Shown here: positions 1 through 39,748 of the stretch, in pieces
Layout of the letters: the number at the start of each line of letters is the position of its first letter
Numbering within the stretch: position 1 is the first letter of the stretch
NCBI GenBank assembly: GCA_903873715.1
Contig: CAIQPS010000133.1
Span: 1-39,748 of the forward strand
Length of the DNA stretch: 39,748 nt
Direction: 5' to 3'
Source: an uncultured Actinomycetes bacterium
GTDB lineage: Bacteria; Actinomycetota; Thermoleophilia; RBG-16-64-13
Translations under genes and position numbers: made by a program
Notes under the pieces: generated by a model
Told to the model about the DNA's origin: nothing
Seen by the model: the letters and a program-made list of their open reading frames with translations, nothing else
Databases searched by the model: none

Positions 1-2891
1 ACGGCACCACCGGCGCCTACTCCGTGGACGCCACCACCCTCTCGGACGGCACCTACACCGCCCAGGCCTCCCAATCCGACTCCGCCGGCAACACCGGCAC
101 TAGCGACCCCGTCACCTTCGTCATCGACACCGCCGATCCGATAGTGAGCCTGGACGCGGTGGCGGCCTTCAGCACCGACAACACTCCGACCTTCACCGGC
201 CTGGGCGGTCTCGCAGAAGGAGACTCCTCCACGGTGACGGTGAAGGTGTATGTGGGCACGAACACCTCCGGCACCCTGGTGCAGACCCGCACCGCCACCC
301 GTGACGGCATCACCGGCGCCTACAGCATCGATGCCTCTCCGGCTCTGGATGCCGGCACCTACACCGCCCAGGCCGAGCAATCCGACTCGGTCGGCAACAC
401 CGGTTACAGCGCGCCCACCACCTTCTCCGTGGACGGCACCGCGCCGACGGTCATTCTCGACTCGTTGAGTCTCACCTCCGACGACACCCCGGCTTTCACC
501 GGCACCGGCGGCCACGCTCCCGGCGACCTTGCTCAGATAACGGTCAAGATCTACCAGGGCTCCGACACATCAGGCACCCTGGAACAGACGCTCTTCGTCG
601 ACCGAGACGCGACCAGCCCCTATGGCTACTCCGTGGAGTCGTTGCACCTGGCCGACGGCACCTACACCGCCCGGGCCGAGCAGTCCGACGCCGCCGGCAA
701 CACCGGGTACAGCGGCCCCGTCACCTTCGTAGTGGATACCGCGGCTCCGCTCGTCAGCCTCGTTCCCGTCGCTGCCTTCAGCAACGACAACACTCCGACC
801 TTCGCCGGCACCGGCGGCCTTGCCGACGGCGACCTGCTCACGATCACCATCGACATCTACAGCGGCTCCTCCGCCTCCGGCACCCCCGTGCAGACCCGCA
901 CCGCCACCGCCGACGGCACCACCGGCGCCTACAGCGTGGATGCCTCTCCGGCTCTGGACGCCGGCACCTACACCGCACGGGCGAGGCAGTCCGACTCGGC
1001 GGGGAACACCGGCTACAGCGACCCCACCACCTTCTCGGTGGACGGAACGGCACCGACCGTGACCCTGGCCGCGGTCGCCACTCCCGGCAACGACGACACT
1101 CCGACGTTGGCCGGCACCGGCGGACACGCGGACGGCGACCTGTGCGGCATCACCGTGAAGATCTACAGCGGATCCTCCGCCTCCGGCGCCCCGGTGCAGA
1201 CCCTCTACGACGACTGCGACGCCAGCAGTCCGTACGGCTTCGGTGTCATCGCCGGCCATCTGACGGACGGCACGTACACCGCGAAAGCCGAGCAGTGCGA
1301 CTCTGCCGGCAACACCGGGTACAGTGCCCCCAGGACCTTCATCGTCGACACCGTCGCTCCTGACGTGACCATCAACCAGGCCGCGACACAGGCCGATCCC
1401 ACCGGGTCGTTCCCCATCAGGTTCACCGCCGTCTTCAGCGAACCGGTGACCGGGTTCGTGAACAGCGACGTGAACATCGATTTCAGCGGCGACGGCTCCA
1501 CCCTGGCGGCCACCGTGACTCAGGTGACCACCTCGCGGTACAACGTGTCCGTCAACGGCACGGTGACCTCACCGGGAGTGGTGACGGCCACAGTGCCGGC
1601 GAGCGCCGCTGCAGACCTGGCAGGCAACCCGAGCAACGGATCCACGAGCACGGACGGTAGCGTGAAGTACTCGTGGCCCACGATCACCACGGTCACCGCT
1701 TCCTCCTACTCCACCCAGTGGATGGATAGGGTGGACTTCCACGCCGAAGTGGCCGCCGTCTCGCCGTACGAACCGAGCGCCGGTGCCATCAAAGGTACAG
1801 TCATCTTCAAAGTCGGTTCCATCACCTACGGCTCGGCTCCGCTGACCTACGACGCGGTCGCCGACGCGTACGTGGCCGACTTGAAGGAGATCCAGATCGC
1901 CAACTCGCCGGTCCCGGGAGACTTCACCATCACGGCGAGCTTCGCGAGCACGGATTCCGATTTCGGCGACAGCTCCGGCGACGCCGCGACGAAACTCAAC
2001 GTCGCGCAGCGCCCGGCTTCATCCGATCCCGACGCATGGGGCTACTACACCGGCGACGTCGTGGCCTGGACGACGGGCGGCAGCACCGCCACGTTGAAAC
2101 TGGTGGCCACGATCGTGGACCCGAACAGTACGGCGCCCGGTGATGTGAGCCAGGCCACGGTCACGTTCCTTCTCGACGGGAGCCCCATCTCCAGCGCCAA
2201 GAACCTACCTGTGGGTCTGGTGAACCCCGGTGATCCGACGGTCGGCATCGCTGCCGCCATCGCGCAACTGAAGTTGAGCGCCGGAGCGACCTCGGAGTTC
2301 CACACAATCACCGTGCAGATAGGCGGTGCATACAGCAGCGGTCAGGGGCTCACCAGCTCGCAGATCATGGTGGTCACCCCTGTACCGGGCGGCCGAATCC
2401 TGGCTTCGAACGCAGCGCTGGCGAACGTCGGGAAGGCCGCCGGTTACATCGGCGCCAAATCGATAGGCAGCCTGAGCGCCTTCGACGTGCAGTTCAACAA
2501 GAGCCTGAAGAACCCGCAAGGCAAACTGGGTGTGATGATCTTCAGCCTCAACGACTCCAAGGGGAACGTGACGGGCGGCCTACACACCTATCTCATCACC
2601 TCGAACGCGATAGCCGCACTTCAGGTGAAGGGGAACACAGCCCTCTTCAGCAGCAAGTGCAGCGTGAAGGAACTGATCGGTGGAGTGTGGGTCAGCATCG
2701 ACGGCGGCGCGAAACTCGACGTGAGCATGACCGACCTCAACCCGGCCAGCCCCACAAAGTACGACTCCTTGGCTATCACCGTCATCAACAGCAAGGGGGG
2801 GCTGTGGTATTCGAGCTGTTGGAACGGCGCCTATACCACGGAGCAGAGCGTGTTCCTCGCCAAGAACCAGTTGCAGGTCCAACAGCCTTGA
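1..2891 (+). CDS. Large surface/secreted protein with tandem bacterial Ig-like repeats (5' end missing)
   Basis: The reading frame is open at the left edge (first full codon at base 3), so at least 963 residues of a longer protein are present and any signal peptide lies outside. Four full Ig-like repeats of about 102 residues (bases 141-1361) end in motifs such as SDSAGNTGYS and D(T/G)xAP, as in bacterial Ig-like (Big) adhesin modules. A different Ig-like domain follows (about 1362-1680, containing VFSEPVTGF), typical of modular cell-surface proteins. Further beta-rich modules follow, and the last 150 residues (about 2400-2888) resemble the C-terminal domains found after such repeats in secreted proteins. 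I see no LPXTG sorting signal or C-terminal membrane helix, so the mode of attachment is unclear. Probable role: adhesion, matrix or cell-wall display. A strong terminator follows at 2947. Confidence 0.8.
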   Translation, partial: GTTGAYSVDATTLSDGTYTAQASQSDSAGNTGTSDPVTFVIDTADPIVSLDAVAAFSTDNTPTFTGLGGLAEGDSSTVTVKVYVGTNTSGTLVQTRTATRDGITGAYSIDASPALDAGTYTAQAEQSDSVGNTGYSAPTTFSVDGTAPTVILDSLSLTSDDTPAFTGTGGHAPGDLAQITVKIYQGSDTSGTLEQTLFVDRDATSPYGYSVESLHLADGTYTARAEQSDAAGNTGYSGPVTFVVDTAAPLVSLVPVAAFSNDNTPTFAGTGGLADGDLLTITIDIYSGSSASGTPVQTRTATADGTTGAYSVDASPALDAGTYTARARQSDSAGNTGYSDPTTFSVDGTAPTVTLAAVATPGNDDTPTLAGTGGHADGDLCGITVKIYSGSSASGAPVQTLYDDCDASSPYGFGVIAGHLTDGTYTAKAEQCDSAGNTGYSAPRTFIVDTVAPDVTINQAATQADPTGSFPIRFTAVFSEPVTGFVNSDVNIDFSGDGSTLAATVTQVTTSRYNVSVNGTVTSPGVVTATVPASAAADLAGNPSNGSTSTDGSVKYSWPTITTVTASSYSTQWMDRVDFHAEVAAVSPYEPSAGAIKGTVIFKVGSITYGSAPLTYDAVADAYVADLKEIQIANSPVPGDFTITASFASTDSDFGDSSGDAATKLNVAQRPASSDPDAWGYYTGDVVAWTTGGSTATLKLVATIVDPNSTAPGDVSQATVTFLLDGSPISSAKNLPVGLVNPGDPTVGIAAAIAQLKLSAGATSEFHTITVQIGGAYSSGQGLTSSQIMVVTPVPGGRILASNAALANVGKAAGYIGAKSIGSLSAFDVQFNKSLKNPQGKLGVMIFSLNDSKGNVTGGLHTYLITSNAIAALQVKGNTALFSSKCSVKELIGGVWVSIDGGAKLDVSMTDLNPASPTKYDSLAITVINSKGGLWYSSCWNGAYTTEQSVFLAKNQLQVQQP
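141..1361 (+). repeat. Alternating A-B-A-B tandem Ig-domain repeats
   Basis: Four consecutive units occupy 141-446 (A1), 447-749 (B1), 750-1055 (A2) and 1056-1361 (B2), lengths 306, 303, 306 and 306 nt. A units carry GGLA and DASPALDAGTYTA. B units carry GGHA and SPYG followed by DGTYTA. A1 resembles A2, and B1 resembles B2, more than A resembles B. The real period is therefore a two-domain unit of about 609-612 nt, which implies duplication of a domain pair. Confidence 0.85.
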
Positions 2892-2946
2892 TCGGTCGGC
2901 GACGCCTCGGAGCCTTCTAGCGCCGGCGGTCTGTGCTTGTGGCAAC

Positions 2947-2984
2947 GGGGGCGGGGTCCGAAAGGCCCCCGCCCCCTTCTTCTT
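2947..2984 (+). terminator. Rho-independent terminator after the Ig-repeat protein
   Basis: A perfect 10-bp GC stem (2947-2956 with 2967-2976) and a 10-nt loop are followed by a T-rich tail (TTCTTCTT). It starts 56 nt after the stop codon. Confidence 0.8.
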
Positions 2985-3050
2985 GGCCGCTCCACCTCAT
3001 CCGCAGTGGAAGCATTCCTCCTCCTGACGAGCGCTTTACGTGCGCCGCGC

Positions 3051-3056
3051 TAAAAT
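3051..3056 (+). promoter_or_regulatory. Candidate -10 element for the WG-repeat lipoprotein
   Basis: TAAAAT lies 61 nt before the chosen ATG, and a transcription start near 3063 would give a leader of about 55 nt. No good -35 hexamer sits at the usual spacing. The same TAAAAT hexamer occurs in the feo promoter. Confidence 0.3.
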
Positions 3057-3117
3057 CCTCATCCTGGCGGCAGTGCGCCGCCCGACGGAGAACGTATCGA
3101 AGAGCGAGGGTGTGGGG

Positions 3118-4230
3118 ATGAATAACGGCCGCCGTCTGAAACCGGCCTTGGGGATGACTGTGCTGGCGTTGCTGACCGCTGGGGCGATCCTCGCCGCGGG
3201 ATGCGGCTCTGATGGGACGGCCACCGGCAGTACGGCGGCAGCCGACACCACGGTGTCCGCGGGGGCGGCCGCGTCCGGACCGCTCTACCCCGTACTGGTA
3301 GGTTCCAAGAAGGCCTTCGGCTACGTCGACAAGAGCGGCGCGATGGTCATCGAGCCCACGTTCACGTCAGCCACCCCGTTCAAGGATGGGGTCGCCCTCG
3401 TCACGATGAACGGCGCTTCGGGTGCCATGTACGGGTACATCCGCACCGACGGCACGTGGCTCATCGAGCCGAACTTCTACGCCGGCACCGTCTTCTCCGA
3501 CGGCTGGGCCCTGGTCCAGACCTTCGACGGCAAATACCAGTACATCGACGTGAACGACGCCAAGTTGGGCGATCCGAGCGACGCCTATTCGGCCCCCTTC
3601 TCGGAGGGGCTGGCGCCTATCAAGGTGGACGGCAAGTACGGTTACATGGACACCAAGGGCAAGACGGTCATCGATCCGAAGTTCGCTGAAGCCGGATCGT
3701 TCTCCCAGGGGCTGGCGGCAGTCGCCTCGGATGTCGACGGAGTCACCAAGTACGGTTACATCGACACCAAGGGCGGCTGGGTGGTCGAGCCCCAGTACGA
3801 GGGAGCGGGCCGCTACTCTGACGGCTTGGCGCCGGTGATGGTCAACGGCAAGTGGGGCTACATCGACACCAAGGGGACGATGGTGATACAGCCCCAGTTC
3901 GACCTTGTCGAGCCTTTCGCTGAGGGTCTCGCGTCCGTGCAGTCGGCGGGCAAGTTCGGGTTCGTGGACACCAAGGGTCAATGGGCGATGGGCCCCCAGT
4001 TCTATTGGGCTTACGGGTTCTCCGAAGGCCTGGCCGTGATCGAACAACAGGTCGACGGAGTCGAGCGGTACGGTTTCGTGGACAAGACCGGCCAGGTGGT
4101 CATCGAGCCGAAGTTCGCCGACGCTCACGCCTTCAAGGACGGCCTGGCGGGTGTGCAGGTGGTCACGGGCGACACCGCGGTCTGGGCGCTGATAGACCCG
4201 ACCGGCAAGGTGGTTTGGCAGGACAAGTAG
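3118..4230 (+). CDS. WG-repeat lipoprotein
   Basis: A 370-residue exported protein. The N-terminus has basic residues, a hydrophobic stretch and a lipobox ending LAAGC, with the acylated cysteine at residue 29, so it should be anchored to the outer face of the membrane. A short Ala/Thr/Ser-rich linker follows. The rest is about eight WG repeats of roughly 40 residues, each with a GY(I/V/M)DxxGxxVIxPxF pattern; examples are GYVDKSGAMVIEPTF and GYIDTKGTMVIQPQF. WG-repeat proteins (WG_beta_rep family) are beta-structured extracellular repeat proteins of mostly unknown partner. The frame is open upstream to 3040, but the ATG at 3118 places the lipobox correctly. It is transcribed alone, with a terminator upstream and a convergent gene downstream. 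Confidence 0.85.
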   Translation: MNNGRRLKPALGMTVLALLTAGAILAAGCGSDGTATGSTAAADTTVSAGAAASGPLYPVLVGSKKAFGYVDKSGAMVIEPTFTSATPFKDGVALVTMNGASGAMYGYIRTDGTWLIEPNFYAGTVFSDGWALVQTFDGKYQYIDVNDAKLGDPSDAYSAPFSEGLAPIKVDGKYGYMDTKGKTVIDPKFAEAGSFSQGLAAVASDVDGVTKYGYIDTKGGWVVEPQYEGAGRYSDGLAPVMVNGKWGYIDTKGTMVIQPQFDLVEPFAEGLASVQSAGKFGFVDTKGQWAMGPQFYWAYGFSEGLAVIEQQVDGVERYGFVDKTGQVVIEPKFADAHAFKDGLAGVQVVTGDTAVWALIDPTGKVVWQDK

Positions 4231-4274
4231 CCGGCGGCGCGGCTGGGCGCTGGCCGCCTACCAGGCGAGCGCGT

Positions 4275-5027
4275 CTAGCCCGCGAACTGCTCCAGGATGG
4301 CCGGCAGTTCCCGATGGTCTCGTATGACGAAGTCGGCCTCCGGCGGCTCCGGATGGTCGGCGGTGCCCGCGCAGCGGATGGTGGTCATCCCCAGAGCCTG
4401 AGCTCCCGCGATGTCTGTGCGGGGCGTGTCCCCGATGTGGGCCGCCTCCCGGGGGCGCGCGCCGAGGCCGGCGAGGGTGACCTCGAACATGCGTGGGTCC
4501 GGCTTCGGGAAGCCCGTCTCATCGGAGAAGGTGAGCGTGGTGAAGCAGTCCAGAAGACCGTCCTTCTTCAAGAAATCCCTGAGGACCCTGCCCGGAGTGA
4601 GGCTGGTGTCTGAGATGATGCCCAACCGGTAGCCGGCGACGGCCAGGGCGGGGACGGTCTCCTGCGCGCCGGGGAGCAGCGTGGGCGGCGCCAGGTACAG
4701 CGCGTCCTCCATGGCGGTGACGATGCGTTCGAACTCCTCCCGCTCCGCTTCGGTCCGCGCATCGCGCGCATGGAAGCAGTCGAGGACGAACGCGAGGTCC
4801 TCGCGGGCGCCGAAATGCCGGCCGGAGGTCCAGGCCTCCATGTACTGGTCGAAGCCCGCGCGGTACGCGGTGAGCAGTTCGTCCTCGCTCGGATGGACGC
4901 CCCGCGACTCGAGCAACTCCGCGAGCAACGCCAACCTGCGTGGCTTGACGAGGCCGCTGGCCACCCCCGTGTCGGAATAGAGGGTGTTCCAGAGATCGAA
5001 CGTGAGTGTGGTGATGCGCTTTGACAT
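4275..5027 (-). CDS. HAD-superfamily hydrolase
   Basis: A 250-residue soluble protein with the HAD fold motifs in order: motif I FDLWNTL (nucleophile D11, T15), motif II ISDTS (S139), motif III lysine K175 in GFPKPDP, and motif IV HIGDTPRTD (D200, D205). A helical cap lies between motifs I and II, as in HAD subclass IA phosphatases such as phosphoglycolate phosphatase-like enzymes. The second aspartate of DxDxT, the usual general acid/base, is replaced by W13, so phosphatase activity cannot be taken for granted. The substrate cannot be predicted. It lies 81 nt downstream of the SanA-like gene. A TATACT hexamer ends six bases before the ATG, suggesting it may have its own leaderless transcript. 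The gene is convergent with the WG lipoprotein. Confidence 0.85.
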   Translation of the reverse strand: MSKRITTLTFDLWNTLYSDTGVASGLVKPRRLALLAELLESRGVHPSEDELLTAYRAGFDQYMEAWTSGRHFGAREDLAFVLDCFHARDARTEAEREEFERIVTAMEDALYLAPPTLLPGAQETVPALAVAGYRLGIISDTSLTPGRVLRDFLKKDGLLDCFTTLTFSDETGFPKPDPRMFEVTLAGLGARPREAAHIGDTPRTDIAGAQALGMTTIRCAGTADHPEPPEADFVIRDHRELPAILEQFAG

Positions 5028-5033
5028 GCCGGA

Positions 5034-5039
5034 AGTATA
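5034..5039 (-). promoter_or_regulatory. Candidate -10 for a leaderless HAD transcript
   Basis: On the minus strand TATACT (5039 to 5034) is followed by six bases and then the ATG at 5027. The expected transcription start therefore coincides with the start codon, and there is no obvious Shine-Dalgarno. No convincing -35 is seen at 17-18 bp. Confidence 0.35.
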
Positions 5040-5108
5040 AACGGCCCGGCGGACGGGAAGCGGCGCCGGCGCCCAGCGCCCGCCTGCGGCGCCAGGGGTC
5101 TCCGTCGC

Positions 5109-5801
5109 TCAGCCGCGGGTGGCTCGGCCGTCTCCGTCGATAGGTATGGCCGGTCCGAGATACGTGGGCTTGGGATGGGTGACGTGCAACTGGAAGACGG
5201 CCTTGATGCGGGCCAGCCACTCCCGGGTGGAGAACCGCCACTCGTTCTGGTACTTCTGCAGGTCGGCGACCACCCCGGTGGCGTCCAGGCCCAGGGCTCG
5301 GGCGGTGTAGACGGCCCGGGGCACATGGAAGCCCTGGGTGACGACGAGGCAGTCGGTCACCTTGAAGACGTCCCGGGCCCGGTACATCGTGTCGTAGGTG
5401 TCGAAGCCGGCATGGTCGGTGAAGACGTCCTGCTCGGGCACTCCCCGATCCGTGCAGTACTCGAGCATGGCGTTGACCTCGTCGTAGGTCTTGGTGCCGT
5501 GGTCTCCGGAGAGCAGCAACTTCTGGACCTTGCCGGTCTTGTACAGGTCGACGGCTGTCTGCAGCCGGTCGCCGAGCATGGGGGAGGGGGTGCCGTCGCT
5601 GTAGACGCGGGCCCCCAGTACGATGGCCACCTTCGCCTTGGGGGCGGCCGCTGCGTCGTCGACGATGTGGGAGGCGGCCGACCGGGCGACGACGAGGGCA
5701 GTGGCCATGATCACGACGAGGGCGGCCAAGAAGACGATCACGACCGCCGCCAGGATGGTGGCGATCAGGGTCCGGTGCCGCTCGGGGATGGGTCTGAGCA
5801 T
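5109..5801 (-). CDS. SanA/YdcF-type DUF218 membrane protein
   Basis: A 230-residue protein with one N-terminal membrane helix (about residues 12-38) and an extracytoplasmic DUF218 domain. Family motifs visible in order are VAIVLGARVYSDGTPSP, LLLSGDHG, HAGFDTYDTMYRA and VTQGFHVPRA, ending YLGPAIPIDGDGRATRG, which is characteristic of the SanA branch (vancomycin sensitivity/envelope barrier proteins). Members are linked to envelope integrity, but their reaction is not settled. The length matches the family. There is little Shine-Dalgarno before the ATG at 5801. It is the first gene of a possible two-gene minus-strand unit with the HAD hydrolase. Confidence 0.85.
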   Translation of the reverse strand: MLRPIPERHRTLIATILAAVVIVFLAALVVIMATALVVARSAASHIVDDAAAAPKAKVAIVLGARVYSDGTPSPMLGDRLQTAVDLYKTGKVQKLLLSGDHGTKTYDEVNAMLEYCTDRGVPEQDVFTDHAGFDTYDTMYRARDVFKVTDCLVVTQGFHVPRAVYTARALGLDATGVVADLQKYQNEWRFSTREWLARIKAVFQLHVTHPKPTYLGPAIPIDGDGRATRG

Positions 5802-5841
5802 GGGGTCAGGGTAGCACGGGGGTGGGCAGGGCTCTGAAGGC

Positions 5842-5879
5842 GGCGCAGCCGGCCCCGATGGGTGAGGGCCGGCTGCGCC
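5842..5879 (-). terminator. Perfect 14-bp hairpin between minus-strand genes
   Basis: The arms 5842-5855 and 5866-5879 are perfectly complementary with a 10-nt loop. It lies 51 nt past the stop of the CGCPGS protein and 41 nt before the SanA-like start. It has no clear T-run on the minus strand, so termination strength is uncertain. Confidence 0.5.
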
Positions 5880-5929
5880 AAGGGATCTGAGAGCGCCGCG
5901 CTGGGGACGCGACGCTCAGGAGGCCGTAC

Positions 5930-6406
5930 TTAGAGCCAGTCTTCGGACAGGATCTCGCCCTGGATGCCGACGACGACCACTTTCACGGGGACTCTGCGTT
6001 TGGCGTCGGCGAGGGCCCGCTGGGTGAGCGCGACGAGTCCGCGGCAGCACGGGACCTGCATGATGACCACGGTGAGGGTGTTGATCTGCGCCTCATCGGC
6101 CAGGGCGGCGATCTTCTCCGAGTAGACGTCGAGGCCGTCGTCGAGCTTGGGGCAGGCGATGGCCAACGACTTGCCCTTGAGGTAGTCGGCGTGGAACGAG
6201 CCGAGGGCGAAGGCCGTACAGTCGGCGGCGAGCACCACGTCAGCCCCCTGGTAGTACGGGGCCGTGGGGGAGATGAGATGCATCTGGATGGGCCACTGCT
6301 TGAGTTCTGAGGGCGCCTTGCCTGCGGGAGCGCCGTCCGGCGCTTCCGCCTCGCGGTCGCGAAGGTCCTGCATGTCTGATCCGGGGCATCCACAATGCTG
6401 AGTCAT
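5930..6406 (-). CDS. Cysteine-rich CGCPGS-motif protein (iron-sulfur-protein-like)
   Basis: A 158-residue cytoplasmic protein opening with MTQHCGCPGS (C5, C7), followed by a conserved block with ADC (C63), ACPKLDD (C85) and QVPCCRGL (C120, C121). From recall, this block resembles proteins annotated as 4Fe-4S ferredoxin-like that sit near hybrid-cluster protein, hemerythrin or rubredoxin genes in anaerobes. A canonical CxxCxxCxxxC ferredoxin module is absent here, so this is either a short variant or a stand-alone version of the second domain. The six cysteines could bind a cluster or metal, or act in thiol chemistry; this is inference. Its ATG overlaps the stop of the upstream hemerythrin gene by four bases (ATGA), implying coupled translation and a shared function. 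The frame is open far upstream but only the portion from 6406 looks like a protein. Confidence 0.7.
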   Translation of the reverse strand: MTQHCGCPGSDMQDLRDREAEAPDGAPAGKAPSELKQWPIQMHLISPTAPYYQGADVVLAADCTAFALGSFHADYLKGKSLAIACPKLDDGLDVYSEKIAALADEAQINTLTVVIMQVPCCRGLVALTQRALADAKRRVPVKVVVVGIQGEILSEDWL

Positions 6407-7287
6407 CGGGCAACCTGCACTTTCTCGGTCTGGGTCTGCTTTTCGGTCTGGGATTCCGTCCAACGCTCGATACGCTCGACGAGTGACGTGTAGTTCTTGG
6501 TGAAGCGCGGTCCGGCGGCTTCGTCGACAGCCGCGAACCGGGAGAACAACTCGCCCACCTGGGACGTGGTGAGTTCGCGGTCCATCCAGGGGTACAGCAC
6601 CTCGTCCTCCCGCTTGATGTGCGACGCGAGCAACTCTCCGTAGGCGCCGAGATGGCGGGCCACACTCTCGGCGTCGCGGGCCGCGACGCCCGCTTCCGCT
6701 TCGCGGACGTGGCTGCGGGCTATCTCGTGCTCGGTGACGAACGCCTTGATCGCCGGGGAGTCCGCATCGAAGTAGCCGAAGAGGATGTCCTCCTCCTTGG
6801 CGTGATGGAACCGGTCCGCATACGAGCGGACGAAGTCGATGCCGTCGAGGACGAGTTCGCGGTCCCACGCGCGGTCGAGGTCCATCGCGGCGACTACGGC
6901 CGGGATCTGAGCGACCCAGCGCTTGATGAGCCGGTGTTCCTCGACCAGTTGGGCCATCGGAGGGGAGTACTTGATGGACGGCGCCGCGGCGGTGGCTGCC
7001 GCCGGACGGCCGGCGGCCCCGGAGGCTCCGGCCGGCTGTGCGGCAGTGGCCTTGGGGGTGGGCCCGGCCGGGGTCTTGCCGGCAAGGACAGCCTCGATAC
7101 CCGCCATGACCGCCCGTTCCTCGTCCGCGCTCAGGCCGTGGATTGCCACGATGTCCTTGAGCAGACAGGTGCCCACCTGGCAGGTGACGCAGCCGACGCC
7201 ATGGTCCGCGAGCACGGTCCCGGCTTCCGGGTGATACGCGATCACGTCCTTGATCTCGCTGTTGAGGAGGCCTTCCAACGTCTTCAT
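6403..7287 (-). CDS. DUF1858-like domain fused to hemerythrin domain
   Basis: A 294-residue cytoplasmic protein. Residues 1-70 resemble the DUF1858/hybrid-cluster-associated redox disulfide domain, with C33-V-T-C36 and C41 after a short helical segment. An Ala/Pro/Gly-rich linker covers about 71-108. Residues 110-290 form a four-helix hemerythrin-type domain with the expected histidine/carboxylate ligands: H118 in EEHRLIKRW, H161/H162 and E165/E166 in FHHAKEED, H187 and H193 in EHEIARSH, and H223 with E227/E229 in HIKREDE. Such domains bind a non-heme diiron centre that senses or binds O2 or NO, or help repair Fe-S proteins. Translation probably starts at ATG 7287 after GGGGTGA, with GTG 7296 as the alternative. 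A 14-bp FNR/DNR-like palindrome lies 90 bases upstream. It is first in a two-gene operon. Confidence 0.85.
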   Translation of the reverse strand: MKTLEGLLNSEIKDVIAYHPEAGTVLADHGVGCVTCQVGTCLLKDIVAIHGLSADEERAVMAGIEAVLAGKTPAGPTPKATAAQPAGASGAAGRPAAATAAAPSIKYSPPMAQLVEEHRLIKRWVAQIPAVVAAMDLDRAWDRELVLDGIDFVRSYADRFHHAKEEDILFGYFDADSPAIKAFVTEHEIARSHVREAEAGVAARDAESVARHLGAYGELLASHIKREDEVLYPWMDRELTTSQVGELFSRFAAVDEAAGPRFTKNYTSLVERIERWTESQTEKQTQTEKVQVAR

Positions 7288-7376
7288 GCTGCTCACCCCG
7301 CGCTTCTTCCGCGCTCCGCTGTGGTGGTGTCGATGTCTTGCAGCAGTGATTGTGTACTACGTTAGTAAGGATTTCC

Positions 7377-7390
7377 TTGACTTTGGTCAA
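7377..7390. promoter_or_regulatory. FNR/CRP-family palindrome in the divergent hemerythrin/leuC promoter region
   Basis: TTGAC-TTTG-GTCAA is a perfect 5-4-5 inverted repeat, one base per arm away from the FNR consensus TTGAT-N4-ATCAA and close to sites of NO-responsive DNR/NnrR regulators. On the minus strand a CACAAT -10-like hexamer (7354 to 7349) predicts a start near 7342. That places the palindrome centre 41.5 bases upstream, the position used by class II FNR/CRP activation. On the plus strand it lies just upstream of TAAAAT (7397-7402). The minus-strand sequence also contains TTGACC, so part of the match could simply be a -35 element. Confidence 0.55.
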
Positions 7391-7470
7391 AAGCGGTAAA
7401 ATGCTTTCTTCCCCGGGAAACCCTCTCCGGGTATAGGTATGGCTGAACACGAAGAACGGAGGACCAAGGC

Positions 7471-8771
<1,301 letters not shown>

Positions 8772-8775
<4 letters not shown>

Positions 8776-9275
8776 GCGACGTCCTCAAGGGCAAGGCCTG
8801 GACCTTCGGCCGCGACATCGACACCGACCTCATCATCCCCGCGCGGTACCTCAACATGAAGACCGCCGAGGAACTGGGCGCGTACTGCATGTACGACGCC
8901 GACCCGGAATTCTCCAAGAAGGTCAACCCCGGAGACATCGTGGTGGCCAAGGAGAACTTCGGCTGCGGGTCCAGCCGCGAGCACGCGCCCATCGCCCTCA
9001 AGGGCGCCGGCGTGTCCGTGGTCATCGCCAAGAGCTTCGCCCGCATCTTCTACCGCAACGCGTTCAACACCGGTCTGCCCATCCTGGTGGCGCCGGACGC
9101 CGTGGACGCGATCAAAGAGGGCGACGAGCTCGAGGTCGATCTGGCCTCCGGCGAGATCAAGGACGTGACCACCGGCGTCACCTACAAGGCCGAGCCGCTC
9201 CCGCCGTTCATGCGCGAGCTGGTGGAAGCCGGCGGGCTGCTGCCCTACCTGAAGAAACGCGGCGCGGCGAAGTAG
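8772..9275 (+). CDS. leuD: 3-isopropylmalate/citramalate isomerase small subunit
   Basis: A 167-residue swivel-domain subunit that completes the LeuCD active site. It begins with GKAWTFGRDIDTDLIIPARY and carries the family loop NFGCGSSREHAP, whose Gly/Ser/Arg residues contact substrate, then SFARIFYRNAFNTGLP. The length fits the short LeuD class. It starts at GTG inside the leuC stop (GTGA overlap), so it is translationally coupled and made with LeuC in equal amounts. leuB follows 28 nt later. Confidence 0.94.
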
Positions 9276-9303
9276 CCGCCGGACATACGGGAAAGGATTC
9301 GAA

Positions 9304-10365
9304 GTGAACTACGACATCGCAGTCATGGCCGGGGACGGTACCGGACCGGAGGTAGTGGCCGAGGGTCTCAAGGTCCTCAAAGCCGCCGCCGCCAAAGCGG
9401 GCTTCTCCTACAAGCTCACCGACTACGACTTCGGCGGCGCGCGCTACCTGCGCACCGGCGAGACCCTGCCGGATTCCGCCATCTCCGAGCTGGCCTCCCA
9501 CGACGCCATCGTGCTGGGCGCCATCGGCCATCCGGACGTCAAGCCGGGCATCCTGGAGCAGGGCATCCTGCTGAAAGCCCGCTTCGCCCTGGACCTCTAC
9601 ATCAACTTGCGCCCGGTGAAGCTGTTCCCGGGCGTCGAGACCCCCATCAAGGACAAAGGCCCAGAGGACATCGACTTCGTCGTGGTCCGCGAGAACACCG
9701 AGGGCCTGTACGCCAACACCGGCGGCTATCTGAAGAAGGGCACCAAGGACGAGATCTCCACCCAGGTGAGCGTCAACACCCGCCTGGGCGTGGAGCGCTG
9801 CCTGCGCTACGCCTTCGACTACGCTTCGCGGGCCGACCGCCACGGCAAGCTCACCCTCGTTGGCAAGACCAACGTCCTCACCTACGCGTGGGACCTGTGG
9901 TGGCGCGCGTTCAACGAGATCGGCGACGCCGACTACCCGAACATCAAGCGTGACTACGCTCACGTCGACGCCACCTGCATGTGGTTCGTCAAGAACCCGG
10001 AATGGTTCGACGTCATCGTGACCGACAACATGTTCGGCGACATCATCACCGACTTGGGCGCCATGATCCAGGGCGGCATGGGCGTGGCCGCGGGCGGGAA
10101 CATCAACCCCGGCGTGACCGGCATGTTCGAGCCCATCGGCGGCTCCGCGCCCAAGTACACGGGCCAGAACGTCATCAACCCTCTGGCCGCCATCGGCGCC
10201 GTGGGCATGATGCTGGACTACCTGGGCGAGAAGCAGGCGGCTCTGTGGATCGAAGAGGGCATCATCGACACCATCGGCAAGATGAAGTCGCTGAACGCCG
10301 GTCAGATGGGCATGGGCACCGACGCCGTGGGCGACCTGGTGGCCAAGTACGTCGCGTCCAAGTAG
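9304..10365 (+). CDS. leuB: 3-isopropylmalate (3-methylmalate) dehydrogenase
   Basis: A 353-residue metal- and NAD-dependent beta-decarboxylating dehydrogenase. It oxidises 3-isopropylmalate to 2-oxoisocaproate and, in the citramalate route, 3-methylmalate to 2-oxobutyrate. Visible motifs are the N-terminal GDGTGPEVVAEG, RENTEGLYANTGG, the Mg2+-binding aspartate region TDNMFGDIITDLGAMIQGG, and the adenine-side motif EPIGGSAPKYTGQN. The family overlaps with isocitrate and homoisocitrate dehydrogenases; the downstream cimA and adjacent leuCD support the leucine/isoleucine assignment. GTG 9304 follows GGAAAGGA. It is the last gene of leuCDB, with a GC-rich hairpin after it. Confidence 0.9.
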   Translation: MNYDIAVMAGDGTGPEVVAEGLKVLKAAAAKAGFSYKLTDYDFGGARYLRTGETLPDSAISELASHDAIVLGAIGHPDVKPGILEQGILLKARFALDLYINLRPVKLFPGVETPIKDKGPEDIDFVVVRENTEGLYANTGGYLKKGTKDEISTQVSVNTRLGVERCLRYAFDYASRADRHGKLTLVGKTNVLTYAWDLWWRAFNEIGDADYPNIKRDYAHVDATCMWFVKNPEWFDVIVTDNMFGDIITDLGAMIQGGMGVAAGGNINPGVTGMFEPIGGSAPKYTGQNVINPLAAIGAVGMMLDYLGEKQAALWIEEGIIDTIGKMKSLNAGQMGMGTDAVGDLVAKYVASK

Positions 10366-10411
10366 GACCTGTCTCGCGGTAGACTTGTTGCAAGGACGGA
10401 GATGAGAGCCG

Positions 10412-10441
10412 GGGGCGGCGCGGCACGCGCCGCGCCGCCCC
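10412..10441 (+). terminator. GC-rich hairpin after leuB
   Basis: A perfect 13-bp stem (10412-10424 with 10429-10441) closes a 4-nt loop, 47 nt after the leuB stop. There is no T-run behind it, so it may be a weak or factor-assisted terminator or an mRNA 3'-end stabiliser. Confidence 0.5.
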
Positions 10442-10501
10442 GCTCAGTCCGTCCGAGTAGTGGGGCCGGATAGTGAACGCTGAGACTCCAGGGAGTCCGG
10501 C

Positions 10502-11032
10502 ATGCCCATCGAGCCGCACATAGCTTCTCTCCTCGGCCGGCGGACCAGCCGGAACCTCAACGTCCTCCACGACGAAGCCCAGAAGACCTTCGGCGAGCGC
10601 ATGTCCGACCGCCTGGCGGCCGGCGCGGGGAGCTGGCGGTTCATCATCGTCTTCCTGGTGTTCCTCGCCGTGTGGATGGCCGTCAACGCGGTCGCCTGGG
10701 TCCACCACTGGGACCCGTACCCGTTCATCCTTCTCAATCTCATCCTTTCGTGCGTCGCCGCCATCCAGGCGCCCATCATCCTCATGAGCCAGAACCGTGA
10801 GGAGGCCCGGGACCGCATCCGTGCCCAGGCCGATTACGAGGTCAACCTCAAAGCGGAGCTCCTGCTCGAGCACCTCACCCAGGAGGTGGAGGCGCTCAAG
10901 GCCCTGCTGCTGTCCCAGCTCCCCGAGGATGCGCACGAACGGGCGGCCGTTCCGCCGCCGGCCACCGGCGCGCCGGACGGCGCCTCTGCCCAAGCTGCCC
11001 CACCGGCCGGCGCAGGGGATCCCGCCGGATGA
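10502..11032 (+). CDS. DUF1003 membrane protein
   Basis: A 176-residue inner-membrane protein with the DUF1003 pattern: FGERMSDRLAAGAGSWRFII leads into a first helix (about 47-67), then DPYPFILLNLILSCVAAIQA forms the second (about 75-95), followed by the hallmark APIILMSQNREEARDR. A helical, charged cytoplasmic tail (NLKAELLLEHLTQEVEALK) follows, then a Pro/Ala-rich end. The family is widespread and uncharacterised; some members were linked to manganese transport genes. ATG 10502 is preceded by GGGAG. Its stop overlaps the next gene's ATG (ATGA, 11029-11032). Confidence 0.88.
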   Translation: MPIEPHIASLLGRRTSRNLNVLHDEAQKTFGERMSDRLAAGAGSWRFIIVFLVFLAVWMAVNAVAWVHHWDPYPFILLNLILSCVAAIQAPIILMSQNREEARDRIRAQADYEVNLKAELLLEHLTQEVEALKALLLSQLPEDAHERAAVPPPATGAPDGASAQAAPPAGAGDPAG

Positions 11033-11295
11033 TCCTCGACCGCTCCAACACCGCCCTGGTGGTGGATTCCACCGCCGATCTGCCGGAGACCCTCGCGCAC
11101 GATCCCAACCTCACCATCGTGCCGCTCACCGTGTTCTTCGGCGAGGAGGCCTACCTGGACTGGGTCGAGCTGGAGCCGGCGGAGTTCTATGAGAAGCTGA
11201 TGGCGGCTCCCGCGCTGCCCAAGACCTCACAGCCGTCGCCCGCCATCTGGGGCGAGTTGTACGGCAAGCTGCGCCTGGGGTTCGTGCAGGAGTAA
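11029..11295 (+). pseudogene. Truncated DegV-family protein (N-terminal fragment only)
   Basis: The 88 residues match the start of DegV fatty-acid-binding proteins: ALVVDSTADLP, TIVPLTVFFGEEAY, and the LPKTSQPSPAIWGELY stretch that contacts the fatty-acid carboxylate. Normal DegV/FakB proteins are about 280 residues. Here the sequence departs from the family after YGKL, reads RLGFVQE and stops, and a different gene (universal stress protein) begins 58 nt later. The C-terminal helical domain and the rest of the lipid pocket are therefore missing, and I do not see them continued in another frame. It is most simply a deletion remnant. A functional short product is less likely, although its start is intact and coupled to the DUF1003 gene. 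Confidence 0.75.
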
Positions 11296-11353
11296 GCTAG
11301 AAGCAGGGGCCGCCGAGGAGGCGTGCCGCAGGTGCCCGCGAAAGGAGGACCGC

Positions 11354-11791
11354 ATGAAGACCATCCTGGTGGGAGTGGACGGCTCGCCCGGAGCGGACAA
11401 GGCTGTCGAGTTCGCCGCGCGCGAGGCTGCGGCTCACGGTGCCGTGGTGCGCTTGCTGGCTGCCTGGGAAGTGCCGGCCTCGGTGCTCTCCGGAGGGGGA
11501 GTGCCGCTCGAGCTCTACAAGAACTTCGAGGCCGAGGCCCAGAGCCTCCTGACTGCGGCCGCGGCCCGGGTCCGCGAGTTGGAGCCGTCGGTGCAGGTCG
11601 AGCAAAGGACGGCCGAAGGGCACGCCGGCAACGCCTTGGTGGACGCCACCGCGGACGCCGACCTGGTGGTCATCGGCAGGCGCGGCCACGGGGGCTTCAC
11701 CGAGTTGCTCCTCGGCTCTATCAGCCACCAGGTGGCCGACCATTCCAAGTGCCCGGTGGTGATAGTGCCTTGGGAGAAGGGGCGCGACTGA
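11354..11791 (+). CDS. Universal stress protein (UspA family), ATP-binding type
   Basis: A 145-residue single-domain Usp with the canonical opening ILVGVDGSPGADKAVEFA. The nucleotide motif G-2x-G-9x-G-S is present in VIGRRGHGGFTELLLGSIS, followed by the terminal strand CPVVIVPW. Proteins with this motif usually bind ATP and act in stress survival or dormancy responses. ATG 11354 has a very strong AAAGGAGG at 8-nt distance. It is followed 78 nt later by a second Usp gene with a different ATP loop. Confidence 0.93.
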   Translation: MKTILVGVDGSPGADKAVEFAAREAAAHGAVVRLLAAWEVPASVLSGGGVPLELYKNFEAEAQSLLTAAAARVRELEPSVQVEQRTAEGHAGNALVDATADADLVVIGRRGHGGFTELLLGSISHQVADHSKCPVVIVPWEKGRD

Positions 11792-11818
11792 CAGACTCCG
11801 TGCTCCCGCCAGGCGCGC

Positions 11819-11824
11819 TATAGT
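11819..11824 (+). promoter_or_regulatory. Candidate -10 for the second Usp gene
   Basis: TATAGT lies 45 nt before the ATG at 11870. A CTGACA hexamer at 11788-11793 is too far upstream (25-nt spacer) to be a normal -35, so evidence is limited to the -10. Confidence 0.3.
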
Positions 11825-11869
11825 GGGCGCGACCACGACATGCCCGCGGGGAACGCTACGGGGGGTTCC

Positions 11870-12331
11870 ATGGACACCATCGCCGTCTTGATCAATGGGT
11901 CCGAAGAGGCTGCCGCATCCATCGAGTTCGGAGCCCGGGAAGCAGCGTTGCGTCATTGCGCCCTTCGCCTGGTGGCCGTGTGGGAGGTGCCCGCGTCCAT
12001 CCTGGGGGGCGGAGTAGCGGGCCAGGAGGTCTACGACGAGTTCCGGGAGACCGCCGAGAGTCTCATGGCGGAGGCCGTCGCCAAGGCCGCGGAACTGGCG
12101 CCGGACGTCCCGGTGGAGACGCGGGTGGTCAAAGGTCAGCCCGGTCCGGCGTTCATCGAGGAGTCCCGGGACGCCACCCTCATCGTGGCCGCGCGCAGGC
12201 GGCACCCCGGTATCAAGGAGCTGGTCATGGGCTCCATCAGCAAGCACATCGTCAGCCACGCCGAACGCCCGGTGGTGGTGATACCGCTGCTCGGACGGGG
12301 GCAATCGTCCCGATCGGAGGGCTCCGAGTAG
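11870..12331 (+). CDS. Universal stress protein paralogue with altered ATP loop
   Basis: A 153-residue Usp-fold protein, clearly related to the preceding gene; both share WEVPAS near residue 43 and GSIS near the C-terminus. The glycine-rich nucleotide loop is changed: VAARRRHPGIKELVMGSIS lacks the first two glycines of G-2x-G, and the opening VLINGSEEAA replaces VGVDGS. Non-ATP-binding Usp proteins are known, so this paralogue may not bind ATP or may bind another ligand, perhaps as a heterodimer partner. Both points are inference. ATG 11870 follows GGGGGG at 5 nt; an in-frame ATG at 11840 would add ten poorly supported residues. Confidence 0.85.
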   Translation: MDTIAVLINGSEEAAASIEFGAREAALRHCALRLVAVWEVPASILGGGVAGQEVYDEFRETAESLMAEAVAKAAELAPDVPVETRVVKGQPGPAFIEESRDATLIVAARRRHPGIKELVMGSISKHIVSHAERPVVVIPLLGRGQSSRSEGSE

Positions 12332-12428
12332 CGCGTCGACGGCCTCTGGAGCCTCGATCCGCCGTCTTCTACCCACTTTCGGAGGTTTTTTTGCGGGAAA
12401 TCCGCTTGACCTTCGAGTAAATGAGTGT

Positions 12429-12456
12429 TTGTTGATTTTTCCGCATGGGATATACT
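12429..12456 (+). promoter_or_regulatory. Candidate promoter and long leader of the RRM protein gene
   Basis: TTGTTG (12429-12434), a 16-nt spacer and TATACT (12451-12456) predict transcription from about 12463. This gives an untranslated leader of about 115 nt before the ATG at 12579. The stretch 12370-12450 is visibly AT-richer than its neighbours. The rest of the 247-base gap (12332-12578) holds no gene that I can recognise. Long structured leaders are typical of cold-shock mRNAs. Confidence 0.45.
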
Positions 12457-12578
12457 GGCGGCGACATCCGATGGGGGGATACTACAAGGCGCTCCGTAGA
12501 GGCTGTTTCTCTCAGGTCACGCCAGCCAGTCTCGAACTCTCGTATGCCGAATTGTAATCCTTCCTATTGGAGGAAAAG

Positions 12579-12959
12579 ATGGGTTCCAAGCTGTACGTGG
12601 GCAACCTGGCTTACAGCACGACCGATGCGTCCGTCAAGGCGCTCTTCGGTCAGTATGGTGAGGTCGTTTCGGTGAACCTCATCAGCGATCGCGACACCGG
12701 CCGCCCGAAGGGCTTCGGTTTCGTGGAAATGTCCAGCCCCGAAGAAGCTGAAGCCGCGATGGCCGGTACCAACGGCGCCGAACTCGACGGCCGCACTCTC
12801 AAAGTCGACATCGCCAAAGAGATGGCTCCCCGCGCTCCCCGCACCGGTGGCTACGGCGGCGGCGGCTACGGCGGCGGTGGCTACGGTGGTGGCGGCAGCC
12901 GCGGTGGCTACGGCGGTGGCGGCGGCTACGGCGGTGGCGGCGGCGGTCGCAGGTACTAG
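12579..12959 (+). CDS. RRM RNA-binding protein with glycine/tyrosine-rich tail
   Basis: A 126-residue protein with one RNA-recognition motif, residues 3-80: RNP2 LYVGNL at 5-10 and RNP1 KGFGFVEM at 44-51, both with the aromatic residues that stack on RNA. The tail (about 90-126) is made of YGGGG repeats with a few Arg residues. This is the architecture of cold-induced Rbp proteins of cyanobacteria and of plant and animal glycine-rich RNA-binding proteins. Such proteins act as RNA chaperones or affect mRNA stability and localisation. ATG 12579 follows GGAGG at 5 nt. It has its own promoter, a long leader and a strong terminator, so it is monocistronic and probably abundant. Confidence 0.93.
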   Translation: MGSKLYVGNLAYSTTDASVKALFGQYGEVVSVNLISDRDTGRPKGFGFVEMSSPEEAEAAMAGTNGAELDGRTLKVDIAKEMAPRAPRTGGYGGGGYGGGGYGGGGSRGGYGGGGGYGGGGGGRRY

Positions 12960-12985
12960 TCCGCGCCTTTCCCGAGCAGCAACCA

Positions 12986-13019
12986 GGCCCCGGTCTTCAC
13001 GACCGGGGCCTTTTTCGTC
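12986..13019 (+). terminator. Strong Rho-independent terminator after the RRM gene
   Basis: A perfect 10-bp stem (12986-12995 with 13001-13010), loop TTCAC, then TTTTT (13011-13015). It lies 26 nt after the stop codon. Confidence 0.95.
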
Positions 13020-13048
13020 TTGCAAGGTTAGCGGCGGCGTACTAAAAT
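13020..13048 (+). promoter_or_regulatory. Promoter of the dtxR-feoA-feoB operon
   Basis: TTGCAA (13020-13025), exactly 17 nt, then TAAAAT (13043-13048). The predicted start near 13055 gives a leader of about 45 nt. The promoter directly abuts the preceding terminator. Confidence 0.6.
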
Positions 13049-13064
13049 AGCCGTGCCTAACTTT
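13024..13064 (+). promoter_or_regulatory. Candidate metal-regulator half-sites around the feo promoter
   Basis: AAGGTTAG (13024-13031) and the inverted CTAACTTT (13057-13064) flank the -10, with a CTAA at 13042-13045 between them. The half-site resembles the TTAGG/CCTAA half of DtxR/IdeR iron boxes, but the 25-nt spacing is not the canonical 19-bp box. It is suggestive only, strengthened by the dtxR-like gene directly downstream. Confidence 0.25.
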
Positions 13065-13099
13065 TCCATCCAGACGCGACAGCGCACCACGAAGGGGAC

Positions 13100-13546
13100 A
13101 TGGCGAGCGAAGTCGACATCAACAGCCGGCGCGACACCGAGGTCGAGCCTCTGAGCGCGAGCCTCGAGGACTACCTGGAGGCGATCCTGCGGCTCGAGCG
13201 CGAATCCCGTGTGGCGCGCATCAGCGAGATCGCCGGCCACCTCGGTGTGTCACGGCCATCAGTCACGGGCGCCATCAAGAACCTGTGCGGCCGGCATCTC
13301 GTCACGCATGCCCGCTACGGTCACGTCACCCTCACCGAGGAGGGGGTGCGCATCGCCACAGAGGTCGAGCGGCGCCACCTTGCCATCCGCGAGTTCCTCA
13401 CCTGCGTGCTCGGGATACCGGGCGACCGGGCCGAGGCGACCGCCTGCAAGATGGAACACGTCCTCGAACCCGAGGTGCTCGCCTACTTCGTCGCCTACAC
13501 CGAGAAACGGACCGCGGCCCCTGGCGGGCGGGCGGGGATGTCATGA
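13100..13546 (+). CDS. DtxR/MntR-family metal-dependent repressor
   Basis: A 148-residue regulator with an N-terminal winged helix (about 22-85; recognition segment HLGVSRPSVTGAIKNL) and a helical metal-binding/dimerisation domain. There is no C-terminal SH3 domain, as in MntR-size members. Likely ligands: D24 and E27 in EDYLEAI, H93 in ERRHLAIREF, and C116, E119, H120 in CKMEH. The C-x-x-E-H arrangement matches the DtxR/IdeR iron site (C102, E105, H106), whereas manganese-type MntR has Glu in place of the Cys. Coupling to feoAB (four-base ATGA overlap with feoA) supports Fe2+-dependent autorepression of the operon; this is inference. ATG 13100 follows AAGGGG. Confidence 0.88.
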   Translation: MASEVDINSRRDTEVEPLSASLEDYLEAILRLERESRVARISEIAGHLGVSRPSVTGAIKNLCGRHLVTHARYGHVTLTEEGVRIATEVERRHLAIREFLTCVLGIPGDRAEATACKMEHVLEPEVLAYFVAYTEKRTAAPGGRAGMS

Positions 13547-13773
13547 CGCCGCTCACCGACATGCCGAGCGGCGCTCGGGGCCGCGTTGCCTCGTTGCCGG
13601 AACAGCACGGCCTCGCAAAGAGGATGTGCGCTCTGGGGCTCACCCCGGGGTCCGAGGTGTGCGTCCTCCAGAACCGGGCCAAGTGCCCGCTGATCGTGGA
13701 AGTGCACGGCGCCCGTCTGGCTCTCGGCCGCGGGCAGGCGGACCGCGTCACGGTGGAACCGGTGGGCGACTAA
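13543..13773 (+). CDS. feoA: Ferrous iron transport accessory protein FeoA
   Basis: A 76-residue SH3-like cytoplasmic protein. It shows the FeoA pattern: a short N-terminal PSGARGRVASL, the helix KRMCALGLTPGSEVCVL, then strands ending LALGRGQADRVTVEPV. FeoA binds FeoB and is needed for full Fe2+ uptake. Its ATG is within the repressor's stop (ATGA), and feoB follows after nine nucleotides, so the three are one operon. It is too short to stand out by length alone; the in-frame stretch upstream of 13543 is non-coding in this frame. Confidence 0.88.
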   Translation: MTPLTDMPSGARGRVASLPEQHGLAKRMCALGLTPGSEVCVLQNRAKCPLIVEVHGARLALGRGQADRVTVEPVGD

Positions 13774-13782
13774 GAGGCCGCC

Positions 13783-15807
13783 GTGGAACCGGGGGCTCCG
13801 CTCACCCTGGCACTCGCCGGCCAGCCCAACGTCGGCAAGAGCACGGTCTTCAACGCTCTGACCGGCCTGAACCAGCACGTCGGCAACTGGCCGGGCAAGA
13901 CCGTGGAGCAGAAGACCGGCCGCTTCGAACACGACGGCCGGCAGATATATCTGGTGGATCTGCCCGGTACGTACAGCCTCACCTCGGGCTCCGAGGAGGA
14001 GCGGGTCGCCCGCGACTACCTCATCAGCGATCCGCCGGCAGCCGTCCTGGCGGTGGTCAACGCCTCCTCCCTGGAGCGCAACCTCTATCTGGTCGCCGAA
14101 CTGCTCACCCTGCCGGTGCCCGTGGTGGTGGGACTGAACATGCTGGACGTCGCTGAAGCGCACGGGATCACCGTGGAGGCGCCGGTGCTGGCCGCGGCCC
14201 TGGGGGCGCCTGTGGTCGAACTGGTGGCCAGCAAGGGCAAGGGCCTGCGCGAGTTCATCGATGCCGCCGTGCGGCTGCTCGAGCACCCTGAGGAGTTCAA
14301 GCCCGACCGTCCGGCCATCAGGTCCAAGCACCTTCCGGTGCTGCGCCAGATAGAAGCCCTGATCGCGGGGGACACCCCGCCCGGGTACCCGCCTGACTGG
14401 CTCGCGCTCAAACTCCTCGAAGGCGACGGCGACGTGGCCCGCATGGTCCGGGAGCATGCACCGGGCAAATGGGAGGCCGTCAACGCCATCCTCGCCGACC
14501 ACGAGGACGCCTACCTGGACATCGCCGGCGGACGCTACGACTGGGTGGCGCGCATGGTGCGGGCCGCGGTGGCCCATCCGAAGCGTGGGGTCACCGGGGT
14601 CACGGACAAGGTGGACCGGGTGGCGACCCATCCTGTGTGGGGCTTGGTGGTCTTGATCGCGGCCTTCGGGCTGATGTTCTACATCACCTACACGGTGGCA
14701 AACCCGGCGGCGAAGGTCATCAGCAGTCTCGTCACCGGCGATCTGGCCGGCTGGTTGCACCAATTGCTCGCCGGAACTCCCGCGTGGCTTTCCGGCGTCC
14801 TTGTCGACGGGGTAGTGGCCGGGGCGGGGACGGTGCTGTCGTTCATCCCCATCCTGGTGATCTTCTTCGCCGCACTCGGGTTGCTCGAGGACGTGGGGTA
14901 CATGGCCCGCACGGCCTACGTGATGGACCGCTACATGCACTGGATGGGCCTGCACGGCAAATCCTGCATGCCGCTGCTGCTGGGCTTCGGCTGCAACGTC
15001 CCAGGCATCCTGGGCACCAGGATCATCGAGGATCGCAAGGCCCGCATGCTCACCATGATGCTCACCCCGTTCGTGCCCTGCACCGGCCGGCTGGCGGTGC
15101 TGGCCTTCCTGGCCCCGGCCTTCTTCGGCGGGAACGCCGCCTGGGCCATCACGGCGCTTGTCGGGGGGAACCTCGTGCTCCTGGCGATCGTGGGGGTCGC
15201 CGTGAACAAGGCGGTGTTCAAGGGGGAGCGGAGCGCCTTCATCATGGAGATGCCCCTCTACCACGTCCCCAACGCCCGGACGATCGGCCTGTACGTCTGG
15301 CGCAACACTCTGGCGTTCATCCGCAAGGCAGGGACGCTGATAGTGCTGGTGTCGGCGATCGTGTGGGCGCTCTCCACCTATCCCGGAGGGCCCGGCGGCG
15401 ACGCGAGCCACAGCGTGCTCGCCTACGTGGGGCGAGGGCTCGAGCCGTTCTTCGCGCTCATGGGCCTGGGGGACTGGCGGTTCATCGTGGCCCTGCTCTC
15501 CAGCTTCGTGGCCAAGGAGAACAGCGTGGCGACCCTGGGCGTGCTGTTCGGGACGGGCACCGCGGTCGCCGGCGTGGGCGGGGCCGGAGCGTACCTAGCC
15601 GCCAGAGTGGCCGCGGTGCTCACCCCGGCCGCGGCCGCCGCCTTCCTCGTCGTGCAGATGACCTTCGTGCCCTGCGCGGCCACCGTGGCCGCGTTCAAAC
15701 AGGAGTCCCGCTCCTGGCGGTGGACCGGCGCGAACCTGCTGCTCATGCTGGTGCTGGCTTTCCTCCTGGGCATCGTCGTGTTCCAGGTGGGGCGGCTCAT
15801 CACGTAG
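13783..15807 (+). CDS. feoB: Ferrous iron transporter FeoB
   Basis: A 674-residue inner-membrane Fe2+ permease. It has an N-terminal GTPase domain with G1 GQPNVGKST (13-21), the FeoB switch region NWPGKTVEQKTG, G3 DLPGTYSL, G4 NMLD and G5-like ASKGKGLREF. A helical GDI-like spacer follows, then a membrane domain with two gate regions containing the typical FGCNVPGILGTR and PCTGRLAVLAFL motifs and a late PCAATVAAFKQE. The length is at the lower end of FeoB proteins; no separate FeoC or C-terminal winged helix is seen. GTG 13783 follows AGAGG. Uptake of soluble Fe2+ fits a reducing habitat. Confidence 0.96.
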   Translation: MEPGAPLTLALAGQPNVGKSTVFNALTGLNQHVGNWPGKTVEQKTGRFEHDGRQIYLVDLPGTYSLTSGSEEERVARDYLISDPPAAVLAVVNASSLERNLYLVAELLTLPVPVVVGLNMLDVAEAHGITVEAPVLAAALGAPVVELVASKGKGLREFIDAAVRLLEHPEEFKPDRPAIRSKHLPVLRQIEALIAGDTPPGYPPDWLALKLLEGDGDVARMVREHAPGKWEAVNAILADHEDAYLDIAGGRYDWVARMVRAAVAHPKRGVTGVTDKVDRVATHPVWGLVVLIAAFGLMFYITYTVANPAAKVISSLVTGDLAGWLHQLLAGTPAWLSGVLVDGVVAGAGTVLSFIPILVIFFAALGLLEDVGYMARTAYVMDRYMHWMGLHGKSCMPLLLGFGCNVPGILGTRIIEDRKARMLTMMLTPFVPCTGRLAVLAFLAPAFFGGNAAWAITALVGGNLVLLAIVGVAVNKAVFKGERSAFIMEMPLYHVPNARTIGLYVWRNTLAFIRKAGTLIVLVSAIVWALSTYPGGPGGDASHSVLAYVGRGLEPFFALMGLGDWRFIVALLSSFVAKENSVATLGVLFGTGTAVAGVGGAGAYLAARVAAVLTPAAAAAFLVVQMTFVPCAATVAAFKQESRSWRWTGANLLLMLVLAFLLGIVVFQVGRLIT

Positions 15808-15817
15808 CTCCGCAGGA

Positions 15818-15823
15818 TATACT
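15818..15823 (+). promoter_or_regulatory. Candidate -10 upstream of ilvE
   Basis: TATACT sits 42 nt before the ilvE ATG, in the same GGATATACT context seen upstream of the RRM gene. No clear -35 lies at 16-18 bp, so ilvE may also be read through from feoB. Confidence 0.3.
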
Positions 15824-15864
15824 TCACGGTCCATAGTCGGGCTGGTTGAGCCCAGGAGGCATCC

Positions 15865-16737
15865 ATGCAGATCTACATCGACGGCGAGTACTACAGCAAA
15901 GAGGACGCGAAGCTCAGCGTCTTCGACCACGGTCTTCTCTACGGCGACGGCGTGTTCGAGGGTATCCGCACGTACAACGGCAGGGTATTCGAATGCGACG
16001 GCCACATCGACCGGCTGTACGCCTCGGCGCAGGTCATCGCCCTGGACATCCCCCTGTCCCGGCAGGAGATGATCGACGTCATGATGGAGACCATCCGCCG
16101 CAACGAGGCCTACGACGGTTATATCCGCCTGGTCGTCACCCGCGGCGTCGGCGACCTCGGCCTCAACCCGAGCAAGTGCCCCAAGGCCACTGTGTTCTGC
16201 ATCGCGAGCGGCATCACGCTGTATCCGGCCGAGGTCTATCAGAACGGCTTCAAGGTCGCGACGCTGTCCACGCGCCGCAACGACCCGCAGGCCATCAACC
16301 CGGCAGTCAAGAGCCTCAACTATCTCAACAACGTCATGGGCGCGCTCGAACTGCGCGACCGCGGCGTCAACGAGGGCCTGTTCCTCACCACCGCCGGTTA
16401 CGTGTGTGAGTGCACAGCGGACAACTTCTTCATGGTGAAGGGCCACAAGCTACTCACGCCGCATCCGGCGACGGGCGCGCTCAAGGGCATCACCAGGGGA
16501 GTGGCGATGAGACTGGCCGGCCTCATGGGCCTGGACGTGGAAGAGGGCTTCTACACCCTCTACGACGTCTACACCGCGGACGAGGCGTTCCTCACGGGCA
16601 CTGCCGCCGAGGTGGGGCCCATCGTGGAAGTGGACAAGCGGCCCATCGGCGCGGGAGTCCCCGGGCCGGTGACCAAAGAGATCATCTCCCGTTTCCACGA
16701 GTACGCGCAGAACTCGGGTACGCCGGTCGGCGCATAG
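15865..16737 (+). CDS. ilvE: Branched-chain amino acid aminotransferase (class IV)
   Basis: A 290-residue PLP enzyme of the fold-type IV aminotransferases, transferring the glutamate amino group to 2-oxo acids of Val, Leu and Ile. It shows DHGLLYGDGVFEGIRTYNG near residue 22, catalytic K149 in AVKSLNYLNN, the cofactor-phosphate helix GITRGVAMRLA, and the TGTAAEVGPI phosphate-cup motif. D-amino acid transaminase and 4-amino-4-deoxychorismate lyase share the fold, but FEGIRTY and the cimA neighbour favour BCAT. ATG 15865 follows CCAGGAGG. cimA begins 33 nt downstream. Confidence 0.9.
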   Translation: MQIYIDGEYYSKEDAKLSVFDHGLLYGDGVFEGIRTYNGRVFECDGHIDRLYASAQVIALDIPLSRQEMIDVMMETIRRNEAYDGYIRLVVTRGVGDLGLNPSKCPKATVFCIASGITLYPAEVYQNGFKVATLSTRRNDPQAINPAVKSLNYLNNVMGALELRDRGVNEGLFLTTAGYVCECTADNFFMVKGHKLLTPHPATGALKGITRGVAMRLAGLMGLDVEEGFYTLYDVYTADEAFLTGTAAEVGPIVEVDKRPIGAGVPGPVTKEIISRFHEYAQNSGTPVGA

Positions 16738-16770
16738 CGGCGCGCAGGAAGCTGCGACGGAGGCCCACGC

Positions 16771-18477
16771 ATGACCAGCGCCCGCCCGTTCCTGCTCTAC
16801 GACACCACCCTTCGCGACGGCATGCAGCGCGAGGGGATGAGCGTGTCCGTGGACGAGAAGGTACGCATCGCGGTGCGGCTGGCCGAGCTCGGCGTGCACA
16901 TCATCGAGGGCGGTTTTCCGGCATCCAACCCCAAGGACACGGAGTTCTTCCGCAAGCTGCAGGGGCAGGATCTGGGGTCCACCCGCGTCGCGGCCTTCGG
17001 CATGACCCGGGGGAAGGGCACCACTCCCGACAAGGATGAGAACCTCCGCGCTCTGGTGGACTGCTGGGCGCCCGTCTCGTGCATCGTGGGCAAGACCTGG
17101 GACCTGCACGTGGAGAAGGTGCTGCGTGTGGACCGGGCCGAGAACCTGCGGATGATCGGGGAATCGGTGCGCTATCTGCGCGAGCAGGGCAAGACCGTCC
17201 ACTACGATGCCGAGCATTTCTTCGACGGCTATGCGGCCCATCCCGAGTACGCGCTCGAATGTCTGCGCACGGCGGCTGACGCCGGGGCCGAGGCTGTAGT
17301 GCTGTGCGACACCAACGGCGCCACGCTGCCGATGTTCGTCGGAGAGGTGGTCGAGCGGGTGGTGGCCGAGCTGGGGAACATGTGCCGGGTGGCCATCCAC
17401 GCCCACAACGACGGTGGTTGCGCGGTGGCCAACTCGCTGATGGCCGTGGCCAAGGGCGCCGATTGCGTGCAGGGCACCATCAACGGCTACGGGGAGCGCT
17501 GCGGCAACGCCGACCTGTGCGCCATAATCCCCGACCTCAAGCTCAAGATGGGCGTGGACTGCATCTCCGACGAGGATCTCGCCGGTCTGACCGAGACCGC
17601 GCACTTCGTCGCCGAGCTCTGCAACGTGTCGCCCGATCCGCATCAGCCCTACGTGGGGCTGGATGCGTTCGCCCACAAGGGCGGTCTGCATATCTCGGCC
17701 ATGGAGCGCGATCCCCGGACCTTCCAGCACATCGACCCGGCGCTGGTGGGCAACGAGCCGCACGTACTGGTGTCGGAACTGGCGGGCAAGGCGACCATCA
17801 AACAGCGGGTCAAACAACTCGGCTACCCGGTGGACGAAGACCCGGCCCTCACCGACCGGGTGCTCGACCGCCTCAAGGACAAGGAGCACGAGGGCTACCA
17901 CTACGAAGCCGCGGACGCCTCCTTCGAACTGCTGGTGCGGTCGGAGATGGGGCTTGAGGCCGAACTGTTCCACCTCGAGGCCTTCCGCATCATCATCGAG
18001 CAGCGCGAGGACGGCTCCAGCCTCAGCGAGGCCACGGTCAAGGTCCACGTGGGCGACGAGCGCTTCATCGAGACGGCCGAAGGGAACGGTCCCGTCAACG
18101 CCCTCGACTCGGCGCTGCGCGCAGGGATCGAACGGCGCTTCCCGCACGTGCACGACATCCACCTGGTGAACTACCGGGTGCGCATCCTGGACGAGGACCG
18201 CGGCACCGCGGCCACCACCAGGGTCATCATCGACTCGTCCGACGGCCGGGACTGCTGGGGCAGCGTCGGCGTGGGCGAGAACATCGTGGAAGCTTCGTGG
18301 GAGGCGCTCGTGGATTCCATCACCTACGGGCTGCTGCTCGCCGCCGGGGCGTTCGAGGACGACATGAAACGGCCGGCCTCGCTATGCCGGGCCTCGGCCG
18401 AGGCCGAGGAGCCGGGGCGCCCGCCGGGCACCTGCGGGCTGTACGGGCGTTTCGACACCCAAGACAAGGCGGAGTGA
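16771..18477 (+). CDS. cimA: Citramalate synthase
   Basis: A 568-residue DRE-TIM metallolyase-type condensing enzyme making (R)-citramalate from pyruvate and acetyl-CoA, the entry to isoleucine without threonine deaminase. The catalytic barrel carries YDTTLRDGMQREG (5'-end metal/acid motif), HAHNDGGCAVANSL with the HxH metal ligands, and NGYGERCGNADL. The TIM-barrel linker HKGGLHISAM and a C-terminal LeuA-type regulatory domain (about 400-535) follow, which in this family binds the feedback inhibitor. The GMQxEG variant and the overall length fit the CimA family rather than LeuA or homocitrate synthase. A short Ala/Glu/Pro-rich tail is added. ATG 16771 follows GGAGG. The stop is one nucleotide from the next ATG. 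Confidence 0.92.
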   Translation: MTSARPFLLYDTTLRDGMQREGMSVSVDEKVRIAVRLAELGVHIIEGGFPASNPKDTEFFRKLQGQDLGSTRVAAFGMTRGKGTTPDKDENLRALVDCWAPVSCIVGKTWDLHVEKVLRVDRAENLRMIGESVRYLREQGKTVHYDAEHFFDGYAAHPEYALECLRTAADAGAEAVVLCDTNGATLPMFVGEVVERVVAELGNMCRVAIHAHNDGGCAVANSLMAVAKGADCVQGTINGYGERCGNADLCAIIPDLKLKMGVDCISDEDLAGLTETAHFVAELCNVSPDPHQPYVGLDAFAHKGGLHISAMERDPRTFQHIDPALVGNEPHVLVSELAGKATIKQRVKQLGYPVDEDPALTDRVLDRLKDKEHEGYHYEAADASFELLVRSEMGLEAELFHLEAFRIIIEQREDGSSLSEATVKVHVGDERFIETAEGNGPVNALDSALRAGIERRFPHVHDIHLVNYRVRILDEDRGTAATTRVIIDSSDGRDCWGSVGVGENIVEASWEALVDSITYGLLLAAGAFEDDMKRPASLCRASAEAEEPGRPPGTCGLYGRFDTQDKAE

Positions 18478-18478
18478 G

Positions 18479-19276
18479 ATGAAGATCGGGCGCATCCTCC
18501 TGGACGGCGAGGCCTTCGAGGTCAGCGTCGTCTGCAACGGCTACCAGATACTCGGCACCGGCGAGCGGGCCGGCACCGTGGTGTCCGACCAGGACGCGGT
18601 CCTGCTGCCCCCTGTCGCTCCCGGCAAGATCCTGGGCGTGGGGTGGAACTTCCGCGAGCACATGAAGGAGATGGAGGTCCGGCGGGCCGGCGGTGAAGCG
18701 GTGGTTCCGGCGCCGGTGCAGACGGCGGAAGAGGTGCCGCCGCCGATCCTGTTCTTCAAGCCTCCGTCCAGCCTCATCGGGCACCGCGACGCGATCGTTT
18801 ATCCCAAGGACGCCACCAGGGTGGAGTACGAGGGTGAGTTGGCCGTGGCCATAGCCCGCGACACCCGCAGGGTGACCCCCGAGGAGGCCAAGCACGCAGT
18901 CCTGGGTTGGACCTGCGCCAACGACGTCACCGAGCGCGACCTGCAGGCCCAGGACAAGCAGTGGTGGAGGGCCAAGGGCATGGAGACCTTCGCCGTGGCC
19001 GGCCCGTTCCTGGAGACCGAGGCCCCCGGCCCCGACGCCTGGATCCGCACCCGGGTCAACGGGGTCACGCGCCAGCAAGGCCAGGTGCGCGACATGTTCC
19101 GCGACGCGTACGAGATCATCTCCCTGGTGAGCCAGTCGATGACCCTCCAGCGCGGCGACCTCATCATGCTCGGCACCCCGCCCGGCGTCGGCGAACTCAA
19201 GCCGGGCGACGAGGTGGAGGTCGAGATCGAGGGCGTGGGCTACCTGAGCAACCCGGTCGTGGCCGAGGCCGAGTGA
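18479..19276 (+). CDS. Fumarylacetoacetate hydrolase-family protein
   Basis: A 265-residue FAH-superfamily enzyme. It starts with a small N-terminal domain, then ILGVGWNFREHMKEM, FFKPPSSLIGH, the metal-binding VEYEGELAVAIAR (two Glu) and CANDVTERDLQ (Asp), the catalytic-site lysine in WWRAKGMETF, and the C-terminal GTPPGVGELKPGDEVEVEIEG. Members cleave or isomerise 2-oxo-dienoic acids or decarboxylate oxaloacetate; the substrate here is unknown. It is tightly linked to cimA (1-nt gap) and overlaps the cupin gene by four bases (GTGA). A role in 2-oxo acid or oxaloacetate housekeeping near pyruvate-derived metabolism is conceivable, but this is inference. Confidence 0.9.
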   Translation: MKIGRILLDGEAFEVSVVCNGYQILGTGERAGTVVSDQDAVLLPPVAPGKILGVGWNFREHMKEMEVRRAGGEAVVPAPVQTAEEVPPPILFFKPPSSLIGHRDAIVYPKDATRVEYEGELAVAIARDTRRVTPEEAKHAVLGWTCANDVTERDLQAQDKQWWRAKGMETFAVAGPFLETEAPGPDAWIRTRVNGVTRQQGQVRDMFRDAYEIISLVSQSMTLQRGDLIMLGTPPGVGELKPGDEVEVEIEGVGYLSNPVVAEAE

Positions 19277-19809
19277 TCCGCGCGGCGGAGCCTGCCGGTC
19301 TCCGGCTGGAAGGGCTGAGCGCCGCCCAGGTGGCGGAGGTGCTCGGGATGTCGCCCCACCGTGAGGGCGGCTATTACCGGGAGACCTACCGGTCCGCCAT
19401 CGCCACGCCGACGCCCGCCGGCATGCGCTCGCTGTGCACGGCCATCCTGTACATGCTCACGGCGGACGACCCCAGCCGGTTCCACCGGCTCCGCTTCGAC
19501 GAGATGTGGTTCTTCCACGCGGGCTCTCCCGTGGAGATGGTGGTCCTCGGCCCCACCGAGACCGCCGTGCTGGGCCCCCGCGCCCCGCAGGCGCTCGCCC
19601 CCGGAGGCCGCTGGATGGCCGCCCGGATCGTGGAAGGCGCCGGGCAAGGGGAGGCCGCGGTGGCCGGGGCGGGTCCCGCGTGGGCCCTCGTCGGCTGTGT
19701 GGTCAACCCGGGCTTCGAGTACGAGGACTTCGAACAGCCGGGGCGGGACGTTCTCTTGGAAGCCTACCCGGAGGCCGGGGAGTACATCCGCGCTCTCGCG
19801 CGCCGTTGA
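19273..19809 (+). CDS. DUF985 cupin-family protein
   Basis: A 178-residue single-domain cupin of the DUF985 (Cupin_5) family. It shows the helical start SAAQVAEVLGMSPHREGGYY, then RETYRS, the central HRLRFDEMWFFHAGSPVEM, and the closing strand VNPGFEYEDFE. The function of the family is unknown; the pocket residues suggest binding of a small ligand or metal. It starts at GTG 19273 inside the FAH stop (GTGA overlap), so it is translated with it. It is the last gene before an intergenic region containing the dnaE promoter. The coding frame is open further upstream, but that part lies over the FAH gene. Confidence 0.87.
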   Translation: MIRAAEPAGLRLEGLSAAQVAEVLGMSPHREGGYYRETYRSAIATPTPAGMRSLCTAILYMLTADDPSRFHRLRFDEMWFFHAGSPVEMVVLGPTETAVLGPRAPQALAPGGRWMAARIVEGAGQGEAAVAGAGPAWALVGCVVNPGFEYEDFEQPGRDVLLEAYPEAGEYIRALARR

Positions 19810-19859
19810 GCCGGGGAGGATGAATCCCGCTCACAGCGGATTTTGTTCACTCCTGGCGC

Positions 19860-19887
19860 TTGACGGTAGGGGCGGTTCGGGTAGAAT
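19860..19887 (+). promoter_or_regulatory. Promoter of dnaE(-hisD)
   Basis: TTGACG (19860-19865), a 16-nt spacer and TAGAAT (19882-19887) are close to the housekeeping sigma consensus. The predicted start near 19894 leaves a leader of about 45 nt. Confidence 0.7.
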
Positions 19888-19938
19888 CGAGCGATAGGAG
19901 TTTCCGACACTCCGCCATTTCCAGGGAGTTTTGCAGGC

Positions 19939-22900
19939 TTGTCGTCACCGTCCGCAACCACCACGACCGAAGAGCAGGGGCAGCCCCAGTCCGGGTTCTG
20001 CCATCTTCACGTCCACACGCACTACTCCGCCCTGGACGGCGCGTGCAAGGTGGACCAGTTGGTGGCGCGCGCGGCGGAGATGGGCATGCCGGCCCTCGCC
20101 ATCACCGACCACGGGGTGCTCTCGGGCATCATCCAGTTCTATCAGCAGTGCAAGAAGAAGGGCGTCAAGCCCATCATCGGCCTCGAGACCTACGTCGTGG
20201 AGGACCGGTTCCGCAAGGATGCCGGCAACGAGCAGCGCTGGCATCTCACCCTCCTCGCAAAGGATGACACCGGCTACAAGAACCTGCTCAAGCTCGGCAG
20301 CCTCGCCTTTCTCGAGGGCTACTATTACAAGCCCCGCACCGACTACGACCTGCTGAGGCAGCACTCCGAGGGCATCATCTGCCTCTCCGGCTGCGCCACG
20401 GGCCGGCTGTCGCGCGCGTTGAAGGACGGCCAGGTCGAGGAGGGCGAGAGGGAGATCCGCCGCCTCATCGACATCTTCGGGGAGGACGACGTCTACCTGG
20501 AGATGCAGGAGACCGGCATCGAGGAGCTGGCCGGCATCAACCCGTACCTGGTGCAGCTGGCGGAGAAGACGGGCCTCAAACTCGTGGCCACCAACGACGT
20601 CCACTATCTGCGCGAGGACGACGCCACCGCGCACGACGTGCTGCTCTGCATCCAGACCGGTTCCCGGTTGTCCGAAGAGAACCGCATGCGCTTCTCGTCC
20701 GATGAGTTCTTCTTCAAGAGCGAAGACGAGATGCTCAGGATGTTCCGGGAGCACCCGGAGGCCGTGGCCAACACGGCCGAGGTGGCGGAGCGCTGCAACG
20801 TTGAGATAGACCTCGAAGGCATGCTCATCCCGCACTACCCCACGCCCGACGGTTCGGAAGAAGCCGCCTACCTGCGCGAGCAGTGCGAGTTGGGCCTCCA
20901 GCGCCGCTACGGCGACGACGTCACCCCCGAGATCCGGGAGCGCCTGGAGAGCGAACTGGCCGTGGTGGAGAAGATGGGCTTCCCGGCCTACTTCCTCATC
21001 GTGTGGGACTTCGTCACCTACGCCAAGAAGTCCGGGATCCCGGTGGGTCCCGGCCGCGGATCGGCTGCCGGCTCGCTGGTGTCGTATCTGCTGGGCATCA
21101 CCGACCTCGACCCGATCAAGTACAAACTGCTGTTCGAGCGGTTCCTCAACCCCGACCGCATCAGCATGCCCGATATCGACATGGACTTCTCGGTCATCGG
21201 GCGCGAGCGCGTGATCGAGTACGTGGCGCAAAAGTACGGGCGCGACCGGGTGGCGCAGATCGCCACGTTCGGCACCATCAAGGCGCGGCAGGCCATCCGC
21301 GACGCCGCGCGCGTCATGGACGTGCCCTACAACCAGGCCGACCGCATAGCCAAGCTGGTCCCCGAGGTGCTCAACATCACCCTCGACGACGCGCTGAACG
21401 ACACCAAGAGCGACCTGCGCAAGGCCTACGACTCCGAGGAGCTGGTCAAGCAGGTCGTGGACATGGCTCGGCCGCTCGAGGGTCTCATCCGCCAGGACTC
21501 CATCCACGCCGCCGGCGTGGTCATCTCCAAGAGCCCGCTCACCGACTACGTGCCGCTCATGCAGAAGGGCGACGCCGAGGTGGTCACCCAGGTCTCCATG
21601 ACCGACGTGGAGAAGCTCGGCCTGCTCAAGATGGACTTCCTGGGCCTGCGCAACCTGGACGTCATCGACCAGGCCGCCAAGATCATCCGCGCGGGCGGCG
21701 AGCCGGACTTCGACATCGAGGCCATCCCGCTCGACGACGCCGAGACGTACCGCATGCTGGCTCGCGGCGACTCGGAAGGCGTGTTCCAGTTCGAATCGAG
21801 CGGCATGCGCGACGCCCTCCGGGACATCCAGCCCACCCAGTTCGACGACCTCATCGCCCTCGTGGCGCTGTACCGTCCCGGTCCCATGGACTACATCCCG
21901 GTCTACGCGAAGAACAAGCGCGACCCCTCGCAGGTGAAGTTCGAGGACCCGCGCCTGGAACCGATCGTCGGCCCCACCTACGGCGTGGCCATCTACCAAG
22001 AGCAGCTGATGGAGATCTCCAAGGTCATCGGCGGGTTCACGCCGGCCAAGGCGGACGACCTGCGCAAGGCCATCGGCAAGAAGCTCAAGGACAAGATGGA
22101 CGCGCTGGAGCCCAAGTTCCGCGAGGGCGCTGCGGCCAACAACACCGAGCCGAAGGTCATCCATTTCCTCTGGGCGCTCATGCAGAAGGCCGGCGACTAC
22201 TCGTTCAACAAGTCGCACGCCGCCTGCTACGCGCTCATCTCCTATCGCACCGCCTACCTCAAGGCCAAGTACCCGGTGCAGTACATGGCGGCCCTCATCT
22301 CGAGCGTCATGGACACCAAGGACAAGGTGCCCTTCTACGTCAACGTGGCGAACGACATGGGCATCGAGGTGCTGCCTCCGGACATCAACGAGTCGGTGGT
22401 GGACTTCCGGGATGTCGACGGCCGCATCCGCTTCGGCCTCAACGCCGTGAAGAACGTGGGGGAGACCGCCATCCGCAACATCCTGGACGCCCGGGAGAAG
22501 GACGGCCCGTTCCACGGCCTGTTCGAGTTCTGCGAGCGCGTCGACCTGGGCGTGGTCAACCAGAGGGCCATAGAGAGCCTGCTCAAGTCGGGGGCCATGG
22601 ATTCGGTCGGCCCTTCGCGTCGCGGGATGCTCCAGGTGCTGCCCCAGGCCATGGCCCACGGCAAGAAGATCAAGGCCGACAGCGACAAGGGCCAAGGCTC
22701 CATCTTCGACCTGTTCGCCGAGGCCGAGCCGGCGCCGAGCAAGACCGGGTCGCGCCACCGGTCCGCGGCGCGCGTCACCGGCGCGCCCCCCGTCGAGATC
22801 CCCACGGACGACTTCAGCAAGGAGGAACTGCTCGCGCTCGAGAAGGAGACCCTGGGTCTCTACGTGAGCTCGCATCCTCTCAAAGACCTGCGCCAGCAGA

Positions 22901-23514
22901 TCCGCCGCGACACGGGGCACCTCATCGGCCAGTTGGACGAACTGCCGGACGGTACGGTCACCACCATCATCGGGATGATCAGCACCGTCAAGAAGATCAC
23001 CACCAAGCGGTCCGGCGAGACGATGGCGTTCGTGACCGTGGAAGGTCTCGAGGGCCAGGTGGAGATGCTCTGCTTCCCCTCCTTCTACAACGAGAACCGG
23101 GACCTCCTGGCCGAGGACAAGGTCGTAAAGATCAAAGGCCGCGTGGACCACAAGGACGAGGCCGAGATCAAGTTCATCCCGATGGTCATCGAGGCCTACA
23201 CGCCCAAGACGGGGCTGGAGCCGGTCGCGCTCAGCGTGGACGGGGAATCCCTGCCCTACACGGTCATAGACGACCTCAAGCGCATCCTGGTGCGTTTCCC
23301 GGGCCCCTGCCACGTGGAGATGCACGTCAAGCACGGCGACGTCTCCCGGAGGCTGCGCCTCGGGGACGGCTACAAAGTGGAACCGCACTCCAGCCTGTTC
23401 GCAGAACTGAAGGCCCTTCTGGGCGAGTCCTGCGTCTATCAGGGGCTGCCCGCCAACGGTAACGGCAACGGCAACGGCTACGCCGGGTCGAACGGCTTCG
23501 GCGGCCGGGTCTAG
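19939..23514 (+). CDS. dnaE: DNA polymerase III alpha subunit
   Basis: A 1191-residue replicative polymerase of the DnaE1 class. The order is: a PHP domain beginning CHLHVHTHYSALDGA with ITDHG, its metal-binding residues apparently intact, so proofreading-type or structural metal binding is possible; the palm with GPGRGSAAGSLVSYLLG and PDIDMDF (catalytic D412, D414); the third catalytic Asp in LLKMDFLGLRNL; fingers with VALYRPGPMDYIP; the tandem helix-hairpin-helix region; and an OB fold near residues 1010-1090 (TVTTIIGMIS). The end is a short Asn-Gly repeat tail instead of a recognisable clamp-binding motif. The start appears to be TTG 19939, the last candidate before the PHP domain. hisD follows after 15 nt, probably on the same transcript. 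Confidence 0.95.
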   Translation: MSSPSATTTTEEQGQPQSGFCHLHVHTHYSALDGACKVDQLVARAAEMGMPALAITDHGVLSGIIQFYQQCKKKGVKPIIGLETYVVEDRFRKDAGNEQRWHLTLLAKDDTGYKNLLKLGSLAFLEGYYYKPRTDYDLLRQHSEGIICLSGCATGRLSRALKDGQVEEGEREIRRLIDIFGEDDVYLEMQETGIEELAGINPYLVQLAEKTGLKLVATNDVHYLREDDATAHDVLLCIQTGSRLSEENRMRFSSDEFFFKSEDEMLRMFREHPEAVANTAEVAERCNVEIDLEGMLIPHYPTPDGSEEAAYLREQCELGLQRRYGDDVTPEIRERLESELAVVEKMGFPAYFLIVWDFVTYAKKSGIPVGPGRGSAAGSLVSYLLGITDLDPIKYKLLFERFLNPDRISMPDIDMDFSVIGRERVIEYVAQKYGRDRVAQIATFGTIKARQAIRDAARVMDVPYNQADRIAKLVPEVLNITLDDALNDTKSDLRKAYDSEELVKQVVDMARPLEGLIRQDSIHAAGVVISKSPLTDYVPLMQKGDAEVVTQVSMTDVEKLGLLKMDFLGLRNLDVIDQAAKIIRAGGEPDFDIEAIPLDDAETYRMLARGDSEGVFQFESSGMRDALRDIQPTQFDDLIALVALYRPGPMDYIPVYAKNKRDPSQVKFEDPRLEPIVGPTYGVAIYQEQLMEISKVIGGFTPAKADDLRKAIGKKLKDKMDALEPKFREGAAANNTEPKVIHFLWALMQKAGDYSFNKSHAACYALISYRTAYLKAKYPVQYMAALISSVMDTKDKVPFYVNVANDMGIEVLPPDINESVVDFRDVDGRIRFGLNAVKNVGETAIRNILDAREKDGPFHGLFEFCERVDLGVVNQRAIESLLKSGAMDSVGPSRRGMLQVLPQAMAHGKKIKADSDKGQGSIFDLFAEAEPAPSKTGSRHRSAARVTGAPPVEIPTDDFSKEELLALEKETLGLYVSSHPLKDLRQQIRRDTGHLIGQLDELPDGTVTTIIGMISTVKKITTKRSGETMAFVTVEGLEGQVEMLCFPSFYNENRDLLAEDKVVKIKGRVDHKDEAEIKFIPMVIEAYTPKTGLEPVALSVDGESLPYTVIDDLKRILVRFPGPCHVEMHVKHGDVSRRLRLGDGYKVEPHSSLFAELKALLGESCVYQGLPANGNGNGNGYAGSNGFGGRV

Positions 23515-23529
23515 CCGAGGGCACCGGCG

Positions 23530-24852
23530 GTGAGGATCAAACAACTGGCCTTGGTCTCCGTGGCCGCCGAAGTGGCGGCGCTCCGGCCCACCCAGGAATC
23601 CAGCCGCGACATCTCCGACCGGGTGGCCGCCATCCTGGCCGACGTCCGCACGCGGGGCGACGCGGGCGTGGCAGCCGCCACCGCGCGCTTCGACTGGCCC
23701 GAGGCGAGCGCATCCACCATCGCAGTGCCACGGTCCGATCTCGACGCCGCCTACGCGGAAGTGGCTCCGGAACTGCTCCAAGCTCTGCAGACCACGCGCG
23801 ACAACTGCACGTTCTTCCACCGCCACGAACTGCGCGACGACTGGGAGGACACCGGCTCTCAGGGGCAGAAACTGGGCATCCGCCACCTGCCGGTGCAGCG
23901 CGCGGGGCTGTACGTGCCCGGCGGGCTCGGGGTCTACGCCTCCACCGTGATCATGAACTCCGTCCCGGCCCTCGTGGCGGGGGTCGAAGAACTCGTCATC
24001 TGCACCCCGCCGGGCAGGGTCGGCTCGGTGAACGGCTCGGTACTGGCCGCGGCCAGGCTCATGGGTGTGGAGCGCGTGTTCCGCGCCGGCGGCGCGCAGG
24101 CGATCGCCGCGATGGCCTACGGCACGGAGACGGTGCCCCGCGTGGACGTCATCTGCGGGCCCGGTAACGCCTACGTGATGGAAGCCAAGCGGCAGGTGTA
24201 CGGCAGTGTGGGCATCGACAGCCTGGCCGGCCCCAGCGAGGTGTTGGTCGTCGCCGATTCGACCGCCCATCCCGAGTGGATCGCCGCGGACATGCTCGCC
24301 CAGGAAGAGCACGGGAGCGGGGCGGAGGCTCTGCTCGTCGCCGATTCGCAGGGACTGTGCGAGGCGGTCGAGCGCGCTATCGCTGCCGCCGTGTCGGCGG
24401 CGGTGGAGAGCGGCGCCGTCCGGGGCGGCGCCGGCGGTCCTGATCTGGGCGCTCGGCGCTTCTGGGCGTTCCATCCGGCCCCAGGCGAGGACTTCCTCGA
24501 ACTGGCGGCCGCTCTCGTCAACACCTACGCGCCGGAGCACCTGGAGGTCCAGGTGGCCGATCCGCGGGGCTTTCTCGCGAACGTGCGCTCTGCGGGGGCC
24601 ATCTTCGTCGGTCACGGCACCCCCACCGCCTTTGGCGACTACATCGCCGGCAGCAACCACGTGCTCCCCACGGGAGGCTCGGCGCGCTTCTCCTCACCCC
24701 TGTCGGTCGACACGTTCATGCGCAAGTCGTCGTACGTGGAGATGACCGACGAGGCCGCCCGGGAACTGGCGCCTCGTCTCGCCACGATCGCCGACAGCGA
24801 GGGGTTCTGGTTCCACCGCCGCTCGGCGGAGCTTCGGGCCGAGGGGGACTAG
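23530..24852 (+). CDS. hisD: Histidinol dehydrogenase
   Basis: A 440-residue Zn2+-dependent enzyme that oxidises L-histidinol in two NAD+-linked steps to histidine. It shows VQRAGLYVPGG, RAGGAQAIAAMAYGT, CGPGNAYVMEAKR, the zinc-site AQEEHGSGAEA, the catalytic pair E336/H337 in NTYAPEHLE, and DYIAGSNHVLPTGG. The length is normal. GTG 23530 lies 15 nt after dnaE, so co-transcription is likely. The rest of the his genes resume only at 27634, separated by a convergent minus-strand signalling gene. Confidence 0.95.
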   Translation: MRIKQLALVSVAAEVAALRPTQESSRDISDRVAAILADVRTRGDAGVAAATARFDWPEASASTIAVPRSDLDAAYAEVAPELLQALQTTRDNCTFFHRHELRDDWEDTGSQGQKLGIRHLPVQRAGLYVPGGLGVYASTVIMNSVPALVAGVEELVICTPPGRVGSVNGSVLAAARLMGVERVFRAGGAQAIAAMAYGTETVPRVDVICGPGNAYVMEAKRQVYGSVGIDSLAGPSEVLVVADSTAHPEWIAADMLAQEEHGSGAEALLVADSQGLCEAVERAIAAAVSAAVESGAVRGGAGGPDLGARRFWAFHPAPGEDFLELAAALVNTYAPEHLEVQVADPRGFLANVRSAGAIFVGHGTPTAFGDYIAGSNHVLPTGGSARFSSPLSVDTFMRKSSYVEMTDEAARELAPRLATIADSEGFWFHRRSAELRAEGD

Positions 24853-24910
24853 GGGCCGGGCGATCCCTGCACCCGGTCGATCTCTGGGCCGGGCGCCCTG
24901 AGGGCCGCTG

Positions 24911-27490
24911 TCAGCCGACGGCTCGTATCCTCGGCTTGGGATCTTCGTCCAGAGTCTTGACGAACGTCCGCACGAGTTCCGGGTCGAGTTGCGATCCGGA
25001 CACCTTCAGCAGTTCCCTGCGGGCGCGGTCCGGGTTCAACTTCGCACGGTAAGGCCGGTCGACGGTCATGGCTGCATACGCGTCGGCTACCGCCAGGATG
25101 CGGCCCAACAGCGGGATGTCCTCGCCGAGGAGCCCCGCCGGATAACCGCTGCCGTCGAAGCGCTCGTGATGCGCATGCACTGCTTGCAGGACCTCGGCCA
25201 CCCGCGGCAGGTCGCGGATGATGGTCTCGCCCATGTCGATATGGTGGCGGAGCGCCTGCTGCTCCTCCTCGGTGAGAGGCGCGGGCTTGCGCAGGATCCG
25301 CTGGCCCAGGCCGATCTTCCCGACGTCGTGGAGCATGGCCGCCAGCTTGAGGGTCTCGAGCGATTCGTCGGGCAGACCCAAGTTCTCCCCGAGCTTGACC
25401 GCGTGCATGGCCACCTGGTCGGAATGGCGCCGGGTGTAATGGTCCCGCGTCCCTACGACGTCCATGAGCCGGCCGGCGATGCCGCGCAGGGAGGCAGTCT
25501 CCGCCGGGGCGTCATCGCGGGTGGCGGCCTCGGTGATGGTGTCGCCGCCCCGCTGTTTCGAGGCGTACAGGCTCGCATCGGCGACGCTCACCAATCCGGT
25601 GAACGAGTCGGCATCGGTGGGATAGGTGGCGACGCCCAGGCTGAGATGGAGGGGGATCTCCCTGTCCTTGCTCGCCAGGAAGGGCCGGGAGCCGAGGGCC
25701 TTCTGCAGCCGCTCGGCCATCATCATGGCTCCTTCGCGGTCGGTGTCCGGGAGTATGAGCATCATCTCGTCGCCGCCGACCCGGCCGGCCAGGTCGGTGT
25801 GGCGCAGCACGCTGCGGATGGTGTCGCTGACCTGGTAGAGCACGCGGTCGCCTGCGGGGTGTCCATACGTGTCGTTGAGCAGTTTGAAGTCGTCCAGGTC
25901 GATCATCACCAGCGAGAGCGCGCATCCCCGTTGCTGCGCCCTCCTACCCTCGATGCCGAGTCTTTGATGGATTCCTCTGTGGTTGTAGAGGCCGGTGAGC
26001 GGGTCGCGTTCCGCCAACCGCAGGACCTCCTCGTAGCGGCGGGTGTTGTCGATGGCCGTGGCCAGTTGGGCGCCCACCGAGCGCACGAGGTCCGGGCCCG
26101 TGCCCACGGTCTCCGGGCGGGAGAGCCACAACGACCCGATCCTGTCGCCTCGAGCTTCCAGGGGGACCTCCTCGGCCCGCTGCTCGGCGGGGACAGAGTA
26201 CGGACCGCCCGTCCCGGGGATGTTGTCGGCATCGCCGTACACGGCCGCGATCGCCTCGGACCCGTCGTCTCTGCGCAGTGTCACCCAGCCGGCTCTCGAA
26301 CGGGTCACCGAGCAGGCCAGTTCCAGGCCGTCCTGGATGATCTCCGAGAGGGAGCGGAGGCTGTTGAGATGGACCGCCCCGTTGTTCAACTCCTCGAGGC
26401 GTGAGGTCAGTCCCGCCAGCCGGAGCACCTGGTCGCTGAGTTCCTCCGAGACTTCGGACAGACCGAGATACAGTCTGCGGTTCTGCATCAGAGTCACGAA
26501 CTGCCTGGCGACGAGCAGACAGACCAAGCCGATGCCGACATACACGAGCACCTGCATGCCGGTGTCCCAGACGGCCCCGAACCGCTTGAACTGCACCCAG
26601 ATCAACGTCCCGGCCAGCGGCACCGCGAGGTACGGCACGAGCATGCGCGGGTAGGTCAGCGTGCCTCTGTGCCGAAGCGCCAGCGCCGGCAGGTGGCCTC
26701 TTTGCTCCGAAACCATCCGCCTCCCGGGATAGATCTCCGACAACGTGCCGATCGCTGCCACGGCGAAGACCAGGGCCCACAGGGAATCGATGTAGCCGCC
26801 GGAGGAATATCCGCCGAACCGGGCGATGTCCATGAAGTAGATGGAGTCGGCCACGACCTGCACGAAGAACGCCACCCAGACGATCACCAGGAATCGCGGT
26901 GGCCGGACCTCATGAGGACCGAGGAGGAGCGACGCGAAAGCTACGATGACGAGGAGGTCGCCGAGCGGGTAGGCCAGGCTGACCAGGCCGGCTATCCCGT
27001 GGGGCGAGTTCGCGACGAGCGGGCCCAGGAACAGCGGCCATCCCAGGCCGCCTATCGCCAGGGTGAGCATGAGCGCGTCGATCCCGGACTCGAGGGTCCG
27101 CAGCTTGCCCGAAGCCTTCCAGGTCGCGATCACCACCGTCATGAAGCCCAACGGATAGGAGACCAGGTAGCCGAAGTCGGCGACGGACGGAGACGGGAGG
27201 GCCTCCCGCATGACGACTTCGTACCAGGCGTAGACGACGTCGGCGAACAGGTTCGCGACGATCCAGAACGCTAGGAAGATCCATGTCCACCGGTGTGGTC
27301 CTCCCGCGCTCTTGCGGATGGCCATGCAGGTGAGGACGAAGGCTGCCACCTCAAGAAGAGGCGTGGTGACGTCCGATATGGTGGTGCGGGCGAACGAACC
27401 GAGCGCGAAGAACTGGTTCAGCGCAAAGGTGACGGCCACAAAGCCGACCAGGGCGGCGCCTCCGGCGAGAACGCGGCGATCGAGGTGCAC
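24911..27490 (-). CDS. Membrane-bound GGDEF/HD-GYP c-di-GMP enzyme
   Basis: An 859-residue protein. Roughly the first 335 residues form eight or nine membrane helices (an unassigned MASE-like sensor). A coiled segment at 340-375 and a GAF-like region at about 375-485 follow. The GGDEF domain (490-650) has RDPLTGLYNHRG, the Mg2+ motif DLDDFKLLND, and the signature GGDEM (572-576) in place of GGDEF, with an RxxD inhibitory site (R563-D566) five residues before it. The HD-GYP domain (668-845) has HDVGKIG (H721/D722), HHIDMGE and HHERFDGSGYP. Both halves keep their key acidic and histidine residues, so it could make and degrade c-di-GMP. GTG 27490 follows GGGGGAG. It is convergent with hisD, divergent from hisB. 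Confidence 0.92.
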   Translation of the reverse strand: MHLDRRVLAGGAALVGFVAVTFALNQFFALGSFARTTISDVTTPLLEVAAFVLTCMAIRKSAGGPHRWTWIFLAFWIVANLFADVVYAWYEVVMREALPSPSVADFGYLVSYPLGFMTVVIATWKASGKLRTLESGIDALMLTLAIGGLGWPLFLGPLVANSPHGIAGLVSLAYPLGDLLVIVAFASLLLGPHEVRPPRFLVIVWVAFFVQVVADSIYFMDIARFGGYSSGGYIDSLWALVFAVAAIGTLSEIYPGRRMVSEQRGHLPALALRHRGTLTYPRMLVPYLAVPLAGTLIWVQFKRFGAVWDTGMQVLVYVGIGLVCLLVARQFVTLMQNRRLYLGLSEVSEELSDQVLRLAGLTSRLEELNNGAVHLNSLRSLSEIIQDGLELACSVTRSRAGWVTLRRDDGSEAIAAVYGDADNIPGTGGPYSVPAEQRAEEVPLEARGDRIGSLWLSRPETVGTGPDLVRSVGAQLATAIDNTRRYEEVLRLAERDPLTGLYNHRGIHQRLGIEGRRAQQRGCALSLVMIDLDDFKLLNDTYGHPAGDRVLYQVSDTIRSVLRHTDLAGRVGGDEMMLILPDTDREGAMMMAERLQKALGSRPFLASKDREIPLHLSLGVATYPTDADSFTGLVSVADASLYASKQRGGDTITEAATRDDAPAETASLRGIAGRLMDVVGTRDHYTRRHSDQVAMHAVKLGENLGLPDESLETLKLAAMLHDVGKIGLGQRILRKPAPLTEEEQQALRHHIDMGETIIRDLPRVAEVLQAVHAHHERFDGSGYPAGLLGEDIPLLGRILAVADAYAAMTVDRPYRAKLNPDRARRELLKVSGSQLDPELVRTFVKTLDEDPKPRIRAVG

Positions 27491-27633
27491 GGCTCCCCCA
27501 ACTGCTTCGTGAGCTGCGGACTCTCTACTCCTATCGGCACGTGGACCACTCCGCCTTAACGCCGGGACGGCCCTGCACCCTGTGTTATCCTCCGCTGGAG
27601 AAGTCCAGCCGGAACTTCGACGAGGAGGCGGCA

Positions 27634-28257
27634 GTGCAACCCGATGACTCCGCGAAAACCCAGGCCAAAGGCGGCCGCACCGCCCACATAGACCGCAAGA
27701 CCCGCGAGACCGACATCAGCCTTGCGCTCAACCTGGACGGGACGGGCGCGGCGTACATCGCCACCGGGTTGGGGTTCTTCGATCACATGCTCGACCTGGT
27801 GGCCGGGCACGGCCTCTTCGACCTCAGGGTCACCGCCCAGGGCGACCTGCACACCGGCGGCCACCATACCGTCGAGGACGTGGGCATCTGTCTGGGCAAC
27901 GCCATAGCGGAAGCGTTGGGCGACAAGCGGGGGATAAACCGCTACGGGAGCATGTTCGTCCCCATGGACGAATCGCTCGTGCTCGTGGCACTGGACCTGA
28001 GCGGCCGCCCGTTCTTCGCGTATGAAGGTGGGCCGGTGGGCGAGGCCATCGCCGGGTTCGATGCAGGGCTGGTGTCCGAGTTCTTCCGGGCGGTCACCAA
28101 CAACGCCCGCATGACCATGCACGTGCGCGTACTCGCCGCCGGCGACCTGCACCACACCATCGAAGCCGTGTTCAAGGCGTTCGGCAAGGCTCTGCGCCAG
28201 GCGGTCGCGGCCGATCCGCGCGCCACGGGCGTGCCCTCGACCAAGGGCGTTCTGTGA
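27634..28257 (+). CDS. hisB: Imidazoleglycerol-phosphate dehydratase
   Basis: A 207-residue monofunctional dehydratase of the sixth histidine step, Mn2+-dependent. It shows the paired metal motifs FFDHMLDLVAGHG and GGHHTVEDVGICLG in the first half and LHHTIEAVFKAFGKALRQA in the second, plus RYGSMFVPMDESL. There is no fused HAD phosphatase, so histidinol-phosphatase must be encoded elsewhere. An N-terminal stretch of about 16 polar residues precedes the conserved RTAHIDRKTRETD. GTG 27634 is chosen because GAGGAGG lies 6 nt upstream. It overlaps hisH by GTGA. Confidence 0.95.
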   Translation: MQPDDSAKTQAKGGRTAHIDRKTRETDISLALNLDGTGAAYIATGLGFFDHMLDLVAGHGLFDLRVTAQGDLHTGGHHTVEDVGICLGNAIAEALGDKRGINRYGSMFVPMDESLVLVALDLSGRPFFAYEGGPVGEAIAGFDAGLVSEFFRAVTNNARMTMHVRVLAAGDLHHTIEAVFKAFGKALRQAVAADPRATGVPSTKGVL

Positions 28258-28955
28258 GTTCTTCCACGGTTCGGAACGGCGCACTCTACATCGTCGATTA
28301 CGGGTCGGGCAATCTACGCTCGGTCCAGAAAGCGTTCGAGCACGTGGGTGTCGAAGCCGAGGTCGGGTCCGACCTGAGCGCCATCCGCGCCGCCGCCGCG
28401 CTGGTGCTCCCCGGTGTGGGGGCTTTCGGCGCGGCCATGGCCCAACTCGAGGGCAAGGGGCTGGTTGAGCCGCTCGTCGAGCGGATAGAGGCCGGCGTGC
28501 CGTTCCTCGGGGTCTGCCTGGGACTGCAGTTGCTCTTCGAGGCCAGCGAGGAAGACCCGGGGGTGAAGGGCCTTGGCCTCATCAAGGGTGATGTCCGCTC
28601 CCTGCCGCCCACAGTGAAGGTGCCGCATATCGGCTGGAACCAGGCGGAGCTCTGCGGTTGCTCCGACCTCTTCGACGGCATCCCGGATGGGTCGGCCTTC
28701 TACTTCGTGCACAGCTATGCCGTGGTGCCTCGCTCGCCGAGAGACGTCATGTGCATGACCGAGTACGACGGCATCACCTTCGTATCCGGCATAGAGACCG
28801 GCAACGTGGCCGCCGTGCAGTTCCATCCGGAGAAATCCAGCACGCTGGGTCTCCGCTTCTACCGTAACTTCGCCCGCAACGCGGGTCTGGCAGTCGGTCC
28901 CGATCCGGGCGCCGGCGGCGGGGCCGGCGGGACGGCGCCGGGAGGGACGCTGTGA
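28254..28955 (+). CDS. hisH: Imidazole glycerol phosphate synthase, glutaminase subunit
   Basis: A 233-residue class I glutamine amidotransferase that supplies ammonia to HisF. Catalytic triad: nucleophile C88 in GVCLGLQLLF, H191 and E193 in QFHPEKSS. The oxyanion strand PGVGAFG and the interface VPHIGWNQ are also present. The last 20 or so residues are a Gly/Pro/Ala tail not usual for HisH. It starts at GTG overlapping the hisB stop and itself overlaps hisA by GTGA, so hisB-H-A-F are translated as a coupled chain. Confidence 0.95.
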   Translation: MSSSTVRNGALYIVDYGSGNLRSVQKAFEHVGVEAEVGSDLSAIRAAAALVLPGVGAFGAAMAQLEGKGLVEPLVERIEAGVPFLGVCLGLQLLFEASEEDPGVKGLGLIKGDVRSLPPTVKVPHIGWNQAELCGCSDLFDGIPDGSAFYFVHSYAVVPRSPRDVMCMTEYDGITFVSGIETGNVAAVQFHPEKSSTLGLRFYRNFARNAGLAVGPDPGAGGGAGGTAPGGTL

Positions 28956-29830
28956 GGCTGCTTCCCGCCATCGACATACAGGGCGGCCGCTGCGTGCGGC
29001 TGCGCAGAGGCGACTTCGCCGACGAGACCGTCTTCGGGGACGACCCGGTGGCCATGGCCAAGTCCTGGATGCAGGAGGGCGCGCAGTACCTCCACGTCGT
29101 CGACCTGGACGGCGCCCGGGAGGGTGAGCCGCGCAACTTCCATCTGATCCGGGCCATCGCCGAGGCGATCCCCGGGGTCCAGGTGGAGGCCGGAGGAGGC
29201 TTCCGGAGCGAAGCCTCACTGCGGCTGGTGCTCGAGAGCCAGGTGGGCAAAGCGGTGATAGGCACCAGCGCCGTGGAGGACAAGCGCTTCCTGAAGCAGG
29301 CGTTGGAGCTCCTGGGGCCGGGACGGGTGGTCGTCGCCATCGATGCCGAGCACGGCAAGGTCAAGACCCGCGGCTGGGTGCAGCAGAGCGACGTCCTGGC
29401 GCTCGACCTGGCCCGCGAACTGGAACAGCTCGGGGTCTGGGAGATCCTCTACACCGACATCAGCCGCGACGGCATGATGCAGAGCGTCAACCTCGACGGC
29501 CTGCGGGAACTGGCGGAGAACACCGCGCTGGACATCATCGCGTCGGGTGGGGTGACGAGCCTCGACGACCTCCGGGCCGTCAAGGAATTGGAACCGCTGG
29601 GGGTCACGGGCGTGATCGCCGGGCGGGCGCTGTACGAGAAGCGCTTCACGGTCGCCGAAGCCCGGGCCGTGCTGGACAGCGCGGTCCAGTGCTGCTGCGG
29701 CATCCCCCGGGGTGCGGTGCCTGTCGCCGGTGGGGAGAGCTCGTGCGGGGTGGCGCCTGCGCAGCCGGCGCCCGGCTTTGAGGTGGCGCCACCGGCGTCC
29801 GGTGCCGGCCCGAAAGGCGGCGAGGCCTGA
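28952..29830 (+). CDS. hisA: ProFAR isomerase (HisA) with C-terminal extension
   Basis: A 292-residue (beta/alpha)8-barrel isomerase of the fourth histidine step. Catalytic D8 is in [10 protein letters not shown] and D131 in [11 protein letters not shown]. Phosphate-binding loops are EAGGGFRS and the pair [15 protein letters not shown]. The normal barrel ends near residue 245. About 48 extra residues rich in Cys, Gly, Pro and Ala follow, including a CCCG cluster, without recognisable homology. An actinobacterial PriA (dual HisA/TrpF) role cannot be excluded from sequence alone. The stop overlaps the hisF ATG by one base (TGATG). Confidence 0.92.
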
Positions 29831-30615
29831 TGCATATGAAGCGCATCATCCCCTGTCTGGACGTGGATCGCGGGCGGGTGGTCAAGGGCACCAACTTCGT
29901 GGACATCCGCGATGCCGGCGACCCGGTGGAGCTGGCTTCCCGGTACGACAAGGAAGGCGCCGACGAGGTGGTCTTCCTCGACATCACCGCGTCGCACGAG
30001 AAGCGCGACACCATCGTGGGGTTGGCCCGCCACTGCGCCGAGGAGCTGTTCATCCCGTTCACCATCGGCGGAGGCATCCGCAGCGAGGAAGACGTGCGTG
30101 CGCTGCTGGGAGCCGGTGCCGACAAGGTGTCGTTGAACTCCGCCGCCATCAAAGACCCCGGACTGATATCCGCATGCGCCCGGCGTTTCGGGTCGCAGTG
30201 CGTGGTGCTGGCCATCGACGCCAAGCGCACGCCCGCGCCGGCCGGCAAGGTGTGCGAGGGCGGCCTCTACTGGGAGGCCTACCTGAACGGCGGCAGGGTG
30301 CCTACGGGCCTCGACGCCGTCGAGTGGGCGGTCAAGGCCGTGGGCATGGGTGCCGGCGAGATCCTCCTGACCTCCATGGACTGCGACGGCACCAAGGACG
30401 GCTACGACCTGGAACTCACCCGGGCGGTCGCCGAAGCGGTCAACGTCCCGGTCATCGCCAGCGGCGGCGCCGGGACCCTGGACCATCTGGTCGAGGTGGT
30501 CAAGGAGGGCAAGGCCGACGCCGTGCTTGCCGCCTCCATCTTCCACTACCGGGAATACTCCATCCACGAAGCCAAGCAGTACATGGCCGAGCGAGGCATC
30601 CCGGTAAGGTTGTAG
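29830..30615 (+). CDS. hisF: Imidazole glycerol phosphate synthase, cyclase subunit
   Basis: A 261-residue barrel enzyme forming ImGP and AICAR with ammonia from HisH. The catalytic pair D11 (IPCLDVDRG) and D130 (AIDAKR) are at the positions known from Thermotoga HisF. The barrel-gate and phosphate loops [27 protein letters not shown] and [10 protein letters not shown] are intact. ATG 29830 overlaps the hisA stop. hisI/hisE do not follow; instead a lipoprotein gene begins three nucleotides after the stop. Confidence 0.96.
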
Positions 30616-30618
30616 CCC

Positions 30619-32037
30619 ATGCGCGTCGGCAGGTCAAAGGTGCGCGCTCTGCTGTTCGGTCTGACGGGTCTGTTGTTCGCGGCCGCGCTCGCCGGGTGCG
30701 GCGACGGGACCGGTACCGCGCCAGAGCCCGCGGCCAGCGGCTCGACCGCGGCCACCTCGGCCACCACCGTGAAGCCCGGCCTCCTGACGACCACCACCGC
30801 GGCGCCGCCTCTCACGACCGGGACCACGCCGCCCACCGTGACGCGCGTCCTGGACGACGCGCAGAAGGACCGCGCACTCGCATCGTTCTCCAAAGGCACC
30901 GCCGGCTACTACTATGGGTCGCCTCTCTTCAGGGCCGGGTACGTGTATATCGGGACCTCCTCCGGTCCGGATTCCTCTCCGGCTCCGGACAACTCGTTCT
31001 ACAGGCTGGACGCCGGTCTGAAGCTGCTGTGGGAGTATCCGCTGGGCACGGACGAGGTGCGGGGCACCGCGGACCTGGACGGCGAGGGTAACGTCTATTT
31101 CACGGTCCAGAGCGGGCGCACCAAGGGGGACACGTCCGGCGCCGCCGTCTCCGTGTGCTCCCTCGATAAGTATGGGAAGTTTCGGTGGAAGGCACCGGTG
31201 ATCGCCAGGGGCCTCGTCCCGGCCGACCGGCCGATCGAACTGACGGTCGGCGGGCACGTGTACGTCGCTGGTGATGCCTTCTATGTGCTCGACCTGGCGA
31301 CGGGACAGACCATAGCGAAGTCGCCCGGTGTGACCAACGGTTCCAAGCCCCTCATGGATTCGCAGGGCCGGGTCTACGTCGAGAGCGCCACCGGCACGTA
31401 CTGCTTCACCGCCGAGGGCAGACCGGTGTGGAGCTACCAGCCGAAGGGCGACGCATATCTCGGCGCGGTGGGCTACTCGAGCCCGGCGTTCCAGCCGGGG
31501 GCCACGAGAGTGATCGTGCTCGACGCGAACTGGATCTACGCGCTCGATTCGGCCACGGGCAGGCTCGTCTGGAAGTTCGATACGAAGGCGCGCGGTGAGA
31601 CGCGGGCGAAGCCGTCGGTGGACGACAAGGGGAACATCTACGTCTGCACCATCAGTGAGGACGGGCCGAGCACCTTCAGTGCCGTGAAGGCCGATGGCAG
31701 CGGCCTCATGTGGACGCGTGGCGGTTTCGGTGGAGCCCCGGGGTCGCCGGTCATCGGTGACGCCGGCATCGTCTACTTCGGCACCGAGGGTAGGCTGAGG
31801 GACGCCGCGGGAACGGTCGTCCCGGGCATCCACGCCCTCGACACGGCGACCGGCACGATCTCGTGGGAGGCCGTGCTCGACGGGGACGTGGCCGATTCTC
31901 CGACGATGGCTCCCGACGGGACCCTCTATGTCGCGCTGACCGGGGATGCGGGGCGTCCGGGGATGGTCGTCGCCCTGGCGTCCGACAGCAACGGCCCGCT
32001 CCCCAACGCCGGAGGCGTCCAGCTCACCGACGAGTAG
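30619..32037 (+). CDS. PQQ-like beta-propeller lipoprotein
   Basis: A 472-residue exported lipoprotein. It has a basic start, a hydrophobic segment and a lipobox ending AALAGC (Cys near residue 27). A Thr/Ala/Ser/Pro-rich linker of about 45 residues follows, then a beta-propeller of PQQ/WD40-like blades, recognised by repeats such as YALDSATGRLVWKFDT, HALDTATGTISWEAVL and VYFGTEG. Similar propellers serve as binding platforms; there is no evidence here for PQQ itself or for a dehydrogenase. The ATG is only three bases from hisF with a weak Shine-Dalgarno, so it may be expressed by read-through. Confidence 0.85.
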   Translation: MRVGRSKVRALLFGLTGLLFAAALAGCGDGTGTAPEPAASGSTAATSATTVKPGLLTTTTAAPPLTTGTTPPTVTRVLDDAQKDRALASFSKGTAGYYYGSPLFRAGYVYIGTSSGPDSSPAPDNSFYRLDAGLKLLWEYPLGTDEVRGTADLDGEGNVYFTVQSGRTKGDTSGAAVSVCSLDKYGKFRWKAPVIARGLVPADRPIELTVGGHVYVAGDAFYVLDLATGQTIAKSPGVTNGSKPLMDSQGRVYVESATGTYCFTAEGRPVWSYQPKGDAYLGAVGYSSPAFQPGATRVIVLDANWIYALDSATGRLVWKFDTKARGETRAKPSVDDKGNIYVCTISEDGPSTFSAVKADGSGLMWTRGGFGGAPGSPVIGDAGIVYFGTEGRLRDAAGTVVPGIHALDTATGTISWEAVLDGDVADSPTMAPDGTLYVALTGDAGRPGMVVALASDSNGPLPNAGGVQLTDE

Positions 32038-32059
32038 CGGCGCTCGCCTCGGCAGTGAC

Positions 32060-32074
32060 GGTGGCCCAGCCACC
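32060..32074. terminator. Small hairpin between convergent genes
   Basis: GGTGGC and GCCACC form a 6-bp stem with a 3-nt loop in the 49-nt gap between the propeller lipoprotein and the receiver/PEP-synthase-like gene. There is no T-run, so it is only a possible bidirectional terminator. Confidence 0.25.
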
Positions 32075-32086
32075 CGTTGCCCCAGA

Positions 32087-37717
<5,631 letters not shown>

Positions 37718-37741
37718 GGCGCGACGGGAGCCGGAGGGCGC

Positions 37742-38803
37742 ATGAGGAGATCGTTGGTCGACAGGGAGGCCGTCGAAAGGCTGTTCCTCATCGCGGGGGC
37801 TCTGCGGAGCGGCGTCATCGACGCGTTGGCGGCGGACGACGGCCTGACCGCGGCCCAGGTGGCGGCGGCCGCGGGAGCCGACGTGAGGGCGGCGGTGATC
37901 GTATTGGAGGCGCTCGCCGGCGAGGGTCTCGTCGAGCGCGAAGGGCCCGTGCCCGAGCCGCCCGTGCCGGCGGAGCCGGTCGGAGAGGGCCTTGGCGGCC
38001 CCACGGGGAACCCCACCGGTGCCCCGGCGGCCTCCCGGACGGGCGAGCCACTCTACCGGTTGAGCGCCCTGGGGCGCGACCACCTGGTGGGCCCGGGCCC
38101 GGACCTCGAACGCTGGCAGTTGCTCCATCAGGCTCGTAAAGCCTGGGGATGGCTCGAGCTCCCGGAGATCATCCAGACGGGGTCGGCCCCTCCACGCGAC
38201 CCTGCCAGCCGCGATACGAGGACCATGGTGTCCGCGATGGGGGAGCGGGACCCGGCGATCGTGGAAGAGATCGTGAACGTCTGCCTCACCTATGCCGGCG
38301 CCATCGAGACGATGATCGACGTCGCCGGGGCTGTGGGGCACGTGGCCCGGCAGTTCTCCCGCTGTGGAGTGAGGGCCACGCTCTTCGACCGGCCGGCGGT
38401 CATGCCCATCGCCGAGGAGTACCTGGGGGAGGACGCCAAGGACATCGCCTTCGTGGGCGGCGACCTCACCGAGGCGCTTCCGCCGGGGCCCTTCGACCTG
38501 ATGTACTTCGGCAACGTGCTGCATATCTACGACCCTGTCACGGACGCGCGGGTCATCCGGGAGGCCTATGCTTCGCTCGCGCCCGGCGGCGTCATCGGCA
38601 TCCAGAACTATCTATGGGGCCGCAGCCGGCGCGCCGCGATGTTCGCGGTGAACATGCTGCAGTCGGTGGAGAACGGCGGCGTCTGGAGCGAAGCCATGTA
38701 TCGCGGGTGGTTGAGCGAGGCCGGGTTTGCGAAGATAGAGACGTTCGACCTCGAGACGGGTGAGAGTCAGCTGATCCTGGCCCGCAGGCCCGCAGGGGAA
38801 TGA
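37742..38803 (+). CDS. SAM-dependent O-methyltransferase-like protein
   Basis: A 353-residue protein. The N-terminal winged-helix dimerisation domain (about 1-110: AGALRSGVIDALAADDGLTA, VVLEALAGEGLVEREG-like) is typical of plant/bacterial O-methyltransferases such as hydroxyneurosporene or acetylserotonin types. It is interrupted by a Pro/Gly-rich insert at about 70-100. The C-terminal Rossmann domain has motif I TMIDVAGAVGHVARQF in place of DVGGGxG, RATLFDRPAV (motif II), FVGGDLTEALPPGPFDLMYF and ASLAPGGVIGIQ. SAM binding is plausible despite the altered glycine motif. The substrate is unknown. ATG 37742 follows GGAGG. There is no quinone, pigment or antibiotic cluster nearby to guide a guess. 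Confidence 0.8.
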   Translation: MRRSLVDREAVERLFLIAGALRSGVIDALAADDGLTAAQVAAAAGADVRAAVIVLEALAGEGLVEREGPVPEPPVPAEPVGEGLGGPTGNPTGAPAASRTGEPLYRLSALGRDHLVGPGPDLERWQLLHQARKAWGWLELPEIIQTGSAPPRDPASRDTRTMVSAMGERDPAIVEEIVNVCLTYAGAIETMIDVAGAVGHVARQFSRCGVRATLFDRPAVMPIAEEYLGEDAKDIAFVGGDLTEALPPGPFDLMYFGNVLHIYDPVTDARVIREAYASLAPGGVIGIQNYLWGRSRRAAMFAVNMLQSVENGGVWSEAMYRGWLSEAGFAKIETFDLETGESQLILARRPAGE

Positions 38804-38853
38804 CGCGACGCGAGTGAAACGGCCGCCGGCCTAGACGGGAGAATGCGACGACG

Positions 38854-39748
38854 ATGGAACGCTATCTGCTTCGGGACGACATCTGGTGGGTCGGAGCCAT
38901 CGACTGGGACGTCCGTGACTTCCACGGCTACGAGACCCCCCGAGGCACAACGTACAACTCATACCTCATCCTGGACGACAAGGTGGCCCTCATCGACGGC
39001 TGCCGCGATGGGTTCGGCCCGGAGATGCTCGCCCGGGTGCGGGGCTGCTGTGGGCTGCGGCCTGTCGACTACATGGTCATCAACCACATCGAGATGGACC
39101 ATTCCGGCGCCATTCCCTGGCTTCTGGACAATCTGCGTCCAGAGAAGGTGTTCTGCTCCAAACGGGCCAAGGAGGCGCTCGGCTTCATCTTCGGGCCCGA
39201 ATGGGTGAAGAGGTGGGATCTGCAGGTGGTCGGCACCGGTGACGAACTGTCACTCGGCCGTCACACGCTGCAGTTCATCGAGGCGCCCATGGTGCACTGG
39301 CCCGACAGCATGTTCACGTACGTCAAGGAATCCAAGACCCTGCTCCCCAACGACGCCTTCGGCCAGCACCTGGCCACCTCCCGCCGCTTCGCCGACGAGG
39401 TGGACCAGGGCGATCTCATGGAAGAGGCGTCCAAGTACTACGCCAACATCCTGATGCCCTTCGGCAACCCCATCCTCAAGATGATCGACAAGATCGGCGA
39501 ACTGGGGCTGGAGATCGAGTGTATCGGTCCCAGTCACGGGGCCATCTGGAGGACGCCGGAGGGCGTGGCCAAGATCATCGAGTCCTACAAGGCTTGGACC
39601 CGGTTCGAAGCGCCACCCCGGGTGGCTCTTTTCTACGACACCATGTGGCATTCCACCGAACGGATGACAATGGCCATCGAAGACGGGGTGGCGAGCGAGG
39701 GAGTGGAGTGCGGCGTGTACCGGCTCACGGTCAACCCGCGCTCGGAGC
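38854..39748 (+). CDS. fprA: A-type flavodiiron protein (FprA), 3' end beyond window
   Basis: The first 298 residues of a protein of about 400. The N-terminal metallo-beta-lactamase-fold domain carries the diiron ligands in NHIEMDHSGAIP (HxExDH), the following His in APMVHWPDSM and the bridging Asp in LLPNDAFGQH, with a later His in GPSHGAIW. A flavodoxin domain begins about residue 254 (RVALFYDTMWHSTERM, the FMN phosphate loop). Flavodiiron proteins reduce O2 to water and/or NO to N2O with electrons from rubredoxin or F420H2, protecting anaerobes. ATG 38854 has GGGAG about 12 nt upstream. It may share a transcript with the methyltransferase (50-nt gap). Confidence 0.95.
   Translation, partial: MERYLLRDDIWWVGAIDWDVRDFHGYETPRGTTYNSYLILDDKVALIDGCRDGFGPEMLARVRGCCGLRPVDYMVINHIEMDHSGAIPWLLDNLRPEKVFCSKRAKEALGFIFGPEWVKRWDLQVVGTGDELSLGRHTLQFIEAPMVHWPDSMFTYVKESKTLLPNDAFGQHLATSRRFADEVDQGDLMEEASKYYANILMPFGNPILKMIDKIGELGLEIECIGPSHGAIWRTPEGVAKIIESYKAWTRFEAPPRVALFYDTMWHSTERMTMAIEDGVASEGVECGVYRLTVNPRSE

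Follow-up and report, generated by a model that had tools for sequence, protein, structure and literature searches.

A DUF1858-hemerythrin gene coupled to a short FrdX-C gene downstream of an HcpR-type operator: a candidate module of nitric oxide and nitrite defence

FrdX is a ferredoxin-like partner of the hybrid cluster protein Hcp and belongs to the HcpR regulon (PMC545781, PMC1274295), for which the motif wyTTGACnnnnGTCAArw has been described and both frdX and hemerythrin-like genes have been predicted as targets (PMC1274295). The HcpR proteins that read this motif have Ser or Pro at the position of Arg180 in CRP (PMC1274295, PMC545781). In C. difficile, NO induces frdX and hcp approximately 200-fold via HcpR and knockdown of frdX leads to NO sensitivity; the same study describes what FrdX does as unclear (PMC12915319). 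A second family under NO-linked regulation comprises the RIC proteins (RIC/YtfE/ScdA/DnrN; TIGR03652), of which YtfE binds its di-iron centre through 4 His and 2 Glu (PMC9268430), with an N-terminal di-cysteine that delivers electrons to the di-iron site from a donor that is unknown, ferredoxin being suspected (PMC9052748).

The DUF1858/TIGR03980 domain, named 'hybrid cluster protein-associated redox disulfide domain', completes the set of relatives considered here. Some DUF1858 proteins are selenoprotein variants with CxxU (PMC9312934), and a Bradyrhizobium DUF1858 gene is strongly NnrR-dependent (PMC6710368); by analogy, both observations fit a redox function controlled by NO. A search of mainly openly accessible literature found no paper joining DUF1858-hemerythrin proteins to FrdX, and as far as this literature shows the module described below was previously unremarked. 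The sole paper found to name both DUF1858 and hemerythrin concerns Thermus DrpA/DrpB, which were judged not directly related.

A DUF1858-hemerythrin protein and its overlapping partner gene

The locus lies in a window (the whole stretch of DNA analysed, 39,748 nt) from an uncultured Actinomycetes bacterium and consists of two minus-strand genes. The first (6403..7287; start at 7287 with an alternative GTG start possible at 7296, stop at 6403) encodes P0001, a 294-aa protein for which translation, Pfam and NCBIfam searches and the alignment of 29-32 homologues point to a DUF1858/TIGR03980 redox domain joined to a RIC-like, presumptively di-iron hemerythrin. The second (5930..6406; start at 6406, stop at 5930) encodes P0002, a 158-aa protein assigned as a short FrdX-C protein from its translation, its identity to a paralogue and an alignment (A2). 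The two genes are coupled by an ATGA stop/start overlap at 6403..6406 of the minus strand (TCAT on the plus strand), and a four-base overlap recurs in approximately 14 of 32 such pairs, in different phyla. An earlier note on this DNA had placed the pair at 5930-7287 and had reported the DUF1858-hemerythrin fusion and the ATGA overlap; the sequence and the translations bear out these features, as they do the coordinates and the strand.

P0001 matches the Pfam Hemerythrin model with E=3.8e-14. Its own DUF1858 match falls under the Pfam cut-off (19 vs 32.2 bits) and its TIGR03980 match (E=6e-5) is below the curated cut-off; TIGR03980 is matched by 27 of 29 relatives, and across the relatives the N-terminal 60 residues match both models. 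To this domain the P0001 family adds, besides the fusion to hemerythrin, an invariant third cysteine and a histidine. The C-x-x-C motif that had been noted earlier is indeed present, but the conserved site is longer, C33-x2-C36-x4-C41-x8-H50 (residues 33-50; 7138..7191, minus strand), and is invariant in 32/32 relatives and in 29/29 sequences of alignment A3.

Within the helical bundle, an alignment of 29 sequences, from which two relatives whose matched stretch is interrupted by an in-frame stop had been excluded, showed nine invariant His, Glu and Asp positions (H118, H161, H162, E165, E166, H187, H223, E227 and D228). By alignment only, H118, H162-x3-E166, H187 and H223-x3-E227 were assigned as equivalents of the 4 His + 2 Glu ligands in YtfE. 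Also invariant is Arg191, at +4 after H187, which we take to be the position where O2-carrying hemerythrins have their fifth His ligand. P0001 shares the Pfam Hemerythrin fold and the HxxxE motifs with canonical hemerythrins and bacteriohemerythrins, but the fifth His is absent, so that the five-His ligand set of canonical O2-carrying hemerythrin is not found in P0001.

Judged from its sequence, the hemerythrin of P0001 looks RIC/YtfE-like. The TIGR03652 (RIC) score of P0001 itself is far under the curated cut-off (12.4 bits, E=0.1; cut-off 204.7 bits), and the same model is matched by 27 of its 29 relatives (best E=6e-9); YtfE structures were the first matches of the P0001-family profile (E=2e-4). 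The AlphaFold2 model of P0001 is a helical bundle with a mean pLDDT of 89, for which Foldseek returned nothing at E<=0.001, the top match being PF0695 (3cax; E=0.23). With the RIC proteins P0001 shares a small N-terminal cysteine domain, the four-helix bundle, the 4 His + 2 Glu residues and, probably, NO-linked regulation; it differs from them in that ScdA_N (DfCCgG) is replaced by DUF1858 and in having an obligate-looking partner gene.

The FrdX-C domain, alone and fused to ferredoxin

P0002 alone had no match in Pfam, NCBIfam, PHROGs or the PDB, nor was a match obtained when Pfam and the PDB were searched through its relatives and profile. A paralogue is encoded in the same genome (contig C74): it is 229 aa long, carries two [4Fe-4S] motifs and is 54% identical to P0002 at its C-terminus. 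Across the long FrdX-like proteins, identity of their C-terminal domain to P0002 ranges from 54 to 66%, and P0002 keeps all of their invariant residues; 16 of 18 family genomes carry the FrdX-C domain, mostly in the long form. Since this domain forms the C-terminus of two-cluster ferredoxin proteins, some of which are encoded beside hcp, the setting of FrdX, P0002 is read as the C-terminal domain of an FrdX-like protein without its ferredoxin half. From hcp linkage and domain content, the long forms were tentatively equated with published FrdX. P0002 shares with FrdX this domain and an HcpR-type box upstream, but it lacks, like the other paired short forms, the N-terminal two-cluster ferredoxin of the 58 long forms, and its gene lies behind a DUF1858-hemerythrin gene instead of adjacent to hcp. 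The earlier assignment of P0002 to a reduced CGCPGS family has to be replaced accordingly: GCPGS is a linker motif of the long protein, and CPG[SA] occurs in the linker of 41 of the 58 long forms.

The six cysteines reported earlier in P0002, and the absence of a ferredoxin motif, were both recovered; CxxCxxCxxxC is missing from P0002, and [4Fe-4S] ferredoxins are found instead in the long form or as separate genes in some relatives. C5, however, is present in only 11% of the relatives, so the conserved set comprises five cysteines (C7, C63, C85, C120 and C121). C7 is invariant among the short forms, and short and long forms alike keep C63, C85, C120, C121, H72, D62, K87, D89 and K98 without exception. 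The stretch from C63 to C121 (6044..6220, minus strand) holds C63, H72, C85, C120 and C121, each at 100% in an alignment of 86 short and long sequences. Full conservation of its residues and of its partner rules out that the short form is a mere degraded remnant.

The AlphaFold2 model of P0002 has a mean pLDDT of 81 and is poor over the first 40 residues. It shows an alpha/beta domain in which three predicted strands end just before C63, C85 and C120-C121, so that these cysteines may meet in space. Foldseek gave weak matches to beta-carbonic anhydrases (1ylk, E=0.067, probability 0.77), and comparison of the P0002 family profile with three enzymes of the beta-carbonic anhydrase family was negative and lent such a fold no support. 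Neither comparison pointed to what FrdX-C may bind. A vicinal cysteine pair, C120-C121, together with three more invariant cysteines could also be that of a thiol or NO carrier, or of a denitrosylase, which would hand NO between proteins and the di-iron site, and both Hcp and YtfE have been discussed in S-nitrosation (PMC9052748). We nevertheless regard this as highly improbable, as searches of Pfam, the PDB and Foldseek found no sequence or fold relative with such activity and the ferredoxin fusion of the long forms points to electrons.

The association of the two families was assessed on 80 loci found by scanning a single genome for each species, together with the family loci and the window. 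Directly behind a DUF1858-hemerythrin homologue stood 32 of 40 short forms, compared to 0 of 58 long forms (Fisher p=1e-18); co-occurrence, which the earlier note had put forward as a test, is clearly present, and we are nearly certain that the gene pair and its co-occurrence are real. Among the eight short forms without the partner, one (L043) has it cut by a contig edge, four (L047, L072, L094 and L099) appear to be broken or masked long forms, and one (L062) lacks it, possibly through an assembly join. The remaining two, L033 (4938-5477) and L074 (4884-5468), are real exceptions in which a short FrdX-C lies near a hemerythrin of the DUF438 type instead of the DUF1858 type, an arrangement that suggests partner exchange. 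Divergence within the P0001 and P0002 families is correlated (Spearman 0.57, reached in 0 of 2000 permutations), a figure to which shared ancestry of the hosts contributes.

Hosts of the pair include Nitrospirae, Deltaproteobacteria, Omnitrophota, Planctomycetota with Brocadiaceae, Elusimicrobia, Chloroflexi and a Thermoplasmatota archaeon. Among 396 sampled genomes of the window's own phylum, a full-length match to the pair was found in the window's genome only, the other matches being hemerythrin-only proteins with no partner nearby; given this rarity, the spread of the pair is patchy. The short forms do not clearly make up a single clade, with approximately seven label changes on the tree, of which the strongly supported branches force at least two. 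FrdX-C constitutes a protein family without a curated model that extends across many anaerobic phyla, including the anammox Brocadiaceae, to whose metabolism NO is central.

Among the neighbouring genes, those for NO reductase stand next to 4 of 30 pairs in named genomes and 0 of 43 long forms. A quinol-type NorB is encoded in L034, L049 (both by the Pfam NorB domain) and L082 (by similarity), and L052 has a NorC-NorB-like pair. Conversely, hcp lies beside 10 of 43 named-genome long forms compared to 1 of 30 pairs, in agreement with a hybrid cluster protein family search. A separate FrdX-N ferredoxin gene is present in four pair clusters (L033:6381-6737, L037:8333-8680, L045:6320-6682 and L104:7339-7632), and in L034 an FrdX-like gene with the ferredoxin half lies just upstream, which suggests that the ferredoxin half is able to act in trans. 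Rrf2 and CRP/FNR regulator genes occur near some short and some long forms.

Three further genes were observed around the pairs. An FmdE-like gene lies near the pair in seven loci (e.g. L037:5534-6169), and a gene for an HD-domain protein with N-terminal CPGS and zinc-ribbon-like cysteines in L037 (8670-9395) and six other loci. In nine Planctomycetota loci, from Brocadiaceae and their relatives (e.g. L044:5656-6240), an uncharacterised gene recurs past the pair on the opposite strand.

Operator, candidate promoter and regulator

Upstream of the pair, at 7377..7390, lies a perfect HcpR/FNR-type operator, TTGACTTTGGTCAA (minus-strand reading TTGACCAAAGTCAA), and the sequence at 7377-7390, ccTTGACTTTGGTCAAaa, agrees with the published HcpR motif. 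Perfect TTGACnnnnGTCAA sites occur twice in the 3.33 Mb genome, the one in the window included. As approximately 0.85 would be expected from base composition, it is not their count but their positions that are remarkable. The second site (G000:C65:12046-12059, equal to L025:5047-5060) precedes an operon encoding serine acetyltransferase, DUF438-hemerythrin and PAS proteins, where DUF438 was named by sequence resemblance; on its other flank lies a molybdopterin oxidoreductase/NrfD-type gene cluster. Among the 32 pairs, five have a perfect TTGAYn4RTCAA upstream, compared to 0.035 expected.

On its other side the box is flanked by the divergent leuC (7471-8775), and in principle the two genes could be chance neighbours and the operator could serve leuC. 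We consider this hardly credible: in family genome G012 the same box stands before the pair with leuC elsewhere, and the pairing itself is kept across phyla.

A candidate -10 hexamer, CACAAT (7349..7354, minus strand), lies 22 nt beyond the box at the spacing of a class II activator, and would place the transcript start near 7342. A -10-like hexamer was found 21-22 nt downstream of all seven boxes considered, namely those of four other pairs, the window, the genome's own hcp and the C65 operon, and in 0 of 20,000 shuffles. This offset was noticed before it was tested; the remaining offsets tabulated with it scored far lower. A simple scan for sigma-70 promoters found none, which would fit an activator-dependent promoter. 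On its sequence, the layout of box and hexamer is that of a class II activated promoter.

The only CRP/FNR regulator above the Pfam cut-off in the genome is encoded at L127 379-1161 (minus strand), divergent from hcp (1303 onwards, plus strand), with a box, TTGACTTAAATCAA, between the two; this hcp is on a different contig from the pair. The recognition helix of the regulator, read by eye, is VPETLSR, with proline where CRP has Arg180, one of the two residues noted there in HcpR proteins that read this motif. An orthologue of the regulator accompanies the box before the pair in G012. Taken together, these features make it likely that HcpR controls the pair. Against this reading, a perfect box is missing upstream of most of the 32 pairs and the degenerate motif is not enriched genome-wide (4 vs 3 in the control). 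In addition, family genome G001 has kept the pair without a box and without an HcpR orthologue, and regulation of the module accordingly varies.

The earlier note had proposed a small O2/NO-response system. What stood of this is a conserved two-gene module with NO as the likely signal, owing to the HcpR-type box, the linked hcpR and hcp in the genome and the NO reductase genes beside relatives of the pair. Of the two signals put forward, O2 has the weaker case because of the RIC-like site, with 4 His + 2 Glu and the invariant Arg191 in place of the fifth His. An O2-response pair would comprise a hemerythrin that binds or senses O2 in an anaerobe, an FNR-like O2 regulator that reads the operator, and a cysteine protein as thiol partner. 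Hemerythrins are the classical O2 binders and TTGAC/T-N4-A/GTCAA is an FNR-type site as well, but inspection of the sole strong CRP/FNR regulator, which adjoins hcp, revealed no cysteine cluster at the N-terminus such as FNR has, and it is NO reductase genes that adjoin the relatives. We regard the O2-response alternative as quite improbable.

A proposed role in NO and nitrite defence

The reading we favour, and hold to be reasonably probable, is that of an HcpR-controlled NO and nitrite-defence module in which FrdX-C feeds a RIC-like di-iron enzyme. Its parts differ in strength. That the pair serves in NO or nitrite defence appears likely, and the chances that FrdX-C is the redox partner of the di-iron protein seem about even. 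Against the reading as a whole stand the weak RIC score of P0001 itself and the small share of loci, 4 of 30, with an adjoining NO reductase gene. In the proposed sequence of events, NO, or NO derived from nitrite, would activate HcpR, which would then bind TTGAC-N4-GTCAA and turn on both genes. The di-iron protein P0001 would reduce nitrite or handle NO. Electrons would pass from a ferredoxin, either the FrdX-like protein of the same genome or, in some relatives, the product of the separate FrdX-N gene, to FrdX-C, which would keep the DUF1858 cysteines, and via them the di-iron site, reduced.

A different division of labour would be Fe-S cluster repair or supply, in which the RIC-like protein donates iron and FrdX-C, with its four cysteines, is a carrier of metal or clusters instead of electrons. 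RIC proteins are able to donate iron to apo-ferredoxin and IscU (PMC9268430), the four invariant cysteines stand at the ends of predicted strands within a single domain, and the pair probably belongs to an NO-defence regulon, where clusters get damaged. On the other hand, the long forms have FrdX-C fused to a two-cluster ferredoxin, in keeping with electron transfer, redox chemistry is what the DUF1858 C-x2-C site and the related CxxU proteins point to (PMC9312934), and a later paper states that YtfE donates iron only when its centre is damaged (PMC9052748). Repair is, on balance, unlikely.

Returning to electron transfer by FrdX-C, a more speculative extension, to which we give somewhat less than an even chance, is that FrdX-C represents a redox or metal domain not described before and acts as an exchangeable adaptor, which fused to ferredoxin would serve Hcp and alone would serve the DUF1858-RIC di-iron enzyme. 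If this is true, FrdX-C would provide the route, long sought, by which RIC-type proteins obtain their electrons. The probable presence of the pair in the regulon of hcp makes the reductant of RIC and the role of FrdX one testable question.

Elsewhere in the window, a DtxR/MntR-like regulator gene is followed by FeoA- and FeoB-like genes (13100-15807), and a long minus-strand frame (32087-35521) has the look of a receiver-type plus PEP/pyruvate-binding protein, both as read from sequence.
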